Source: Flavobacteriales bacterium
GTDB taxonomy: Bacteria; Bacteroidota; Bacteroidia; Flavobacteriales; Flavobacteriaceae
DNA: 64,000 bases
NCBI GenBank assembly: GCA_027023475.1
Contig: JALVVJ010000180.1
Span: 8,889 to 72,888, forward strand
Reading direction: 5' to 3'
The position numbers and the translations under genes were made by a program. Positions 1 to 64,000 of this stretch are shown here, piece after piece. The number at the start of each line of letters is the position of its first letter. Position 1 is the stretch's first letter. The notes beneath the pieces are model-generated. The model saw only the letters and a program-made list of their open reading frames with translations, had not been told where the DNA came from and did not search any database.

Positions 1-594
1 CAGAGTAACACAGAGGGATTTTTTTGTAAAGTTTCACCGGGTTACCAAGCGGCGATGTCCTTCAATGATTACAGTAGCAAATCAAAAATAATTATAAAAA
101 ACTCTGTGAAACTCTGTGCCGTACTCCTTGAAACGCTGTGGTAAAAATTATTAAAAACCACAGAGGACACAGAGTTCATTTCACAGAGTAACACAGAGGG
201 ATTTTTTTGTAAAGTTTCACCGGGTTACCAAGCGGCGATGTCCTTCAATGATTACAGTAGCAAATCAAAAATAATTATAAAAAACTCTGTGAAACTCTGT
301 GCCGTACTCCGTGAAACTCTGTGGTTAAATTAAAAAACCACAGAGGACACAGAGTTCATTTCACAGAGTAACACAGAGGGTAAAATTCCTGTAAAATTTA
401 GCAGGATTGTATAATAGTAATGTCCTTCAATGATTACAGTAGCATATCAAAATTATTTAAAAAACTCCGTGAAACTTTGTGCCGAACTCTGTGCGACTCT
501 GTGGTTAAATTTTAAATAACCAACGAGAGCGCAGTTTTTTCACAACCAAACATAGCGTTTTTCTGTTTCCTCTGTGAAACGCTGTGGTAAAAGA
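1..594. repeat. Tandem ~180-bp repeat array (cacagag type)
   Basis: Three units begin with CAGAGTAACACAGAGGG at 1, 184 and 364, so the period is 183 then 180 bp. Units 1 and 2 are almost identical and unit 3 is diverged. Each unit holds the core CCTTCAATGATTACAGTAGC (starting 59, 242 and 424) followed by runs built on ACTCTGTG and CACAGAG, which are partly inverted relative to each other. The array starts inside a unit, so it extends left of the window. No open reading frame here looks like a gene. Similar arrays lie at 20829-21300 and 62090-62640. Confidence 0.9.
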
Positions 595-620
595 TATTCT
601 ACTAACAAAATGTATCGCTG

Positions 621-2207
621 TCATTTCCCCACCTGCAAGCGCAAGGTTTCGGGCTTGCCTTTTACCGGCTCCAAACGCACCAAATATACGCCCGGATGCA
701 AAAAATCCGTTTTCACCCGCCGAAGGGCACCTGGAAAACTTTTGATTTCCTTACCGCTCAAATCAATAAAATGCCAAGCCACCAAACCCTTTCCGGCCGG
801 AACCTTTATTTCCACATAACCGGCGGCCGGGTTGGGATAAAGCACATAATTGCGCAGCAAATCCTCCTCACCGATAACCCGGAAATCAAAACATTCGGTA
901 TTATCCGCCGTATTGCTTTCGCCACTTTGCGGCTCCACCACGGCACAGGCGCGATGCCAACCACTTCCGGTGGCCGACAAACGGGCCGAAACCTGCACCT
1001 TGGCACAAGCGGCCAAATCCACATTTTGCTGCGCCACGGCCTGATTATCCACTTCGAACCGGACATTTACGTCCGATAAATCGGTAGCGCTTTGGTTTTT
1101 GATGCGCACCGAAAAAGTCAAGCTATCGCCTTCACGGATTTCGGCCGTGCTGTAATGACTGTCCACAATGGCCAGGTTTAACCCGCCGCTACACGTGCAC
1201 ATGGTGCTGTCGGTGCGATTGCGCAGCATGGGTAATTTGGCATAGAGCGCATCGCCCGGACATTCGGTTCCGCTTCCCGAATCCCGGTGGCCGGCAATGG
1301 TATGCAGCGTAAGCCCCGACGAAGCATGATAGGCCGTACCCAACGGGTCCAGGTTTTTCTGACAACATTTGAATGCCGCATATTCCACAAACTTGTCATG
1401 CATCACCGCCGGCGGCTGAAAAGTGGTGAAAGTGCCCAAATAGGCAATGCCGCAGGTTTCGGAATTATGTCCCGAAAAGTGCGCACCCTTGACATCTTCG
1501 CCACGACCCACATACATCAATCCGTTTTGGTCGATCAGGTAATTGTAACCGATGTCGGCCCACCCGCGGGTGTGCACATGAAAATCCCAAATTTGCCGCA
1601 CGCGCGCCGCCCAATCGCTTTCACCGTTAGGTGTGGCCGTATGATGGACAATAAGGAATTTAACATCGGTGTGCACCGGATTGCTTTGCGGCGGACAAGC
1701 GTTGTTGGGGCACCATTGGTCGCGGGTTACCACTTGCGGATACGGGCAATTGCACGACGATTGCACATTTTGCTCACCCACAGGACGTTGGCCCGCATTT
1801 TCTTGTAACACAGATGTTTTGCCCGGCCAATAAAGCCGCACATGAACCCGGTCTATATGCACCCCGGGAGCCGGACGAATTTCCAGCCGGAGTTGTTGAC
1901 GCTTATTGGGCAAATCCACGTAGCCGAACCATGCATCGGGTTGCGGCTGCAAATCGTCGGCCGGTATTTCAATACGCTTGTTGTCCGAAAGCACAAAAAC
2001 CCTGACGCCACGTCCCGTTCCGGACCCATAAACAGCCGTTTGCAAGTTAATAAACGGATTATCCTTTGCCGGCTGCACTTCGAAAACTTCGCTAATCCAC
2101 TCGGTGGCCGTTCGATGCCAGTGCAACTGCAAATTTTTTCCCGTTTGCGCATGCAAAGGAAGCATAATCCACACCCAAACCCATATCCAAAGCCGGTTTT
2201 TCATCAT
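621..2207 (-). CDS. Secreted PGRP/amidase_2 protein with CARDB and T9SS sorting domain
   Basis: Likely exported N-acetylmuramoyl-L-alanine amidase. A signal peptide (about residues 1-21, ending LHAQ) is followed by a beta-rich region. The PGRP/amidase_2 domain (about 160-330) keeps the zinc ligands: His188 in VHHTAT, His307 in AGHRD and Cys316 in TECPGD. The Tyr in GYNYLID is also present. A CARDB-like domain (about 345-440) and a type IX secretion sorting domain (YPNPAAGYVEIKV) complete the protein. The family cuts the amide bond between MurNAc and the peptide stem; the sorting domain implies export through PorT/Sov to the surface or medium. I chose the ATG at 2207 because the longer reading starts at a TTG inside the promoter element. 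It is probably its own transcription unit. Confidence 0.88.
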   Translation of the reverse strand: MMKNRLWIWVWVWIMLPLHAQTGKNLQLHWHRTATEWISEVFEVQPAKDNPFINLQTAVYGSGTGRGVRVFVLSDNKRIEIPADDLQPQPDAWFGYVDLPNKRQQLRLEIRPAPGVHIDRVHVRLYWPGKTSVLQENAGQRPVGEQNVQSSCNCPYPQVVTRDQWCPNNACPPQSNPVHTDVKFLIVHHTATPNGESDWAARVRQIWDFHVHTRGWADIGYNYLIDQNGLMYVGRGEDVKGAHFSGHNSETCGIAYLGTFTTFQPPAVMHDKFVEYAAFKCCQKNLDPLGTAYHASSGLTLHTIAGHRDSGSGTECPGDALYAKLPMLRNRTDSTMCTCSGGLNLAIVDSHYSTAEIREGDSLTFSVRIKNQSATDLSDVNVRFEVDNQAVAQQNVDLAACAKVQVSARLSATGSGWHRACAVVEPQSGESNTADNTECFDFRVIGEEDLLRNYVLYPNPAAGYVEIKVPAGKGLVAWHFIDLSGKEIKSFPGALRRVKTDFLHPGVYLVRLEPVKGKPETLRLQVGK

Positions 2208-2222
2208 TTTTCGTCTTTCTAT

Positions 2223-2230
2223 CAAAGTTA
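2223..2230 (-). promoter_or_regulatory. Bacteroidota -7 element for the PGRP gene
   Basis: Minus-strand TAACTTTG matches the TAnnTTTG -7 consensus and lies 16 bp before the chosen ATG at 2207. No clear TTTG -33 element is seen at the usual spacing. Confidence 0.6.
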
Positions 2231-2289
2231 CAAAATTTGGACTGTCCGAAACAGACCGATAAAGGAAAAACTAAAATTTCCAAGCAAGG

Positions 2290-2640
2290 GATTTTTTTTG
2301 CGTTCCGGCGCCCTGCGGGCCCCTCCACGGCTCCACAAGCCCGCGGCTTCCTTGTGCAAAAACAATGGCCGCGCCTTGTCTTGTTCGCCCTCCGCGAGCC
2401 CTGGCGGTCTCGCTCCGGTGCTCGGGATCCTGCACGCTTCGCCTATGGCTCCGCGTTTGTCTCCCTGCGCTGGCTGCGGAGCCGCCTGCATCGTCTCCTT
2501 GCCTGTCGCCGGGCCGGATGTCCCGTCCCGGCTCTTTGCCGGCGAGCCACCTACGGCGGCTCGCCTTTTGCGCCGCGGAGCCCTGCCGCCTCGCTCGGAC
2601 TTTTGGCTCGCTCGGCGGCGGTCTCCGCGGACGAATATTT
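2290..2640 (+). repeat. GC-rich dispersed repeat, module G
   Basis: Noncoding, GC-rich stretch made of short partly inverted pieces such as GCGTTCCGGCGCCCTGCGG, GGCTCCACAAGCC and GCGCCTTGTCTTGTT. The same pieces in the same order recur at 58965-59330, and related copies lie at 30800-31080, 16501-16865 (inverted) and 43032-43560 (inverted). Reading frames across it have repetitive Arg/Ala/Pro composition and no recognisable domain. It fills the gap between the PGRP and beta-helix genes. Confidence 0.8.
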
Positions 2641-2679
2641 TTTATTTCTTCTACCGGAAATATTGAAGGAAGCGGGTTC

Positions 2680-4356
2680 CTATCTGCGAATCAAAGGAAT
2701 TATTTTTGTGTGTCCGTCCCGCAAACGGGTAAGTTGCAACCGGTAAACGCCGCGCGCCAAATTGCCGGTGCGCAAAAAATCCTTGACCATTCCCCTCAAA
2801 AGCACACGCCCGCAAGCATCGATCAGGCGGTAATGAAATGCTTTCCCCGGCGGCAAAAACAAAATATTGTCGAACGGATTGGGATATACCCCGAAGTCCG
2901 TTCCCGTGCTATCCACTGTCAAGTTTTGCCATTCCTCCGCTCCGTTATCCACGGCTGCGCCCACCATACGCTCCTGACCGAAATAGTCCGTTTCACCGGC
3001 CCGGGGCGTATAGCCGGGATTACCGGTATTAAAGGGCGATGACGATGTTAGCCGTGGCAAGCCGGTAGTGTCGGTTTGTATTTGCGGGTTCAGGTAAAAT
3101 CCATGTATTTCCAAGCCCGTTCCGCTACGGAAATCCGCCAATCCGTTGTAGGCCGTGCCGTCGAAATCGAAACCATTGTCGGAATCGTCCCCATCGGTGT
3201 CGTAGTAAAGATTATAGTCCATCACCAGGCCCGGTTGGGTGTTTTCGGCGTAGAGTAAATCGTCGGCGGCGGTAACAAAAATATTGTTTTGCACTATGCA
3301 ATCTTCGGCATAGGTCAAAAACAGGGAGCCGGTGCCGGTTTGCTGGCCGTCGTTCAACCAAAAAGTGTTGTTCGACACATCGCAATTGCGCACCCTGCCC
3401 GAGCCGCCGGGATAATCGTAACCACCAAGCGCCATGCCGGCTTCGTCGTTCAGGAGCAGGAAATTATTCCGCACCACAACATCCCGGGCTTCGTGTCCCG
3501 GATTTTCGCATCCTATTTCCATTCCGAAACCGTTGTGTGCACAGCGGTTGTAAAATATGCGTATATGTTGCCCGCCATCCACATAAATTCCGGCCGACGA
3601 AGCATAACCGGCCCGGCAATATTCGACCCGGTTGCGGGCGACCAATCCGTTGCGGGCCACATCCAAACTGTCCACACCGCAAGTGCCTTCCCCGCCAATA
3701 ATGTCAATGCCAATATTGGTCAGATGGTGGACATAATTGCCGCTGATTTCAAAATTTTCCACATTTCCGTTCAGGGCGATTCCTTCGCTGTAACCCAAGC
3801 GGCAGTAGGACAATTCGTTTCCTGTGATGCGAATGCCGGTGTAGGGCGTTGTTTCGGTACCGTAAACCACAATGCCCTGGGCGTTGGTTTGTTCGGTTAC
3901 GGCTGCCTGCGCATCGGCCGAAAAATGAATGTCGTGGATGTAACAATTTTCGATGGCAATGTTTTGACCGCTACCGGCAACAAGGATGCCTACGGCATCG
4001 TTCATGACGTTGTTTCGGATTTCAACCCCTTGGATATGGATGTCGCTCCGGTTTTGGATGCGTATCATGGCCTCGTCGCCGGTCAATCCCGTGCCGTCAA
4101 GCACTGCCCCGCGCGGATTTCGGGCGCGGATGCTCAGGCCGGAAAACGGAATTTGTATTTTTTCGTTGTAAACCCCGTCCATGAGCACAAGTGTATCGCC
4201 GGAATGCACGTGTTGGAGCGCATAGCTCACGTGTTGCCAAGGCGAACCGGCCGAACCGTTATTCGCATCATTGCCCGATGGCGATACATAGTAGGCCTGT
4301 TGGGCATAGCACGACCCCATGCCCAACAAACCCAGCCAAAACCACCGTAGTTTCAT
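2680..4356 (-). CDS. Right-handed beta-helix protein with T9SS sorting domain
   Basis: Secreted protein of 558 residues. The signal peptide ends near SCYAQ. Next comes YYVSPSGNDANNGSAGSPW, the start of the DUF1565/pectate-lyase-like right-handed helix fold. The helix, with many PbH1-type turns of the form NxxxIxNCYIxD and GIxxxGGxxxRI, continues to about residue 440. A type IX sorting domain (FGVYPNPFDNILFLPPG) lies near residue 488. The fold suggests polysaccharide binding or cleavage, but no catalytic site could be assigned, so the substrate is unknown. The gene has its own promoter and is likely monocistronic. A similar fold is used by the gene at 52849-55227. Confidence 0.85.
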   Translation of the reverse strand: MKLRWFWLGLLGMGSCYAQQAYYVSPSGNDANNGSAGSPWQHVSYALQHVHSGDTLVLMDGVYNEKIQIPFSGLSIRARNPRGAVLDGTGLTGDEAMIRIQNRSDIHIQGVEIRNNVMNDAVGILVAGSGQNIAIENCYIHDIHFSADAQAAVTEQTNAQGIVVYGTETTPYTGIRITGNELSYCRLGYSEGIALNGNVENFEISGNYVHHLTNIGIDIIGGEGTCGVDSLDVARNGLVARNRVEYCRAGYASSAGIYVDGGQHIRIFYNRCAHNGFGMEIGCENPGHEARDVVVRNNFLLLNDEAGMALGGYDYPGGSGRVRNCDVSNNTFWLNDGQQTGTGSLFLTYAEDCIVQNNIFVTAADDLLYAENTQPGLVMDYNLYYDTDGDDSDNGFDFDGTAYNGLADFRSGTGLEIHGFYLNPQIQTDTTGLPRLTSSSPFNTGNPGYTPRAGETDYFGQERMVGAAVDNGAEEWQNLTVDSTGTDFGVYPNPFDNILFLPPGKAFHYRLIDACGRVLLRGMVKDFLRTGNLARGVYRLQLTRLRDGHTKIIPLIRR

Positions 4357-4360
4357 ACTT

Positions 4361-4393
4361 CAAAGTTAGGCAATACCATCCGGATATGCCAAA
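4361..4393 (-). promoter_or_regulatory. Complete -33/-7 promoter for the beta-helix gene
   Basis: Minus strand reads TTTG (4393-4390), 21 bp, then TAACTTTG (4368-4361). This matches the Bacteroidota -33 TTTG / -7 TAnnTTTG arrangement. The ATG at 4356 follows 4 bp after the element, so the leader would be extremely short, or translation starts at a later codon. Confidence 0.6.
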
Positions 4394-4444
4394 ACGGTGG
4401 ATTTGAGTTATAAAACCGGCGGGCACAACAAGCTTGGAAATAGT

Positions 4445-6325
4445 TTACCTGCCTTCCAATGCGTTTAGCCGATTAATAATCGATTGATTTTGTTTTTCCA
4501 GTTCTTCGATTTTTTGCTGCAAGCTTTCGATGGTTTGTTTTTGTTGTTCAATCATTTCCTGTTGTTCCTGAACGGCTTTGACCAAGGGCACAACAAATTG
4601 GGCGTAGGAAAGGGAATAGAGTCCGCTGTTACCGGAAGGTTTATCCACACCGCTAAACTCATATCCGGAATCCGTGGCCGCTTGCTCCACTTCTTGTGCC
4701 AGAAAACCGGAAAATTTTATGCGTTCAATATCGTATTTTTCCGCATAGTCGGATGAATCCTTTACTCCGGCAAATGAATCTTGAACATCTTTATCGATGT
4801 AGTATGTAACGGGATGTAATTTCATGATAAAATCCAAACCCTTGACATCGTCTTTGATGCCGGTTTTGATGCGCTCGTCCGAATAGGTGCTCCAAGTAAC
4901 CTGACCCCCTATCCAAGTAACCGACGTATTTCCGATAGCCACCTTGTTTGGCCCGCTAGGTTGTGCACCATGCCCCAATGCTGTCGAATTATTGTAGTTT
5001 CCGCTTAAAAAAGCACCGTCTCCAACAGCCGTATTGTATTCTCCATCATAATTATCCCTTAGCGTAACGGCTCCAATCGCCACATTGCTTCCCCCCGTAG
5101 TGTTGTAGGTCATGGCTGCATAACCGATGGCTATATTACTTCCGGCGGTGGTATTACGGCTAAGTGCTTCGGTTCCTATGGCCGTGTTATAACCGCCGGT
5201 TGTGTTTGCATACAAAGATTTATAGCCGATTGCCGTATTTTTATCGCCATACGTATTGTTATATAAAGACAATGAACCATTGGCCGTATTGTAGTTGGCA
5301 CTGGTATTTTCATATAACGCCTCCCAACCGAGCGCCGTATTATCATGCCCCCTGACATTGGAATAAAGTGCCTTGGAACCCACGGCCGTATTTTTTACTG
5401 ACATCGAACTCGAAGTTATGTTTAATCCGTTGTTGTACAGTGCCGAATCGCCAATGGCTACCAAATTGCTGTGATTTGTATTACTGTACAATGCACCCGT
5501 TCCAAGGGCTACGTTTGAATATCCCGTGGTATTGTTGTACATGGCCACAAAACCACCGGCAACATTATTCATGCCCGTTGTATTGTAGTACATTGCATAG
5601 GCACCGCCAACAACATTTCCGGCGCCCGTGGTGTTTTGCCGCAACGCTTCGGAACCCAAAGCAACATTCATGTCTCCGGAAGTATTATTATGTAAAGCAT
5701 TCATCCCAAATGCCGCATTTTCGGAACCCGATGTATTGGCATACATTGCGCTTTTACCATAAGCCACATTGTAGTCGCCGGTGGTATTGGAATATAACGC
5801 GTACAATCCCACGCCAACATTACGGTTGTTGCTTTGGTCATCATTGACACCGGCATTAACGCCAATAAAAACGGATGAACCGTTGGCATCGGAACGGGCA
5901 TCGCTCAAATCATCCAATTTTATCGCGCCGTTTTGCACGCCTCCGGCTTGGTCGGCATACTTGGCGTAGGGCACATAGTTAAATTCGGTTGTTCCAAAAT
6001 CCTGATAACCACTCCCCGTATTGATTTCCACCTGTAAAAAGTAAGAATTACTACCCCAATCAATGGTGGAAAAATCTCCCAACAGCACTGTCCCTTCTCC
6101 GATATTAACCACAGCAATACCATTGGCATCGGTGGTTGTGTTTTGGGATTCCTTGTAAACGGCCGTTGAACCGTTTTCCAAAATGGTAAACCGGAAAGTT
6201 ATACCATGGTTGGCCAGCGCGTTGTTGTTCTCGGTAATAAGCGCCTTGTAGTTGAATAATCCGTTTTGTGCGAAGGAAATATTCGCAGCAAAAATCATTA
6301 AGAAATAAAAAATCAGCTTTTTCAT
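4445..6325 (-). CDS. Head-repeat surface protein with C-terminal S74 intramolecular chaperone
   Basis: A signal peptide (to NISFAQ) and an N-terminal beta domain of about 120 residues (GSGYQDFGTTEFNYVPYAKYA) come first. Then follow roughly 14 repeats of 20-24 residues built on NTTGxxNxAxGxxALxxNT, like the left-handed heads of trimeric adhesins. The end is an endosialidase-type chaperone (Peptidase_S74, from about residue 479) with Ser482 and Lys487 in SDERIK, the self-cleaving dyad of that family, and a Gln/Glu-rich coiled coil (about 580-626). By family knowledge the chaperone helps trimerise the fibre and then cuts itself off. The first 120 residues are shared with the protein at 10461-12434. 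It follows the gene at 6337 by 11 bp, so they are probably cotranscribed. Confidence 0.85.
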   Translation of the reverse strand: MKKLIFYFLMIFAANISFAQNGLFNYKALITENNNALANHGITFRFTILENGSTAVYKESQNTTTDANGIAVVNIGEGTVLLGDFSTIDWGSNSYFLQVEINTGSGYQDFGTTEFNYVPYAKYADQAGGVQNGAIKLDDLSDARSDANGSSVFIGVNAGVNDDQSNNRNVGVGLYALYSNTTGDYNVAYGKSAMYANTSGSENAAFGMNALHNNTSGDMNVALGSEALRQNTTGAGNVVGGAYAMYYNTTGMNNVAGGFVAMYNNTTGYSNVALGTGALYSNTNHSNLVAIGDSALYNNGLNITSSSMSVKNTAVGSKALYSNVRGHDNTALGWEALYENTSANYNTANGSLSLYNNTYGDKNTAIGYKSLYANTTGGYNTAIGTEALSRNTTAGSNIAIGYAAMTYNTTGGSNVAIGAVTLRDNYDGEYNTAVGDGAFLSGNYNNSTALGHGAQPSGPNKVAIGNTSVTWIGGQVTWSTYSDERIKTGIKDDVKGLDFIMKLHPVTYYIDKDVQDSFAGVKDSSDYAEKYDIERIKFSGFLAQEVEQAATDSGYEFSGVDKPSGNSGLYSLSYAQFVVPLVKAVQEQQEMIEQQKQTIESLQQKIEELEKQNQSIINRLNALEGR

Positions 6326-6336
6326 ATTTACTTTTT

Positions 6337-7509
6337 TTAGTTTTGATAATCAATAAATTCCAATTCGGTTACTGTATAAACGAAGTTGCCGTATATGCCT
6401 TTCGACTCGTATATTACCTTGGCAAAAACACCCGGCATATCGTTGATCATCCAATATTGATAATGCGCATGACCATTGACGCCCTCCACCACGGTGCAGC
6501 CATAGGTTTTCCCGTCATATTGCCAAGGCCTGTTCCGGTCAATAATGCGGTAACTGTCCAAATTCTTTTGCGGAAAAAAATTGTTGTACAAAACCCGGCC
6601 TTTGGTTACAGCGGATACCCGGATGCGTTCTTCGTCCCTTTCCTTGTAGGTCGTAAATTTTATTTGATGCTTTTCTTTGTCCATATCCACATCGACCGAA
6701 TAATATTGCCGGTGAAAGGTTTTAACATCTTCAAGGTAAACGGAACGTTTATAACGCAAGTTTTTTATGCCCGGCAAAAAGGCCCGGAGTCCGTCGTCTG
6801 TCCACGGAAGTTCCGTTTGTTCGGATACTTCGTATTCCACGGAATCATTCTCAAAATTCAAATGCTCCACCGCCAATACTTCCGGTTGTTTTTCCAATTG
6901 ATATTGAATGCCTTCATTTTCCACTTCCATATAATCCTTGTTAATCCGTAAAATGGAATCTTTTTTCCTGAGCACATCCACATCCGCCATAACAACAAAA
7001 ACATTTTCGGCAGGAATAAACCACCATTGTCCAATGGAACCAACCGACCCGTTTTCTTGGATTTCCACCATGCTAAACTTGCCGTTTTCGTCCAACCGGA
7101 CATAAGTGGATACGGTTCCGCGCATAAGCCAAGTGCCGGTCAGGTTTTGAAATACCGGATTGTTGTCGCGGCGATCGTAGGCCTTCCGGTAGTGGAAAGT
7201 AACCGAATCGGTTTTCAGTACCAACCGGTCGGGAGTGTGTTCGGTAATAGGGAAAAACCCGTTATACAATTTAATCTGTCCGGACGTCAATTCAATGCCT
7301 TGGTTTTGCCTTGTCCAGGTACCGATTTCGGTATCGAAGAAGAACACCTTTCCGTCGGGTGAAAAACGGTTGACAACATACGGATGAACGGTTCGGGATT
7401 TGGTTTCCACGGTGGTTAGAATCCATTTTCCGGCAACCGGAAGGGCTTGACCTCGCATTTTAATTATTAGCAAAGCCAGGATAAGCCCGGAAAAAAATTT
7501 GAACTTCAT
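6337..7509 (-). CDS. Secreted protein of unknown function
   Basis: I do not recognise this family. With the ATG at 7509 the protein has about 390 residues and begins with a hydrophobic signal-like segment (FSGLILALLIIKMRGQA). Two lipocalin-like stretches of the type GKWILTTVE...FSPDGKVFFFDTE...W and LTGTWLMRG...VRLDENGKFSMVE suggest two repeated beta-barrel or copper-resistance-NlpE-like modules in the first half. The second half is charged and ends FVYTVTELEF. It sits between a lipoprotein gene and the head-repeat gene with short gaps (28 and 11 bp), so it likely belongs to one envelope operon. An in-frame ATG nine codons upstream (7536) is less likely because it spoils the signal peptide. 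Confidence 0.6.
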   Translation of the reverse strand: MKFKFFSGLILALLIIKMRGQALPVAGKWILTTVETKSRTVHPYVVNRFSPDGKVFFFDTEIGTWTRQNQGIELTSGQIKLYNGFFPITEHTPDRLVLKTDSVTFHYRKAYDRRDNNPVFQNLTGTWLMRGTVSTYVRLDENGKFSMVEIQENGSVGSIGQWWFIPAENVFVVMADVDVLRKKDSILRINKDYMEVENEGIQYQLEKQPEVLAVEHLNFENDSVEYEVSEQTELPWTDDGLRAFLPGIKNLRYKRSVYLEDVKTFHRQYYSVDVDMDKEKHQIKFTTYKERDEERIRVSAVTKGRVLYNNFFPQKNLDSYRIIDRNRPWQYDGKTYGCTVVEGVNGHAHYQYWMINDMPGVFAKVIYESKGIYGNFVYTVTELEFIDYQN

Positions 7510-7537
7510 ATCAAATAATGGATGTCGAAAAATCAAA

Positions 7538-8410
7538 TCAATTATGCTTGTATACTTTCAGCATTTGCTTCATCATATCGTATTGCCGGCGCAATTCTTC
7601 ATCGGACATATCTTTCAGTTCTTCGTCCTCTTTGGCCATTTTCTTCCATTCCTCGAACGACATATTTTCCATCCTTCTCAGGTATTCTTCATCGTCTTTA
7701 TCCATATCATCACCAAACATGCTACTATTGTCCGGCATCCCACCCATCATTTCATCCATATTTTTTTTGGGAAAAGCGGGCAATTTGAATTTAGCGGCGG
7801 GTACCGCAACATTGAATTTGGCACTTACGGCCTCGGTAAGGGTGCGAATGCCCATCACCGTCATGTCGGTTTTCAATACCACATCCTTATAAGTCCATAA
7901 TTTACCGCCCGGAATGCTCCAAACCTCACAGGTGTAGCCAAGTACTTTTCCGGTTCCTATTTTTTTTCCACCCAAGGATTTGAGCATTTCTTTACCGGCT
8001 TTGCCGGCGTGGGTGCCGGATTTTTTCATCATATTCATGGCCATATCGTTGCCGGTATAGATCACTTTTTCTTCGAAATCAACCGAATAGGTTTTGCCGT
8101 TATCCAATTTATCCATTGTGTGCGCTTGGGTCGTTTCGGTTTTTTTCATGCCCAAAACATTCACGGTGGTGGTTTGCCGCGATTTGGTTTCGCGCAATTC
8201 AACCGCCCCCCAATCTTTGAAATACAGATATTCGGTTCCCGATCCCTTGACCGTTCCGCCCATAGCAGTGCCCGAAATACTTGTTTTGTATTCCACCATT
8301 CCGGATTGGACGCCGTAGCGTTTCAGTTTGTTACGACCGGTTCCGTTTTGGCTGTTTCCTCCACAACCTACCAGAAATAAAATAAGAACAAATAAACTCC
8401 CTTTTTTCAT
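7538..8410 (-). CDS. Lipoprotein of unknown function
   Basis: The ATG at 8410 gives a clear lipoprotein signal (MKKGSLFVLILFLVGCGG) with lipobox LVGC. The central region (VEYKTSISGTAMGGTVKGSG...YLYFKDWGAVELRETKS...KYSVDFEEKVIYTGND...LGYTCEVWSIPGGKLWTYKDVVLKTDM) resembles the DUF4412-like periplasmic beta proteins of Bacteroidota. The C-terminus is strongly charged and Met-rich (DEEYLRRMENMSFEEWKKMAKEDEELKDMSDEELRRQYDMM, about residues 245-285) and probably helical. The function is unknown. It lies 26 bp after the OmpA-family gene and before the secreted protein at 6337. Confidence 0.65.
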   Translation of the reverse strand: MKKGSLFVLILFLVGCGGNSQNGTGRNKLKRYGVQSGMVEYKTSISGTAMGGTVKGSGTEYLYFKDWGAVELRETKSRQTTTVNVLGMKKTETTQAHTMDKLDNGKTYSVDFEEKVIYTGNDMAMNMMKKSGTHAGKAGKEMLKSLGGKKIGTGKVLGYTCEVWSIPGGKLWTYKDVVLKTDMTVMGIRTLTEAVSAKFNVAVPAAKFKLPAFPKKNMDEMMGGMPDNSSMFGDDMDKDDEEYLRRMENMSFEEWKKMAKEDEELKDMSDEELRRQYDMMKQMLKVYKHN

Positions 8411-8436
8411 CACGTGTGTATTTTTTATTATTAAAT

Positions 8437-9720
8437 TCAAAATTTGACAAATTCCACCCGGCGGTTATTGGCCTTACCTTCGGGCGTGGCATTGGTGTCG
8501 ATGGGTTTGCTTTCGCCCCAACCGGTGTATTTGAGTCGTGAAGGATCAATGCCCATGGCAATCAATTTATCCATCACGGTTTTGGCGCGTGCTTTGGAAA
8601 GTTTCATATTGAAAGCTTCGTCGCCGTCGCTATCGGTATGACCTTCGATGCTGAATTTTAAATCCGGTTGTTTTTTCATCAACCTGTATATACGGTTGAT
8701 GGGGCCCATACTTTCGGGGCGGAGCGTGGCTTTGTTTACATCGAACTTGATACCATTAACAATGATTTTACCGTCGGTCATCACGCGGTCGTAGTATTTG
8801 ACGCCACCTTTGGCGATACGGAAGTTTTTGATATACATATTTTCATCAGTAGCAGTAACGGTTACACCGGTAGGATTGCCTTCAAAATGCGGAATGTTGA
8901 TTAAACGTTGATCGTCTAAATACACTTTGAGCTTTCCTTTGGTGTAAGCAACAGCTATATGACGCCAACCACCTTCCGAATCCCGGTTACTCCTTTCTTT
9001 TCCTTTTAAAGAGCCCTCAGAGTCTCCGCAACTAACACTATTAACATAAATCGCTATTTGTGAACAACAATAAGATTGATTCTTACGGTCATATAACGCC
9101 AGATAATATCTTTCGTTATAAACATCAGGGTGAAAATAAGCATCAAATTCAATGGTAAATACATCAGGCAGATAATCCTGATCGGGATTTTTTAGATAAG
9201 GAACAATTCCTTTACTGTGCATATTACCGGAATCCGTGATAAAGGTAATAACCGGTTCGCCGTCAAATTCCGCTATCTCTGCACCCCCTTGATACAAATC
9301 CCAACGACTGGGGAACTCGCCGTTTTCCTCGTCGGGGCTTGGTCCGTCTTCAAAAATGACTTGATCACCCGGAACAAAATCGTATTTACTCCAAACCAAA
9401 TTATGTTTGGGGGTAGCGCTTTGCCCGGAAGAAGTTCCTATATCATGATTTTCTTGTTCATCTTCCGCCCGGCCTTGCCCGTTATTTCCGGTTTGATTTC
9501 CGGCTTTTTCCTTTTTTTTTGCCTTGCCGTCAATAGCATCTTCGGCCTTGTCATAGGCATTATCAACACCTTTGTCAATACGTCGCTCGGCACGGCGTTC
9601 GGCTTCGCTACGCACTTTTTCCTTGGCGTGCCGAGCCAGCCGTTTGAGCAATTGTGCTTGGGTGGGCATGGCTCCACTCATAATAAACAAAAGAACGATA
9701 AGACTTAATTTGGTCTTCAT
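8437..9720 (-). CDS. OmpA-family outer-membrane protein with jelly-roll domain
   Basis: A signal peptide ends at MPTQAQ in the form starting at ATG 9720. A charged Lys/Arg/Glu/Ala helix (about 25-80) and a Gln/Asn/Gly linker follow. A LamG/concanavalin-like region comes next (about 110-310; FTIEFDAYFHPD, GGWRHIAVAYTKGKLKVYLDDQRLI). The C-terminal OmpA domain (about 325-427) contains FDVNKATLRPES, IEGHTDSDGDEAFNMKLSKARA and the NNRRVEF end motif, with Asp and Arg residues that bind diaminopimelate in peptidoglycan. It probably anchors the outer membrane to the wall. It is the first gene of a probable four-gene operon (9720 to 4445). The promoter is imperfect: minus-strand GACCTTTG at 9744-9751. 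Confidence 0.82.
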   Translation of the reverse strand: MKTKLSLIVLLFIMSGAMPTQAQLLKRLARHAKEKVRSEAERRAERRIDKGVDNAYDKAEDAIDGKAKKKEKAGNQTGNNGQGRAEDEQENHDIGTSSGQSATPKHNLVWSKYDFVPGDQVIFEDGPSPDEENGEFPSRWDLYQGGAEIAEFDGEPVITFITDSGNMHSKGIVPYLKNPDQDYLPDVFTIEFDAYFHPDVYNERYYLALYDRKNQSYCCSQIAIYVNSVSCGDSEGSLKGKERSNRDSEGGWRHIAVAYTKGKLKVYLDDQRLINIPHFEGNPTGVTVTATDENMYIKNFRIAKGGVKYYDRVMTDGKIIVNGIKFDVNKATLRPESMGPINRIYRLMKKQPDLKFSIEGHTDSDGDEAFNMKLSKARAKTVMDKLIAMGIDPSRLKYTGWGESKPIDTNATPEGKANNRRVEFVKF

Positions 9721-9794
9721 GGGTTTAAGTTTTTCTAACACTTCAAAGGTCTGCTTATATTTTTATTCGATAGCACTAATTAGGGATGAAATTT

Positions 9795-9826
9795 ATCACC
9801 CCAAAGGGTGATTTTTTTCACCCTTT
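9795..9826. promoter_or_regulatory. Two mutually exclusive hairpins upstream of the OmpA-family gene
   Basis: TCACCC-CAAA-GGGTGA (9795-9811) and AAAGGGTGA-TTTTTT-TCACCCTTT (9803-9826) share the GGGTGA strand, so only one can form at a time. They lie about 75 bp before the start at 9720. Either a regulatory site for a dimeric protein or an RNA switch-like leader is possible. Confidence 0.35.
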
Positions 9827-9908
9827 TTGGTTTTTTGCCCGGTTCAGGCCGCATATTTCAAAATTTTTCAATCAAAAGTTTTGTTGAATGAAAAATTGAA
9901 AATCAAAA

Positions 9909-9941
9909 CAAAAAAAGAGATGGCAAACCGGATGCCATCTC
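9909..9941 (-). terminator. Rho-independent terminator after the small T9SS protein gene
   Basis: A perfect 9-bp stem (GAGATGGCA 9917-9925 with TGCCATCTC 9933-9941) and a 7-base loop are followed, on the minus strand, by a run of T (A run 9909-9916 on the plus strand). A T run also follows on the plus strand, so it could act in both directions. Confidence 0.8.
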
Positions 9942-9968
9942 CTTTTTTTTCGATAACCATACAAGATG

Positions 9969-10454
9969 TTAGCGGGAAACGATGATTTTAAAAACCCTGA
10001 ATTTTTTATCCGTAAGGTTTTTGACCACCAAGGTGTATGTTCCCGGTGGCAACAAGTTTACCGCCATAGTGTTTTGCGTTCCCGTTCCGGAAAGATTGTC
10101 CATTTGGCGACCTTGAAGGTCGAAAAGTTGTATTTGGTAATCACAAGCGGCCGGAAAACGGAAACGGATATAATCCGTGGCCGGATTGGGAAAAATCCTA
10201 ACGGTGTTTTTATCCCCGGAATAATCCCCGACTCCCGCCGTTTCGGTCATTCCGGGATTGATAAATCCCTCGGAAATATGGACGGTGCCTTGTGAGGTTT
10301 CGTTTACGGCCAATTCACCTGCGGTGAAAATGACGGATGTGTTTCCTGCCGTTGCCGAACCGCCGCCGGTGGAAAGACAACTTTTGGTGATTACGGTCTG
10401 TGCCCAAGCATACAACCCGGTCATTGCAGTTAATAAACTCAACAATATTTTCAT
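9969..10454 (-). CDS. Short exported protein with T9SS sorting domain
   Basis: 161 residues. A signal peptide (to LYAWAQ) is followed by a 60-residue beta segment (SCLSTGGGSATAGNTSVIFTAGELAV). A type IX sorting domain (VRIFPNPATDYIRFRF...NLPPGTYTLVVKN) fills the rest. Proteins of this build are common in Bacteroidota and have no known catalytic role. It starts 6 bp after the stop of the head-repeat gene at 10461 and is followed by a strong hairpin terminator, so it ends that operon. Confidence 0.75.
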   Translation of the reverse strand: MKILLSLLTAMTGLYAWAQTVITKSCLSTGGGSATAGNTSVIFTAGELAVNETSQGTVHISEGFINPGMTETAGVGDYSGDKNTVRIFPNPATDYIRFRFPAACDYQIQLFDLQGRQMDNLSGTGTQNTMAVNLLPPGTYTLVVKNLTDKKFRVFKIIVSR

Positions 10455-10460
10455 TCCCGA

Positions 10461-12434
10461 TTATTTTTTATACACAACAAAATGGAAGGAATTATCGGTC
10501 AGGTTTCCGTTTAAATTGTAGGTTTTGATATAAAACTCGTTCTGGTGCCCGCTTGTTCCCGCATAATCCGTTGCGGCAAAAACCGGCACACCACCACCTC
10601 CGATTTCGGACGTAACGCTTACCACATAGTGATAATCGCTCGACGAAACACCGGTGAGGGTGATTTTGTAAACACCTGTTCCGGTTTTGGTTACAGTGTA
10701 GCCGCCGGAGGAACGATCGGCATAGTTGGTCCCGTCATAGCCGACAAAGCCATACACATAGGCCTTCATATCGGCATTTCCGCCGGTTGAAGTAATCAAT
10801 TTTCCGGTAACTTCCAATTTTCCGTTTATTGTAAGTTCATCAGTGGAAAAGTCACCATAGATTAAAGGATTTGGAGTTCCGGAATTATCAATGTATAATT
10901 TGTTGGAACCGGTTTCAGTGGCTCCGGCCTCATTCCCGATAAAAACATTTCTCGAACCTGAACAATTATAACCGGCACCGTATCCAATAGCTACATTGTA
11001 ATTTCCAGAAGAATTGAAGTCAAGTGTATGGTTTCCAATAGCAACATTCCTGTTACCGGCAGTATTGGATGATAAGGCTAAATTTCCTATTGCTATATTA
11101 GAACTTCCTGTCGTATTGTGATATAGTGATAAAGAGCCGACGGACGTATTGCTCTCGCCTGTTGTATTAGCTTTCAGTGCCCAGTAACCTGTGGCGGTAT
11201 TATTATCTCCAACGGTATTGGCGTAAAGCGTCTTGGAACCGACGGCTGTATTATGTATTGAGTGATAGACTTGACTCGCCCCCTCCCCATTATGAAACAA
11301 AGCCGAATCACCCACAGCCACCAGGTTACTACGATCGGTGTTGTGATATAATGCGCTGGCGCCAATGGCTACGTTGGAGTTGCCGGTTGTGTTTTGAGGC
11401 AACGCTTCGGAACCGGAAGCAATATTATAGCTTCCGGTGGTGTTCATAAGTAAAGCATTACTTCCGTTGGCCGTGTTATTATATCCGGTGGTGTTGGATG
11501 ATAATGAAAATGAACCGGTGGCGGTATTGTTATGTCCGGTAGTATTGTTAAATAACGCATTTTTACCGGATGCCAAATTGTGATACCCTGTGGTGTTGGA
11601 ATACAAGGCAGCATTGCCGGTTGCCGTATTGCTGCTTCCCGTGGTGTTGAAACGTAAAGCGGAAACACCTGTGGCGGTATTGCCTTGACCGGTGGTATTG
11701 GAATATAATGAAGAAGCTCCAATTGCAGTATTATAATCTCCATTGGTATTGGCACCTAAGGAAAACGTGCCAATGGCCGTGTTAAACTTTCCTGTGGTAT
11801 TGGATTGCATTGTCCGGTAACCAACGGCGGTGTTACTACGCCCGGTGGTATTTTGCCACAGTGAAGAACTGCCCACAGCAACATTATAATATCCCGATGT
11901 ATTGAAAAACATAGCCCAATTACCGATACCAACATTTTCATTATCCGTTTGGTCATCATTTGTTCCGGCACCTATACCAATAAAAATAGATGAACCATTG
12001 TCATCGGAACGGGCATCGCTCAAATCATCCAATTTAATGGCCTCGCTGCGAACATCCCCCGCCTCTTCGGCATATTTGGCATAGGGAACAAATTGCATTT
12101 CCGTGGTGCCGAAATCCTGATACCCGCTTCCGGTGTTGATTTCCACTTTCAAAAATTGCGGATACGACCAATCGATACCGGAAAAATCGCCGCTTTCCAC
12201 CGTTCCGTTCCCGATAATCAGGGTGATAATACCATTGGCATCCGTAGTAGTGGAATGGGTCTCACGGTAAACCTCCGTGGTTCCGTTTTGTAAAATAGTA
12301 AAGCGCACATCCACCGAATGATTGGCCAAAACCGTTCCGTTTTCGGTAATCAACGCCTTGTAGTTAAAACCGGTTTGGGCGAACAATAACGTGCCCGTAA
12401 GCATCAAAACAATGGAAAGAAGTGGTCTTTTCAT
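10461..12434 (-). CDS. Head-repeat surface protein without S74 domain
   Basis: 657 residues. Signal peptide (to GTLLFAQ) and the same N-terminal domain as the protein at 4445 (GFNYKALITENGTVLANHSVDVRFTILQNGTTEVY). About 17 repeats on NTTGxxNTAxGxxALxxNT follow (about 150-520), with the motif CSGSRNVFIGNEAG before a different C-terminal beta domain (about 540-657; GKLEVTGKLITSTGG...YHYVVSVTSEIGGGGVPVF). The S74 chaperone and coiled coil of its paralogue are absent, so it must fold without self-cleavage. It is likely a surface fibre. It begins 3 bp after the GIY-YIG gene and is followed by the small T9SS protein gene. Confidence 0.8.
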   Translation of the reverse strand: MKRPLLSIVLMLTGTLLFAQTGFNYKALITENGTVLANHSVDVRFTILQNGTTEVYRETHSTTTDANGIITLIIGNGTVESGDFSGIDWSYPQFLKVEINTGSGYQDFGTTEMQFVPYAKYAEEAGDVRSEAIKLDDLSDARSDDNGSSIFIGIGAGTNDDQTDNENVGIGNWAMFFNTSGYYNVAVGSSSLWQNTTGRSNTAVGYRTMQSNTTGKFNTAIGTFSLGANTNGDYNTAIGASSLYSNTTGQGNTATGVSALRFNTTGSSNTATGNAALYSNTTGYHNLASGKNALFNNTTGHNNTATGSFSLSSNTTGYNNTANGSNALLMNTTGSYNIASGSEALPQNTTGNSNVAIGASALYHNTDRSNLVAVGDSALFHNGEGASQVYHSIHNTAVGSKTLYANTVGDNNTATGYWALKANTTGESNTSVGSLSLYHNTTGSSNIAIGNLALSSNTAGNRNVAIGNHTLDFNSSGNYNVAIGYGAGYNCSGSRNVFIGNEAGATETGSNKLYIDNSGTPNPLIYGDFSTDELTINGKLEVTGKLITSTGGNADMKAYVYGFVGYDGTNYADRSSGGYTVTKTGTGVYKITLTGVSSSDYHYVVSVTSEIGGGGVPVFAATDYAGTSGHQNEFYIKTYNLNGNLTDNSFHFVVYKK

Positions 12435-12436
12435 AC

Positions 12437-12718
12437 TTATTCATTTTTTGGGTTAATAATCAGTTCCGATAAGTCCGTCAAATCCGGATTATTGTCCCGC
12501 ACAAATTGCCGCAGCATATCCGCCGGTATATCCTTAAATACCCGTTCCCTTTCCGTGGCTTCCCATCCGGTTTCAAAAGTTTCGTAATACACCAATTTGG
12601 CGTGCTCCCCACGTCCTTCGTTGATCAACAACAAAGTTCCTTTCAAGTCGGTCGTTACGCCGGTTTCCAACCGCTTGTTATCGCGGCTATAAATGATATA
12701 AGTGTAAAATTGATACAT
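12437..12718 (-). CDS. Degenerate GIY-YIG family protein
   Basis: 93 residues. The fold is recognisable from FYTYIIYS...GVTTDL and from the downstream KLVYYETFETGWEATERERVFKD, matching the small GIY-YIG proteins related to YhbQ/UPF0213. The second Tyr of the YIG motif reads ETG, and the usual Arg-(Ile/Leu)-x-x-His region is replaced by KGTLLLINEG, so the catalytic Arg appears lost. The metal-binding Glu of the ERE segment remains. It is therefore probably inactive or works as a binding protein. It is the first gene of the operon that continues into the head-repeat protein 3 bp later, an odd partner. Confidence 0.7.
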   Translation of the reverse strand: MYQFYTYIIYSRDNKRLETGVTTDLKGTLLLINEGRGEHAKLVYYETFETGWEATERERVFKDIPADMLRQFVRDNNPDLTDLSELIINPKNE

Positions 12719-12740
12719 CCGTATTCGACTGTTCGATACC

Positions 12741-12748
12741 CAAACCTA
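12741..12748 (-). promoter_or_regulatory. -7 element for the GIY-YIG operon
   Basis: Minus-strand TAGGTTTG fits TAnnTTTG and lies 23 bp before the ATG at 12718. Confidence 0.5.
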
Positions 12749-12870
12749 CGGCATACACAAGTCAAATACTTTCGGGTTTATAAAATCGAATAAGATTTTT
12801 TTATAAATATTTAAAAAACAACAATTTAACTATAACCCCAAAACCTACAAATTTATAAATCCGCAAGTTT

Positions 12871-15747
12871 TTAATCACCTTTTGCATATTTTTTCCTGAA
12901 CTGCGAAGGCGTCATTCCGGTTTCTTTTTTGAAGGCGGCATTAAAGGTCGATAGCGAATTGAATCCCGAATCATAGGCCACCGCCTCGATTTTATCCCGG
13001 GTTTCCAACAATAACCTTTTGGCCGCCCCTATCCGGTATCGATTGACCAAATCCCTGAAACTGCATCCGTGTTTCACATTGATCACTTGCGACAAATAAT
13101 TGGGTTTGGTGTCGATAATTTGTGCCAGTTTTTGCAAAGACAGATAGGAATCCAAATAATGCCGGTCTTTTTCCAATGCTTGGAGCAGTTTGGTGTTTAT
13201 TTCATCCGTTACTTCCTCACTCAAATTGGAATGCGCATAGCGCAGCCGGGCTTTTTTCCGCTCCAATTGCCGTTTGACCATTTGCTTATAAACAATAAAA
13301 CTTGCAACCAAACCCAAAAACAATACCAGCAGCAACAACTTAAACCACAGCGTTTGATAAAAACGCGGCAACACGGTGATTTGCAATGCTCCCGCCCGGC
13401 TCCAAACACCGTCGTTATTGGCACCCTTGTAACGGAACGTATAAGTGCCGGGCGGAACGTTGAAATATTGAACCGCTTTGCGGGTATTGGCCCGGTGCCA
13501 AAGGGTGTCGTATTTTTCCAAAATCCAGGCGATTTGGTTTTTTTCGGGTTGAATAAAATTCGAAACGGTCAGGGTAATATCGAATTGGTTTTGGTCGGGT
13601 TTCAGTATCAATTTCCCGGCTTCGGGCTTGACGGGTTTCCCGTTTACCGTAAATTTTTCGATAAATACTTCCGGCCGGTAAGTATTTTGCGGCAAACTGT
13701 CGGGATTGAAAACATACATTCCGCCCATTCCGCCGAAATACAAATTTCCGTCCTTGTCCTTGTAGGCAAAATTTTCGAAAAACTCCAAATCCTGTTTGCC
13801 GTAATCTTTTACGTATATACTGTTTTGCAAGCCGTCGGATTTGCCGTAAATCACCTTTTGACCGTTGGTCAAATCCATTTTAACCAAATGATGCGGCGTG
13901 GAAAACCAAAGTTCGTTACCGCGGCTGTTGATGGCCCTGACATCGTTCGACGGCAAACCGTCATCGATGTTGATGTGGTCGAATTTTTTGCGGGCAAAGT
14001 CATAGCGGTTCAACCCGCCGCTTTGGGTGCCTATCCACAGGTATCCGTCCTTTTCATACAAGCCATTGATGCGGTTGGCATTAATGCCGTCGGGATTGTT
14101 TTCGTCATAGCCGAACACCGTGAAACTGCCGTTCCGTGTGTTAAATCTGTTCAATCCCTTCAAGGTGCCCACCCATATATCACCCCGGCTGTCGCATAGC
14201 AATGCGCTTATGTAATTATTGCTTAATCCACCCGGATTTTCCTTGTCGTGAACAAAGCGTATCAACTTGTTCCGGGTCAAATCGATTTTGGTCAATCCCC
14301 TGTAAATGCTTCCGGCCCAAATATTGCCGTCCGTGTCCTGACAAAGCGAAATGATATTTTTCCCGCTCAAACTGTTGTAATTTCCTTTTTCGTAGCCGAA
14401 ATGCCTGATGATTTTCAGTTTTCCGGTGTCGATTTCATACAAACCCTTTTCGGTGCCCGCCCACAAATGGCCGTCCCTGTCGAGCATCAACCTAAAAATC
14501 CGTTGTGCGCCTCCCGGGCCGAAACGAAACCGGTGAGGATGATTGTAATCGCCCGGATAAAACCAAAGCAAGCCGCCCATATCCGTGCCCAACCAAATCC
14601 GGTTCCGCCCGTCCCTGACCACATCCGTAAAAGGCACGGGCGGCAATGCGCTGCTGCGCGGAATATTATGCGCAATGGTAAAAAATTTCTTGTTCTTTTT
14701 CAGGATGTTGATGCCCGCAAACTCCGTCCCGAACCACATATAACCCGCACGGTCCTGATAAATGGCCGTAACAATGTTGTTCGACAAGGAATGAACATTG
14801 TTTTCGCCGGGCAAATAATGCGTAAAACTTCCCCGGTCGGCCGACAATTTGTATAAACCGTCGAACCAGGTGCCCACCCAAATTTGGCCGTCCCGGTCTT
14901 CGAAAAGGTGGATAACGTAGTAATGATCGCGTTCCGAAAATTTTTTCCTGAAATAAAAACGCCGGCGGGTTCCGCTGCGCGGGTCAAAGCGAAGCAAAAA
15001 TCCGAAATGCGTGCCCAACCATAAATTTCCCTGCCGGTCGGTCAGCAAATAATCGGCAAAGGATTTGAGCTTGGGATAACGCGCATATTCTTCGTCGGGA
15101 ACGATTTTGTAGCGTGTAAACGTTGCCTTTCCGGCATCGAAATCCACAAAACGGTTGGCATCGGTGCTGACCCAAAAATGATTTCCCCGGCCCGGAAAAA
15201 GCCGCAAAATATGTTCGCCGGCTTCGGGCCGGTAAAATATTTCCCGCACACGGCCGGTTTGTTCGTCGAAAACCAGCAAACTTTGCGCTTCACGATCCAA
15301 AAACCAAAAACGCCCAGCCGCATCTTGGCTCATACTTGTCAGGTTTCCCTTGCGAAGCCGTTCATTGGCGGGCCAAACGAAAACATCCTTTCCCGCGTCA
15401 TACCGGCCGGCCCCTTTTTGGCTCACAATCCACAGTTCACCGTTGCGCGCCTTATAGACCGCCGGAATAAAATTATCGCCAATGGCATTGTCCCCCAGCC
15501 CTTTTTTGTAAACAAACATACGCTTGGCGTTGTAGCGTATCACCCCGTCCTTGGTCGAAATCCACATTTGGCCCAGCGTATCCTGAACAAACCACGTGAT
15601 GCTGTTTTGATTAAGTCCGCCGCCTGTTTTCAGATGGTAGAAATCTTCGGTTCCGCGCACGATGGCTTGCGCACGAGCCGCATGTGCCGACAAAAAATGC
15701 AGGACAAATATCAGGGAAAGGACTTTTATTTTGTGCAGTGCTCCCAA
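12871..15747 (-). CDS. Propeller sensor with Y_Y_Y domain, one transmembrane helix and AraC-type HTH
   Basis: 958 residues. A signal peptide (to AARAQ) and about 13 Reg_prop blades (WFVQDTLGQMWISTKDGVIRY, LWIGTQSGGLNRY) form two seven-bladed propellers up to about residue 690. The Y_Y_Y beta-sandwich (VSNFIQPEKNQIAWILEKYD...PPGTYTFRYKGANNDGVWS) follows. One membrane helix (about 801-821) then leads to a short coiled linker and an AraC HTH (about 850-955; IEAVAYDSGFNSLSTFNAAFK, TGMTPSQFRKKY). It resembles the hybrid two-component systems that sense oligosaccharides, but has neither histidine kinase nor receiver, so the signal must pass directly through the membrane. The start is a TTG and could lie a few codons later. 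No polysaccharide-utilisation genes adjoin it, so its target is open. Confidence 0.88.
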   Translation of the reverse strand: MGALHKIKVLSLIFVLHFLSAHAARAQAIVRGTEDFYHLKTGGGLNQNSITWFVQDTLGQMWISTKDGVIRYNAKRMFVYKKGLGDNAIGDNFIPAVYKARNGELWIVSQKGAGRYDAGKDVFVWPANERLRKGNLTSMSQDAAGRFWFLDREAQSLLVFDEQTGRVREIFYRPEAGEHILRLFPGRGNHFWVSTDANRFVDFDAGKATFTRYKIVPDEEYARYPKLKSFADYLLTDRQGNLWLGTHFGFLLRFDPRSGTRRRFYFRKKFSERDHYYVIHLFEDRDGQIWVGTWFDGLYKLSADRGSFTHYLPGENNVHSLSNNIVTAIYQDRAGYMWFGTEFAGINILKKNKKFFTIAHNIPRSSALPPVPFTDVVRDGRNRIWLGTDMGGLLWFYPGDYNHPHRFRFGPGGAQRIFRLMLDRDGHLWAGTEKGLYEIDTGKLKIIRHFGYEKGNYNSLSGKNIISLCQDTDGNIWAGSIYRGLTKIDLTRNKLIRFVHDKENPGGLSNNYISALLCDSRGDIWVGTLKGLNRFNTRNGSFTVFGYDENNPDGINANRINGLYEKDGYLWIGTQSGGLNRYDFARKKFDHINIDDGLPSNDVRAINSRGNELWFSTPHHLVKMDLTNGQKVIYGKSDGLQNSIYVKDYGKQDLEFFENFAYKDKDGNLYFGGMGGMYVFNPDSLPQNTYRPEVFIEKFTVNGKPVKPEAGKLILKPDQNQFDITLTVSNFIQPEKNQIAWILEKYDTLWHRANTRKAVQYFNVPPGTYTFRYKGANNDGVWSRAGALQITVLPRFYQTLWFKLLLLVLFLGLVASFIVYKQMVKRQLERKKARLRYAHSNLSEEVTDEINTKLLQALEKDRHYLDSYLSLQKLAQIIDTKPNYLSQVINVKHGCSFRDLVNRYRIGAAKRLLLETRDKIEAVAYDSGFNSLSTFNAAFKKETGMTPSQFRKKYAKGD

Positions 15748-15787
15748 AATATACCGGCCTGATGCGTTTTTGTAAAAATGTTTTTAA

Positions 15788-15795
15788 CAAAGATA
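15788..15795 (-). promoter_or_regulatory. -7 element for the propeller/AraC gene
   Basis: Minus-strand TATCTTTG, a TAnnTTTG match, lies about 40 bp before the start codon at 15747. Confidence 0.55.
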
Positions 15796-15844
15796 GCCAA
15801 AAAAGTTATCGTCGGCATCCCAAGGCGATGACAAAGTATTTTTT

Positions 15845-16085
15845 TTGGGCGCCCGGGCGCAGGCGTTCGGGGCGCCGCCGGCGGGCGGATGCCCGCTGCG
15901 GATGGCCGGACGTTGGAACCGGATTTACCGGCGCCCCGCCCAGCGGCTTCGCCGCTGGGCGGGGCACTTATTGATTTTCAATCGTTTACGTCCGCCCATC
16001 CGCTCGGCGCGCTTGTGCGCGCCGCGGCGGCGCCTCAGCCGTCGTTTCGCGATGACGGAGCACGCTCACGCCGGCTGTTCCTCAC
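15845..16085. repeat. GC-rich repeat region with a 15-bp perfect stem
   Basis: Part of the repeat mosaic between the sensor gene and lysS. It contains an exact 15-bp inverted repeat (15933-15947 and 15951-15965, loop TTC) on GCCCCGCCCAGCGGC. Just before the 164-bp element it reads GACGGAGCACGCTCACGCCGG, similar to the sequence just before the second copy of that element at 46963. No coding signal. Confidence 0.6.
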
Positions 16086-16249
16086 GGCGTTGCAGCAAGC
16101 GTAAAATGTCGGAAAAGTTGCAGTTGTTTTTGTCGAGAACAAAGCCGGCAATCCGAAAGCATAGCCGTAGCTATGGCGAGGGTTGCCAATGCCGTTATCG
16201 GCAAAAAGAACAAAACTTGGTGTGAGTATTTTATGCTTGCTGCAACGCC
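16086..16249. mobile_element. 164-bp element with inverted ends, copy 1 (MITE-like)
   Basis: The ends are a 22-bp inverted repeat with one mismatch: GGCGTTGCAGCAAGC at 16086 and its complement at 16235-16249. A second inverted pair lies inside (GGCAATCC and GGGTTGCC around the hairpin CATAGC-CGTA-GCTATG). A copy of exactly the same length at 46963-47126 differs at about 14 positions. No reading frame. This looks like a non-autonomous transposable element or a structured RNA; no target-site duplication could be defined because both flanks are repeats. Confidence 0.75.
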
Positions 16250-16500
16250 CAGGCGCCCGCCGGGCTGTCCGCTCAAATGCGGCTCGGTAAATGCCGGTTT
16301 TTTGCGCGGGCGCGCAGCACGCGCGCCCGCGCCCGCCCGTGCGTGGGGCTTCCTTCGGTCGCCTCCGCCGGGCGGAAAAAACTACGGCATTGCCTTCGCC
16401 GCATAACCGCTCCCATCCCTGGCGCGATAATTAAGGTGCGCGCGATAAATCGCGCGTCCACAATGAAACATCCGGCCTTGGTTGGAATATCCGGGTTTAT
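16250..16500 (-). repeat. Dispersed repeat, module B (inverted copy)
   Basis: Reverse-complement copy of the module at 31130-31290. It includes CGCATAACCGCTCCCATCCC and CTGGCGCGATAATT and ends in the palindromic CGCGATAAATCGCG around 16442. It then continues with ATCCGGGTTTATGATT, which recurs at 43067-43083. Noncoding. Confidence 0.7.
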
Positions 16501-16865
16501 GATTGTCCGCTACTGTAAACATTGAAGGCGAAACCGCAAAGCGGTTTCGCCGCTTCCCGAGGAGACCGAAGGGCTCCGAGGGCCGCGAGGAGACGTAAAG
16601 CGGCTCCGAAGCGAGCGGAGGGAGACCAACGCGAAGCCGCAGGCGGAGCGTGCCGGCTCCCGGAACTTGTCCCGCACATTGCGCAGCAATGTCGGGAGGG
16701 CGGAACAAGACAAAGGCCGGAGCGCAGCGAAGGCCTGCCGGCTTGTGGAGCCGTGGAGGGAGACAAGCGGGCGCCGGCTCACGAAACCGCATAACTTGTC
16801 CCGCACTATGCACAGCATTGTCGGGAGAAAACCGCCCCAAGGCGGGTTTCGGAGCGCCCGAAACA
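16501..16865 (-). repeat. Dispersed repeat, core plus module G (inverted copy)
   Basis: Starts with the core GCTACTGTAAACATTGAAGG (16509-16528), which is the reverse complement of the core in the 183-bp arrays. GC-rich module G pieces follow (GCTTGTGGAGCCGTGGAGGG near 16740). A long reading frame across it joins lysS in frame, but only the part from 16919 is the real gene. Confidence 0.75.
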
Positions 16866-16892
16866 ATCCGCCAACGAATAGTATGGATGTCG

Positions 16893-16900
16893 TATCTTTG
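16893..16900 (+). promoter_or_regulatory. -7 element for lysS
   Basis: TATCTTTG matches TAnnTTTG and ends 18 bp before the ATG at 16919. It lies at the very end of the repeat mosaic. Confidence 0.65.
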
Positions 16901-16918
16901 TGCAAATTCCGATGCTCT

Positions 16919-18625
16919 ATGACGCGTAAACTTTCCGAACAGGAAATCCAACGGCGCCAAGCCCTGGAAAAACTCCGCAAAGCCGGTATCGAACCCTATC
17001 CGGCCGAGGAATTTCCCGTAACGGCCACAAGCAGCGATATCCTGGAAAACTACGATAAATACGAAGGCCGCGAAGTGTGTATCGCCGGCCGCATCATGTC
17101 GCGCCGCATTATGGGCAAGGCCTCCTTTGCCGTGCTCAAAGACGGCCACGGACGCATTCAGGTCTATTTCAACCGCGATGAACTCTGCCCGGGCGAGGAC
17201 AAAAGTTTGTATAACGAAGTGTTCAAAAAACTGCTGGATTTGGGCGACATTATCGGCGTGTGCGGCGAAGTGTTCAAAACCCAAACGGGCGAAATCACCG
17301 TCAACGCACGCCGGCTTAAAGTGCTGGCCAAAGCCCTGCGTCCGCTGCCCGTGGTCAAAGTGGATGCCGACGGCCGGGTGCACGACGCCTTTTCCGACCC
17401 CGAACTGCGCTACCGCCGGCGCTATGTGGACCTGATTGTCAACGACCACGTCAAAGAAACCTTTGTTAAACGAAGCAAAATCATCAACGCCATGCGCCGC
17501 TTTTTCGACCGGCACGGCTACTTGGAAGTGGAAACGCCCATCCTGCAACCCATTCCGGGTGGCGCGGCAGCGCGCCCCTTCGTTACCCACCACAATGCAC
17601 TCAACATTCCGCTCTACCTGCGCATCGCCAATGAACTCTACCTCAAACGCCTGATTGTGGGCGGTTTCGACGGCGTGTATGAATTTGCCAAAGACTTCCG
17701 CAACGAAGGCATGGACCGCACCCACAACCCCGAATTTACGGTGCTGGAACTCTACGTGCCCTACAAAGACTACCGGTGGATGATGCGTTTTACCGAAGAA
17801 CTCCTGGAAACCGTGGTGCGCGAAGTAAACAACGGCGACACCAAAGTGAAAGTGGGCGACCGGATCATTGACTTCAAAGCGCCCTATCCGCGCGTGCCCA
17901 TCCTGGACGCCATCCGCGAACATACGGGTTATGATTTGTACGGCAAGTCCGAAGACGAAATCCGGCAAATCGCCCTGGATTTGGGCTTGGAAGTGGACGA
18001 AAGCATGGGCAAAGGCAAACTCATCGATGAGATTTTCGGCGAATTTGCCGAAAAACATTACGTTCAACCCACCTTTATCATCGACTATCCGGTGGAAATG
18101 AGCCCGCTGACCAAAAAACACCGCGAAAAACCCGGCCTGACCGAACGCTTCGAGTTCATTGTCAACGGCAAGGAAATCGCCAATGCCTATTCGGAGCTCA
18201 ACGACCCCATCGACCAATTGGAACGCTTCAAAGAACAATTGCGGCTTTCCGAAAAAGGCGACGACGAAGCCATGTATATCGACTACGACTTTGTGCGCGC
18301 CCTGGAATACGGCATGCCGCCTACGGCGGGTATCGGTATTGGCATCGACCGGCTGACTATGCTGCTTACCGGTAACGACAGCATCCAGGAAGTTATCTTT
18401 TTCCCGCAAATGCGTCCCGAAAAAAAGGCCGTGGAACTTTCCGAAGCCGAAAAAACCGTTTGGGAATTGCTCAAAAAACAATCGCCCCAGCCATTGGAAG
18501 AACTCAAAGCCGCTTCGGGTTTGAGCAACAAAAAATGGGACAAAGCCGTCAAAGGGCTGCGCAAAAAGGATTTGATCGACATCCGCCAAGCCGGCGAAGG
18601 CCTTATCGTGGAAGCCAAAAGCTGA
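16919..18625 (+). CDS. lysS: Lysyl-tRNA synthetase, class II
   Basis: 568 residues. Charges tRNA-Lys with lysine in the cytoplasm. The N-terminal OB-fold anticodon domain (about 55-165; [31 protein letters not shown]) precedes the class II catalytic core. Motif 1 is [14 protein letters not shown], motif 2 [20 protein letters not shown], and motif 3 [13 protein letters not shown]. After the core there is an extra segment of about 65 residues ([15 protein letters not shown]...[10 protein letters not shown]) that looks like a small winged helix, as in other Bacteroidota enzymes. I chose the ATG at 16919 because the longer frame (from 16667) runs through a repeat and because the -7 element lies just before it. 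It is followed 5 bp later by the HsdR_N-like gene. Confidence 0.97.
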
Positions 18626-18630
18626 TACCG

Positions 18631-19083
18631 GTGAAGCCCGATTATCCCGCTTTGGATTTTCCGCCCCTGGAAGAGGACGCGGTGTTCGTGCGTCAAGGGC
18701 TTTGGTATGTGCGCGACCCTTTCCGGCGGAAAAGCGTCCGGCTCACACCCGAAGAATGGGTGCGCCAACACCTGGCCCGCTATCTTGTGGCGGCGGGCTA
18801 TCCGCAAGGACTTATAGCGGTGGAAAAGGCCATCCGTGTGGGCGGCCGCACCCAACGTTTCGACATCGTGGTATTCGACCGCCAAAACCGGCCCTTTATG
18901 CTGGTGGAGTGCAAGCGGCCCGAACAAAAGCTCACGCCCGACACGCTCAACCAAGCCGCCCGCTACAACACGGTTTTGGGCGCACCTTACCTGATGATTA
19001 GCAACGGGCGGAAACACTATCTTTGTCGTGTGTATCCCGACGGACGCACCGAATTTCTGAAAAAATTACCACGCTTTGCATAA
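18631..19083 (+). CDS. HsdR N-terminal-like PD-(D/E)XK domain protein
   Basis: 150 residues from a GTG start 5 bp after lysS. It matches the stand-alone type I restriction enzyme R N-terminal domain family (HSDR_N_2): EEWVRQHLARYLVAAGYPQGLIAVEKAI, then QRFDIVVFDRQNRPFMLVECKRP, whose Asp, Glu and Lys (D, ExK) form a nuclease-type site, then QAARYNTVLGAPYLMISNGRKHYLC. It has no helicase or methylase partner here, so it is not a restriction system; such proteins are widespread in Bacteroidota with unknown role. It overlaps the glycosyltransferase start by 8 bp, so lysS, this gene and the transferase form one unit. Confidence 0.85.
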   Translation: MKPDYPALDFPPLEEDAVFVRQGLWYVRDPFRRKSVRLTPEEWVRQHLARYLVAAGYPQGLIAVEKAIRVGGRTQRFDIVVFDRQNRPFMLVECKRPEQKLTPDTLNQAARYNTVLGAPYLMISNGRKHYLCRVYPDGRTEFLKKLPRFA

Positions 19084-20083
19084 ATCCAAGGCATACGACA
19101 CGGCGGTTGTGCTGCTCAACTACAACGGACGGCATTGGTTGGAAAAATTCCTGCCCGTGCTGGTAAAAAATACACCCGGCGCACACTTGTATGTTATCGA
19201 CAATGGCTCCACCGACGACAGCCGGACTTTTTTGGCCCGACATTTTCCTGATGTAACCCGCATCGACTTGGACAAGAACTACGGCTTTGCCGGCGGCTAC
19301 AACCGCGGATTGAAAAAAGTGAACGAGCCCTATGTGGTGCTGCTCAACACCGACGTGGAAGTGAGCCCGGGATGGCTGGAACCCCTGCGCCGCCGTTTGC
19401 TTTCGGAGCCCGGCATTGTGGCGGTGCAACCCAAAATATTGGACTATCATCAAAAGGATTGTTTCGAATATGCCGGCGCCGCCGGAGGTTTCTTGGATTT
19501 TTTCGGTTATCCTTATTGCCGCGGCCGGGTGGGAGATTTGCGCGAAAAAGATGCCGGCCAATACGACCGTTCCTACGATGTGCATTGGACTTCGGGCGCT
19601 TGTATGCTGGTGCGCAAAGAGGATTTTCTATCATCCGGCGGATTCGACGAAGATTTTTTTGCGCATCAGGAAGAAATCGATTGGTGCTGGCGTATGCGGC
19701 GGGCGGGATGGCGATTGGTCTATGAACCCGAAAGCCGGGTTTGGCATGCCGGCGGCGGAAGCTTGGCCTACGGACACCCGCATAAAACCTTCTTGAATTT
19801 TCGCAACAACCTGCGCATGCTCCTGAAAAACCTGCCGGGCGTCTTGGTGTTTCCCGTGATTTTTGTCCGTTTGTTTCTGGACGGTGCGGCCGGCTTGCGT
19901 TTTTTGTTGCAAGGCAAACCCGCGCACACTTGGGCCATCGTCAGGGCCCATTGGGCGTTTTATGCAAGTATTCCCGCCTATGTGCGTACGCGTGGGGGGA
20001 AATATTTACGGCACTACTACGAACATGTTTTTTTTGCCCTGATACCCAAGCGCAAACAATATACCTGTCCCGCAAAGAAATAA
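19076..20083 (+). CDS. Family 2 glycosyltransferase
   Basis: 335 residues. The GT-A fold is clear: VVLLNYNGRHWLEKFLP, YVIDNGSTDDSR, the nucleotide-sugar/metal motif LLNTDVEVSPGWLEPL, and HWTSGACMLVRKEDF with FDEDFFAHQEEIDWCWRMRRAGW. These mark the subgroup of rhamnosyl-like transferases that add a sugar to a lipid-linked or surface glycan. A hydrophobic stretch (VLVFPVIFVRLFLDGAAGLRFLLQ, about 250-280) suggests membrane contact. The start is a TTG that overlaps the previous gene by 8 bp; a later start would remove the first beta strand. The acceptor and sugar cannot be told from sequence. Confidence 0.88.
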   Translation: MHKSKAYDTAVVLLNYNGRHWLEKFLPVLVKNTPGAHLYVIDNGSTDDSRTFLARHFPDVTRIDLDKNYGFAGGYNRGLKKVNEPYVVLLNTDVEVSPGWLEPLRRRLLSEPGIVAVQPKILDYHQKDCFEYAGAAGGFLDFFGYPYCRGRVGDLREKDAGQYDRSYDVHWTSGACMLVRKEDFLSSGGFDEDFFAHQEEIDWCWRMRRAGWRLVYEPESRVWHAGGGSLAYGHPHKTFLNFRNNLRMLLKNLPGVLVFPVIFVRLFLDGAAGLRFLLQGKPAHTWAIVRAHWAFYASIPAYVRTRGGKYLRHYYEHVFFALIPKRKQYTCPAKK

Positions 20084-20110
20084 AAACAACCGGAAAACGC
20101 TTAATCTCCC

Positions 20111-20118
20111 TACCTTTG
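20111..20118 (+). promoter_or_regulatory. -7 element for trmB
   Basis: TACCTTTG matches TAnnTTTG and ends 22 bp before the ATG at 20141. Confidence 0.65.
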
Positions 20119-20140
20119 TGATTCGAAAAAAATCCATTTT

Positions 20141-20827
20141 ATGGGCCGGAAAAACAAACTGAAACGCTTTGCCGAGAACAAAACATTCCCACATTTTTTT
20201 GAACCCGGTCGCGAGGAATTGATCAACCGGACATTTCCGCTACGCGGGCGGTGGCACAAGAATTTTTTTGGCAACCGCAATCCCTTGGTTTTGGAATTGG
20301 GTTGCGGCAAAGGCGATTATACCGTAGCCCTGGCCCGCAAGTATCCGGACAAAAATTTCATAGGCATCGACATCAAAGGTGCCCGGATGTGGCGCGGCGC
20401 CAAAACGGCCTTGGACGAGGGGTTGAAAAATGTGGCCTTTTTGCGCATGCAAATCGAACTGATCGAAGGGGCTTTTGCCCCGGGTGAGGTGTCGGAAATA
20501 TGGATCACCTTCCCCGACCCGCAAATCAAATTCAAACGCACCAAACACCGGCTTACGCAACCAGCTTTTTTGAACCGCTATGCCCGCATTCTCCAACCCG
20601 GCGGCATTCTGCACTTGAAAACCGACAGCGAATTCCTTTACGGCTACACGCTGGGCATCCTGGAAGCCGGTGGGCACGAAATCCTGTATGCCCATGCCGA
20701 CATTTACAACAATCCGTATAGCCCCGACGAAGCTACGGGCATTCAAACTTTTTACGAGCAAAAATGGTTAGCCGAGGATAAAAAAATCACCTATATCCGC
20801 TTCAAACTACGTTCCGGTGAATCCTGA
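20141..20827 (+). CDS. trmB: tRNA (guanine46-N7)-methyltransferase
   Basis: 228 residues. Uses S-adenosylmethionine to methylate N7 of G46 in the tRNA variable loop. The SAM-binding Rossmann motif is VLELGCGKGDYTVALARKYP with FIGIDIKGARMWRGA. The TrmB signature is WITFPDPQIKFKRTKHRLTQPAFLNRY, and the C-terminal region ends with NPYSPDEATGIQTFYEQKWL. The length is normal for the family. It has its own promoter, and a repeat array follows directly. Confidence 0.95.
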   Translation: MGRKNKLKRFAENKTFPHFFEPGREELINRTFPLRGRWHKNFFGNRNPLVLELGCGKGDYTVALARKYPDKNFIGIDIKGARMWRGAKTALDEGLKNVAFLRMQIELIEGAFAPGEVSEIWITFPDPQIKFKRTKHRLTQPAFLNRYARILQPGGILHLKTDSEFLYGYTLGILEAGGHEILYAHADIYNNPYSPDEATGIQTFYEQKWLAEDKKITYIRFKLRSGES

Positions 20828-20828
20828 T

Positions 20829-21300
20829 AATAAAAAAACTCCGTGAAACGCTGTGGTTAAATTAAATGGAATAAACCACAGAGGGCACAGAGGTTATTTC
20901 ACAGAGTAACACAGAGGGTTAATTTCTTGTAAGATTATACCGGGTTGGAAAATACCAATGTCCTTCAATGTTTACAATAGGAGAACGGTGTAATTTCGAA
21001 GAAGTTCCCGAAGGGAACGACTGAGAAATCTCCTGCTTCATCTGTGATGAGATTTCTCCTCACTGCGTTCGTCAAAATGACATGCCTCCTTCAATGTTTA
21101 CAATAGCAAATCAAAAAATAATTTAAAAAAACTCTGCGCGACGCTGTGCCGTACTCAGCGAAACTTTGTAGTTAAATAAAAAGGAACAAACCACAGAAAA
21201 CTCAGTGCGATGCTGTGGTAAAAAATCAAATTCAGTTTCATGGAGTCCTGTATTTTTCTCCGTGCGGCTCTTTGTTAAATGTTCGACAGCGAAAAAGCAC
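20829..21300. repeat. Repeat array with a nested 'aaatgaca' element
   Basis: Same CACAGAG/ACTCTGTG type as at 1-594. Cores CCTTCAATGTTTACAATAG start at 20962 and 21088. The stretch between them (about 20987-21087) is a different sequence with CCCGAAGGGAAC and GAGAAATCTC/GAGATTTCTC and CAAAATGACATG. A related element with CGAAATGACA lies between two cores at 59407 and 59578. No gene. Confidence 0.85.
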
Positions 21301-21312
21301 AAAAAAATCACT

Positions 21313-21840
21313 TTAAACCACGCCCCGGCGCATCATCCGGCGCACCCAAATAATCCACAGCAAAACCACCATTCCGTAGATCGCGGCCGGAAAAAAAACC
21401 CGGTGCATCGGGTCGAACCATGAATACCGGTAGGCATACACCAGGCCCAACACCCATAGCCGTAGTAGATTAGTTATCCAAATAAGGGCGCTTCCGGCCC
21501 CGCTAAACCACAAACGCTCCTTCCAAGGCGCAGGAAAGGCCCACACAAAGGCCAGAAACAAAATAAGGATACTCACCGAATTACAACCTTCGATGATATT
21601 CAATATCCACCGCCCGTTGTCAAAAATGCCCACGCGCGCACCGTCGGGCAAAACCTTCCAAGTGGTTTGATGACCCGTGGCACGATACAATAAATCGGTT
21701 TGCCGGGCCGTTTGAAGGGTAAAGAAATCGGGCCGGCTGCGTAATATCACCAAGCGGTAAGCGGCGAAAAGCAAAGCATAGACCACAAAAAAACGCAGGA
21801 TGATTTTGATGAGATAAGCGGAAGTGAACGATCGGGACAT
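21313..21840 (-). CDS. xrtF: Exosortase, XrtF type
   Basis: 175 residues with about five membrane helices. The exosortase/archaeosortase triad is complete: Cys86 in IIEGCNSVSILILFLAF, Arg127 in TNLLRLWVLG, and His146 in DPMHRVFFPAAIYG. The family is a membrane transpeptidase-like enzyme that cuts exported proteins with a C-terminal tripartite signal and transfers them. The short form, with FLAFVWAF and the WIIWV end, is that of the flavobacterial XrtF group. The usual small XrtF-associated gene is not adjacent: one side is the repeat array and the other a divergent lipoprotein gene. Its substrate is not identifiable in this window. Confidence 0.88.
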   Translation of the reverse strand: MSRSFTSAYLIKIILRFFVVYALLFAAYRLVILRSRPDFFTLQTARQTDLLYRATGHQTTWKVLPDGARVGIFDNGRWILNIIEGCNSVSILILFLAFVWAFPAPWKERLWFSGAGSALIWITNLLRLWVLGLVYAYRYSWFDPMHRVFFPAAIYGMVVLLWIIWVRRMMRRGVV

Positions 21841-21865
21841 CGTGACGGGTTTAATGATAATATCG

Positions 21866-21873
21866 TAATTTTG
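21866..21873 (+). promoter_or_regulatory. -7 element for the lipoprotein gene at 21903
   Basis: TAATTTTG matches TAnnTTTG, 29 bp before the TTG start, in the divergent gap next to the exosortase gene. Confidence 0.55.
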
Positions 21874-21902
21874 CCCGATAAAATTACATAAAATTCAAGG
21901 AG

Positions 21903-22442
21903 TTGAGGAAAAATGTTTGGATTTTGGCGGTTTTGGTTCCCATCTTGGCCGGGTGCATCGGTAAGGTGGATTGGAACCAAGGCGAGGATTTCGAAGCCCG
22001 TCCCGCCTGGACCTTCGATTTGTTTTACGCCCGCTTGAAGGGCGAGGATTTCTATGTGCAAAACCAACCGGTGGTGGAACTGCACGACACCATTCCCATG
22101 AAAGTTTTCAAAATCAAACAAATCAAAGACGGCCTTCAAAAATTGGTCTTTTATTTCGATGTGCATAATCCCTTTCCTACTCGCTTTGCCTATCGTGTGG
22201 AATGGGCACGCGGAAGCGGCGCCGTGATTACAAGCTTTGCCGACACCATTGCACCCGGAAATGGCAATCAGGCCTTCTACCACGAATTCCGCTACACGAT
22301 TATCAAAGACAGCGTGCCCGAAATTGTGCTTACCAAGCAAATGTTTTTGACCCTCCGCCGGCTGGATACCACCGACATACGCAACGACGAACGTGAATTT
22401 ACCGTCAAATCCAAGGCGGATTTTTATGCCTTGATGCAGTAG
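21903..22442 (+). CDS. Lipoprotein of unknown function
   Basis: 179 residues from a TTG start. A lipoprotein signal (VWILAVLVPILAGC) is followed by beta-rich sequence with no family I recognise (GEDFEARPAWTFDLFYARLKGEDFYVQ...VFYFDVHNPFPTRFAYRVEW...RREFTVKSKADFYALMQ is the general run, not all contiguous). It is followed 14 bp later by the outer-membrane protein gene, and the two are probably cotranscribed; they may act together at the outer membrane. The context, opposite the exosortase gene, does not reveal a role. Confidence 0.6.
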   Translation: MRKNVWILAVLVPILAGCIGKVDWNQGEDFEARPAWTFDLFYARLKGEDFYVQNQPVVELHDTIPMKVFKIKQIKDGLQKLVFYFDVHNPFPTRFAYRVEWARGSGAVITSFADTIAPGNGNQAFYHEFRYTIIKDSVPEIVLTKQMFLTLRRLDTTDIRNDEREFTVKSKADFYALMQ

Positions 22443-22456
22443 GAACTCAAAGGGAA

Positions 22457-23878
22457 ATGATGAAAAAAATTTGGATTTTAATATTCGGCGCTTTGTTTTT
22501 TACGCAGGAATTGCGTGCACAATTCGACCTGCTGACCTATGATTTCCGGCGCCATCCGGCAGCGGTATTTTCCGATCCGGCTTCCGGACAAGCCCGTTTT
22601 TGGTTGGTAACGCCTTTGATTCCGCAAACACAGTTTCAGGTTAAACTATCGGGCCCCACGACCTACGACCTTTTTGCGGCCGACGGGCGTGATTTCAACG
22701 ACAAATGGCGGCTGGCACTGGAAAACATACGTCCTAGTCAAGGCCTTTTGTTGGAAAACAAAAACCTGTGGCTGGCCGCCGGTTGGCGAAAGGATGAGCA
22801 AGCATTCCGCTTGGGGCTTTACACCCAATTTCACGTCTGGGCTTTTCATCCGGTATCATTCTATCGTTTGGCACTGTATGGCAACCTCGACCGGCCCGGT
22901 GAAAAGGTTTATTTCCGCGAATTGAATTTCAACACCGAACTGGTGCATGTCTTGTTTGCCGGTTGGGCTAAAAACTGGCCGTCGGGTTGGAAAACCGGTA
23001 TCAATTTCAAAATTTACAACAGCGCCGGAAACATCAGTTCCTACGGAAACAGCGGGACTTTCTACTACGAACCCTCCGGTCAAAACAATTACTACACCCA
23101 TGTGGTTGACCACATCAACCTTCAAGTCCACAGCTCCGGTTTGGGCCGTTTGATATTGGAAGACAAGGCCGGCCAATCGTCGGTAAACGAAGCGGCGGTG
23201 AGGCGGGACATCATCGACCGGATAACCGGCACCAACAACTGGGGATTGGGTATGGATTTGGGTTTTCGCAAACCCTTGAATGCCCGTTGGGAAGCGGCCC
23301 TAAGTATTGAGGATTTGGGTTTTATCCGTTATGCCGACGACAATTATTCGCTTTATTCCCACGGTTCCTACCGCTACGAAGGTATTGACGTGGTATTTCC
23401 CGAAAATCCGGTGGATTATTGGGGTCAGGTGCGCGACGATTTCAAGGAAAAGGTGCCCACCGACACGCTACGTGCCGTGTTTTTTAAAATGCGGCCTTTC
23501 AAACTTTACACCTCTTTACGCTACACTTTTCCGGGCCGGAAAATCAACGACTATGCCTGTTACCGCCCCGGGAGGGGGGACTACGACGCACCCGGCAAGC
23601 CGCATTCCTATGCCGGCATCGTGTTGTTTTACCAAAACCTGCAAGGGAAACCTTACTGGGGTGCCGGCGCCTACCTGCAATGGGTGGCCGCCCGCTGGTT
23701 GCAATTCCGGCTGACCTACGGTTTGGATGCCTACATCAAGCACAATATCGGACTGGGGGTGCAATGGCACATCGGGCCGTGGCACGCCTATTTGATGGCG
23801 GATAATCTGCTGGGCTACACCAACCTGGCCGCATCACACGGGCAATATATCGGTTTGGGAACCTATTGGGTTTTTTAG
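22457..23878 (+). CDS. Outer-membrane beta-barrel protein, DUF5723-like
   Basis: 473 residues. Signal peptide ending ELRAQ. The rest is a typical porin-like run of alternating strands with aromatic girdle residues (WRLALENIR, FRLGLYTQFHVWAF, GWKTGINFKIYN, GLGMDLGFRKPLNARWEAALSIEDLGFIRY, YIKHNIGLGVQWHIGPWHAYLMADNLLGY) and a C-terminal Phe (TYWVF), the outer-membrane insertion signal. The DUF5723 assignment rests on the general pattern and is tentative. It follows the lipoprotein gene closely and ends the transcription unit. Confidence 0.75.
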   Translation: MMKKIWILIFGALFFTQELRAQFDLLTYDFRRHPAAVFSDPASGQARFWLVTPLIPQTQFQVKLSGPTTYDLFAADGRDFNDKWRLALENIRPSQGLLLENKNLWLAAGWRKDEQAFRLGLYTQFHVWAFHPVSFYRLALYGNLDRPGEKVYFRELNFNTELVHVLFAGWAKNWPSGWKTGINFKIYNSAGNISSYGNSGTFYYEPSGQNNYYTHVVDHINLQVHSSGLGRLILEDKAGQSSVNEAAVRRDIIDRITGTNNWGLGMDLGFRKPLNARWEAALSIEDLGFIRYADDNYSLYSHGSYRYEGIDVVFPENPVDYWGQVRDDFKEKVPTDTLRAVFFKMRPFKLYTSLRYTFPGRKINDYACYRPGRGDYDAPGKPHSYAGIVLFYQNLQGKPYWGAGAYLQWVAARWLQFRLTYGLDAYIKHNIGLGVQWHIGPWHAYLMADNLLGYTNLAASHGQYIGLGTYWVF

Positions 23879-24133
23879 CGGGCGTATCATTGGAAACGTA
23901 GTTTCTTGTAATCCCCGATATATTGCTGCGCGGTGTTCGGGAGAGGTTAAAAAAACGTCGGAGACCAATACATTCACTACACTTTATTAAGCCCTTCTAA
24001 CTTATCACATAGTGGATATTTAATAGATATTACAAACCGTAGCATGTTAATTATTACGAATTTAAGAAGGAATTTTTTACCTTTACAAACAAATAATGCA
24101 GGGTGTATAATTGACATGGCAATGGGTTAAAAC

Positions 24134-24149
24134 GGGAAAAATTTTTCCC
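24134..24149. promoter_or_regulatory. 16-bp palindrome upstream of the restriction gene
   Basis: GGGAAAAATTTTTCCC is a perfect palindrome. It ends just before the candidate -33 element (24151) of the promoter whose -7 element is TACCTTTG at 24170-24177. It could be an operator for control of the restriction-modification genes. Confidence 0.4.
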
Positions 24150-24150
24150 C

Positions 24151-24177
24151 TTGTGGGAAGAAAAATAATTACCTTTG
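24151..24177 (+). promoter_or_regulatory. Candidate promoter of the restriction-modification operon
   Basis: TTG (24151) and TACCTTTG (24170-24177) at a 19-bp start-to-start spacing fit the Bacteroidota -33/-7 pattern. The ATG of the nuclease lies 73 bp downstream. Confidence 0.5.
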
Positions 24178-24250
24178 AAAATGGCATGAGGATGATATTT
24201 GCAAAAAAAATTCCGACTATAAGAAACTTTTCTTTGTAATAAAAAAATTG

Positions 24251-25171
24251 ATGACCAAAAGGCAACATATTAAAAAGTTTGAAAAAGCACTTTACGGCTT
24301 CGTGGACGAATTGCAACAATATGTTTCAACCGAAACAGGAGAATGGACTATCAAAGGTTTTATTGATATATACAAAAATATTTACACCATTTCATCGGAT
24401 ACTAAAATCATTTCAAAAATTTTAGAAATTCACATCTTTCCTGAGATTTTGAGATTTGCAGAGAAAAACAATTATAAAATTATTCTTGCCGAACATCAAA
24501 ATTGGTATCCCGATTTAACATTTATCAGCAATGAAAATGAAAAAATCAAATTTGCCGTTGATATTAAAACTACATATCGAAAAAATGGTAAAGTAGCCGG
24601 ATTTACACTTGGTAGTCATGGAGCATACTTCAAAGAAAGAGACAAATCAAAAAACATTCAATTTCCATACAACGAATATACAGGACATTATTGTCTCGGA
24701 ATTATCTACACAAGAACCGATTTTGAAGATGATTTAGTTGAAACGGAACTTTATCAAGTTAATGAATTAGAAGCCGAACTTGGAAAAGACAATGATCCTG
24801 TCAAAGACAGGAAAGTAACGACTATTCAAAACCTAAAATCCATAGCTTCGGTAATCAAAGATTTTGAATTTTTTGTGGCACCCAAATGGAAAATTGCAAG
24901 CGATAGCCAAGGTTCGGGAAATACGGCAAATATTGGTTCCATTAAAGATATTGAAGATTTGAAAAAAGGAAATGGCGTGTTCAGTAAACTTGGCGAAAAA
25001 TGGTTTGATGAATACTGGATGAACTACGGAACTGCTACTATGATAAAAGATGGCAAAACCATTAAGATTACAAATATTTGGGATTTCTTGGAATTTAAAG
25101 GTCGGAAAGATTTGTTTGGTAAAGTAGTGGCAAAACACGCCAAAAAAAGGAAAAATAAAAATGACAAATAA
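24251..25171 (+). CDS. Type II restriction endonuclease, EcoRV family
   Basis: 306 residues. Predicted to cut GATATC. Relative to EcoRV as I remember it, the catalytic residues are kept: Pro87-Asp88 in WYPDLTF and Asp104/Lys106 in AVDIKTTYR (EcoRV P73-D74, D90, K92). The DNA-contact Q-loop reads EHQNW, and the recognition loop [10 protein letters not shown] (221-230) matches the EcoRV loop that reads the GATATC major groove. Also shared are [31 protein letters not shown] and [11 protein letters not shown] near the N-terminus. It is about 60 residues longer than EcoRV, with a Lys-rich tail. The longer TTG-initiated form adds one Met only. It overlaps the methylase by 11 bp. Base composition is far lower in G+C than the flanks, a sign of transfer. 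Confidence 0.9.
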
Positions 25172-26144
25172 AACGGTTTTTATACCACCTATAAAATCAC
25201 AAGGCATAAAATCCAAGCTTGTGGGTTGGATTGCTTCAAATATTGAAGGAATTGAATTTGATAGATGGGTAGAACCCTTTATGGGAACAGGCGTTGTGGC
25301 ATTTAATATTCGACCCAAAAAAGCACTTTTATGTGACACAAATCAGCATATTATTAACTTTTATAACGCTCTAAAAAATAAAGAAATCACAAGTGTAATT
25401 GTCAGAAATTTTCTAACGGTTGAAGGTGAAAAACTATTAAAATCGGAAGGTAGCTATTATTATGATGTCAGGCAAAGATTTAATGAAGAAGGCAATCCGC
25501 TGGATTTTTTATTTTTAAGCCGTTCGTGCTTTAACGGAATGATGAGATTTAATCAAAAGGGTGATTTTAATGTGCCGTTTTGTCGTAAACCAAATCGATT
25601 TGCGCCTGCATTAATAACCAAAATAGCCAATCAAGTTGAAAATATTTCTCAAATAATAAATTTTGGAGATTACGAATTTAAAACACAGGACTTTAAAAAA
25701 ACACTCAAAGAAGTCAATCCTAATGATTTGATTTATGCCGACCCGCCATATATCGGCAGACACACTGATTATTTCAATTCTTGGAGTGAAAAAGATGAAT
25801 TTGAATTACAAAAATTTTTATTCAATTCAAAAGCAAAATTTGTTTTGTCCACTTGGTTAAGTAATAAATATAGAACTAACGACTATATATTTTCTGTTTG
25901 GAAAGATTGTTATGTTGCAACAAAAGAACATTTTTATCACATTGGCGGAAAAGAAGAAAATAGAAATGCGATTTATGAAGCTTTGTTGTCAAATTTTAAG
26001 TTAAAAAACAGTATTACAAACGATGAACTATTTAATAGAATAAAAAATAACCAATCAATATTAACAACCGAAAAAATAGAAAAAATCATCCCTGTTCAAT
26101 TGACATTATTTGATGAAACTGCAATTGACACCCTTAATAAATGA
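25161..26144 (+). CDS. DNA adenine methylase of the EcoRV system (D12/Dam class)
   Basis: 327 residues. Predicted to methylate N6 of adenine in GATATC and protect host DNA from the neighbouring nuclease. SAM-binding motif I is [12 protein letters not shown] (F40, G42, G44), and catalytic motif IV is ADPPYIGRH (DPPY 194-197). The N-terminus [15 protein letters not shown] and the segments [29 protein letters not shown] and [12 protein letters not shown] closely resemble M.EcoRV. The reading frame overlaps the end of the nuclease gene, so the two are translated together. The last 60 residues ([19 protein letters not shown]...) exceed the family core. AT-rich like its partner. Confidence 0.93.
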
Positions 26145-26313
26145 CGTTGGACAAAGTGGTAAAAATGGTTCATAAACCCTAAGCAAACATATTAGAAAAA
26201 TCCCATATACGACAACGGAAAAAAATTCGTTCCTTTGAACAAAAACATTTTGTCAGTTTATGCTTTCAGGCATTTTTTTTGCTAATCCCAAATGCGGTAT
26301 GCAAAACAAAAGA

Positions 26314-28095
26314 ATGAGACATTTCGGCATATTTTTGCTACTATGGCTGCCGCTTTGGCTACACGCACAAGTGGAGTTTAAGGCGTCGGCTACGCGAAGC
26401 GAAATCACGCAAGACGAGCGCTTGCGTGTGGATTTTATGCTCAACCGTGCTCCCGAACGATTCGAACCGCCGGCTTTCGATGATTTTTATGTGGTGATGG
26501 GGCCTTTGCAATCGTCGGGAACGTCGGTGAGGATTGTGAATGGAAAGGTAACGCGCACCGAACAACACACCTATTCCTACGTGCTTGCACCCAAACGTGC
26601 GGGAAATTTACAAATCGAACCTGCTACGGCAGTGGTGGACGGACAAACATACCATACGCAGCCCATCCGCATTCAGGTGTTCAAATCGTCGCGTGCCGGA
26701 AATGCCGCCATTCAAAACACCAAACCCGGAAACCGCCAAGCGGTGGCATCCGGCGGAAACGAAGATGTTTTTTTGCGCTTGGAACTCACCAACCGCAATC
26801 CCTATGTGGGACAAGCCATCGGCGCAGTGTATAAAATGTACTTTCGCAAGGGGACCCGCGTGGCCGATATGGCCCAGCCCAATATATCGGAACCCAAGGG
26901 TTTTTGGGCCGAAACCATTTCCGACAAGTTCGAAGATTTGGGACGCGACACCATCAACGGCCAAATATACCGTGTTTATGCCTTGCGGCGCATGATGCTC
27001 ATTCCGCAACACGAGGGTAAATTGGTTATCACGCCGCAGCGGTTTGATGTGGTCATAATCAAGCGAGTTTTGCGCGAATGGGGGATGATTCAATACTACG
27101 ACGATGAGTCGCAAACATTGCATTTGAGCTCCGGCCGGGTGGTGGTGAACGTGAAGCCCTTGCCCGAAAAAGGTAAACCCGTGGATTTTTCGGGTGCCGT
27201 GGGCACATTCGATTTTCTGGTGGATGCCGTGCCCACACAAGTGCAAACCGGTCGCGACCTGAACATTTCGGTCAAGGTGATGGGCAAAGGCAACCTGAAT
27301 ATGTTCGATTTGCCCAAACCCGTTTTCCCGCCCGCCTGGGAAACCTACGACCCCGAACACCGGGTCAAAACCACACCCACCTTTTCGGGCTATCGCGGCA
27401 CGGTGAGCGATGTTTACACCGTGATTCCGCAAGAACCGGGCACCGTCAAACTACCGTCCGTTTCGTTCGTCTATTTCGACCCGTATGCCAAGGAATACAA
27501 ACGGATAACCAAGTCGTTCCCGCCTGTCAAGGTAAGCGGCGCGCCGCTAAACCCTTCCCCTACGGCTTCGACGCCTGCCGCACCGGGCAACCGGCTTAAC
27601 GGCATAGCCCATAAGGGCCGGTGGCGGCAAACGGGCCACAGGGCTTTTGTGTTGCGCCCGGCCTTCGGCCGGTGGATGTGGGCGCCCTTTGTGTTGTTTG
27701 CGCTTGTATGGCTAACGGTATTCGTGCTCCGCAATCGCCGGATCGATCCCGAAAAACTGCGCAACGAACGCGAAAGCCGCTACATTCGCCGCTTGCTTTC
27801 CGATGCACGAAAACATACCGGAGACAAAGAACATTTTTACGGCCTGCTGGAAAAGGCCTTGATGACTTACTTCAAAAACCGGCTTAACCTGCCGGCCAAT
27901 GCGCTCAACCGTCGTAGCGTGCTGGAAAAATTGCACGAAAAAAATCCGGGCAACGACCTGATAGAACGTTTGCAAGATTTATGGAACCGCATCGATATGG
28001 CCCGTTATGCCCCGGGCTCCGACGCGGCACGGCAATCGGATTTGGACCAAATCAAAGACCTACTCACGCAATTGGACAAAAAACTAAAAAAATGA
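26314..28095 (+). CDS. batD: BatD-like membrane protein
   Basis: About 593 residues. A signal peptide (MRHFGIFLLLWLPLWLHAQ) precedes the BatD domain: VEFKASATRSEITQDERLRVDFMLN, FYVVMGPLQSSGTSVRIVNGK, TYSYVLAPKRAGNLQIEPA and repeated Ig-like blocks. A membrane helix (WMWAPFVLFALVWLTVFVL, near residue 455) is followed by a cytoplasmic tail rich in charged helices. The Bat (Bacteroides aerotolerance) system works with MoxR ATPases and von Willebrand proteins in stress survival; the precise role of BatD is unknown. In-frame ATGs at 26299 and earlier are possible; 26314 gives the best signal peptide. It overlaps batE by ATGA. The usual upstream genes moxR, DUF58, batA and batB are absent, replaced by the restriction island. 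Confidence 0.85.
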   Translation: MRHFGIFLLLWLPLWLHAQVEFKASATRSEITQDERLRVDFMLNRAPERFEPPAFDDFYVVMGPLQSSGTSVRIVNGKVTRTEQHTYSYVLAPKRAGNLQIEPATAVVDGQTYHTQPIRIQVFKSSRAGNAAIQNTKPGNRQAVASGGNEDVFLRLELTNRNPYVGQAIGAVYKMYFRKGTRVADMAQPNISEPKGFWAETISDKFEDLGRDTINGQIYRVYALRRMMLIPQHEGKLVITPQRFDVVIIKRVLREWGMIQYYDDESQTLHLSSGRVVVNVKPLPEKGKPVDFSGAVGTFDFLVDAVPTQVQTGRDLNISVKVMGKGNLNMFDLPKPVFPPAWETYDPEHRVKTTPTFSGYRGTVSDVYTVIPQEPGTVKLPSVSFVYFDPYAKEYKRITKSFPPVKVSGAPLNPSPTASTPAAPGNRLNGIAHKGRWRQTGHRAFVLRPAFGRWMWAPFVLFALVWLTVFVLRNRRIDPEKLRNERESRYIRRLLSDARKHTGDKEHFYGLLEKALMTYFKNRLNLPANALNRRSVLEKLHEKNPGNDLIERLQDLWNRIDMARYAPGSDAARQSDLDQIKDLLTQLDKKLKK

Positions 28096-28868
28096 AAAGA
28101 GCGCTTCGCTATATTTTCCTGCTATGGTTATCCGGCATTCCGGGGCTTTACGCCCAAACGCCCGACAGTTTGTTTAGTGCGGCCAACCGGCTCTACGACC
28201 AAGCCCGCTATGCCGAGGCCTTGGATGCCTACAACCGCATCCTGCAATCGGGATACGAATCGCCCGAACTCTACTTGAATATGGGCAACGCCGCCTATCA
28301 ACTCAACCGTAAAGGACAGGCCGTTTACTACTACGAGAAAGCCTTGCAACTGGACCCGCACTTGGATGCGGCGCGCAACAATTTGGCACTCACCCGCAGG
28401 AATTTAATCGACCGCTTTACGCCGCTTCCCGAAGGCTTTTTCCACCGGCTCTATAAGGGATATACCGGAATGCTGGATTTACTCACTTGGGGTTGGATCA
28501 GTTTGACGGCTATTTGGCTGGCTTTCTTTTTTGCCGTGGCTTACTTGCTTGTGCAAACGCCCACACGCAAGCGTTTGTTTTTCACCCTGGCCTTACTGAT
28601 GCTAACGGTATGGTTCTTGGCCTATGCAGGATACTATGGTGCCCGCCACAGGGCGGCCATTCCCCACGGCATCGTTCAACCCGGGGAAACGGCCCGGTAT
28701 ACGGAACCGTCCTTGGCGGCCGAAACCGATGGAAAAATACACGAAGGTGCCAAAGTGCGTATTTTGAAACGCGAAAAAGATTGGTTGCAGGTGCAAACGG
28801 TGGACGGAAATACATTTTGGATACCGGCCAATGATGTGTGGCCTTTGGAATATTCGGCCCAAAATTGA
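28092..28868 (+). CDS. batE: BatE-like TPR and SH3 membrane protein
   Basis: 258 residues. Signal peptide (to GLYAQ), then TPR motifs (about 25-115; LFSAANRLYDQARYAEALDAYNRILQ, PELYLNMGNAAYQLNRKGQAVYYYEKALQLDP). Two membrane helices (WGWISLTAIWLAFFFAVAYLL and LFFTLALLMLTVWFLAYAGYY) and a C-terminal SH3-like domain (GAKVRILKREKDWLQVQTVDGNTFWIPANDV) follow. This matches BatE of the aerotolerance operon. Start at the ATG overlapping the batD stop (ATGA), a sign of translational coupling. The start of the longer frame lies inside batD and was rejected. Confidence 0.85.
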   Translation: MKRALRYIFLLWLSGIPGLYAQTPDSLFSAANRLYDQARYAEALDAYNRILQSGYESPELYLNMGNAAYQLNRKGQAVYYYEKALQLDPHLDAARNNLALTRRNLIDRFTPLPEGFFHRLYKGYTGMLDLLTWGWISLTAIWLAFFFAVAYLLVQTPTRKRLFFTLALLMLTVWFLAYAGYYGARHRAAIPHGIVQPGETARYTEPSLAAETDGKIHEGAKVRILKREKDWLQVQTVDGNTFWIPANDVWPLEYSAQN

Positions 28869-28896
28869 TGATTATCACTATCCGAATGTTTTTTGC

Positions 28897-28931
28897 ATCC
28901 TAAATTTAGGATACCATTAAGCGCGGTATCC
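28897..28931. promoter_or_regulatory. Palindrome plus hairpin touching the start of the DUF1015 gene
   Basis: ATCCTAAATTTAGGAT (28897-28912) is a perfect palindrome. Its last bases begin a second inverted pair: GGATACC (28909-28915) and GGTATCC (28925-28931), with loop ATTAAGCGC. The ATG of the next gene is at 28933, one base after the stem. If formed in mRNA the stem would cover the whole ribosome-binding region. Confidence 0.5.
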
Positions 28932-28932
28932 T

Positions 28933-30135
28933 ATGAGTCAAATACGTCCTTTCCAAGCCATCCGTCCGGTAAAAAACAAATCCTGCCTGGTGCCTTCCTA
29001 TTCGGTGGAAACCTATTCGCATACCGAAATCAACCGGATTTTGCGCAATAACCCCTATTCGTTTTTGAACATTATTGCCAAACCCTATATCAAAAATCTG
29101 CCTGCCGGCAAACGGCACCAAGCCATCCGCAAGCGGGTGAAAAAATTCTTGAACAACAATATTTTTGTTCAGGACAATATTCCTTCGCTCTACGTGATGC
29201 GCATCACCGCCAAAACAGGTGAACAATTTACGGGACTGGTGGGACTGGCTTCGGCCGACGAATATTTGGAAGGCCGGATCAAAAAACACGAGGATGTGAT
29301 GGACAAAAGGGCCGGACTTTTTGCCGATTATCTTTACAACGTAAAAATGAACGCCGAGCCGGTGCTGTTGGCCCACAAACCTTCGTCCGAACTGGATGAA
29401 ATCATTGCCCGGGTACAAACCGGCATTCCCATTTACGAATTTTCCATGACCGACGGCACCGTTTTCGAAGTGTGGACCGTGGCCCGGCACGAACAAATTC
29501 ACGCCGTGCAATCGGCCTTTGCATCCTTCGACGCCCTGTATATTGCCGACGGCCACCATCGCGTTGAAAGCTCCGCCCGGCTCAAAAAACGAATGCAGGC
29601 CGAAAATCCCTATCATACGGGCTTGGAGTTCTACAACTTTTTTATGGCCTTTTTCCTGCCTTGGGATCAATTGAAAATCTACGGCTACAACCGCGGTATT
29701 CGCAAACTGGATACCGGCTTTTCCGATATTTTGAAAAAACTGGAAGGCCCTTTTAGCGTTCAAGCTATGGAAAATTTCTCCCCACCCGAACAAGATGAAG
29801 TGGTGTTGATGCACGGACGGGATTTTTACAGTATCCGCATCCCGCAAAGCTACTTCGAGCGCGGTTGGAGCGTGCCCGAAACGGTCAATAACGTCATTTT
29901 CAAGGAAATTATTCCGGTAAACAACCTTTCCGACCTGATTTATTGTCCGGCCAAAAACAGCCGCATTTGCATTGCCAAACGGCTCAAAGCGGGCGAGTGC
30001 CAATTGGCTTTGTTCCTCCCCCCTGTGCCTTTTTCCACCATCAAACGCAAGGCCGATGCCGGACAAACCCTGCCGCCCAAAAGCACCTACATCGAACCCA
30101 AACTGTTGAGCGGTTTGTTTATCTTTGAGTTCTGA
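28933..30135 (+). CDS. DUF1015 family protein
   Basis: 400 residues of the DUF1015 family, with the typical start IRPFQAIRPVKN, the segment HEDVMDKRAGLFADYLYNVKMNAEPVLLAH, and the signature YIADGHHRVESSARL (near residue 210). Other marks are EFYNFFMAFFLPWDQLKIYGYNRGI and a C-terminal KAGECQLALFLPPVPFSTI. The family is widespread in bacteria and has no established reaction; the conserved DGHHR resembles a phosphate-binding or kinase-like site. The gene is 2 bp from the YggS-type gene, and together they form a metabolic pair. Confidence 0.85.
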   Translation: MSQIRPFQAIRPVKNKSCLVPSYSVETYSHTEINRILRNNPYSFLNIIAKPYIKNLPAGKRHQAIRKRVKKFLNNNIFVQDNIPSLYVMRITAKTGEQFTGLVGLASADEYLEGRIKKHEDVMDKRAGLFADYLYNVKMNAEPVLLAHKPSSELDEIIARVQTGIPIYEFSMTDGTVFEVWTVARHEQIHAVQSAFASFDALYIADGHHRVESSARLKKRMQAENPYHTGLEFYNFFMAFFLPWDQLKIYGYNRGIRKLDTGFSDILKKLEGPFSVQAMENFSPPEQDEVVLMHGRDFYSIRIPQSYFERGWSVPETVNNVIFKEIIPVNNLSDLIYCPAKNSRICIAKRLKAGECQLALFLPPVPFSTIKRKADAGQTLPPKSTYIEPKLLSGLFIFEF

Positions 30136-30136
30136 T

Positions 30137-30793
30137 ATGAAAAACCTTTGCAAGCAACTGGAACACTACCGCCAAGCATTGCCGGAAGGCGGTATTTTGG
30201 TGGCCGTTTCCAAGACCAAACCGGCCGCACTTATCCGGCAGGCCTATGATTGCGGCCAACGGGATTTCGGCGAAAACAAAGTGCAGGAACTGCGGGCCAA
30301 GCACGAGGTTTTACCAACTGATATTCGCTGGCATATGATCGGGCATTTGCAAACCAACAAGGTCAAATACATCGCTCCGTTCGTTTGGCTCATCCACAGT
30401 GTGGACCGCGAAAAACTCCTGCGCGAAATCGACCGGCAAGCGGCCAAAAATCAACGCACTATTCCGGTGTTGTTCCAAATCAAAATAGCCCGCGAGGAAA
30501 CCAAATTCGGTTTGAGCGAAGCCGCTTACCGTGATTTGCTGGAAAAATACCGTGCCGGTGAATTCCCACACGTGGAACTGCGCGGACTAATGGGCATGGC
30601 TTCGCTTACGCCGGACAAAGCACAGGTGCGCTGCGAATTTGCCCGGCTCAAAGCGCTGTTCGACGAACTGCGCCGGCAATTTCCCCGCATTGATTACCTG
30701 TCCATGGGCATGACGGGCGACTATGACTTGGCCTTGGCCGAAGGCGCCAATGTGATACGCATCGGAAGCGGAATTTTCGGTGCGCGAGACTAA
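30137..30793 (+). CDS. YggS-family pyridoxal phosphate homeostasis protein
   Basis: 218 residues. Cytoplasmic PLP-binding TIM-barrel protein that keeps free PLP and amino-acid pools balanced; no enzyme activity is proven. The PLP lysine is Lys26 in VAVSKTKP. Also present are FGENKVQEL, WHMIGHLQTNKVKYI, IHSVDREKLL, REETKFGLSE, LRGLMGMASLTPD, and the phosphate cup LSMGMTGDYDLALAEGANVIRIGSGIFG. The ATG at 30137 gives a normal length; an in-frame codon 4 triplets upstream is inside the previous gene. It ends the plus-strand unit before a repeat region. Confidence 0.95.
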   Translation: MKNLCKQLEHYRQALPEGGILVAVSKTKPAALIRQAYDCGQRDFGENKVQELRAKHEVLPTDIRWHMIGHLQTNKVKYIAPFVWLIHSVDREKLLREIDRQAAKNQRTIPVLFQIKIAREETKFGLSEAAYRDLLEKYRAGEFPHVELRGLMGMASLTPDKAQVRCEFARLKALFDELRRQFPRIDYLSMGMTGDYDLALAEGANVIRIGSGIFGARD

Positions 30794-30799
30794 GGTTTA

Positions 30800-31080
30800 T
30801 TCCGGAACGACGTTTTTTGTCAGGTCGCTCCACAAGCCTTCGGCTTCCCGGGTCCCTCGCCAAGTGCCCCGCCTTGTCTTGTTTCGCGGCTTCGCAAACC
30901 GCCTGGCGGCGTTTCGCTCCGCAGCTCCGGGAGCCACCTGTGGTGTCTCCCTCCGCCACCGCGTCAGCCCTGTGGTCTGCCGCGGGCTGCGCGAGCCCTC
31001 CGGTCTCGCTCCGCTACAATTTTTTCAGTAGGAGAACATCGATTAACGATTAATCGATTTAAGATTTCCGATTTTTAATT
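30800..31080 (+). repeat. Dispersed repeat: module G and partial core
   Basis: GC-rich module G (GGTCGCTCCACAAGCCTTCGG, CGCCTTGTCTTGTTTCGCGG) runs to about 31020 and is followed by the right half of the core (CAGTAGGAGAA, 31026-31036). The next 40 bp, GATTAACG...CGATTTAAGATTTCC, recur at 42859-42890 after the core there. No gene. Confidence 0.7.
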
Positions 31081-31097
31081 TTCAAATCAGCGTTCGA

Positions 31098-31380
31098 TTG
31101 TTCGGTGTTCATTATTCGAGGGCGAAGCCCGAGCCAAAGCGCCAGGGATGGGAGCGGTTATGCGGCGAAGGGGATGCCGATGGTTTTCCGCCCGGTGGAG
31201 GCGACCGGAGGAAGCCCTACGCACGGGCGGGCGCAGGCGTAGCCCGCGCAAAACCACGGCACTACCCGAGCCGCATTTGAGCGGACAGCCCGGCCCCGCC
31301 AAGTGAACGCGCCTGCGGACAAGCCGAAGGCGTAGAACGCCGGCATGCGTGAACTTGTGCGGGGGGCGCCCTAAAAAATT
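31098..31380 (+). repeat. Dispersed repeat, module B
   Basis: Contains GCGCCAGGGATGGGAGCGG and TTGAGCGGACAGCCCGGCCC. It ends with a segment of about 100 bp (CAAGTGAACGCGCCTGCGG...GTGAACTTGTGCGGGG) that is nearly identical at 55493-55592. An inverted copy of the first half lies at 16250-16432. Noncoding. Confidence 0.75.
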
Positions 31381-31390
31381 TTTCTCGTCC

Positions 31391-33190
31391 TTATGCTTTC
31401 ACCTGCATAAAATAGGCATCGATACTTTCGGCGGCATAAAAACCGTCGGCTATGGCCGAAATGGCATCCACACGGCCGTATTTTACCGCATCACCGCCGG
31501 CCCAAAGTTTGGGATAACCCGTACGGCGTTCGTCGTCCACTTTGATTTTTCCACGCTCGAAAGTCAAGCTGTTTTGAACCTTTTCGGGCAACAAACCGAA
31601 ATCGGCCTTTTGACCGATGGCGGCAATGATGCTATCGCACTCAATAACGGTTTCGCTACCTTTGATCGGCACCGGACGCGGACGGCCGCCGCCTTCGGGC
31701 GGAACCAGTTCGGCCCGCACATATTCCATGCCCTTAACGCGGCCTTTTTCGTCTTTGATCACACGTGTGGGGATGGCTTTTTCAATGATTTGAACGCCTT
31801 CTTCCAATGCGCCTTCGATTTCCTCGTCATCGGCCGGCATGTCTACAATACGACGGCGATACAATTGCACCACTTCGGCACCCAAACGACGGCTAACGCG
31901 CGAGCTGTCCATCGACACGTCGCCACCGCCTACAACTACCACGCGCTTGCCCATATCGGGCCGTTTGCCTTCGTTTACCAAGCCCAGGAAATCCACGGCG
32001 GCCCAAACGCCCTCGGCATCTTCACCTTCGATGCCCAAAGTGTATCCCTTTTGTAAGCCCACACCCATAAACACGGCGTCGTGCTTATTATAGATTTCAT
32101 CGAACGAAATATCTTTGCCCACTTTGGTGTTGAAATGAATTTTCACACCGATAGACTTCATATAATCCACCTGTTTTTGGATGCTGTCGTAGGGCAATCG
32201 GTATTTGGGAATGCCGTACATAATCATTCCGCCGGGTTCGCTCTTGGCCTCATAGATGGTGATGTCGTAACCTTTGAGCGCCAAATAGTAGCCGGCCGTA
32301 AGTCCTGCGGGTCCTGCGCCGATTATACCCACTTTGATGCCGTTGGGTTCGCGGATTTCGGGATTCACAATACGACGGATCATATCGGCGTTTTCGGCCC
32401 GTTCGGTAGCATAACGTTTTAGCCAACGGATGGCCACGGCTTCGCCGCGAACTTGAAGTGCACAGACATCCTCACACCGGCGTGTACAAACCTTGCCACA
32501 CATTTCGGGCAGGTCGTTATTGTCGTAAATGATACGAATGGCCTCTTCGTCGTCGCCACGCGAAATGGCGTTGATATATTCGGGAATGTGCATGTGCACC
32601 GGACAATTTTCGGTACACAAACCACAGGTGATACAACGCGATGCCTCGATGCGGGCTTCTTCCTCGGTGTAGCCCAAAAAGACCTCGGCAAAGGATTGTA
32701 CACGCTCTTCGGGCGGTAATTCGCGCATGGGCACCCGCTCGAACAGGTTGAGCGAAGTGTCGGTACTAGCGTCGAAAGTAATTTTATCTTTACCGCCGGG
32801 ATTATCTTTGCCGGGAATCATCAAAAAATCGAAGGCGTCTTCGGAAACTTTGATAAAATCGGCGGTCATGCTCAACGAACCCGAAGGGCACACATCCACA
32901 CACAACGCACAATAACAGCACCGGCCGTAATCGATGCGTGGACGCAGGCCGCTGTCGCCCGGTTTGCCTTCGATGTCTTCCACTTCCACCATGTCGATGG
33001 CTTCGTTCATACAAATGGTGGAACAATTGCCGCAGCCGATACACAGGTCCAAATCGTTGTAGTGAAATCCGCGGTAACGCTCGGATATTTCCTTGGTTTG
33101 GTCGGGATATTTGATGGTATGCGGCTCCTTGGCTATTTGTTTGAGTGCACCCAGGGGAACCAACAATCCTTTCAAATCGATAATGCTCAT
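31391..33190 (-). CDS. NuoI-like ferredoxin fused to GltD/NfnB-like NAD(P)H oxidoreductase
   Basis: 599 residues; last gene of the Mrp/Mbx-like operon. The N-terminal NuoI/MbhN-type domain has two [4Fe-4S] motifs: C50, C53, C56, C60 and C91, C94, C97, C101-Pro (with an extra Cys92). The GltD-type iron-sulfur region follows (C186, C189, C192, C196-Pro; C231, C235, C239, C243). Next is an FAD domain (VGIIGAGPAGLTAGYYLALKG, 287-307) and an NAD(P)H domain (VVVVGGGDVSMDSSR, 417-431, then YRRR, which favours NADPH). The C-terminal flavin motif is LWAGGDAV. The protein could pass electrons between NAD(P)H and the NuoB/C/D-like arm. Nfn-like flavin bifurcation is possible but unproven. Starts 12 bp after the NuoD-like gene. 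Confidence 0.9.
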   Translation of the reverse strand: MSIIDLKGLLVPLGALKQIAKEPHTIKYPDQTKEISERYRGFHYNDLDLCIGCGNCSTICMNEAIDMVEVEDIEGKPGDSGLRPRIDYGRCCYCALCVDVCPSGSLSMTADFIKVSEDAFDFLMIPGKDNPGGKDKITFDASTDTSLNLFERVPMRELPPEERVQSFAEVFLGYTEEEARIEASRCITCGLCTENCPVHMHIPEYINAISRGDDEEAIRIIYDNNDLPEMCGKVCTRRCEDVCALQVRGEAVAIRWLKRYATERAENADMIRRIVNPEIREPNGIKVGIIGAGPAGLTAGYYLALKGYDITIYEAKSEPGGMIMYGIPKYRLPYDSIQKQVDYMKSIGVKIHFNTKVGKDISFDEIYNKHDAVFMGVGLQKGYTLGIEGEDAEGVWAAVDFLGLVNEGKRPDMGKRVVVVGGGDVSMDSSRVSRRLGAEVVQLYRRRIVDMPADDEEIEGALEEGVQIIEKAIPTRVIKDEKGRVKGMEYVRAELVPPEGGGRPRPVPIKGSETVIECDSIIAAIGQKADFGLLPEKVQNSLTFERGKIKVDDERRTGYPKLWAGGDAVKYGRVDAISAIADGFYAAESIDAYFMQVKA

Positions 33191-33202
33191 GTCGTTCGGG
33201 TT

Positions 33203-34327
33203 TTAGCGTTCCATTTCGGGCGGACAAGCACCCAGTGAATTAAGAATAAAAGACACATCGGCAATATTTTGTCCGGGAAGGATTTTTTCCAGCACGCTGA
33301 TGCCGTGCGTGTAGGCGGCACCGCGCAGATGCACCCGCCGGGGTTTTTCGGTTCCGTCGCTCACCACATAAAAACCGATTTCGCCACGGACACTCTCGGT
33401 TTTCACCCAAGCTTCACCCGCCGGAAGGCGCCATTTCATCGGGTTGGGAATGCGGTTGTAGTAACTTCCGCCGGGCATTTTATCCAAGGCCTGACGGATA
33501 ATCCGAATGGATTGTTTGATTTCGTCGCGACGCACCAAAGCGCGCGCCCACACATCGCCTCCTTCGTAAACGGGAATGTCGAAATCCAGTTCGCCGTAGG
33601 CACAATAGGGCTCGTCTTTGCGCACATCGTTGCCAATGCCCGTGCCTTTGAGCGGCGGCCCCGTAACGCCCCATTCCAGGGCTTTGTCTTTGGGTATGAT
33701 GCCCACGCCTTGGGCACGTTTTTGGAAGACCGCATTGTCGAAAAGCAAGCGGTTGTAATCGTCCAAACGTTTTTCCAAATAATCCAGCACCCTGCGGGTT
33801 TTGTCGGCCCAGCCCTTGGGTAAATCGCGACGGACACCTCCGGGCCAGATATACATGTGATAAATACGTGCTCCCGTCAGGTCTTCGAACAAATCCAGGA
33901 TATAGTTCCTGTCGCCCACCGTCCATTGGCCCAAAGTATAAAGCCCGGCCGAACCCGCTTGACCGCCATACCACAACAGGAAGGACTGAATACGCGCCAA
34001 TTCGGCCACAATAGTGCGAATATATTTGGCCCTTGGCGGCACTTCACGCCCTTCGATGGCTTCCACAGCCCGGGCATAGGTGAGTTCCATAGGGTCGGGT
34101 TCGGGAACACAAAAACGGCATAGCAGCGTAAAGGATTGCAACCAATTACGTTGTTCAATAAGTTTCTCGAAAGCACGGTGCAAATAACCGATATGGGTTT
34201 CGGCCCGGACCACCGTGTCGCCCTCCACCAATAATTTGACCATCATGTTTCCGGTAATCCCCGGATGTTGCGGCCCGATAAACAGGGTGGTTTGTTTATT
34301 TCGTTCGCTTGTCGTTTTCATAATCAT
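33203..34327 (-). CDS. NuoD/MbxL-like 49-kDa subunit
   Basis: 374 residues, homologous to complex I NuoD and the large subunit of group 4 hydrogenases. IGPQHPGITGNMMVKLLVEGDTVVRAETHIGYLHRAFEKL is the family start. Further on are REVPPRAKYIRTIVAELARIQSFLLWYGGQAG, GVTGPPLKGTGIGNDVRK and KTESVRGEIGFYVVSDG. An N-terminal CxxC is kept (Cys70, Cys73 in LLCRFC), while the C-terminal pair needed for a NiFe centre is reduced to one Cys (LNSLGACPPEMER). It is therefore not a hydrogenase; this pattern is what I would expect of Mbx/MBS-type subunits. It starts next to the NuoC gene. Confidence 0.9.
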   Translation of the reverse strand: MIMKTTSERNKQTTLFIGPQHPGITGNMMVKLLVEGDTVVRAETHIGYLHRAFEKLIEQRNWLQSFTLLCRFCVPEPDPMELTYARAVEAIEGREVPPRAKYIRTIVAELARIQSFLLWYGGQAGSAGLYTLGQWTVGDRNYILDLFEDLTGARIYHMYIWPGGVRRDLPKGWADKTRRVLDYLEKRLDDYNRLLFDNAVFQKRAQGVGIIPKDKALEWGVTGPPLKGTGIGNDVRKDEPYCAYGELDFDIPVYEGGDVWARALVRRDEIKQSIRIIRQALDKMPGGSYYNRIPNPMKWRLPAGEAWVKTESVRGEIGFYVVSDGTEKPRRVHLRGAAYTHGISVLEKILPGQNIADVSFILNSLGACPPEMER

Positions 34328-34329
34328 GG

Positions 34330-34893
34330 TTAATCTCTCGAATATTTTCTAGCAAAATCAGGTAATTTTTCGCCGGTGCGGCGTGTGATATATTCGCGCA
34401 CACTCCAAGCATCTTCTCGGCCCGGACGGGTAGTGTAGGTGCGTTTTACATAGCCACGCGTGTCGAAATCCCGGCGCATAGGCGGTATTTCTTCCCATCC
34501 TTCCAAAATAAATTCACGTGGTGCTTCGAAACCGGGAAATTCAATGCCGAACATTTCGCGGATTTCCCGTTGGTAAGTGCGCATATGCGGCCAAAAGCCC
34601 TCCATATTTTCCATTTCGGGATGTTCGCGGTGGATTTTGGTTTTGACCAAAACCGTCAGCTGGTCTTGTGGCCGGTAAACGATGTAAACAAGTTCAAACA
34701 CATTTTCTTCTATCCAATCCACACAGGAAACATGGTCCAGGTGAATAAAACCCCATTGATTTTTCAGGTATAATAAAACCGGTGCAACTTGTTTTTTGTG
34801 CATCGAAACACGAATTTGATTGCCATGTAACACTTCGGCTTTCAGTTCAAAAGTTTCGTTCAATGCGCGAATAATATCTTGTGTGGTCATCAT
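34330..34893 (-). CDS. NuoC/MbxK-like 30-kDa subunit
   Basis: 187 residues. Matches the NADH dehydrogenase 30-kDa family: DWIEENVFELVYIVYRPQDQLTVLVKTKIHREHPEMENMEGFWPHMRTYQREIREMFGIEFPGFEAPREF, whose REIREMFGIEFxG element is the family signature (pieces at about residues 55-125). The tail, with RGYVKRTYTTRPGREDAWSVREYITRRTGEKLPDF, is typical of stand-alone versions. It forms the peripheral arm with the NuoB- and NuoD-like subunits. Spaced 2 bp from the NuoD gene and 10 bp from the NuoB gene. Confidence 0.92.
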   Translation of the reverse strand: MMTTQDIIRALNETFELKAEVLHGNQIRVSMHKKQVAPVLLYLKNQWGFIHLDHVSCVDWIEENVFELVYIVYRPQDQLTVLVKTKIHREHPEMENMEGFWPHMRTYQREIREMFGIEFPGFEAPREFILEGWEEIPPMRRDFDTRGYVKRTYTTRPGREDAWSVREYITRRTGEKLPDFARKYSRD

Positions 34894-34903
34894 CCCTTTA
34901 TGT

Positions 34904-35551
34904 TTACCAATTATATTCGTCGGGGAAATCCCAATTTTTGATTACCTTTTGCTGATTGGCACGATACCAATCCAGGTTTTTACGGTAGCACTCGCCGTTT
35001 CCGGCGTTTCCGTTTTGGATCAATTCCTGCAACTTGGCAAATCCTTTGAGTACGGCCTCGGGCCGCGGCATACATCCCGCGATATAGACATCTACGGGAA
35101 TATAACGATCCAAGGCCTTGATGGTGTTGTAGCTGTCGAAATACATGCCTCCGTTGATGGTGCACGAACCGAAGGCCACCACATATTTGGGGTCTTGCAT
35201 TTGTTCGTAAACGCGAATAACGCGTTTGAGCGTTTTGGTGGACAAATAGCCCGTGATCATCAGCACATCGGCTTGGCGCGGTGTGGCCGCACCACGAATA
35301 CCCAAACGTTCGGCATCGTAGCGCGAAGTGAGCGTAGCGGGAATTTCGATGGCGCCGCAGCCGGTTCCATAGGCCAAGAGGAATAAGGAATGTTTACGCG
35401 CAAAATTCAGAATGTATTGCACCATTTTTTGGGTTTCCTTGTCATTGACACGTCCGGCCGCCGTACAACGCGGCGCAAAATCGATTTGGGCCTGCCGTAT
35501 TTGTTCCTTGGTAGGCCGTGTGATGATGCGTATATCTTTGGTTTCCGACAT
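34904..35551 (-). CDS. NuoB/MbxJ-like subunit with altered cluster N2 site
   Basis: 215 residues, family of the 20-kDa subunit that carries the final [4Fe-4S] cluster (N2) before the quinone or substrate site. LFLLAYGTGCGAIEIPATLTSRYDAERLGI replaces the usual tandem Cys-Cys (complex I) or CxxC (group 4 hydrogenases) with one Cys followed by Gly. The other ligands are present: FGSCTINGG and VYIAGCMPRPEAVLKG. An extra Cys29 precedes (FAPRCTAAG). Whether the cluster has three Cys ligands, or Cys29 or another residue serves, cannot be told. It sits between the NuoH- and NuoC-like genes in the operon. Confidence 0.9.
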   Translation of the reverse strand: MSETKDIRIITRPTKEQIRQAQIDFAPRCTAAGRVNDKETQKMVQYILNFARKHSLFLLAYGTGCGAIEIPATLTSRYDAERLGIRGAATPRQADVLMITGYLSTKTLKRVIRVYEQMQDPKYVVAFGSCTINGGMYFDSYNTIKALDRYIPVDVYIAGCMPRPEAVLKGFAKLQELIQNGNAGNGECYRKNLDWYRANQQKVIKNWDFPDEYNW

Positions 35552-35572
35552 GGTCGATTGTTTTTTTATTGA

Positions 35573-36529
35573 TTATTTCCAAAATACCGCCCAAATGATA
35601 CCCAATGCACCGAAAAGCAAAGGCCAACGCCAAAAGAAACGCACGGCCTGCTCGGTGCGGAAGCGTGGCATCACAATGCCTATGCTCACAGGTATCATAT
35701 ACAACAGGAATGTTTTTATGACCAATTCCACCAACCCCAACAACACGCCTGCGGCTCCCGTGTATGCGTCCGGATGGCCGGCTCCACCCAGGAATAAATC
35801 GGTGATTAATACCAATTTGACAAAGGCAAAAATGGAACCTCCGGTCATCAACGAACCCAAATATTTCCCGCCGAATTCCGACATAGGTCCCGAAGCCAAT
35901 TCGGCCGGTGCCCCGATAATGTCAAACGGCGAATAGTGGAACATGCCCAACACCGAAAATAAGGCCGCCAAAAACGCAAAAGGGTTCTCACGGGCTATCC
36001 AATGTCCCGTAGCTTGCTGATAGTGCATCAAATCCGTCAGCGAAGTGGTGTGAAACTGAATCATTATGGCCACCAGTGACAACACAAAAGGAATTTCGTA
36101 ACCCGTAATCAAGGACAAACCCCGCGATACCCCTATGGCACCGTTGGGATTTCCCGTTTCGCCCACACCAAGTGCCATGCCCAACGAACCCATCACCATC
36201 AGGTAGAGCAAGAAAATCAAATCGCCTTTGAACGTGAAGTTGGGAAACCACAACCCACCGTGCAAAACAGGAATAAACAGCAGAGCCGTAATGGCGGCCA
36301 CCAAAACCCATACGGGCGCTAAATGGGTCATCAACCCATGGGTTACATTGGTGGTTTTGCCTTGCAATTTGAGCAAGTCCAAAAAATTCTGGTAAACAGG
36401 TGGTCCTACACGGTTTTGGGCCCGCGCAATAACTTTGCGGCGCAAACCGCCATAGAACATTCCCACGGTAAAGGCCAACAAGGCCGTAAGCACAATGCCC
36501 GTCAATTCGATTAACCAATTCCCCGTCAT
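35573..36529 (-). CDS. NuoH/MbxM-like membrane subunit
   Basis: 318 residues, about eight membrane helices; the NuoH family. The signature loops are GGLRRKVIARAQNRVGPPVYQNFLDLLKLQ near the N-terminus, SLGMALGVGETGNPNGAIGVSRGLSLITGYEIP, and HYSPFDIIGAPAELASGPMSEFGGKYLGSLMTGG (about 195-230), with charged residues facing the cavity. In complex I it holds the quinone channel and passes the redox signal to the antiporter-like subunits. The gap of 21 bp to the NuoB-like gene and 3 bp from the antiporter-like gene keeps it inside the operon. Confidence 0.93.
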   Translation of the reverse strand: MTGNWLIELTGIVLTALLAFTVGMFYGGLRRKVIARAQNRVGPPVYQNFLDLLKLQGKTTNVTHGLMTHLAPVWVLVAAITALLFIPVLHGGLWFPNFTFKGDLIFLLYLMVMGSLGMALGVGETGNPNGAIGVSRGLSLITGYEIPFVLSLVAIMIQFHTTSLTDLMHYQQATGHWIARENPFAFLAALFSVLGMFHYSPFDIIGAPAELASGPMSEFGGKYLGSLMTGGSIFAFVKLVLITDLFLGGAGHPDAYTGAAGVLLGLVELVIKTFLLYMIPVSIGIVMPRFRTEQAVRFFWRWPLLFGALGIIWAVFWK

Positions 36530-36532
36530 AGC

Positions 36533-38374
36533 TTAAAATATATAATTACGAAACAGGATTAACAAAACAACAAATATGATAACATACATTGCGTAGGTTT
36601 GTGCGTTGCCGGTGTAGATTTTACGAATAAACCCAAAAAAGGCCTCCAATGCCGCCCCGATGTCTTCCCACAATTGATCCATACTCGATCGATACAAGCG
36701 TCCGACGGCCCGTTCAAAGGGTTGGAAAAATCCCCTTTGGAAAGTACAATTATCCTCCGGCGCAGGTATTTCGCCCGAAGTGGAAATTTCTTTGGTGGTA
36801 AGCCAGCGGGTGTTTTTCTTTCCTTTGAAAGTGATAAACAAGGCCCATAGCACAAACAAAATACCCACCGTGCTTCCTACGGTAAACACATCGGTTTGGT
36901 TGCCCCATACGTTGGACAAAATGCTCATATCCCATTGGCCTGCGGGCAAACCGATACTCTCCAAGGCGCGGGCTGCCGGACGGAATATCAGGCCGGGATA
37001 CATCCCCGTAACCACGCTCACCGCCGAAAGGGCCAGCATGGGAATCAGCATCCACCAAGAAACTTCGGTAATTTGTTTGGCTTCCTCTTCTTCTTGACCC
37101 AAAAACAATCCGAACAAGAACCGGTAGGAATACAAAAAGGCCGATGTGGACGCAAAGAAAATCAAAATAACCAGGAAATATGCGTGTGTTTCGGAAATCA
37201 AACTTTCGTAAAGCAACCATTTGCCCACAAAACCACCCAATGGCGGAATACCTGCCAGCGAAATAATGGCAATCAAGGCAGTAAGAAACGTCCAAGGCAT
37301 GCGTTTTATCAATCCCGAAATACGGCGGAAATCCGTCGTGCCGGCTTGTTTTTCCACGGCACCTGCCACCATAAACAACGAACCTTTGAATGCTGCATGC
37401 AAGAGTGCCAAATACAAAGCGGCCATCAAGCCCAAACGCGTTCCGGTGGAAACGGCTGTTACAATGTAGCCCAACTGTGCCACCGACGACCAGGCCAATA
37501 AATCCTTGGCATCATTCTGCCTGATGGCTTGCAAGGTGGCCCAGGCCGCCGTCAAGCCGCCCAACCAACCCAAAACCCAACGAACAAGTGTTAATTCCCA
37601 TCCGGTAGCCGAACGGAAAATGCCGGTCAAAATCAACAACATTCCCAATATGCCCATCTTGGACATGGCTCCCGAAAAAACGGCCGTAAACGACATGGGT
37701 GTTTTGGGATAAACGGCCGGCGCCCACACGTGAAGCGGAAGCACAGCGGCCTTAACAGCAAATCCCAAGAGCAACAAAACGGGAATATACCAGTTGCCGG
37801 ACGAAAAACGGAATGCCCCTGCTGCCATCAAATCGCTAAACTCCAAGCTATGATATTGTCCCAAAGCCAACACGATGGCCGTGAGCATGGCATATGCCCC
37901 GATGGCACTGAAAATAATATATTTGATTCCCTTGGTTTCCACACCATAGTAGGCATTGTATATGGCCAGCAAAAAGGACGTCCAGGTCATGATTTCCCAG
38001 AAAATGAAAAATGATAACAAATCCTTACTCACGGCCACTCCGAACATACCGGCCACACTGGTCAGGAATGATGCATAGAAATAGCCCTGACGTGCTTTGC
38101 CTTCCATATATTTGACCGAATACATCAAAGCCAAGGCCGAAAGACCCAATACAATCCAAGCAAAAAACCCGGCTAAGGCATCCGTTTCCCAGTGCATCGA
38201 AAAGCCCAATATCCGCCAACGGACAATTCCGCCTGGTAAAAAGGCGAAAGCGGCCGCGGCACCAAATCCGGCCAACATAGCCACCGGCCCCGTCCATTTG
38301 CGGTTTAAGTCATCGACGAAAAAAGCCGCCAAAGCCCCGATGATCAAAATCCCCAAAACGTATATGATTCCCAT
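36533..38374 (-). CDS. Antiporter-like subunit 2 (NuoL/MbxH' type)
   Basis: 613 residues with 14 or more membrane helices. ISKDLLSFFIFWEIMTWTSFLLAIYNAYYG carries the key Glu of TM5, and HVWAPAVYPKTPMSFTAVFSGAMSKMGILGMLL the Lys of TM7/8. The extended C-terminus (about 500-613; a charged stretch ending EAFFGFIRKIYTGNAQTYAMYVIIFVVLLILFRNYIF) fits a lateral amphipathic helix plus a final membrane helix, as in NuoL and in the second antiporter-like subunit of MBS. A second antiporter-like subunit distinguishes Mbx/MBS from MBH. The first 31 codons of the longer frame overlap the previous gene and lack a good signal, so I start at ATG 38374. Confidence 0.88.
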   Translation of the reverse strand: MGIIYVLGILIIGALAAFFVDDLNRKWTGPVAMLAGFGAAAAFAFLPGGIVRWRILGFSMHWETDALAGFFAWIVLGLSALALMYSVKYMEGKARQGYFYASFLTSVAGMFGVAVSKDLLSFFIFWEIMTWTSFLLAIYNAYYGVETKGIKYIIFSAIGAYAMLTAIVLALGQYHSLEFSDLMAAGAFRFSSGNWYIPVLLLLGFAVKAAVLPLHVWAPAVYPKTPMSFTAVFSGAMSKMGILGMLLILTGIFRSATGWELTLVRWVLGWLGGLTAAWATLQAIRQNDAKDLLAWSSVAQLGYIVTAVSTGTRLGLMAALYLALLHAAFKGSLFMVAGAVEKQAGTTDFRRISGLIKRMPWTFLTALIAIISLAGIPPLGGFVGKWLLYESLISETHAYFLVILIFFASTSAFLYSYRFLFGLFLGQEEEEAKQITEVSWWMLIPMLALSAVSVVTGMYPGLIFRPAARALESIGLPAGQWDMSILSNVWGNQTDVFTVGSTVGILFVLWALFITFKGKKNTRWLTTKEISTSGEIPAPEDNCTFQRGFFQPFERAVGRLYRSSMDQLWEDIGAALEAFFGFIRKIYTGNAQTYAMYVIIFVVLLILFRNYIF

Positions 38375-38387
38375 AATTTTTTTTCTT

Positions 38388-39869
38388 TTAGGATAAATGA
38401 AGCACGGTTTGAATATAGGTTTGTTTATCCAGCAGGAACATACTTGCCCTGTGCAAGAACCCGGCAATCAGGTCGGGATATAAGCCCAACACGATGATTA
38501 ATACGGCCAACGAAGTCATGGCCACCAAGGCCTGAATGCTCGGTTTGTGCGAAGCGGGCTCGCTTTCTTCCTTGGCAAAATAGATCCGCCCGATGACCCG
38601 CAGATAATAAGTCATCTCGATAACGGTTACGGCCAAAATGCCAATAATCAACGGCATCATTTGCTTGGCTCCCGCCGCTGTAAGGATGTAAAACTTACTC
38701 CAAAAACCCGAAAAAGGCGGAAAGCCCACAATGGCCAAGGCCCCCAAGGCAAACAGGAACGAAACATAGGGCAAACGCTTATGAATACCGTTGAGCGCAC
38801 GCAATCGTTTGTCATTCAGATTGTAAATAAAATAACTCCCCGTCATAAAAAGCAAGCTCTTGATGATGGCATGGTTAATAATCAAAAACAAGGCGCCGAA
38901 CAAAGCCGCTTCGCTACCTATCCCGAAAGCAATCATAGCCAACCCCATTTGCCCCATACTGGAATAGGCCAACATTCTTTTAAGGTTGGTTTGAGTAATA
39001 GCCGCCATTTCGGCAAACAACATGGTCAAAAAGCCCATCGCAATCAGAAATCCCGATACGGTTCCGTGGTCATATAACGTAAACCCTACCCGCGCCAAAG
39101 CATAAATGGCCGCCACGCCCAACACGGCGGCAAAAGCGGCGCTCGTGGGCGAAGGTGCTTGTGAGTAAGCATCGGGCGCCCAGCCGTTGAGCGGAAACAT
39201 TTCGGCTTCGGTGCCCAGGGAAATCAACAGGAATATCAAAGCCGTAACTTTTACGCCCGTAGCCACCGCAGGCATTCGCTCGGCGATTTGGGCCATATTC
39301 AAACTACCCGTTTGCGTATAAATCAACAAAATGCCCAATAGCAGGAAAACCGATGCCATACTACCCAACAGCATATATTTGAAGCCCGCCTCGGCACCGT
39401 CGCGGTCGCGATAAAAGGCCGTGAGTGCGATGGCCGTAATACCGGTAATCTCCACAAACACAAACATATTGAACAAATCCCCGGTGAGGATAATGCCCAG
39501 CGAACCGGCCGCCATCATCATTTGCAAAATCTCGTAATACATCACCACCCCGCCCTTCAAGCTCCGCTTGAAACGGAAGCCGTATAGCCAAATCACAAAG
39601 GCCATAAACGACACCAGCATCACCAAAACGGCCGAAAAAGGCGTCATCACCAGGTTGATACCGAATGGCGGTTTCCAACCGGCAATCACTTCAACGATGG
39701 GGCCGCTACGAAAAACACGGTTCACCAATATCCACGAAACCGATAAATTATACAGGAAAACCACGCCGGGCACCACACGGGCGGCATCCCGATACAATTT
39801 GTTGAGCAAAGGTATCAGGAAAGCGGCCGCCAAGGGCGCGGCAATCAGATGAACGGGACTTACTACCAT
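38388..39869 (-). CDS. mrpD: Antiporter-like subunit 1 (MrpD/MbxH type)
   Basis: 493 residues, about 14 membrane helices; family of Na+/H+ antiporter subunit D and NuoN. FNMFVFVEITGITAIALTAFY contains the conserved TM5 Glu. GWAPDAYSQAPSPTSAAFAAVLGVAAIYALARVGFTLYD and AYSSMGQMGLAMIAFGIGSE are the channel loops, and the C-terminal helices end with LLDKQTYIQTVLHLS. It moves H+ or Na+ across the inner membrane. Its start overlaps the MrpC gene by 7 bp. Confidence 0.92.
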   Translation of the reverse strand: MVVSPVHLIAAPLAAAFLIPLLNKLYRDAARVVPGVVFLYNLSVSWILVNRVFRSGPIVEVIAGWKPPFGINLVMTPFSAVLVMLVSFMAFVIWLYGFRFKRSLKGGVVMYYEILQMMMAAGSLGIILTGDLFNMFVFVEITGITAIALTAFYRDRDGAEAGFKYMLLGSMASVFLLLGILLIYTQTGSLNMAQIAERMPAVATGVKVTALIFLLISLGTEAEMFPLNGWAPDAYSQAPSPTSAAFAAVLGVAAIYALARVGFTLYDHGTVSGFLIAMGFLTMLFAEMAAITQTNLKRMLAYSSMGQMGLAMIAFGIGSEAALFGALFLIINHAIIKSLLFMTGSYFIYNLNDKRLRALNGIHKRLPYVSFLFALGALAIVGFPPFSGFWSKFYILTAAGAKQMMPLIIGILAVTVIEMTYYLRVIGRIYFAKEESEPASHKPSIQALVAMTSLAVLIIVLGLYPDLIAGFLHRASMFLLDKQTYIQTVLHLS

Positions 39870-40255
39870 CGCAATCGATTTAATTGTTCCACATTGGCCG
39901 TTTTATGATGCCGGTAAAGCCGGATAACCAACGAAAGTGCCAAAGCCGTTACCGCAAATCCGATAACAATGGCCGTCAATACCAGCGCCTGCGGCACCGG
40001 ATCCACCATTTTATCCGCCGCCGTTTCAAAGCCGGGCGAAAATATAGGCGCCGTATGATTCGTAACATATCCCACGCCCACAAAAAGCAGGTTTACACCC
40101 GAATCGATCAACGACAACCCGATAACCAGTTTGACAAGGTGTTTTTTGACCAACACGGCATAAAGCCCGATAAGGATCAGCGCCACGGCCGAACCGTAAA
40201 CAATAATTTCCAACAGCGGGCGGTATTGCGAAATAATTTCTTGGTAATTACTCAT
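39863..40255 (-). CDS. mrpC: MrpC/NuoK-like subunit
   Basis: 130 residues with three membrane helices. VYGSAVALILIGLYAVLVKKHLVKLVIGLSLIDSGVNLLFVGVGYVTNHTAPIF and DPVPQALVLTAIVIGFAVTALALSLVIRLYRHHK match MrpC/MbhG, homologous to NuoK. It overlaps both neighbours, MrpB (8 bp) and MrpD (7 bp), so these three are translated together. Confidence 0.93.
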   Translation of the reverse strand: MSNYQEIISQYRPLLEIIVYGSAVALILIGLYAVLVKKHLVKLVIGLSLIDSGVNLLFVGVGYVTNHTAPIFSPGFETAADKMVDPVPQALVLTAIVIGFAVTALALSLVIRLYRHHKTANVEQLNRLRW

Positions 40256-40994
40256 TGCGTCGCGGTTTGGTATGAAGCAAAGTATCCAACACGTTCGTGA
40301 GCTCGGTGCCCACTTTGATGCCGATAAATATGTAAATGAGCGGAATTAATCCCCCGCTTATCAAATCGTTCAAACGGCCCGTCCAACCCGTGTTTTGCAA
40401 GAACGAACCGTAGCTAATCAAGCCGTAAACGCCGGTCAGCACAAAAGCCAATCCCGATAAACTTTCCAACCAAATCAACACATTGTGATTAACGTTAAAC
40501 CGCTTGTAGGTGATAAACATCAGCAAAAATCCCGTGGCAATAATGGCCCCGCCCTGAAATCCACCGCCGGGCGTCAGATGCCCGTGAACAAACACATAGA
40601 TACCCAGCATCAAAATAAGCGGAAACAGGATTTTGGCCCCCGTGCGCACCAACACGGACGACGGCAATTGAATGCGTTGCGGTAAATGGCCCTTTTCGGC
40701 GGCTTCCTCTTCCTCCTTGCGGCGGTAAAGAATACTGGCCAATCCCGTAGCGGCCAAAAACAACACGGTAACTTCGCCCAGGGTGTCGAAACCCCGGAAA
40801 TTGACCACAATGGCCGTAACACTATTGGCCGTGTGTAAAGTTTCGGGCGAATGTTTCAGGTAAAAAGCCGACACACTTTGCGGATTTTCCACATCGCCGA
40901 TACGGTTTTGCCCGAAGGGCGCTTGCCGGAAGGCCTCGTAAACGGCCACTCCCAACACCAAGAGCAGGAAAACGACAAAACTGCGCTTAATCAT
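40248..40994 (-). CDS. MbhE-MrpB fusion subunit
   Basis: 248 residues. The N-terminal part (MIKRSFVVFLLLVLGVAVYEAF...SVTAIVVNFRGFDTLGEVTVLFLAATGL, with the conserved FRGFDTLGE motif) is the MbhE/NuoJ-like module. From about residue 110 the protein is MrpB-like: FPLILMLGIYVFVHGHLTPGGGFQGGAIIATGFLLMFI...GGLIPLIYIFIGIKVGTELTNVLDTLL. In many Mrp systems the first module is part of MrpA; here it is joined to MrpB. It overlaps the next gene by 8 bp and the previous one by 4 bp. Confidence 0.9.
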   Translation of the reverse strand: MIKRSFVVFLLLVLGVAVYEAFRQAPFGQNRIGDVENPQSVSAFYLKHSPETLHTANSVTAIVVNFRGFDTLGEVTVLFLAATGLASILYRRKEEEEAAEKGHLPQRIQLPSSVLVRTGAKILFPLILMLGIYVFVHGHLTPGGGFQGGAIIATGFLLMFITYKRFNVNHNVLIWLESLSGLAFVLTGVYGLISYGSFLQNTGWTGRLNDLISGGLIPLIYIFIGIKVGTELTNVLDTLLHTKPRRNE

Positions 40995-41281
40995 TCCTTT
41001 TCGGTTTTAAAACGGTTGATCATATCCTCGGAATACTTGTCCTCGTCGCGGGTGGTATTCCGTATGGTGATAATAAAGATGATGGTGGTCAGTGCAATGC
41101 CGATGGCCGCTTCGGTAATGGCCACATCGGGTGCTTGCAGCAGGTAAAAAAACACCGACAAGGCCAAGCTAACCACACCCGTGGCCAGCACGGCATAGAG
41201 CAAATCCTTCTGAATGGTGGCATAAACGGCCGCCGCCAGCAAAACCACCGCCAAAACCACCAAGAGTATAAGCAAAATCAT
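40991..41281 (-). CDS. DUF4040/MbhD-like subunit
   Basis: 96 residues, three short membrane helices: VVLAVVLLAAAVYATIQKDLLYAVLATGVVSLALSVFFYLLQAPDVAITEAAIGIALTTIIFII. APDVAITEAAIG is the MbhD/DUF4040 signature, equivalent to part of the MrpA C-terminus and NuoJ. The stand-alone form and the separate MbhE-MrpB fusion show that no full-length MrpA is made here. Overlaps MrpG by ATGA and the fusion gene by 4 bp. Confidence 0.92.
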   Translation of the reverse strand: MILLILLVVLAVVLLAAAVYATIQKDLLYAVLATGVVSLALSVFFYLLQAPDVAITEAAIGIALTTIIFIITIRNTTRDEDKYSEDMINRFKTEKE

Positions 41282-41655
41282 AGCGTCGATTTTTCGGTTT
41301 CGCGTGCTTTTTCCGCCGCCACTTCCTCGGCATAAGCATCTTCACCGCCTTCTTTCAAAAAAGGTTTTACACCGCTGCGGTGCGATGCCCGGGCCAGGGC
41401 GTGCGAACTCAACGGGTTGGAAAAAGCGATGAACAGCACGATGATAAACAACTTGACAAACCACTGCGGATGCACCAAGCCCACGCCCAAAATGGTGCTC
41501 ATTGCGCCCAAAGTGCTGGCTTTGGTGCCCGCTTGCAAGCGGTTATACAGGTCCGGCATACGGTAAATCCCCAGGGCACCCAAAAACAGAAACACGCTGC
41601 CCAAAAGTATCAGGAAAAGACCGGCGTAGTAAAGGATGTCGAAAATCCAATTCAT
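41278..41655 (-). CDS. mrpG: MrpG-like subunit
   Basis: 125 residues. Three membrane helices with LLGSVFLFLGALGIYRMPDLYNRLQAGTKASTLGAMSTILGVGLVH, the MrpG/MnhG signature (GIYRMPDLYNRLQAGTK). A charged C-terminal tail (KEGGEDAYAEEVAAEKARETEKS) follows. The ATG at 41655 gives the normal N-terminus; the longer frame begins inside MrpF. It is followed by the DUF4040 gene with an ATGA overlap. Confidence 0.93.
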   Translation of the reverse strand: MNWIFDILYYAGLFLILLGSVFLFLGALGIYRMPDLYNRLQAGTKASTLGAMSTILGVGLVHPQWFVKLFIIVLFIAFSNPLSSHALARASHRSGVKPFLKEGGEDAYAEEVAAEKARETEKSTL

Positions 41656-41668
41656 AACACAAAGTTTA

Positions 41669-41929
41669 TTATAGCGCCCTTTCGATAAACCGGGCGATAA
41701 CGATGATTCCGATAAATCCCAGCACGGCATACACCAGGGCCAGGTCCACATAGATATACCGGCCGAAAACATAGGCCAGCAATACCAATCCGGCAATTCC
41801 GATAACCGACAGCGTGTCGGTGGCCACCGCGCGGTCGGCCGCGGTGGGTCCTTTCACAAAGCGCATCAGGCCCAGGAACAAGCCCAGCCCGATAAAAAAC
41901 AAAGCAATATTGATTACCATAGCAGTCAT
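41669..41929 (-). CDS. mrpF: MrpF-like subunit
   Basis: 86 residues. MTAMVINIALFFIGLGLFLGLMRFVKGPTAADRAVATDTLSVIGIAGLVLLAYVFGRYIYVDLALVYAVLGFIGIIVIARFIERAL is the classic MrpF layout (three helices; KGPTAADRAVATD as signature). The ATG at 41929 overlaps the stop of the MrpE gene (ATGA). It is the second gene of the operon. Confidence 0.93.
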   Translation of the reverse strand: MTAMVINIALFFIGLGLFLGLMRFVKGPTAADRAVATDTLSVIGIAGLVLLAYVFGRYIYVDLALVYAVLGFIGIIVIARFIERAL

Positions 41930-42441
41930 TCCCCGTAGATTTTCAAAAGTATGCGTTCGAACGGCCAAGCCACTTCGCGGTAAACGGCATCGGGCTCGGT
42001 GGTTTTTACATCAATCCAATGAATGTAGTAGGTATCGTCCACCACATCCACGGTCAGTGTTCCGGGCGTGAGCGTGATGCTGTTGGCCAGCACCATACGG
42101 GCAAAGCGGTTTTTGAGCCGTGTTTTGAACTTTACCACACCCGGATTGATGGGCAATTGCGGACTCAACACCCGGCGGGCCACGTCAAAGTTGGCCTTGA
42201 CCAGCGCCACCAGGAAAACAAAAAAGTAGGCCACAAACCAAACGACGTGTTTGGGCGCAAAAAGTATCGGGTCGCAGCATTCGAAGTAGCGCACCGTTAC
42301 AAACGAAATAAGCGCCGCCACCACGGCACCCGTTATCCATTCGGCCGGTTGCAAACTGGTGGTAAATCCATACCATAGCAACCATATAATCAGGAAGGTA
42401 TAAAGGTAGCGCGAAACGGACGGCTTCCGGGAAGTGTTCAT
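41926..42441 (-). CDS. mrpE: MrpE-like subunit, first gene of the operon
   Basis: 171 residues. Two to three membrane helices at the N-terminus (YLYTFLIIWLLWYGFTTSLQPAEWITGAVVAALISFVTVRYF, VWFVAYFFVFLVALVKANFDVARRVLSP), then the hydrophilic MrpE signature KTRLKNRFARMVLANSITLTPGTLTVDVVDDTYYIHWIDVKT. Promoter and operon start lie here: the -7 element TAGTTTTG is at 42458-42465. All 13 genes downstream to 31391 run in the same direction with short gaps or overlaps (largest gap 21 bp), so they are one transcription unit. Confidence 0.93.
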   Translation of the reverse strand: MNTSRKPSVSRYLYTFLIIWLLWYGFTTSLQPAEWITGAVVAALISFVTVRYFECCDPILFAPKHVVWFVAYFFVFLVALVKANFDVARRVLSPQLPINPGVVKFKTRLKNRFARMVLANSITLTPGTLTVDVVDDTYYIHWIDVKTTEPDAVYREVAWPFERILLKIYGE

Positions 42442-42457
42442 CGGATTGCTTTTGTCT

Positions 42458-42465
42458 CAAAACTA
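42458..42465 (-). promoter_or_regulatory. -7 element of the Mrp/Mbx-like operon
   Basis: Minus-strand TAGTTTTG fits TAnnTTTG and lies 17 bp before the ATG of mrpE at 42441. No clear TTTG -33 element. Confidence 0.55.
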
Positions 42466-42584
42466 AAAGCCGCCGCTTGGTTATGTTCTGCGTTTTATCA
42501 GTTTTTGTTCAAGTTTTCGTGTGGTAATTCTTTGGTTTTATGATATTTGACGGGTTTTTTGGTAACTAATATTTCACAAGATGT

Positions 42585-42971
42585 TTTGGGCGCCTCCCCG
42601 CACAAGTTCACGCCAGCCGCCGGACTTCGCCTCCGGCTTGTCCGGCGGCGCGTTCACTTGGCGGGGTCGCGTGCTCCGCTTTTATCTTGCCCGCCATCCG
42701 GCGGTTTTTGTAGGGCCGGCGCCGTGGTCTTCTTGTCGGAGCGGCGAAGCCCCCGCCGCCGGCACAAAAACATTCGCCGGCTGCCGCGCAAGGATACCGC
42801 TGCGCCCGCTGGCGCTGAAAAGGCCGGCTTAGCCGGCCTTCAATGTTTGCAGTAGGAGAAGGCCGATTACCGATCAGCGATTTAAGATTTCCGGATTTTT
42901 CAATTCCCCCGCTCCGCCGGTGTCTCCTGCCACCAACGGCATTATACATTAACCTAGATCAAATGGCGCCT
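42585..42971. repeat. Dispersed repeats: inverted module B, then core
   Basis: CCCGCACAAGTTCACGC, CTCCGGCTTGTCCGGCGGCG and GTTCACTTGGCGGGG (42595-42690) are an inverted copy of the module B end. The next part (GTCGCGTGCTCCGCTTTTATCTTGCC to CGCAAGGATACCGCTGCGCCCGCTGGCGC, 42666-42805) recurs at 47136-47270. The core CCTTCAATGTTTGCAGTAGG lies at 42837-42856, followed by AGAAGGCCGATTACCGATCAGC as at 31030. No gene. Confidence 0.75.
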
Positions 42972-43031
42972 TTTCCCGCGCGATAAATCGCTTTCCCGCG
43001 CGATAAATCGCTTTCCCGCGCGATAAATCGC
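42972..43031. repeat. Three tandem 20-bp palindromic units
   Basis: Three copies at an exact 20-bp spacing of a unit built on CCCGCGCGATAAATCG. Each includes the near-palindrome CGCGATAAATCGCG. Single copies occur near 16442 and, inverted, near 59652. Confidence 0.8.
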
Positions 43032-43560
43032 GCGGCTACAATGATACATTCGGCCTCGGTTGATATGTCCGGGTTTATGATTAATTTTCTACTGCAAACA
43101 TCAAAGGCGAAACCGCAGGGCGGGTTCGCCGCTCGCCGAGGAAACCGGAGGGTTCCGAGGCCCGCAAGGAGACCAAGCACCGAGCTTGCGAAGTGCGAAG
43201 GGCTCCGCAGCAAGTGGAGCGAGACCGTCAGGGCTCGCGGAACACCGGAGGGAGACAAGGCGCGGCATTTGCTTTGGCTTGTGGAAGCCGACGGCTCCCG
43301 AAGGGCGGAACAAGACAAGGGGCGCCGGCGCCGCGCGTGAGCGCGGGCCGGCGGCGCAAAAACAAAGCAGAATTCGACGGTCGTGACGGTATTTTACCGC
43401 AGGATTGGATAAAAAGGTCTGCCGGAACAAATTTTGCGCCGCCGGCAGCGGAATTTTCATTCCGCCGCCGGCGCCCCGACGGCTTGTGGAGCTGCGAAGG
43501 CAAACGCCCCCGGGCGGTTGCCGGAGCATTTACAATAATTGAAAGTCCACTTCCGTTTTA
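43032..43560 (-). repeat. Core and module G, inverted copy
   Basis: A segment shared with 16450-16510 (ACAATGATACATTCGGCCTCGG and TGTCCGGGTTTATGATT) leads into a degenerate core (CTACTGCAAACATCAAAGG, 43090-43108). GC-rich module G sequence follows to about 43530. It separates the Mrp operon from the DUF4249 gene. Frames across it are spurious. Confidence 0.7.
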
Positions 43561-43609
43561 CCTAACGATTGTTCAAAAAATACCTAACTTTATTCCAAAA
43601 CAAACACCA

Positions 43610-44476
43610 ATGTTCATCCGACGCTTGCTATTATTATCCTTTATTGCTTTGATATCCGGTAGTTGTATCGAAAAAGTTACCAACATCCACCTGGACGAAG
43701 ACGCCGGCGTTCCCGTCCTGTTTTCCGCATTGCGCAATGACGATACCATCCGCGTTTTTACCGGCTACACGGCGGGTATTTTTGATTATAGCCCCGAAGA
43801 ACAAGTGGAGCGCAATGCCCGGGTGGTGCTATTTCGCAACGGGACACCCGTAGACACCGCCACTCCCGGGCAGGACAATTATTCTTATTTTCACACGCTC
43901 CCCCAAGCCGGCACCACCTATCGCATCGAAGCGCATTTTCCCGGCGGAAAATTACTGAGCGGAGCCACCACATTCCCCGCCTCATTGCCCGTGCAACTCA
44001 CCGGTTCGGAAATGCTTCAACTGAACGACCGGAAAGCATTTCATTTACGGCTTCACATTGCCGACCCGGCTGGAACGAACTATTACCTTTTTGTGGTTCG
44101 GCCCAATATGGATTATTGGAATGATAATTTGACCGAAAGCAGTGATTTTCCCATACCGCCCGGGACTCAAATAATCGAACCATACGGTTGGGGGCATACC
44201 ATTTTGGCCCTTAGCGACCGCGGATTCGACGGCCGGGAAATGGATGTGAATTTATATTTCGATGCAACCGACATCGATGACACCAATGGCTTCGTATTTT
44301 ACCAAGCCATTTGCGATGAGGCCTATTACGAATACTTAAAATATTTGAGCACCGGAGACTATTATTCCGGCGACCCGTTCGGCACAATGGAACACGAAAA
44401 TCCGCACGGCAATGTGGACGGCGGCTATGGTTTTGTGGGTTCACTGCTCCAACGAACCGATACCATTACGCCTTAA
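43610..44476 (+). CDS. DUF4249 lipoprotein
   Basis: 288 residues. Lipoprotein signal (FIRRLLLLSFIALISGSC), then the DUF4249 Ig-like region (VPVLFSALRNDDTIRVFTGYTAGIFDYSPEEQVERNARVVLFRNGTPVDT, YSYFHTLPQAGTTYRIEAHFPGGKLLSGATTFPASLPV). The C-terminal part, with FYQAICDEAYYEYLKYLSTGDYYSGDPF and GFVGSL, is also typical. These outer-membrane lipoproteins accompany TonB-dependent receptors; the substrate is unknown. I start at ATG 43610; the longer frame runs through a repeat. A near -7 element (TAACTTTA, 43585-43592) lies 17 bp before it. The receptor gene follows 42 bp later. Confidence 0.88.
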   Translation: MFIRRLLLLSFIALISGSCIEKVTNIHLDEDAGVPVLFSALRNDDTIRVFTGYTAGIFDYSPEEQVERNARVVLFRNGTPVDTATPGQDNYSYFHTLPQAGTTYRIEAHFPGGKLLSGATTFPASLPVQLTGSEMLQLNDRKAFHLRLHIADPAGTNYYLFVVRPNMDYWNDNLTESSDFPIPPGTQIIEPYGWGHTILALSDRGFDGREMDVNLYFDATDIDDTNGFVFYQAICDEAYYEYLKYLSTGDYYSGDPFGTMEHENPHGNVDGGYGFVGSLLQRTDTITP

Positions 44477-44518
44477 ACCGGAAAACACTTTGATTTGTTG
44501 ATGCATAAAGAATAAAAA

Positions 44519-46885
44519 ATGAAAATACATCGTTCCCGTTTATTTCTACTATTACTGCTGATACCGGCCGGCACGCTTCAAATCAATGCCCAACAAGGCA
44601 CGAAAAAAATAACGCTTTCGGGCTATGTGTATGACGCCCAAACGCGTGAGCGGCTTCTGGATGCCGAAATCTATGCGCCTGCATCCGGCTTGGGCACCAC
44701 GACCAACCGCTACGGTTTTTACAGTTTAACGCTGCCGGTCAAAGCCGACAGTGTGGAAATTTGGGCTTCGTTTACGGGCTACGAAATTCTCAAAACGAAA
44801 GTCCCGGCCCGGACCGCCCGCCTTGACCTCTACCTTCAACCGGGCGAAACCCTTTCCGAAGTGGTCATCCGGACGCAGGGCGCCACCCATCAGGAACGCC
44901 GGGCCGAAATGAGTAAAATATCACTCAACGCATCCGAACTGCAAGCCGTTCCGGTCATCCTCTCCGAACCCGACCCCATCAAGGTGTTGCAAAAACTTCC
45001 GGGTATTCAACCGGGCAGTGAAGGTATGAGCGGTATTTTTGTTCGCGGCGGAAGTGCCGACCAAAACCTTTACCTCCTGGACGACGTTCCGCTCTACTAC
45101 ATCAATCACTTGGGCGGTTTTGTGTCCACCTTCAACCCCGATGCCATCAACAAGGTTGATATTTACAAAGGCGATTTTCCGGCCCGATTCGGCAATCGCT
45201 TGTCGTCGGTGCTGGATGTGCGTATGCGCGACGGCAACAAACGGCATTGGAAAACCTACGGAACCATCGGCCTGCTCAGTTGGAAAATCGGCACCGAAGG
45301 TCCTTTGGTTCGCGACCGCACGGCCATCAGCGTATCCGTACGCCGGATGCCCTACGACCTGATTTCGCGTTCCATTTCTTATATCGCTTCGGAAGGTGAG
45401 ACCAGCGCCGGTTACACCTTTTATGACCTTAACCTGAAAATCAATCATAAACTCACCGACCGCGACCAACTTTCACTCAGCTGGTACTATGGCGATGATG
45501 CGGTTTCGGTTTCTTTTCACGCAAACGATGAAAAGGAAAAAATGCGTACCGGTTGGGGTAATCATATGGCGGCCTTGCGTTGGGACCGCCAATGGACGGG
45601 TAAATGGTTCAGCAGCCAAATTTTTTCCTATACCCGCTACCGGCTAATGAACCGCTTCCGGACTTGGGATGACAACGAATTGATTTTCGATTGGCGTTAT
45701 TATTCGGGTATCCGCGATTTGGCCTTTAAGAGCCATTGGCAATATACCGCCAAGCCCGAAAGTAAATTTTTTCTGGGCGCCGGTATTACCCATCACACCT
45801 TCCGCCCCGGCGCATTGGATTTTACCGATGCCGAAGTAAATCAAAGCATACAATGGGGCAACTACCGCATCAGGGCTGTGGACGGCTTCTTCTACGGCGA
45901 ATGGAAAAAAAGCTGGACCCGGCGACTGAAAACCCGCTTGGGTTTCCGGCTTTCGGACTACATCCTTCCGGGCCGGCATTATATTAGCCCCGAACCGCGG
46001 ATTTCGGTCAATTATATGATCACCGGCAACACTTCGGTCAAGGCATCTTATTCGCGTATGCAGCAAGGCGTTCACCTGCTCACTTCTTCGGGCGCAGGTA
46101 TGCCCATCGATTTGTGGATGCCTTCCATCGACAGTGTACCACCTTCACGCGCTTGGATTGCCGCCGTCGGTGCGGCCCATACCCAAGCCGACGGACGCTG
46201 GGAAGCATCGGTAGAAGTCTATTACAAACACATGGACGACCTGATACATTACAAACCGGGCGCGTCTTATCTCAACACAGCCATCAGCGATTGGGATAAA
46301 TTGGTGGAAAAACGCGGCACGGGCACGGCCTATGGCATCGAATGGATGCTGCGCAAACGCACGGGCCGGCTCACCGGTTGGATCGCCTACACCTGGGCCC
46401 GCTCCGACCGGCAATTTGCCAACCTGAACCAAGGGCGCCCATTCCCCTTCCGCTACGACCGCCGCCACGTATTGGACATTGTGGGTGTTTACAAAATTTC
46501 GCCCAAATTACGTTTTTCCTTTGCCTGGAATTTCAGTTCCGGACTCCCCGTAACCTTACCGGTGGGTCAAATGGTGCTACCCGAATATATTTTCCCCGGC
46601 GACGACCGGACAGGTGGCTTGGCTATGGTATCGGTGTACAGCGACCGCAACCGCTACCGGATGGAAGCTTACCACCGCCTGGATTTGGGATTGGATTACC
46701 ACTACAAAAAACGGAAGACCGAATACAATTGGAATATCAGCGTGTTTAATGCCTACAACCGCCACAACCCGTTTTTTTACTTCATTTCGGAGTACCACCC
46801 CATAACCGGCGACCACGACCCGGGCGTTTACAAAATGAGTCTGTTCCCCATTATCCCCTCCATCGGATTTTCCTTTAAGTTTTAG
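44519..46885 (+). CDS. TonB-dependent receptor with carboxypeptidase-like N-terminal domain
   Basis: 788 residues. Signal peptide (to TLQINAQ) and a carboxypeptidase-regulatory-like domain (about 27-110; ITLSGYVYDAQTRERLLDAEIYAPASGLGTTTNRYGFYSLTLP). The plug domain (about 125-240; ILSEPDPIKVLQKLPGIQPGSEGMSGIFVRGGSADQNLYLLDDVPLYYINHLGGFVSTFNPDAI, GDFPARFGNRLSSVLDVRMRDG) is followed by a 22-strand barrel. The C-terminal Phe in SIGFSFKF closes the barrel. It imports a substrate using energy from TonB-ExbBD. The pairing with DUF4249 is typical of Bacteroidota. No regulator or enzyme nearby tells the substrate. Confidence 0.92.
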   Translation: MKIHRSRLFLLLLLIPAGTLQINAQQGTKKITLSGYVYDAQTRERLLDAEIYAPASGLGTTTNRYGFYSLTLPVKADSVEIWASFTGYEILKTKVPARTARLDLYLQPGETLSEVVIRTQGATHQERRAEMSKISLNASELQAVPVILSEPDPIKVLQKLPGIQPGSEGMSGIFVRGGSADQNLYLLDDVPLYYINHLGGFVSTFNPDAINKVDIYKGDFPARFGNRLSSVLDVRMRDGNKRHWKTYGTIGLLSWKIGTEGPLVRDRTAISVSVRRMPYDLISRSISYIASEGETSAGYTFYDLNLKINHKLTDRDQLSLSWYYGDDAVSVSFHANDEKEKMRTGWGNHMAALRWDRQWTGKWFSSQIFSYTRYRLMNRFRTWDDNELIFDWRYYSGIRDLAFKSHWQYTAKPESKFFLGAGITHHTFRPGALDFTDAEVNQSIQWGNYRIRAVDGFFYGEWKKSWTRRLKTRLGFRLSDYILPGRHYISPEPRISVNYMITGNTSVKASYSRMQQGVHLLTSSGAGMPIDLWMPSIDSVPPSRAWIAAVGAAHTQADGRWEASVEVYYKHMDDLIHYKPGASYLNTAISDWDKLVEKRGTGTAYGIEWMLRKRTGRLTGWIAYTWARSDRQFANLNQGRPFPFRYDRRHVLDIVGVYKISPKLRFSFAWNFSSGLPVTLPVGQMVLPEYIFPGDDRTGGLAMVSVYSDRNRYRMEAYHRLDLGLDYHYKKRKTEYNWNISVFNAYNRHNPFFYFISEYHPITGDHDPGVYKMSLFPIIPSIGFSFKF

Positions 46886-46962
46886 GGCGCCCCGGCGCCT
46901 GCGTTCACGCATCGGCGGTTGCTTCAAGACGACGGAGCGCTTTCGCACCCGCCGGCGTTCAC
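46886..46962. repeat. Repeat flank before the 164-bp element
   Basis: Directly after the receptor stop: GGGCGCCCCGGCGCCTGCG and GACGACGGAGCGCTTTCGC, similar to the flank at 15845-16085. Noncoding. Confidence 0.55.
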
Positions 46963-47126
46963 GGCGTTGCACCAAGTGTAAAATGTCGGAAAAGTTGCAG
47001 TTATTTTTGTCTAGACCAAAGCCGGCAATCCGAAGGCATAGCCGTAGCTATGACAAGGATTGTCAATACCGTAATCGGCAAAAAGAACAAAACTTGGTGT
47101 GCATATTTTATGCTTGCTGCAACGCC
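46963..47126. mobile_element. 164-bp element with inverted ends, copy 2 (MITE-like)
   Basis: Same length and about 91% identical to copy 1 at 16086-16249, in the same orientation. The inverted ends are GGCGTTGCACCAAGTG... and ...CTTGCTGCAACGCC. Inside, GGCAATCC pairs with GGATTGTC across the CATAGC-CGTA-GCTATG hairpin. Of the differences from copy 1 in this stem, some keep base pairs (G-T and T-A in place of T-G). Confidence 0.75.
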
Positions 47127-47290
47127 CAGGCGCCGTCGCGTGCTCCGCTCTTATCTTGCTTGCATCCGGTGGTTTTTGTTAAGCCGGCGCCGTGGTCTCT
47201 TGCGCTGCGAGCCCCCGCCGCCGGCACAAAAAGCACGCCGGCTGCTGCGCAAGGATACCGCTACGCCCGCTGGCGCATTTTTTATTTTTG
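47127..47290. repeat. Repeat segment shared with 42666-42805
   Basis: GTCGCGTGCTCCGCTC, CCGGCGCCGTGGTCT, CCCCGCCGCCGGCACAAAAA and AAGGATACCGCTACGCCCGC in the same order as at 42666-42805. From 47290 to 47352 ordinary AT-richer noncoding DNA. Confidence 0.7.
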
Positions 47291-47352
47291 ACTTTGTTTT
47301 GCTTTGCAAAAAAATCCTTACCCGTATTTACAAAAAACCCTGTTCCCGAATT

Positions 47353-47862
47353 TTATTTATTTTCCGCCTCCCGGGATACAAACCATTCGGCTACCGAATC
47401 ATAACGTGTCATCAGCCAATAACCAATCATGAGCCGCAATCCGTCGCCCACCAAATCAAGGGAGTCTTTTGCATCAAATATCCGTCCGGCTATCTTACCC
47501 CGGAACGCAAAATATCCCTTGCTCAGAAAATCCGGTAAATAATGCAGAAACAATAATCCGCCCACCACAAAAACCCCGATTTTAATCAGTTCAACCGTTT
47601 TCAGATGGCCAAACACTATTTTGTCATCATCGAATCCCTTGTCCAGTTTCAATAGCCCGGCCACTTTATCCGCATAAAATACCAGAGCGGCAAAAAGCCC
47701 CACATTCACTGCCACGAGCATCATAAACCACAAAAACGACAAGCCGTCTATGCCGTTTGAAAGAAGTAAAAAATTTTGCGTCAAACCCGAAAACAAGGAA
47801 ACCACAATCCAATACAAGCCGAACAACTTGATCATCAAAACAAAAAAATCTCTTTTGGTCAT
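47353..47862 (-). CDS. Small integral membrane protein, unknown
   Basis: 169 residues with three to four membrane helices: FFVLMIKLFGLYWIVVSLFSGLTQNFLLL, FLWFMMLVAVNVGLFAALVFYADKVAGLLKLD and LIKIGVFVVGGLLFLHYLPDFL. A short charged C-terminal end, including DGLRLMIGYWLMTRYDSVAEWFV. I recognise no family. It is followed only by repeats and is preceded by a 76-bp gap to the PsbP-like gene; whether the two form a unit is unclear. Confidence 0.6.
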   Translation of the reverse strand: MTKRDFFVLMIKLFGLYWIVVSLFSGLTQNFLLLSNGIDGLSFLWFMMLVAVNVGLFAALVFYADKVAGLLKLDKGFDDDKIVFGHLKTVELIKIGVFVVGGLLFLHYLPDFLSKGYFAFRGKIAGRIFDAKDSLDLVGDGLRLMIGYWLMTRYDSVAEWFVSREAENK

Positions 47863-47938
47863 TTGGTTGTTTGTTAGGGTGAAAAATTATATGGCATTGG
47901 AAATTAACTGAACTTAGATGGATATTTTTGCCGCATTG

Positions 47939-48463
47939 TTATTCTTTATGTGATTCTATTTTGAAACTATCCATAATTCTTTTTGCCGTTTCAAAAAACT
48001 TATCGAAGGATTTCTCTTCGGCGGTAAAAGTTAATATGTATGCCTTGTTGTCAATTACCCAAACGTATTGCATATATTTTAAGAAAAATACACCATGTTT
48101 TCCCGTATAAATAATTTTATGATAATCCGATGTCTTTCCTTGAATACGTTTGCTTTCGATTATTTTAGCATCGGTAATAAGCTCTTTAATTTGTTGTATG
48201 GATATTTCGACTAATTTATCCAGCGTGATACGGGAATCGGGTAAATTTTGCACAATCAAATTGATATTATCTCTAAACTTATCATCCGGGCCGGAAAGTT
48301 GGGAAAAAAGAATAAATTTGGCTCCCATTACATTCGTCTGTTTTAATGTCCAGTCATCAGGATATTGAATAGAATAATCATCACCCTTTAATGTTTTCCA
48401 GTCATTTTGCTCGAACGCAATCATTGCTGACCATAAAAAAATAAAAAGAATAATTCGTTTCAT
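47939..48463 (-). CDS. Exported PsbP-like domain protein
   Basis: About 174 residues starting at ATG 48463 with a signal peptide (IILFIFLWSAMIAFEQ). The domain DYSIQYPDDWTLKQTNVMGAKFILFSQLSGPDDKFRDNINLIVQNLP...YILTFTAEEKSFDKFFETAKRIMDSFKI has the layout of the PsbP/MOG1 fold (DUF1795-like), found widely outside photosynthesis as a secreted protein of unknown role. It is more AT-rich than the neighbours. A TTG further upstream would add 20 residues without a signal function. Confidence 0.7.
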   Translation of the reverse strand: MKRIILFIFLWSAMIAFEQNDWKTLKGDDYSIQYPDDWTLKQTNVMGAKFILFSQLSGPDDKFRDNINLIVQNLPDSRITLDKLVEISIQQIKELITDAKIIESKRIQGKTSDYHKIIYTGKHGVFFLKYMQYVWVIDNKAYILTFTAEEKSFDKFFETAKRIMDSFKIESHKE

Positions 48464-48570
48464 TGTAATTTTTTGGACGTAAATATAATTAAATATCGCT
48501 AAAATATTAACCTTCAACCCCAATGCAACTTAAATTTGCCGAATACTCGTCCCAAATATATTTTTCTATC

Positions 48571-49155
48571 TTACACCTCCACCTCACCGCGTGTATTATT
48601 TTCTTCGGGGAGTCCGAAAATCAACATTTTCCAACATTCACACCGGCAACAAAAACGCGGAACCCGTTGCATAAACCTCCGGTAATCATCGCCGAATTTT
48701 TTTATGGCTTCCTGTTCCTCAATGGTGGCAATCATAACATACATCAAAAGAATTTCCAAGGGTGCAATAATCAGCAAAAACGAAGGGCTTCCGGCCAGCA
48801 AGGCAATGGACACCGGAGCCAACATCAAGCCCTGGTGCATCGGATGGCGCATATAGCGGTAATAGCCGCCGGTTACCAGCACATTGGTTTCGAAACGCGG
48901 AATGTCGCCCGCCCGTCCGTGGTCGTGCAAAAAACGCCCTGTGTTACGGGCAATCTTTCGCATCACTTGAAACAAAACAAAACCCGTCACGGCACTCACC
49001 AAATGATAGGGCGTAAATACAAACAAGCGATGCCACAGCATCCGGTCCAAATAATATCCGGCCACCCAACCGCCTACCACAAACACAATCCACACTGCAA
49101 TGCGCATACGCGCAGAACGGCTTTCACATACCTTGTTACCGGATTTATTGCTCAC
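48571..49155 (-). CDS. Isoprenylcysteine-methyltransferase-like membrane protein
   Basis: 194 residues, about four membrane helices. The C-terminal SAM-dependent methyltransferase signature of the ICMT/PEMT/NnrU family is present: VTGGYYRYMRHPMHQGLMLAPVSIALL and EILLMYVMIATIEEQEAIKKFGDDYRRFMQRVPRF. The substrate is unknown; in bacteria such proteins methylate lipids or small molecules. The promoter element TAGATTTG (49176-49183) lies 20 bp before the ATG, so it is its own unit. Confidence 0.82.
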   Translation of the reverse strand: MSNKSGNKVCESRSARMRIAVWIVFVVGGWVAGYYLDRMLWHRLFVFTPYHLVSAVTGFVLFQVMRKIARNTGRFLHDHGRAGDIPRFETNVLVTGGYYRYMRHPMHQGLMLAPVSIALLAGSPSFLLIIAPLEILLMYVMIATIEEQEAIKKFGDDYRRFMQRVPRFCCRCECWKMLIFGLPEENNTRGEVEV

Positions 49156-49175
49156 AAGTGCGGTTTTTTCTTAAA

Positions 49176-49183
49176 CAAATCTA
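49176..49183 (-). promoter_or_regulatory. -7 element for the ICMT-like gene
   Basis: Minus-strand TAGATTTG, a TAnnTTTG match, 20 bp before the ATG at 49155. Confidence 0.5.
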
Positions 49184-49210
49184 TTAAAATTTTTCCAATT
49201 TAACCAAAAG

Positions 49211-50758
49211 TTACGTAAATCTCTTGCGCCCCAAAAAGGCATAGGCCAACAAAAGCCCCGCCAAAAACACGGCCAAGCGGGCCAAATAATCGCCGTAGCG
49301 CACATAAAAAGTAAGTCCCGTGTTCAAGTGTGCCGTAGCATCGATGACGCCCCGCCGGTCGTAAGCCAAACTTTCCACCACGCGCCCCCGTTGATCGATC
49401 AAGCCGCTGCGACCCGTATTAGCCGATCGCACCACATCGCGACGGGCTTCGATGGCGCGTAAACGGGCATAATCAAAATGCTGACGGTAACCCGATGTTT
49501 TTTTCCACCAACCGTCGTTGGAAATTACGGCCAACAAATTAGCCCCGCGCAATACGTAGCGTCTTACGTAATCGCCGAATACACTTTCGTAGCAAATAAT
49601 GGGCGCCACCCGCAGGGAATCGTAACCGAAAACCACCGGTTCCGGGCTGGGAGTGTGCGTTCCCGACATACCGCCCAAATCGATAATCCAATCGCCCAAT
49701 AGCGGACGGAACCATTTCCGGTAAGGCATTTTTTCGGCCCCCGGCACCAAAATGGCTTTGTGATAAAGCGCCGGCTGCTGCTGCGGTGCCACAAAAAGCG
49801 CCGAATTGTAAATTTGATACCAAAACCGCCGTTTCGACCAATTGGCCGTTTCGGGCACACTGTCGGCCGCTCCGTGCCAAATGCGGTAGAGCGAAACGCC
49901 CACCAGCCAAGCGGCTCCGCTACTATCGGCCTTGCGTTTCAAACTTTGCACAACCCGGTTACGACCCAAACGGTCCAAATCCATACTACGGGCCAAGGCC
50001 GTTTCGGGCGCAACAATCAGGTCAAACTTCCGGTGGGCAGGCACCATACTTTCCAAATCGGCCAAAGATTGACTGTTGGGCCGGTCGAATTTCTCGGTCC
50101 ATGGATCAATGTTGGGTTGCAAAATCAGCACCCGGGCTTCGGTTCCTTTTTCGGCATAACGGAAATACATCACCAACGAAAGCAATACCGGAAGCAGCAT
50201 AAAAACGCCCCATTTGACCCATCCGGTCCGGTGGTTTCTCTTTTGTGTCAGCCGGTAAAACCATAAACTCCCCGCCAACACCCAAAGCGAACCGCCAAAT
50301 ACCCCCGTGTAGGCATACCATTGCACGGCCCAAGGCGTCGAAGCAAACACATTGCCCATGGTCAGCCAGGGCCATTCCAAATCCCAAACGTAATGCAGTT
50401 TTTCAAAACTCATCCAAAGGGCCGGAAAAAGCACCGTTTGCATGGCCAAAGGTAAACGTTTGCGCGCCTTGTGCCAAAGCCAAAAGGTTAAGTTCATCAA
50501 CAAACTGTTGGCCAGCAAGGCCATCACGGCGCCGGCACGCGTAGCATACCAAATCCAATAGGTTGTGAGCAGGTTAAACAGAAAAAAAGCCAAATACAAA
50601 CGCCAAAAAATCCCTTTTCGCTCCAAGTATAAATCCGAAAGCCGGAACAACGGCCACCAAGCCGCAAAAATCAGAAACGGAAAACCGCCTTCGGGCCACG
50701 AAACAAACATCATCATTCCGGCCGCCAGGGCCAACAACCATCCGTTTTGCCACCTCAT
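49211..50758 (-). CDS. lnt: Apolipoprotein N-acyltransferase
   Basis: 515 residues. Adds the third fatty acid to the N-terminal Cys of lipoproteins at the inner membrane. Seven or so N-terminal helices (about 1-200) precede the nitrilase domain, with the catalytic triad Glu252 (VAPETALARS), Lys334 (YHKAILVPGAEKMPY) and Cys389 (PIICYESVFGDYV). A last helix (LAVFLAGLLLAYAFLGRKR) closes it. Its start overlaps the PorV/PorQ-like gene by ATGA. Many lipoproteins in the window would be its substrates. Confidence 0.95.
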   Translation of the reverse strand: MRWQNGWLLALAAGMMMFVSWPEGGFPFLIFAAWWPLFRLSDLYLERKGIFWRLYLAFFLFNLLTTYWIWYATRAGAVMALLANSLLMNLTFWLWHKARKRLPLAMQTVLFPALWMSFEKLHYVWDLEWPWLTMGNVFASTPWAVQWYAYTGVFGGSLWVLAGSLWFYRLTQKRNHRTGWVKWGVFMLLPVLLSLVMYFRYAEKGTEARVLILQPNIDPWTEKFDRPNSQSLADLESMVPAHRKFDLIVAPETALARSMDLDRLGRNRVVQSLKRKADSSGAAWLVGVSLYRIWHGAADSVPETANWSKRRFWYQIYNSALFVAPQQQPALYHKAILVPGAEKMPYRKWFRPLLGDWIIDLGGMSGTHTPSPEPVVFGYDSLRVAPIICYESVFGDYVRRYVLRGANLLAVISNDGWWKKTSGYRQHFDYARLRAIEARRDVVRSANTGRSGLIDQRGRVVESLAYDRRGVIDATAHLNTGLTFYVRYGDYLARLAVFLAGLLLAYAFLGRKRFT

Positions 50759-51813
50759 TGCTTACGGGAAAAAATTTTCAAATCCAAAATCAAGGAAAAA
50801 ATATGCGAGTAACGGCCCGACAGCCCGAAATCGGTAAAGGCATAATCCACTTGCAGGTATTTGAGCCGGACGCCCAAACCTGCGTGCGGACGCACTTTCC
50901 AATAGGTTCCTTCAAAGCCCCTTTCGCGAAAAACATTGTCGGCTCCCAGGCGCAAGAAAACCTTTTGGCGGTAGTCGGCCGTCAGTCCCAAACCGGGTTC
51001 CAAACTGAAATGCGGCCCGTGCACAAGCGCGTTGCGCTCGTAGAACCACGCCGTCCAATCGGTTTCGGCCGTCAGTCCGTAGCCGGAACCGAAGCGGAAC
51101 GCCCGTGCAAAGCCCAAGCGAAGCGAAGGTAGCCGTGTTTCGTTGGCAGCCGGTGGCGTTTGGTTTCGGCCCGGAATGGCATCGGCTATTTCTTGCAAAC
51201 GCCGGCGGTTGAAAGTCCAAAAAGTAAAAGTGCCCGTAAAATCACGCAGCACGGCACCCAATTGCCAGCGGCCGTAGGCATACTGAACACCGGCATCTAT
51301 ACCGAAACCCCAGCCCGACGCAAAATCGCCGATGTGGCGATACAGCAATTTCAGCGTTAGCCCCGCTTGCAAACCGGGCACAATATCCTTGCGCGCATAG
51401 CCGAGCAGCAGAGCATAATCGGCCGCCGAAAAATAAGTAATCCGGTTGTAGTCCACATCACCGTTTTCGTCGATGAGCTTGGTGGTGTTCATGATGTTAT
51501 CCACACCGAAACGTATCAAGGCCGCCCCGCGATATTGGTTACCGTGTTTTTCGGCATAGCTTATTTGGTTGAGCATGGCCATATTGCCGAAATAGGCCGC
51601 ATGCATCAACCCCAAGTAACGACCGTCGAGCCGCGTAAGTCCGGCCGGATTCCAGTAAACGGCATTGGCATCGCCCGCCAGGGCCGTAACGTTCCCGCCG
51701 GTGGCCATGGCGCCTGCACCCACGCCGATGTCCAAAAAAGCATTGGCATGCGCCTGCCCGAAAGTCGATTGCAACGCCCATAGCCAAATCAAGCTCGCTA
51801 ATAATCGTTTCAT
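50755..51813 (-). CDS. PorV/PorQ-family outer-membrane protein
   Basis: 352 residues. Signal peptide (to STFGQAHA) and then AFLDIGVGAGAMATGGNVTALAGDANAVYWNPAGLTRLDG, the hallmark of the PorV/PorQ/UPF0164 barrel family. Alternating strands follow, ending SLILDLKIFSRKQ. In the type IX pathway PorV shuttles cargo to the attachment complex; this protein is a general family member, and whether it is PorV or PorQ itself is not clear. The ATG at 51813 yields the signal peptide; the longer frame starts 10 codons earlier. Overlaps lnt by ATGA, so the two are cotranscribed. Confidence 0.82.
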   Translation of the reverse strand: MKRLLASLIWLWALQSTFGQAHANAFLDIGVGAGAMATGGNVTALAGDANAVYWNPAGLTRLDGRYLGLMHAAYFGNMAMLNQISYAEKHGNQYRGAALIRFGVDNIMNTTKLIDENGDVDYNRITYFSAADYALLLGYARKDIVPGLQAGLTLKLLYRHIGDFASGWGFGIDAGVQYAYGRWQLGAVLRDFTGTFTFWTFNRRRLQEIADAIPGRNQTPPAANETRLPSLRLGFARAFRFGSGYGLTAETDWTAWFYERNALVHGPHFSLEPGLGLTADYRQKVFLRLGADNVFRERGFEGTYWKVRPHAGLGVRLKYLQVDYAFTDFGLSGRYSHIFSLILDLKIFSRKQ

Positions 51814-51850
51814 AGCATAGATAACGTCCAAACCGGCGGACAAATTTTAT

Positions 51851-51883
51851 CAAAGATACGTTTTTTCGGATTTTGGCCGCAAA
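51851..51883 (-). promoter_or_regulatory. -33/-7 promoter for the PorV-like/lnt operon
   Basis: Minus strand: TTTG (51883-51880), 21 bp, TATCTTTG (51858-51851). The ATG at 51813 follows 37 bp later. Confidence 0.6.
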
Positions 51884-51926
51884 AACCGGTTTTACAAATG
51901 ACTATTTTAATCGAAAGATATTAAAC

Positions 51927-52781
51927 TTATTCCGGTAACCCGTCCCAAATTTCAATATCGTCAACCCATTGGGATTTCGGGTTGGCATTGCCGTAAATTT
52001 GAGTTAACATGATAATTTCAACCGGTTGGGAATGAAGTGTGGTGGGGCCGTGATGATCGCCTACGATTTGTCCGTTTATTTTCCACAAGGCCCTTCCGTC
52101 GCTCCCATTGCTCCAATGCCAATAAAATTCGGTCAAAAACCATTCGTTGACAGGAACGGGAATGCTCCGGTTGTCGATTTCCCAAACCGGATGGTCGGGA
52201 TATTTGTCGCCTTGCCAATGCCAATACGGATGTCCGAGATTGTCCGTATAAATAAATGCAATTAACCTGAATCCGTTGTTTGCGGCGTAACCCTTGGTTT
52301 TGTATTCAAATAAAACCCGCCACGAATAGGGTTGGGACATGCCGGCACTATCCACCTTCATCCAATAGCGGATATACAAATCCTTTTTTCCTTCGCGGAT
52401 GTTTAATATTTCATAGGGACATTGCGTTATGCCCAAATCATATCTTTCTTCATTGAAAAGCACATGGGTAGAATCGCCATTGTGTCCTATAACTTTCCGT
52501 ATTTCCGCCTTCACGGCCCGATGATTGTCATCGTCGATAAAGTGCAGTGCGCTTTCGGTTGCTCCGAGTATTTCTACGGGCCAACTGAAACCGGTTTCCC
52601 GGTCGGTTCCACGAATAAATCTGTAATCTTCGCTGTCAGTATAGGCCGTAGGGTCGATATAAACATCATTTTCAAAACCCGATTTAAACAACAGCACGGG
52701 TTCTTTTGCATCGTTTGATTTTTTAATACAAGAAAGGGAAATCAAAAACATGCCGGCAAGAAACAGGAAGAATTTTATCAT
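51927..52781 (-). CDS. Jelly-roll lipoprotein, polysaccharide lyase-like
   Basis: 284 residues. Lipoprotein signal (FFLFLAGMFLISLSC). A concanavalin-like jelly roll follows (LFKSGFENDVYID, KDLYIRYWMKVDSAGMSQPYSWRVLFEYKTKG, GFRLIAFIYTDNLGHPYWHWQGDKYP, VPVNEWFLTEFYWHWSNGSDGRALWKINGQIVGDHHG). This layout is that of heparin lyase I/alginate lyase-type families. No active-site tyrosine or histidine could be assigned with certainty, so it could equally bind rather than cut polysaccharide. It lies next to a large beta-helix protein, which supports a glycan role. The start is ATG 52781, giving the signal peptide. Confidence 0.7.
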   Translation of the reverse strand: MIKFFLFLAGMFLISLSCIKKSNDAKEPVLLFKSGFENDVYIDPTAYTDSEDYRFIRGTDRETGFSWPVEILGATESALHFIDDDNHRAVKAEIRKVIGHNGDSTHVLFNEERYDLGITQCPYEILNIREGKKDLYIRYWMKVDSAGMSQPYSWRVLFEYKTKGYAANNGFRLIAFIYTDNLGHPYWHWQGDKYPDHPVWEIDNRSIPVPVNEWFLTEFYWHWSNGSDGRALWKINGQIVGDHHGPTTLHSQPVEIIMLTQIYGNANPKSQWVDDIEIWDGLPE

Positions 52782-52848
52782 GTGGATTAATCTATGTAAT
52801 GAAACGAAATTTTGCATGGATATTTTATTTTAATTTCGGCAACAAAGC

Positions 52849-55227
52849 TTATTCTTTGATTACACGGGCCACAAATATTTTTGTGGATTTGTATATTTTG
52901 AGAAAATAAATTCCACTTTTTAATTCGGACAAATCAACACCTCCCGACTCAATTTTTCCATTTTGCACAATTGTTCCCAAAAGGGAAATGATTTCATAAT
53001 CATAGTGCTCCACATTTTTATCAACCCATACCAGGCCCTGCGTGGGATTGGGATAAACCCGCAAAGAAAGTTCCGGATGCTTGTGCACGGCCGTAATTCC
53101 GCTTTTAGATGCCTCGGGCGTGTTGCCATACAAGCCGATATTTACCCGTCCGCCATTGGGCATGGGTTCAAGGGCATAGTCCGATAAAACGTAGCCACCG
53201 TCCACGCAAGGGCTGGTAAGCGTGTCGTTTACCCAAACCCCACCGTCCCAACGGCCGAATTCGGATTGAACATGATAATCCAATGCCCACGGCTCAATAA
53301 TGTTGGCTTGCAGGGTGGCCACATAGGTGCCGTCGCCCAAATCGAACTCCACGCTTTCGCGGGTAAAATACAGATTAAAGGCATCGGGCGTTGAAACATC
53401 GCCTTTGTTTACCAGCGGTTGATAATTGCCTGTCAAATCCGTCCGGTAGACCCAAAGCGAAATGCTGATTCCTTGTGATGTGGAAAGCGTGGACGGATAT
53501 TGGACGCCCGAACTCCCGTCGAACAGGCCGGCGTGGGACCCGAGCAGGGCCTCGGTGGTGAAAGTGGCAGTGGCGGCTTGGGCATTGAAATGATTTCCGC
53601 TGGCATCGTCCCACGTGCCGTCCATTTTGATATAGGTCTGCAAGCCGTTGGTGAGCGCTCCCGCAATGTCCACCGGCGAACCGTTGTTATACAAGCTCCC
53701 GATTTCGGACGGCGACAAAGCACGGTTCCAAACGGCCAATTCGTCCATCCTGCCCCGGAAACCGTCATGTCCTTGGATGCCCACAAGGAGCGGGTCGTTA
53801 TTGACGGCCATGGCACCGAATCCCGGAAGGACACGGCTGATATGCCGGGTGCCGTCGATATAGATGGACATGGTTTCGGTGGTGTTGTCATAGGTGGCCA
53901 CAATATGATGCCATTGATGAAGTGTGCTGTGGGAAGTGCCGAACAAAGGATCGGTATATAGATCGGTGGATGAATTGGTGTGGGCGTAATCCACGCGATT
54001 GTTGTAAAACAAATTGTTGTCGGAAACAAAAGTATGCACCCCCGGTGCACGGTTGTTCAAGGCCGTATCGCTCACGTTTATGATGATGTTGTTCCTGACC
54101 AAGGTCCGGTAGCCCGTCCCGTCGGCCAGGTGCGGGTCGAAAATGATGCCGTCGGTTGTGCTGCCGTCAATGATATTGTGTTCCACCAAAGTGCTGTCGT
54201 ATCCGGCAATGAATATGGCTCCTTCCATCACATATCCCGAAGCGGATGTTTGATTTTTGGTGCGGTAGATCCTGTTGTGGTGGATGTGCACGTTTTTGCG
54301 GGTGCCGAACGCGTAGGGAGCGCTTCCGGTCTCCATATCGCTTCCCAAATGAATGCCGCCGTTTTTTCCGTAGATAACATTGTGGTGAATTTCGGCCCGT
54401 CCGGTGAGCGGCGTATATTGATTTTCGACAAAAATACCGGCAAACCCGCTGGAATATTTGGCTACGGCATTTCCCACAATGTTACCGTAAACTTCAAAGT
54501 CATCCGTGTCTTTAAGCCGTATGCCGCAGTTGGTCCGGGTGGAATAGACGGTATTGTTGAACACTTCAAAATTTTTCAAACCCACAAAACAAATGCCTTC
54601 GTGCCCCGAATATTCGATGAGGTTGTCATAAATCCGTGTTTGGTTACAATCTTGTTGGGTATCGCCGTTGGGCCCGCCCGAACTGGTGAGCCGGATCACG
54701 TCCCAACGGCTGTCGTGCAGGTGCATATGGTGGATGGAAACATTGTGCGGATAGCAAAAATGGATAAGGGGAATATATTCGGCGCCCTTGGGTTCTTGCT
54801 GAATCAAACCGCCGCTTATTTCAAAGCCGTAAATTTCCACGTTGGAAATACTGTCGCCGTAATCGCCCCAAGCGTTCCACCGGGTCAGGCGTCCTTTTTG
54901 GGCAATCAAGGGCTTGTTGCGCATCCACCATCCCGCATTGGCAACGAGTTCGATTTTGGCCGTGCTATCGCCGGTGAAGATGGTATTGCTGGAAATAAAA
55001 ACGGTTTCATCGATATAGTAGGTATTCGGGCCTTTGAGATAGACAGTGGTAAAAGCGGGATGGGAAGCCACATAATCCAATGCCTGATTGATTTGAACCT
55101 GATCGCTTGTGCCGTCGCAATTAAAATCGCCGGTTCCGTCGCCCGCCACATAAACCACCGGAGGTGTTTGGGCATAAAGAATGTATGTGGCGAAAGACAG
55201 GATGGAGAGGAATAATAGTTTTTTCAT
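52849..55227 (-). CDS. Large beta-helix and LamG protein with T9SS sorting domain
   Basis: About 792 residues. Signal peptide (to ILYAQ) and a pectate-lyase-3-like beginning (YVAGDGTGDFNCDGTSDQVQINQALDYVAS) with the EF-hand-like DFNCDGTSD. The parallel beta-helix (to about residue 430) has turns of the type NVHIHHNRIYRTKN. A LamG/concanavalin domain (about 440-660; LHQWHHIVATYDNTTETMSIYIDG, FRGRMDELAVWNRALSPSEIGSLYNNG) is inserted before a helix remnant. A type IX sorting domain (LRVYPNPTQGLVWVDK) closes the protein. Probably surface-bound or secreted and carbohydrate-active. I start at ATG 55227; the longer frame has no signal. It is followed by the jelly-roll lipoprotein after 67 bp. Confidence 0.88.
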   Translation of the reverse strand: MKKLLFLSILSFATYILYAQTPPVVYVAGDGTGDFNCDGTSDQVQINQALDYVASHPAFTTVYLKGPNTYYIDETVFISSNTIFTGDSTAKIELVANAGWWMRNKPLIAQKGRLTRWNAWGDYGDSISNVEIYGFEISGGLIQQEPKGAEYIPLIHFCYPHNVSIHHMHLHDSRWDVIRLTSSGGPNGDTQQDCNQTRIYDNLIEYSGHEGICFVGLKNFEVFNNTVYSTRTNCGIRLKDTDDFEVYGNIVGNAVAKYSSGFAGIFVENQYTPLTGRAEIHHNVIYGKNGGIHLGSDMETGSAPYAFGTRKNVHIHHNRIYRTKNQTSASGYVMEGAIFIAGYDSTLVEHNIIDGSTTDGIIFDPHLADGTGYRTLVRNNIIINVSDTALNNRAPGVHTFVSDNNLFYNNRVDYAHTNSSTDLYTDPLFGTSHSTLHQWHHIVATYDNTTETMSIYIDGTRHISRVLPGFGAMAVNNDPLLVGIQGHDGFRGRMDELAVWNRALSPSEIGSLYNNGSPVDIAGALTNGLQTYIKMDGTWDDASGNHFNAQAATATFTTEALLGSHAGLFDGSSGVQYPSTLSTSQGISISLWVYRTDLTGNYQPLVNKGDVSTPDAFNLYFTRESVEFDLGDGTYVATLQANIIEPWALDYHVQSEFGRWDGGVWVNDTLTSPCVDGGYVLSDYALEPMPNGGRVNIGLYGNTPEASKSGITAVHKHPELSLRVYPNPTQGLVWVDKNVEHYDYEIISLLGTIVQNGKIESGGVDLSELKSGIYFLKIYKSTKIFVARVIKE

Positions 55228-55336
55228 TGTTTCGGGACGGGTTTTTTCGAATAATGAAGTATTTGGGGACGGCTTGTGTTTATGGAAATGACCGCGCAGG
55301 AATGGTTTTCCGGCAGAATGCATCAAATCCTTTTTT

Positions 55337-55344
55337 CAAATATA
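55337..55344 (-). promoter_or_regulatory. Candidate -7 element for the beta-helix/LamG gene
   Basis: Minus-strand TATATTTG, a TAnnTTTG match, about 110 bp before the ATG. Weak because of the distance. Confidence 0.35.
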
Positions 55345-55374
55345 GCGATTTCGATATGATTGGTCGAAGTGGCA

Positions 55375-55602
55375 AAAACGCGCCAGGGATGGGAGCGGTT
55401 ATGCGCAGGTGGCGCGCCGCAGGCCTGCCGTGGCGGCGGGGCGACCAGTGGGGAGCCACGTCCGCCCCGCTTGCAGGGCAAGAGCGGGCCGCCTGCGCAT
55501 TTGAGCGGACAGCCCGGCCCCGCCAAGTGAACGCGCCTGCGGACAAGCCGAAGGCGTAGAACGCCGGTATGCGTGAACTTGTGCGGGGAGGCGCCCGAAA
55601 AA
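55375..55602 (+). repeat. Dispersed repeat, module B
   Basis: GCGCCAGGGATGGGAGCGG at 55381, and a ~100-bp end (TTGAGCGGACAGCCCGGCCC to GTGAACTTGTGCGGGG, 55499-55592) nearly identical to 31275-31368; the middle (about 55408-55490) is unrelated in detail. The gap 55228-55602 has no gene. Confidence 0.8.
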
Positions 55603-58350
55603 TTATTGCTCCAACGAAAAAGGAACGGCGGGATTAAAAATTTCGGCCATCAACTCGCACAGGAACGCTTCCAGCAGAATGTCGTCGGACGGCGTGTAAA
55701 CGGGGAAAACAACAGGCGCGGCTTGTCGGGGCGTATAAATGACCGGTTGAACCCCGGCTTGCGGAGGAAGAATGCCTTGGCGGCGCGCCATCCAAACATA
55801 CATCCAAAGTTGCAGGAAATACTTGTAGGTTTTTTTCCGGAAATACTCGCCGGCGGGTTTTCCGTCGTCCAGGGCTTTGCGAAAGCGTTTTTCGGACGGG
55901 CTTTTGGCATCGCCGGTTTTGTAGTCCACCAAACGCCACGTGTTGCCGCTGCGGTCGAGCCGGTCGAGAATGCCGTGAAAATAAATACGGCCCACGCCGG
56001 GCACATCCACAAAGGCCGGGTATTGGCCGGGATTGTTTTCATTGGGCGAAATCCGTTGTTCAAGCGCTTCGATCACCAGCGTTTCGCGTCCGGCAAGTTC
56101 TTTGTCGGTCATCAGGAATTTACGCACTGTTTGTCCGGCCGCTTTAACGGCCAACAGGTTTTTGCCATAAAGACCGGTGGGGTGATGGCCGGTTTTTTCC
56201 AAATATTCGTCCCTGAAAATCCGTTCGACGAGCGGGCCGGCTTTGCCCGAGAGTTTTCCGATTAGCCCGTCCGTTATCCGGCTTCCAACGAAGGGGCGAT
56301 ACATTTCTTCCATAGCATTGTGGATCACCGTGCCCATCATATTGGCGGCCACAAAGGCCTCGGGTTTGCTATCGTCGGGCCACCCGAGCACATAGCGCCG
56401 GTAAAAATCGGCCGGATAGTGCAAATAACTCGTCAGAAACGAAGGCGAAACGGCATTTTGCAAAATTTTTTCGCGCAGGCGTTCCAGGGCTTTCGGGTCC
56501 TTGGGCAGGGTGGTCGCCGGTTGGTGCAACCCTATGCCGGCTTGCACTTGATGTTGCCGGATTTCGACGGCTTTCCCGGGCAGTTTGAAGCGCAATTGTT
56601 CCACAAACCGGCTGGGTTCACCCGTAGTAAAGCCCGAACCGGACGAACTGTAAAGGTAGGTGCATTCCCGTGCCGATGCCGCCAGCCGGTAGAAATGGTA
56701 AGCGGCAATGGCATTTTTGTCTTCATTGAGGGGTAGTTTGAAATGGCGGCGCAGATCGGCAGGCAGGAAACTTTCGGTGCGCGTGGCCGAAGGTAACAGG
56801 CCTTCGTTGGCGGCAAGGATATACACACGCTCAAAATCCAAAAGCCGGGTTTCCAACAGCCCCATCACCTGCAACCCTTTGAGCGGATGTCCTTCGAAGG
56901 CCAAGCTTTGGGCATCCAACAACCTGAGCAGTATTTTTTCCAAACTGCGGATGTTGTCGAACCAGTTGAACCGGCGGCGGTATTCGAGCAAGCCTTCCCA
57001 CAGGTCGCGGAGTTCCAGTATGGCCGCCTTGTCGGTGGACGAGCCCTGATGGTCGAGCAATGCTTGGATGAGCAGGAGACCGTTTTCCAGCACGTGCTCC
57101 ATAGTTTGGGGGCCGAAAAAACTTTGCCAGCCGGGTTGGCTTTGCCAAGTTTGTGGAATTTTGTCCCAAGGAATAAAGCGCACGGGGCTTTGGCGCAGGC
57201 CGGCGGCCAATTCGGCGGATTTGGCATCCGACGCGGCCAACGCGTATTGATTTTCGAAAAATTCGGCCAATTCCAACACATCCACCGGCCGGTTTTCTTC
57301 GCGGCGGCGAAGCCATTGCAGGTAGTGCATCCACCATTGCACCGGAGGTAGTTCACGAAGGGACAAACCGAAGGTGATGTTCACGGCCGGCAAATCCGGC
57401 AAGCTATGCAAAAGCGGAAGCAAGGCCTGCGCATCGGGCAGCACCACGGCCACCCGCAGCCAGTCGGTGCCGGGAGGTAATTTTTCCAACTCACGGGCCA
57501 GCCACTGGAATTGGCTTTGCAGGCCGGGCGTTTCCACAAAGCGGTGTGTGCTTCCGGCGGGAAATCCTTCGGGAATTCGATCGGGAAAAGTGGGCCCCAA
57601 AACGGGGTCTTGGCGCAGGCGCCGCAGGAAACGGCCCGCTTCGAAAGGTTCTTCCAAATAAAAACGATGAATATCCCACCGCACGACGGCCTTGCCGGAA
57701 CGGACCAAATGGCCGAAAATACGGTGTTCGGCCGGGGTGAGGGCATTGAACCCGGCCAAAACGATGCTTTGGGGTTCCAAACCGGCGGCCCATTGTTCCA
57801 CGTGCCGGGCGGCGTAGCGATAAATCATTCCTTCGTAGGCCGCGCCCTTGGCGCTCAGGATGCTGTGAAAACGCTTGTAGAGTTCGGGCAAAGAACGAAA
57901 AAAACGGATATAGTCCGACGTTTCGGTGGCCGCTTCCATATTTTCGGCCCACGTCTCCATTTCTTTGATCGCAGCCACATTGCCCAATATTTCACCGGGC
58001 GGCACCAGGAATTTGTCTATTTCGTCGAAATCGGCCAGGAGGACGGGGGCCCAGCCCAGGAATTGTTCCAGGGATTGGGCGCCGTAACCCGCCTGACGGG
58101 CCAGGTCTTGGTAGGCCTCGTAAAGGTCGAGCAGACTTTCGAATTTTTCGGCTTTGATATAGGGTGTTTGCCGCTGTAAAAAATCGGAAACGGAAATCAT
58201 TTCGGGCAGGAGCACCGCGCCGGGTGTCCGCCGTGTGAGTTCACGAGCCAGGAATGCGGCGGGGCGTTTGTTGGGAAACACCACCGTAAGCCCGGCCCAA
58301 TCTTTCCGGCCGGTTAATTCACCGGCCAAGCGGTGGATAAAGCCGTTCAT
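55603..58350 (-). CDS. AddB-like nuclease (PD-(D/E)XK family)
   Basis: 915 residues. Matches the Bacteroidota AddB/RecB-type nuclease family: GLTVVFPNKRPAAFLARELTRRTPGAVLLPEMISVSDF at the start (a helicase-like region without Walker A), LVRSGKAVVRWDIHRFYLEE, LAANEGLLPSATRTESFLP, and the C-terminal nuclease domain with GRIYFHGILDRLDRSGNTWRLVDYKTGD (Asp and Glu/Asp-x-Lys site). With AddA it would process double-strand DNA ends for recombination. The AddA gene is not in the window. It overlaps the lipoprotein gene by ATGA; the lipoprotein lies upstream in the operon. Confidence 0.85.
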   Translation of the reverse strand: MNGFIHRLAGELTGRKDWAGLTVVFPNKRPAAFLARELTRRTPGAVLLPEMISVSDFLQRQTPYIKAEKFESLLDLYEAYQDLARQAGYGAQSLEQFLGWAPVLLADFDEIDKFLVPPGEILGNVAAIKEMETWAENMEAATETSDYIRFFRSLPELYKRFHSILSAKGAAYEGMIYRYAARHVEQWAAGLEPQSIVLAGFNALTPAEHRIFGHLVRSGKAVVRWDIHRFYLEEPFEAGRFLRRLRQDPVLGPTFPDRIPEGFPAGSTHRFVETPGLQSQFQWLARELEKLPPGTDWLRVAVVLPDAQALLPLLHSLPDLPAVNITFGLSLRELPPVQWWMHYLQWLRRREENRPVDVLELAEFFENQYALAASDAKSAELAAGLRQSPVRFIPWDKIPQTWQSQPGWQSFFGPQTMEHVLENGLLLIQALLDHQGSSTDKAAILELRDLWEGLLEYRRRFNWFDNIRSLEKILLRLLDAQSLAFEGHPLKGLQVMGLLETRLLDFERVYILAANEGLLPSATRTESFLPADLRRHFKLPLNEDKNAIAAYHFYRLAASARECTYLYSSSGSGFTTGEPSRFVEQLRFKLPGKAVEIRQHQVQAGIGLHQPATTLPKDPKALERLREKILQNAVSPSFLTSYLHYPADFYRRYVLGWPDDSKPEAFVAANMMGTVIHNAMEEMYRPFVGSRITDGLIGKLSGKAGPLVERIFRDEYLEKTGHHPTGLYGKNLLAVKAAGQTVRKFLMTDKELAGRETLVIEALEQRISPNENNPGQYPAFVDVPGVGRIYFHGILDRLDRSGNTWRLVDYKTGDAKSPSEKRFRKALDDGKPAGEYFRKKTYKYFLQLWMYVWMARRQGILPPQAGVQPVIYTPRQAAPVVFPVYTPSDDILLEAFLCELMAEIFNPAVPFSLEQ

Positions 58351-58907
58351 TTTTGCAAGAAAACGGTCAGGGCTTCGGCCCGTGCACCGGGTTTGATGGC
58401 ATCCACATCGGGTTTGACGGCCGGATTATGTTGTGCCGCATCGGCCAAGGCGTCGATGCCGAAACTTAGGGTGGCGTTCAGCTGGGGAAAAAATACCACC
58501 ACGTGTTGCAGGGTGGTTTCCACGCGCCCGGGTTTGTAGGACTTTTTCCATTCGGCAAAGGAGGATTGCAAGCCGGGCCCTTGTTCGCTGTGGTAGCGGG
58601 CCGACAAAATTTCCACGGCCCACAGGGCCAAGGTGTCGTCTTGGGAACGGTAGTTCAGTTGGAGCAAAGGTTTTCCGGTTCCTTTTTCGAAGATGCGAAC
58701 GGTGGTTTGGGTTTCGATACCCGTAACTTTTTCGGGCCGTCCGATGCTATCGTCGGGGAAAAGGGCTTGAAGTTTGTCGGGAGCCGTGTGTCCGTGCAAA
58801 GGCCCCACATAGCCGGGGCCGAAGCGGAAGTTATCGCCCGGTTTGCTGCAAGCGGCAAGCCAAAGCAGTGCAAACAAAGCCATTGACAGGTAGGGGAATT
58901 TTTTCAT
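58347..58907 (-). CDS. Lipoprotein of unknown function
   Basis: 186 residues. Lipoprotein signal (FPYLSMALFALLWLAAC). The rest (GPLHGHTAPDKLQALFPDDSIGRPEKVTGIETQTTVRIFEKGTGKPLLQLNYRSQDDTLALWAVEILSARYHSEQGPGLQS in short runs) does not match a family I know. It is the first gene of the AddB unit, overlapping it by ATGA. The promoter element TATTTTTG (58929-58936) lies 21 bp before the ATG at 58907. Confidence 0.65.
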   Translation of the reverse strand: MKKFPYLSMALFALLWLAACSKPGDNFRFGPGYVGPLHGHTAPDKLQALFPDDSIGRPEKVTGIETQTTVRIFEKGTGKPLLQLNYRSQDDTLALWAVEILSARYHSEQGPGLQSSFAEWKKSYKPGRVETTLQHVVVFFPQLNATLSFGIDALADAAQHNPAVKPDVDAIKPGARAEALTVFLQK

Positions 58908-58928
58908 AATGCTGGGCATTGTTTTTTT

Positions 58929-58936
58929 CAAAAATA
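58929..58936 (-). promoter_or_regulatory. -7 element for the lipoprotein/AddB operon
   Basis: Minus-strand TATTTTTG, a TAnnTTTG match, 21 bp before the ATG at 58907. Confidence 0.5.
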
Positions 58937-58964
58937 AGAAATATTCGTCGGAGGGAAGCAAAAT

Positions 58965-59335
58965 ATTGTCGTGCGTTCCGGCGCCCTGCGGTCGCCTCCA
59001 CGGCTCCACAAGCCGGCGGCTTCCAAGGGCCGGTGCCAAGGGCCGCGCCTTGTCTTGTTTCGCGGCTCCGGGAGCCGGCACGCTCCGCCTGTGGCTCCGC
59101 GTTAGTCTCCCTGCGCGGCTCCGCAAGCCCTCCGGTCTTGCTCCGCGGGCTACGAAGCCCTTTGGCGCCTTTGCTACGCTCCGGCGCCGCCGGTCTTCTC
59201 CGCCTGCTCGTGAAACCTACGCTTCCCAAGACCAACGCACAAGCCGCGCTTGTTTTCCCTCGCGGCCCTCGGAGCCCTGCCGCCTCACTCGGACTTTCGC
59301 CTCGTTCGGAGGCGGTCTCCTCGGGCATTCCTTTT
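58965..59335 (+). repeat. GC-rich dispersed repeat, module G
   Basis: GTGCGTTCCGGCGCCCTGCGG, CCTCCACGGCTCCACAAGCC, GGCGGCTTCC and GCGCCTTGTCTTGTTTCGCG in the same order as 2290-2640, with further short repeats (CTCCGC, GCTCCGGC). Noncoding. Confidence 0.8.
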
Positions 59336-59719
59336 ATCATTCCCGCGAAAGCGGGAATCCAGGGGATCCGGTTTGCCTTTCTTTGTCATTCCCGCAATGC
59401 GTTTCGCCTTCAATATTTGCAGTAGCAGAGCGGTGTCATTCCGACAGAGCCGCGAAGCGGCGACGAGGAATCTCTTGGCGGATTTGACAATAGGAACGTA
59501 ACATTCCGCCTTGAATGAATTATCCGTGTCGAGATTTCTCAGTCGCGCCCTTCGGGCGCTCCATCGAAATGACACACTGCTTCAATGTTTGCAGTAGGAG
59601 AAACAAAATCGAAAATCAATGTTCAAATGTTCGGTGGTCATTATTCGAGGGCGATTTATCGCGCGCCAATAAGCGCCAGCGGGCGCAGCGGTTACGGGGC
59701 GGCTGGGCGCCAAAAAAAA
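59336..59719. repeat. Core-flanked repeats between AddB and DUF2797 units
   Basis: A stem-loop ATTCCCGC-GAAA-GCGGGAAT (59339-59358) opens the stretch. Two cores, CCTTCAATATTTGCAGTAGC (59407) and CTTCAATGTTTGCAGTAGG (about 59579), flank a ~150-bp segment with GTCGAGATTTCTCAGTCGC and CGAAATGACACACTGC. That segment resembles 20987-21087. After the second core comes TTATTCGAGGGCGATTTATCGCGCG, related to 31100 and to the palindromes at 42972. No gene. Confidence 0.7.
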
Positions 59720-60511
59720 TCAAAGCTCCAAAAGCACCCGGTAGCCCTCGTGGTTGCGCACATTGAACACCCGTCCGTCGTCGAATATCAGGTATTGCCC
59801 CTTGATGCCGGCCAAACGGCCCGAAATGCGCTTTTCCTTGTCTAACTTGACGGCTTTGAATTGAGCAGGATACCGGTTTACGGGATACGTAAAGCGATGG
59901 ACCCCGGGCGAGGACACTACATATTGCCTTGTTTCGGCGGGAACAAAGGCTTGCAAACCGGCCCAAACCCGGTGCAAATCGTCAGGAGCCACACGGGCCG
60001 AAAGCATGCCTTTCCACTGCGTTTTGTCGTTGATATGGGCTTTGAGCGCCACCTCGGTGATGCCGGCCAAATAGCGGTTGGGCACTTCCAAAACCACCAT
60101 GGCCTCGTCGGCGCCTTGGTCGATCCAGCGGTCGGGAATGTTGGCCCGGCGGGTTACGCCCACCTTGATGCCCGAAGTTTTGGCCAAATATACCACGTGC
60201 GGCGCCAGCTGGATTTGTTGTTCGTAGGCCAAATCCCGGTCCTCGATGCCCAAATGGGCCTTGCTTTGCTCGGGATGAATAAACCAAGCGGCCGCCTGGG
60301 GCGCCTCGAAAAAACATTTCTTGCAAAATCCACGTGCATAAATCGGTTCGTCCGAACCGCAAGCCAGGCATTCGTAGCCCGTGTGTTCCAGGGATATTTC
60401 CTTGTCCAAAAGTTTGTTGAGTTGTAAAAAATCGGCGCCCAAATCCAAAAAATATTGCACGGGCTCACCGGCTTGGACCGGCATTTTTTTCAGTGTAAAC
60501 TCCGCTTTCAT
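59720..60511 (-). CDS. DUF2797 family protein
   Basis: 263 residues. Matches DUF2797: an N-terminal segment with YFLDLGADFLQLNKLLDKEISLEHTGYECLACGSDEPIYARGFCKKCFF (Cys pairs C-x-x-C at about 49-52 and 66-69, a zinc ribbon). HVVYLAKTSGIKVGVTRRANIPDRWIDQGADEAMVVLEVPNRYLAGITEVALK follows, a GIY-YIG-like fold. Function unproven; a nucleic-acid role is plausible because of the zinc ribbon and the nuclease-like fold. Divergent from the GH3 gene with only 19 bp between the start codons. Confidence 0.82.
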   Translation of the reverse strand: MKAEFTLKKMPVQAGEPVQYFLDLGADFLQLNKLLDKEISLEHTGYECLACGSDEPIYARGFCKKCFFEAPQAAAWFIHPEQSKAHLGIEDRDLAYEQQIQLAPHVVYLAKTSGIKVGVTRRANIPDRWIDQGADEAMVVLEVPNRYLAGITEVALKAHINDKTQWKGMLSARVAPDDLHRVWAGLQAFVPAETRQYVVSSPGVHRFTYPVNRYPAQFKAVKLDKEKRISGRLAGIKGQYLIFDDGRVFNVRNHEGYRVLLEL

Positions 60512-60530
60512 AAAAATTCGATAAATTTAG

Positions 60531-62072
60531 ATGTTCAATTTAGCAAGAATGTTCGAAAATATCCTCAATTCTTTCATATCCACCTTGTTTTATTCCCGCC
60601 AGCGGCAGTGGAAGCGTTACGTGAGCGAACCCGAAGCGGTTCAAGCCGAGCAATTCCGCTTTTTGACATCCCGCGGTGCCCAAACCGGCTACGGAAGGCA
60701 CTACGGAATGTTTGCCGGAATCGATTACAGGGAATTTGCCCGTCGCTTGCCCTTGACCACTTATGCCCGGTTGCATCCCTACATCCAACGTATGCAGGCC
60801 GGCGAAAAGGATGTGCTTTGGCCCGGACAGGTGCGCTACTACGCCCAATCCAGCGGCACCACGTCCACACGGAGCAAGTATATTCCCGTGCCCGACGAAA
60901 TGTTGGACGACAATCATTTCCGGGGCGGTAAGGATATGATACTGAATTACCTGTCGCATTATCCCGATTCCAAATTTCTGCTAGGCAAAGCCCTTAAATT
61001 GGGTGGCACCACCCGGCGCGACCGGCAGAAAAACATCATCATCGGCGATTTGTCGGGTATTATGATCGACCGTTTGCCCTTTTGGGCACAATTCCGCAGT
61101 GTGCCGTCCGAAGAAATTTCGCTGCTGCCGGATTGGACCGAAAAAATCGACCGGATCAAACGGGAAGTAACCCGTGAAGATGTTCGCGCAATGGTGGGTA
61201 TTCCCACCTGGTTTTTGAAACTCCTGACCGGGGTGTTGGAAATGACCGGTAAAAAAACCTTGGCCGGCATTTGGCCCAACTTGGAAGTATTTTTCCACGG
61301 CGGCATCAGTTTTACACCCTACCGTGCCCAATTCGACCGGCTTATCGGCAAACCGGATATGCGTTATATGGAGGTTTACAACGCTTCGGAGGGCTTTTTT
61401 GCCCTGCAAAACGAACCCAAAACACGGGATTTGCTCTTGATGTTGGATTACCGCATTTTCTACGAATTTATTCCCATGAAAGATTTTCGCGGAACGGATT
61501 CGACCCTGGTTTTGCCACTCGAAGAGGTTAAGACGGGCGAAGACTATGCCTTGGTCATCAGTTCGGCCTCGGGCTTGTGGCGCTATATTGTGGGCGACAC
61601 GGTCAGGTTTACGTCCTTGCGGCCTTACAAGTTGGTCATCACCGGCCGGACGAAACATTTCTTGAACATTGTGGGCGAAGAAGTGATGGTGCACAATACC
61701 GATGCGGCTTTGCAACGGGTGTGCGAGCGCTACGGTGTTCACAGTATCGACTACACGGTTTCGGCCGTGCCGCCGGGGCCCGAAGGGCCGGGTTACCACG
61801 AATGGCTGGTGGAATTCGACCGGGCGCCGGAAAATACGGCGGCTTTTGCCCGTGATTTGGATAATGTGCTGCGTGAGCTCAATTCGGATTACGACATCAA
61901 GCGGACCAAAAACATTTCGTTGAGCCCTTTGCGGCTGCATATTGCAAGCCCCGGCCTTTTCGACCGCTGGATGGCGCGGCGCAACAAGCTGGGCGGGCAA
62001 CACAAAGTGCCGCGGCTTTCGGCCGACAGGCAATATTTGGAGGAATTATTGCAGATGAACGGGCAAAGTTAG
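60531..62072 (+). CDS. GH3-family acyl-acid-amido synthetase-like enzyme
   Basis: 513 residues. Adenylate-forming family named after plant GH3 auxin enzymes. ATP-binding P-loop-like YYAQSSGTTSTRSKYIPVPDE, WPNLEVFFHGGISFTPYRAQFD, YMEVYNASEGFFALQNEP and YRIFYEFIPM, and GLWRYIVGDTVRFTSLRPYKLVITGRTKHFLNIVGEEVMVHN with the hinge Gly/Lys residues. It would join a carboxylic acid to an amine with ATP; substrates in bacteria are unknown. A start six codons later (60549, MFENILN) is equally possible because the AT-rich stretch TAAATTTA lies just before 60531. Single gene, followed by a repeat array. Confidence 0.88.
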   Translation: MFNLARMFENILNSFISTLFYSRQRQWKRYVSEPEAVQAEQFRFLTSRGAQTGYGRHYGMFAGIDYREFARRLPLTTYARLHPYIQRMQAGEKDVLWPGQVRYYAQSSGTTSTRSKYIPVPDEMLDDNHFRGGKDMILNYLSHYPDSKFLLGKALKLGGTTRRDRQKNIIIGDLSGIMIDRLPFWAQFRSVPSEEISLLPDWTEKIDRIKREVTREDVRAMVGIPTWFLKLLTGVLEMTGKKTLAGIWPNLEVFFHGGISFTPYRAQFDRLIGKPDMRYMEVYNASEGFFALQNEPKTRDLLLMLDYRIFYEFIPMKDFRGTDSTLVLPLEEVKTGEDYALVISSASGLWRYIVGDTVRFTSLRPYKLVITGRTKHFLNIVGEEVMVHNTDAALQRVCERYGVHSIDYTVSAVPPGPEGPGYHEWLVEFDRAPENTAAFARDLDNVLRELNSDYDIKRTKNISLSPLRLHIASPGLFDRWMARRNKLGGQHKVPRLSADRQYLEELLQMNGQS

Positions 62073-62089
62073 GGGTTGATATTTTTGAT

Positions 62090-62640
62090 TGGGGTTGACA
62101 TTGTTAACCACAGCGTTGCATAGAATCCGGCACGGAGTCGCGGTTTATTTCTATTTATTTAACCACAGAGTTCCACAGAGTCCGGCACAGAGTTTCACGG
62201 AGTTTTTTAAATTATCTTTGATTTGCTATTGTAAACATTGAAGGACATTGCCACTTGGCAACCCGGCGTAATCTTTCAAGAAACTTGCCCTCTGTGTTAC
62301 GCTGTGAATATTAACTCTGCGTCCTCTGTGGTTTTAAAAGTTTAACCACTGAGTCGCACAGAGTCCGGCACAGAGTAGCACAGAGTTTTCTTAAATTATT
62401 TTTGATTTGCTACTATAATTATTGAAGGATATTACTATTATACTTTCCTGCTCAATCTTTCAGGAACTTTATCCTCTGTGTTACTCTGTGGAAAACTCCG
62501 TGTCCTCTGTGGTTTTTAATAATTTAACCACAGAGTTTCACAGAGTCCGGCACGGCGTTGCACGGAGTTTCAAGGAGAAAAAAGAAAATGCTATAATATT
62601 ACGCCGTAAAATATAATGCCGTGGCCTTTGTGGTTAATTA
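62090..62640. repeat. Repeat array, opposite orientation
   Basis: Units of about 184 bp with CACAGAGTTCCACAGAGTCC and GGCACAGAGT. The cores are inverted: GCTATTGTAAACATTGAAGG (62225-62244) and GCTACTATAATTATTGAAGG (62409-62428), 184 bp apart. Otherwise as the array at 1-594, reverse complement. No gene. Confidence 0.88.
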
Positions 62641-62671
62641 AATTTTTTTACCCCAAACTTTATTGGGAAGT

Positions 62672-63301
62672 TTAGCGGCGCTCGCCGGTCAGGGACGATA
62701 AATCGTAATCGGCAAAGCGGCGCAAATAATCCTCGATGCGTGTTCCGAAAGCATCGCTCGCGCTTTCGCGTCCGTGGGAATTGAGGAATCGCTTCACCGC
62801 ACCGGCACCGGCCAAGTGAGCGGCGGCCAATATGCCCGATTCGGTAATTTTGACACCGCGAATATACTTGCCGCTAAACCGCTGTATTTCTTTTTCCAAA
62901 TATTTGCGGTTGTGCAGCACATAGCGCCGGAAGGCCTCCTCTTGCAGGCGCGGGTTGCGCAAAAAATCCTTGCGGTTGATACGCAATTGCCGCAAAGTTC
63001 CGGCACCGAATTGGTATTTACCCATAAAGCCCAGCGAATTGACCACATCATAGCGTCCGCCGGATTCGTTGAAGGCCAAGGCCTCCTTGAACCCGACAAA
63101 ATCCTTACCCACAAATGGAATCTTTACTTGGGCGGTTTGTGTCATACTGTCTTTCCACTTGGGAAAAACAGCCGGCTTGGGTGCAGGCCGGTCGGGAATA
63201 AAGACCACCGGCTCGCGGGCTTCGTTTTCCAATCCCGTGTAGGAATACACCAACAACAGGATGGCCGTTAAACCGAATATATGGACTAAATATTTTTTCA
63301 T
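62672..63301 (-). CDS. Lysozyme-like (transglycosylase-like) exported protein
   Basis: 209 residues. N-terminal signal or anchor (YLVHIFGLTAILLLVYSYTG) and a lysozyme-superfamily domain: GFKEALAFNESGGRYDVVNSLGFMGKYQFGAGTLRQLRI (with a catalytic-type Glu in FNESGG), followed by YVLHNRKYLEKEIQRFSGKYIRGVKITESGILAAAHLAGAGAVKRFLNSHG. This is the pattern of peptidoglycan lytic transglycosylase-like proteins of Bacteroidota. Bond cleavage is inferred, not shown. The promoter element TACCTTTG (63330-63337) lies 28 bp before the ATG. Confidence 0.75.
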   Translation of the reverse strand: MKKYLVHIFGLTAILLLVYSYTGLENEAREPVVFIPDRPAPKPAVFPKWKDSMTQTAQVKIPFVGKDFVGFKEALAFNESGGRYDVVNSLGFMGKYQFGAGTLRQLRINRKDFLRNPRLQEEAFRRYVLHNRKYLEKEIQRFSGKYIRGVKITESGILAAAHLAGAGAVKRFLNSHGRESASDAFGTRIEDYLRRFADYDLSSLTGERR

Positions 63302-63329
63302 AATTATAGAAAAATAGCTTTTCGCGTCG

Positions 63330-63337
63330 CAAAGGTA
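63330..63337 (-). promoter_or_regulatory. -7 element for the lysozyme-like gene
   Basis: Minus-strand TACCTTTG, a full TAnnTTTG match, 28 bp before the ATG at 63301. Confidence 0.6.
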
Positions 63338-63435
63338 TCAAAAAATATGCCAAAGAGGCAAAAAATTTTATCAAGTTGTTAATTTATCGATTAAATCCGG
63401 GGCGTTGATGCCAAACAGAAAACTTTAAAAAACAT

Positions 63436-63443
63436 TATTTTTG
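63436..63443 (+). promoter_or_regulatory. -7 element for the small membrane protein gene
   Basis: TATTTTTG, a TAnnTTTG match, 19 bp before the ATG at 63463. Confidence 0.55.
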
Positions 63444-63462
63444 AAATGCTAAAACGGCCATT

Positions 63463-63828
63463 ATGCAAGCGGTAAAATTCAGTTGGCGGCGTTTGGGTAT
63501 GCATCTTTTGCTGGATGCCGTGGGGTGGATCAGTTATGCGGCACCCGGGTTGGGCGAAAGCATCGATTTGATTTGGGCGCCCTTGTCGTCCTATTTGCTT
63601 ATGAAAATGTATCCCGGCACCGTGGGAAAAGTGGCGGGGCTCATCGAATTTGCCGAAGAGATACTGCCGGGCACCGATTTTATTCCCACCTTTACGCTTA
63701 CCTACCTTTATACTTTGTGGGAAAACCGGGTCCGGGGCATCAATTCATCCACGTCGTCCAATCGCGGCCGGCCAATCGAATCACACGATAAGCGGCGGAA
63801 TAATAAGCCAGATAACGCACCACGCTGA
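63463..63828 (+). CDS. Small membrane-associated protein of unknown function
   Basis: 121 residues. LGMHLLLDAVGWISYAAPGLGESIDLIWAPLSSYLLMKMYPGTVGKVAGLIEFAEEILPGTDFIPTFTLTYLYTLW contains two to three hydrophobic segments with the phrase PGLGESIDLIWAPLSS, which recurs in a small Bacteroidota protein family without known function. The last 28 residues are basic, of unusual composition, and lie opposite a minus-strand reading frame (63740-63883), so the true C-terminus may be less conserved. Confidence 0.65.
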   Translation: MQAVKFSWRRLGMHLLLDAVGWISYAAPGLGESIDLIWAPLSSYLLMKMYPGTVGKVAGLIEFAEEILPGTDFIPTFTLTYLYTLWENRVRGINSSTSSNRGRPIESHDKRRNNKPDNAPR

Positions 63829-63883
63829 TGCGGCGAATCCATTGGCGTTTTTCGGAAACAGAGCTGGTGTAATAATCGGTCAT
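63740..63883 (-). CDS. Possible 47-residue protein
   Basis: The frame reads MTDYYTSSVSEKRQWIRRIS and ends VIRLAGRDWTTWMN. Codon use (TAT/TAC, CGC, GCC, ATC) is typical of the window. An A-rich stretch lies before the ATG. It overlaps the end of the plus-strand gene by 89 bp. No family recognised. Confidence 0.4.
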   Translation of the reverse strand: MTDYYTSSVSEKRQWIRRISVVRYLAYYSAAYRVIRLAGRDWTTWMN

Positions 63884-63956
63884 AGGCGGTTTTTTTTAGT
63901 ATAACGCCAAGGATGCCGGAATATTTTTTTGCCGATAACAATAAAATACAATCCGG

Positions 63957-64000
63957 CTAAAACCAGTAGAAGGCATCGGGAATATGTTCGATGCGGGTTT
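63957..64000 (-). CDS. Partial gene, C-terminal 13 residues
   Basis: The minus strand at the right edge reads TRIEHIPDAFYWF and then a TAG stop at 63959-63957. Codon choice (ATC, GAA, CCC, GAT, GCC, TTC, TAC) fits this genome. The rest lies outside the window, so the product cannot be named. Another frame stays open to 63880, but its composition is poorer. Confidence 0.35.
   Translation of the reverse strand, partial: TRIEHIPDAFYWF

Follow-up and report, generated by a model that had tools for sequence, protein, structure and literature searches.

An MBX-type gene cluster with a ferredoxin-GltD fusion in a Flavobacteriales bacterium: a candidate NADPH-fed, ion-pumping sulfane reductase

MBS, which is fed by ferredoxin, is regarded as a link among Mrp antiporters, hydrogenases and complex I. 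For the related Thermotoga cluster, a GltD-like gene is reportedly mentioned in reviews by the Adams group, and the fusion gene of Thermotoga maritima presumably lies within its MBX operon. We know of no activity for any GltD-fused complex, and no discussion of a GltD fusion in MBX was found in the open-access literature. One report describes T. maritima MBX as a sulfur-induced, 13-subunit homologue of MBS (PMC9431562). Another describes the three-cysteine cluster of MBS as its catalyst and the loops of its NuoB/NuoD-type chamber as thought to couple redox to pumping (PMC7684303).

The stretch of DNA that was analysed (the window; 64,000 nucleotides of a Flavobacteriales genome) contains 13 tightly packed genes at positions 31391-42441, all on the minus strand. 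The genes are separated by gaps of -8 to +21 bases when likely starts are used, and run from Mrp-like subunits through NuoH-, NuoB-, NuoC- and NuoD-like proteins to a 599-aa ferredoxin-GltD fusion. Open reading frames and Pfam matches bore out an earlier note on this DNA, which had described a 13-gene Mrp/Mbx-like minus-strand operon that ends in such a fusion and from which NuoE, F and G are missing. The Pfam families matched were MNHE, MrpF, MnhG, MbhD, MbhE plus MnhB, Oxidored_q2 (MrpC-like), Proton_antipo_M (two proteins), NADHdh, Oxidored_q6, Complex1_30kDa and Complex1_49kDa. The genes are as follows.

41926..42441, minus strand: MrpE-like subunit, 171 aa (PF01899, 3.4e-42)
41669..41929, minus strand: MrpF-like subunit (PF04066, 5.2e-17)
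41278..41655, minus strand: MrpG-like subunit (PF03334, 4.2e-25; TIGR01300 above its cut-off)
40991..41281, minus strand: MbhD/DUF4040 subunit (PF13244, 4.9e-19)
40248..40994, minus strand: fused MbhE-MrpB subunit (PF20501 and PF04039)
39863..40255, minus strand: MrpC/NuoK-like subunit (PF00420, 1.4e-29)
38388..39869, minus strand: MbsH-like antiporter subunit, 493 aa (best PDB match 6u8y_H, 4.8e-91)
36533..38374, minus strand: MbsH'-like antiporter subunit, 613 aa (best PDB match 6u8y_X, 1.2e-75)
35573..36529, minus strand: NuoH/MbsM-like membrane anchor (best PDB match 6u8y_M, 4.5e-48)
34904..35551, minus strand: NuoB/MbsJ-like subunit with cluster cysteines C65, C130 and C160 (6u8y_J, 1.1e-63)
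34330..34893, minus strand: NuoC/MbsK-like subunit (PF00329, 1.2e-23; Pfam only)
33203..34327, minus strand: NuoD/MbsL-like subunit (best PDB match 6u8y_L, 5.7e-110, versus 1.3e-76 for complex I 2fug_4)
31391..33190, minus strand: 599-aa ferredoxin-GltD fusion (ferredoxin motifs, Fer4_20, Pyr_redox_2)

The likely ATG starts differ from the list of open reading frames for MrpF (41929), MrpG (41655) and the second antiporter (38374). The MrpF-like frame was listed from a TTG at 41968, and the ATG at 41929 overlaps the MrpE stop. The need for new starts in MrpF and MrpG, 2 of the 13 genes, is a result that fits poorly.

MBS of Pyrococcus furiosus (6u8y) was the best PDB match for five subunits, the NuoD-, NuoB- and NuoH-like proteins and both antiporters. 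As in MBS, an MbsM anchor and two antiporter-like subunits belong to an Mrp-like arm, the quinone residues are lost and the proximal cluster has three cysteines, but the MbsN of P. furiosus MBS is a stand-alone, ferredoxin-fed subunit, whereas the MbsN-like domain in the window is fused to a GltD domain. In a NuoD tree without MBH rows, MBX and MBS were separate from complex I with support of 100/99; because the complex I rows, MbsL, L046, L092 and L095 sit on long branches, the deep positions of individual NAD-type rows are uncertain. The PDB matches, the NuoD tree and a T. maritima homologue of the fusion uphold the link to MBS/Mbx and to the Thermotoga family that the earlier note had named, and the tree, together with the lost quinone residues, places the subunits outside ordinary complex I.

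The Nqo4 quinone residue H38 is lost in 81/81 NuoD-like rows, and the Y87 position is Val in all 81; the window protein has T in place of H38 and V in place of Y87. Because one of the two search patterns spans the Y87 position, only the 32 pattern-free rows, all of which have Val, test this residue freely. The complex I tandem cysteine pair occurs in no MBX row of the NuoB-like alignment. In contrast, a second Complex1_49kDa protein of the host, which belongs to a separate Nuo cluster on contig C173 (NuoA, B, C, D, H, I, J, L and M, read from open reading frames and cut by the contig end), keeps equivalents of both H38 and Y87, and the tandem N2 cysteines are also present in the C173 paralogue. 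The three cysteines of the predicted NuoB-like cluster are conserved in all rows that have a residue at these positions, and where MbsJ has Cys25, which is not used as a ligand, the window has Gly. The four-cysteine NiFe ligand set of Group 4 [NiFe] hydrogenases (MBH) is absent from the window NuoD-like subunit, which, like MbsL, retains a single L1-type and a single L2-type cysteine, C73 (RFCVPEPD) and C368 (CPPEMER); these leftover cysteines are not universal (C73 in 74/81 rows, C368 in 69/78).

The fusion protein carries two CxxCxxCxxxC ferredoxin motifs followed by Fer4_20 and Pyr_redox_2. Residues ∼1-130 form an MbsN/NuoI-like ferredoxin domain with two [4Fe-4S] sites, for which 6u8y_N was the best match among NuoI-like chains in the PDB comparison, and residues ∼150-599 form a GltD/NfnB-like domain with two further [4Fe-4S] sites and predicted FAD and NADP(H) sites. 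The predicted structure had a mean pLDDT of 91.4, and in a structure search with residues ∼146-599 the GltD part fitted NfnB-type chains (Z 47), the ferredoxin part resting on sequence. The FAD and dinucleotide glycines are kept in the fusion family and the RR pair is also kept in the window, so the FAD and NAD(P)H sites named in the earlier note appear intact. The nucleotide site is predicted to be of the NADP(H) type in 37/57 rows, including the window, and of the NAD(H) type in 20; RR versus E is the predicted residue difference between the two. This division of the family was absent from the earlier note, as were the MBS-type three-cysteine cluster and the lost quinone residues.

Two described GltD-like proteins are relevant to the function of this domain. 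NfnB (NfnL) resembles it in fold, in FAD and NADPH sites and in an Arg equivalent to R201, but its FAD-proximal cluster has a Glu ligand and it pairs with NfnA. The fusion has Lys258 at this cluster, Lys being found in 58/58 fusion rows that reach the position. StnC of Sporomusa ovata StnABC likewise uses a GltD-like NADPH domain as electron input, and its K170 aligns with K258, both being Lys at the FAD-proximal cluster; unlike the fusion, StnC includes a NuoG-like portion and operates together with a HydBC-like module that bifurcates. StnB of that module (StnAB) should contain a Complex1_51K domain, and no such domain was found in the host genome. StnC, with Lys at its FAD-proximal cluster, is reported to have lost bifurcation (PMC10482914).

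From the observed gene set, homology, residues, conservation and tree, we infer an electron path, a substrate and the pumping of an ion. The cluster, which is neither complex I nor Nfn, seems on balance to encode an NADPH-fed, ion-pumping sulfane (polysulfide) reductase of the MBS type, that is, an MBS-type respiratory complex (MBX) in which a GltD-like NADPH dehydrogenase domain is joined to the ferredoxin subunit. NADPH would hand a hydride to the FAD of the GltD-like domain, from which single electrons would pass along both GltD clusters (Lys being a ligand of the first) and then both ferredoxin clusters to the three-cysteine [4Fe-4S] cluster of the NuoB-like subunit. In a chamber equivalent to the complex I quinone chamber, this cluster would cleave a sulfur-sulfur bond in polysulfide or a different sulfane, and the chamber loops would power the movement of ions across the Mrp-like arm. 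By analogy with MBS, reduced ferredoxin may also feed electrons in directly. The position of the central lysine of MbsH (K250) is V252 in the window MbsH-like subunit, and thus one pump may be weak or silent; in 40 rows the position has K in 31, V in 4, E in 4 and T in 1, the Val rows being the window, one relative (L018) and two genomes of the same genus.

Having a three-cysteine cluster does not by itself specify the substrate. In the host genome, which is ∼95% complete, a PsrA-like protein (best PDB match 2vpw, 1.6e-181) was the only member of the Molybdopterin family found, and no NIR_SIR protein was found. PsrA-like genes (E<=1e-90) are present in 7/8 MBX-carrying relatives (E<=1e-150) versus 8/111 others, a comparison that ignores kinship, 5/8 positives being one genus. 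In relative L018, a single case in which the contig end cuts the locus, the next open reading frame of >100 aa after the fusion is PhsA/PsrA-like. The host has two COX1 proteins, and sulfur therefore cannot be its sole electron acceptor. Against a sulfur role, a survey judged that Mbx-like (Hyf-like) clusters of non-sulfidic bacteria are not sulfur reductases (PMC4053972). Five matches to a CoA-disulfide reductase model in the host genome were all under the cut-off; three read as dihydrolipoamide dehydrogenase-, thioredoxin reductase- and hydroxyacyl-CoA dehydrogenase-like proteins, and the others were the fusion itself and a protein on C181.

A first alternative is an ion-pumping ferredoxin:NADP+ oxidoreductase, in which reduced ferredoxin would feed the chain and the GltD domain would make NADPH as in an NADP analogue of Rnf. 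It is unlikely, but in its favour the host probably makes reduced ferredoxin (four POR-domain matches), its genome has one NqrB/RnfD-type protein and no RnfC/NuoF-type domain, and a search with the fusion as the query found no other GltD-like protein in it. P. furiosus Mbx has also been called a ferredoxin:NADP+ oxidoreductase (PMC6349859). However, electrons would then skip the NuoB/NuoD chamber, even though both the three-cysteine site and the MbsL-type features have remained conserved. We give less credence to the same complex running in reverse, in which the ion gradient would push electrons to NAD(P)+ from the sulfur of a sulfane or sulfide, chiefly in organisms that oxidise sulfur. Names of sulfur oxidisers are frequent in the main NAD(H)-type branch (Sedimenticola, Thiodiazotropha, Parasulfuritortus, Thiohalocapsa and tubeworm symbionts). 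A putative Mrp-Mbx of the Riftia symbiont adjoins rTCA genes in co-expression and is listed with its function or direction unassigned (PMC11636981). Sequence cannot reveal direction, and the host has a PsrA-like protein and an NADP-type site, with no NIR_SIR/Dsr protein found.

Electron bifurcation of the Nfn kind built into an Mrp complex, at which the earlier note had hinted, is improbable. The closest fold to the GltD part is that of NfnB and the R201-type Arg is kept, but StnC also keeps this Arg; Lys, as in StnC, where bifurcating NfnB has Glu disfavours bifurcation, and no NfnA-like gene is present among the operon genes. Least probable of all is a complex I that reduces quinone and takes in NADPH through an alternative module. 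Its architecture would be matched, the NuoD-like protein exceeding the NCBIfam NuoD cut-off (PRK06075; 433 versus 360 bits) and the NuoB-like protein passing two NCBIfam NuoB models, but the quinone His/Tyr and tandem cluster cysteines are lost, the tree places the operon outside complex I and the host has its separate Nuo cluster. An ordinary complex I with NuoEFG elsewhere is ruled out, as far as tested, by the residues, the tree and the finding of 0 matches to the NuoF-type domain PF01512 in the host genome.

If the sulfane reductase reading is true, the hard-wired NAD(P)H module is a second route of pyridine-nucleotide input in the superfamily, besides NuoEFG. It makes directly testable residue predictions in the Lys ligand, RR versus E, the three-cysteine cluster and the lost pump lysine. 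A broader proposal, which we consider speculative and rather unlikely, is that GltD-fused MBX complexes are widespread ion-pumping NAD(P)H:sulfane oxidoreductases, the NADP(H) version passing electrons from NADPH to sulfur (Bacteroidota and others) and the NAD(H) version working in reverse, free of quinone, from sulfane sulfur to NAD+ by the ion gradient (sulfur-oxidising Pseudomonadota).

Searching other genomes for the fusion and its gene order, as the earlier note had suggested, showed that the family recurs: the fusion is present in 58/80 distinct related loci and in a further four genomes of the host genus, and therefore is no assembly artefact. Distribution is patchy, with full-length matches in 2 among 395 genomes of the phylum and the fusion in 5/9 genomes of the host genus. 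T. maritima was the sole match among 14 control genomes, with homology over the full length of the fusion. Against NF010590 (PRK13984) the window fusion, aligned to model positions 8-608 of 611, scored 646.7 bits, below the curated cut-off of 946, and is therefore a homologue of the T. maritima-type fusion that is not assigned to that equivalog; NAD(H)-type members are closer (L077, 798 bits; L095, 839 bits). Similar complexes across many bacterial phyla suggest a probably widespread link among NAD(P)H, sulfur and ion pumping, and this occurrence, with many carrier names that we read as pointing to vents or sulfur bacteria, could add an unrecognised route that connects NAD(P)H with the sulfur cycle.

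The fusion starts -60 to +1600 bases from the NuoD end in 49/58 loci. The remaining nine have overlapping stop-to-stop frames, and eight of them list the fusion right after NuoD, L084 being the exception. No separate GltD gene was found beside the 13 ferredoxin-only clusters within the flanks examined. Three loci fit poorly: neither fusion nor ferredoxin was found in the 3229 bases after NuoD in L087 (Thiomargarita), the 558 bases after NuoD in L034 gave no ferredoxin match, and no other cluster gene was found next to NuoD in L080. No gene was found to be common to all flanks. The recurrent flank families, in each of which one member was scanned, occurred in 12 loci (rubrerythrin-like in L079), 9 loci (DHO_dh-like in L031) and 6 loci (Rex in L059).

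The Mrp/Mbx-like 13-gene operon with a terminal ferredoxin-GltD fusion that had been proposed from the sequence was recovered with the gene set and order as claimed, in a single run with intergenic gaps of -8 to +21 bases:

31391-42441, minus strand: from upstream to downstream, MrpE, MrpF, MrpG, MbhD, an MbhE-MrpB fusion, MrpC, two antiporter-like subunits, NuoH-, NuoB-, NuoC- and NuoD-like subunits, and the 599-residue fusion
38388-39869, minus strand: the MbsH-like antiporter subunit

This is a GltD-fused complex of the MBS type (the sulfur-reducing ion pump of Pyrococcus furiosus), and its most likely function is that predicted here, reduction of sulfane sulfur with electrons from NADPH, linked to ion pumping. 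P. furiosus MBS (6u8y) was the best match in the PDB for five subunits: the NuoD-like (5.7e-110, compared with 1.3e-76 for the best complex I chain and 3.5e-39 for MBH), NuoB-like (1.1e-63), NuoH-like (4.5e-48), and first and second antiporter-like (4.8e-91 and 1.2e-75) subunits. In a NuoD tree of 83 rows, which included two complex I rows and left out MBH, every row of MBS or of complexes like the window's (MBX) was separate from both complex I rows with 100/99 support, placing the window subunit outside complex I, the alternative that the earlier note had raised. The window subunits nevertheless pass the cut-offs of the NCBIfam NuoD and NuoB models, so that automatic annotation would label them complex I.

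The window's own genome (2.29 Mb in 197 contigs, ∼95% complete) encodes a second Complex1_49kDa protein, located in a Nuo cluster on another contig in which nine Nuo genes were legible, none of them NuoE, NuoF, or NuoG. No Complex1_51K domain was found in this ∼95% complete genome, which has one NqrB/RnfD-type protein, four POR domain matches, and two COX1 proteins. The closest named relative among the loci listed was L018, from a MAG labelled Flavobacteriales, with a NuoD-like protein of 86% identity; such relatives suggest that the window comes from Bacteroidota.

According to passages of PMC7684303, the MBS chamber that corresponds to the one housing quinone in complex I lacks both quinone residues; the proximal cluster is bound by three cysteines and itself cleaves polysulfide. 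Among the window and the best 80 of at least 564 related loci, Nqo4 His38 was lost and Nqo4 Tyr87 replaced by Val in 81/81 rows; both residues are retained by the complex I paralogue of the same genome. Two patterns were used to find the loci, and one of them, carried by 49 rows, contains this Val; the 32 rows that lack the pattern all have Val as well. In the NuoB-like subunit, the three cluster cysteines were found wherever a row has a residue at these positions (79 rows, references included), and the tandem cysteine pair of complex I was in no MBX row of that alignment.

Residues 1 to 130 of the fusion are a NuoI/MbsN-like ferredoxin (best NuoI-like chain, 6u8y_N, 4.7e-22), and residues 150 to 599 are GltD/NfnB-like. 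An AlphaFold2 model built from 46 window and locus sequences (mean pLDDT, 91.4; pTM, 0.86; lower in the first 40 residues) placed residues 146 to 596 on P. furiosus NfnI L (Z, 47.1; rmsd, 1.8; 439 aligned), and NfnI was also the top Foldseek match. NF010590 (PRK13984), the model of the Thermotoga maritima-type fusion, aligned over positions 8 to 608 of 611 with 646.7 bits, below its cut-off of 946, whereas the T. maritima fusion, the only match among 14 control genomes, was above it.

The earlier note had hinted at Nfn-like electron bifurcation, which the residues at the FAD-proximal cluster argue against. According to passages of PMC10482914, Sporomusa StnC has a GltD domain without bifurcation, in which Lys170 ligates this cluster, whereas NfnB has Glu. 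StnC Lys170 aligns with fusion Lys258, and this position was Lys in all 58 rows reaching it but Glu in two NfnB sequences. The flavin Arg of NfnB (R201) was kept in 57/57 fusion rows; it is shared with StnC (R239) and does not discriminate between the two. The fusion would then provide StnC-like, nonbifurcating electron input.

The extra phosphate of NADPH is bound in NfnB by two conserved arginines, as described in passages of PMC6405883. An RR pair after the second Rossmann strand of the fusion, taken to be these arginines, was present in 37/57 rows, including the window; the other 20 had L plus E or Q. Glu at this position is the usual mark of NAD(H). Two changes between these states were required on the tree. 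A single branch (100/99) united 17 NAD-type rows out of 20, three from Spirochaetota and fourteen from Pseudomonadota, along with four rows whose state is unknown. Many of the Pseudomonadota names in it are, we presume, those of sulfur oxidisers. A cysteine kept yet unused in MBS is Gly in the window NuoB-like subunit; Cys was found there in 20/20 NAD-type, 3/33 NADP-type, and 2/13 ferredoxin-only rows. The residues at the nucleotide site suggest that GltD-fused MBX exists in NADP(H)-type and NAD(H)-type versions.

Antiporter residues named for MBS were matched by E140, E221, and K392 of the MbsH-like subunit and by E128, K209, K240, and K386 of the MbsH'-like subunit. In contrast to MBS, the central lysine of MbsH (Lys250; Lys in 31/40 rows) is Val252 in the window, as in L018 and two genomes of the same genus (L121 and L122), and the positions of MbsH H330 and MbsH' H336, also named for MBS, are both Leu in the window, with a His four residues further on. 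Of the two proposed pumps, one may operate differently in this lineage. The antiporter pair was apparently one open reading frame of about 980 to 1160 amino acids in L057, L059, L061, L062, L072, L078, L083, and L093.

A NuoD-pattern scan of genome contigs gave at least 580 stretches and at least 564 relatives. From the best 80, in which L037 is the same contig as L014, 80 distinct loci were examined (79 plus L014): 58 with the fusion, 14 with ferredoxin alone, and 8 with neither. These proportions are no natural frequency, since loci were selected by their similarity to the query. One ferredoxin-alone locus, L027, stops 556 bases past NuoD, leaving 13. Four of the eight with neither stop 2 bases past NuoD, and L070, L080, and L034 stop after 236, 404, and 558 bases; L087 extends 3229 bases. 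L080 and L087, in records labelled Thiomargarita, have MbsL-like genes without adjoining fusion or ferredoxin, and in L080 no other cluster gene was found beside NuoD. Fusion carriers among these best 80 of at least 564 loci included records labelled Bacteroidota, Chlorobiota, Neomarinimicrobiota, Spirochaetota, Cloacimonadota, Fermentibacterota, Aminicenantes, WOR-3, Hydrothermota, Bipolaricaulota, Acidobacteria, and Pseudomonadota; ferredoxin-only clusters were from Campylobacterota, Chromatiaceae, and DHVE2 archaea. Three changes between fusion and ferredoxin-only on the tree (MbsL scored as ferredoxin-only, unknown rows left out) indicate repeated gain or loss of the GltD module. Among 395 genomes drawn from the phylum, 5 had a fusion match at 1e-100 (two full-length, one of these the window's own); among 119 near relatives, 8 had one at 1e-150, the window's own included, and within the genus 5/9 did. 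The NuoD of L036, labelled Sulfurovum, fell within the Bacteroidota branch beside a Saprospiraceae MAG, which may reflect a binning error or recent transfer.

The sole molybdopterin-family protein found in the genome is PsrA-like; its best PDB match was 2vpw (1.6e-181), titled thiosulfate reductase, which we take to be T. thermophilus polysulfide reductase, and it scored 452 bits against NCBIfam PhsA (cut-off, 694). No NIR_SIR protein was found in the genome. Assuming that both searches drew the same 119 genomes, PsrA-like genes were present in 7/8 MBX-carrying relatives versus 8/111 others (Fisher, 8.6e-7) and, within the genus, in 5/5 versus 1/4 (0.048), both uncorrected for kinship; the one carrier without is a 68% complete genome. 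In L018, the next open reading frame of >100 amino acids past the fusion starts like the PsrA-like protein before the contig end cuts it.

GltD-fused MBX is, by gene content, already known from Thermotoga. T. maritima MBX has been described as a sulfur-induced, 13-subunit MBS homologue with ferredoxin as the proposed donor (PMC9431562) and, in an older account, as an mbx operon of twelve genes that came from Thermococcales (PMC2246101). Strain 3DAC is reported to have a sulfur-induced bacterial MBS (PMC10356935), and for the Riftia symbiont a putative Mrp-Mbx has been listed with its function or direction unknown (PMC11636981). The passages of these sources on the three systems make no mention of a GltD part. 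New relative to the cited passages are the StnC-like, nonbifurcating input and the two nucleotide versions, both of which we infer.

Genome G463, of the same order, has two fusion-type MBX clusters (L119 and L120), one window-like and the other remote with a 1044-amino-acid antiporter frame. In L120 (8941-9291), L121 (G400), and L122 (G398; several), frames of 110 to 140 amino acids lie between operon genes; they resemble four-helix-bundle proteins of the S23/IVS type, and the window operon, unlike these relatives, has none. One gene family flanks the cluster in L049, L059, L061, L092, L095, and L096, and the only member scanned (L059) is the redox-sensing repressor Rex. Another flanks the fusion cluster in 12 loci (L033, L066, L068, L074, L076, L077, L079, L082, L086, L088, L089, and L090); its only scanned member, the next open reading frame after the fusion in L079, is rubrerythrin/ferritin-like.
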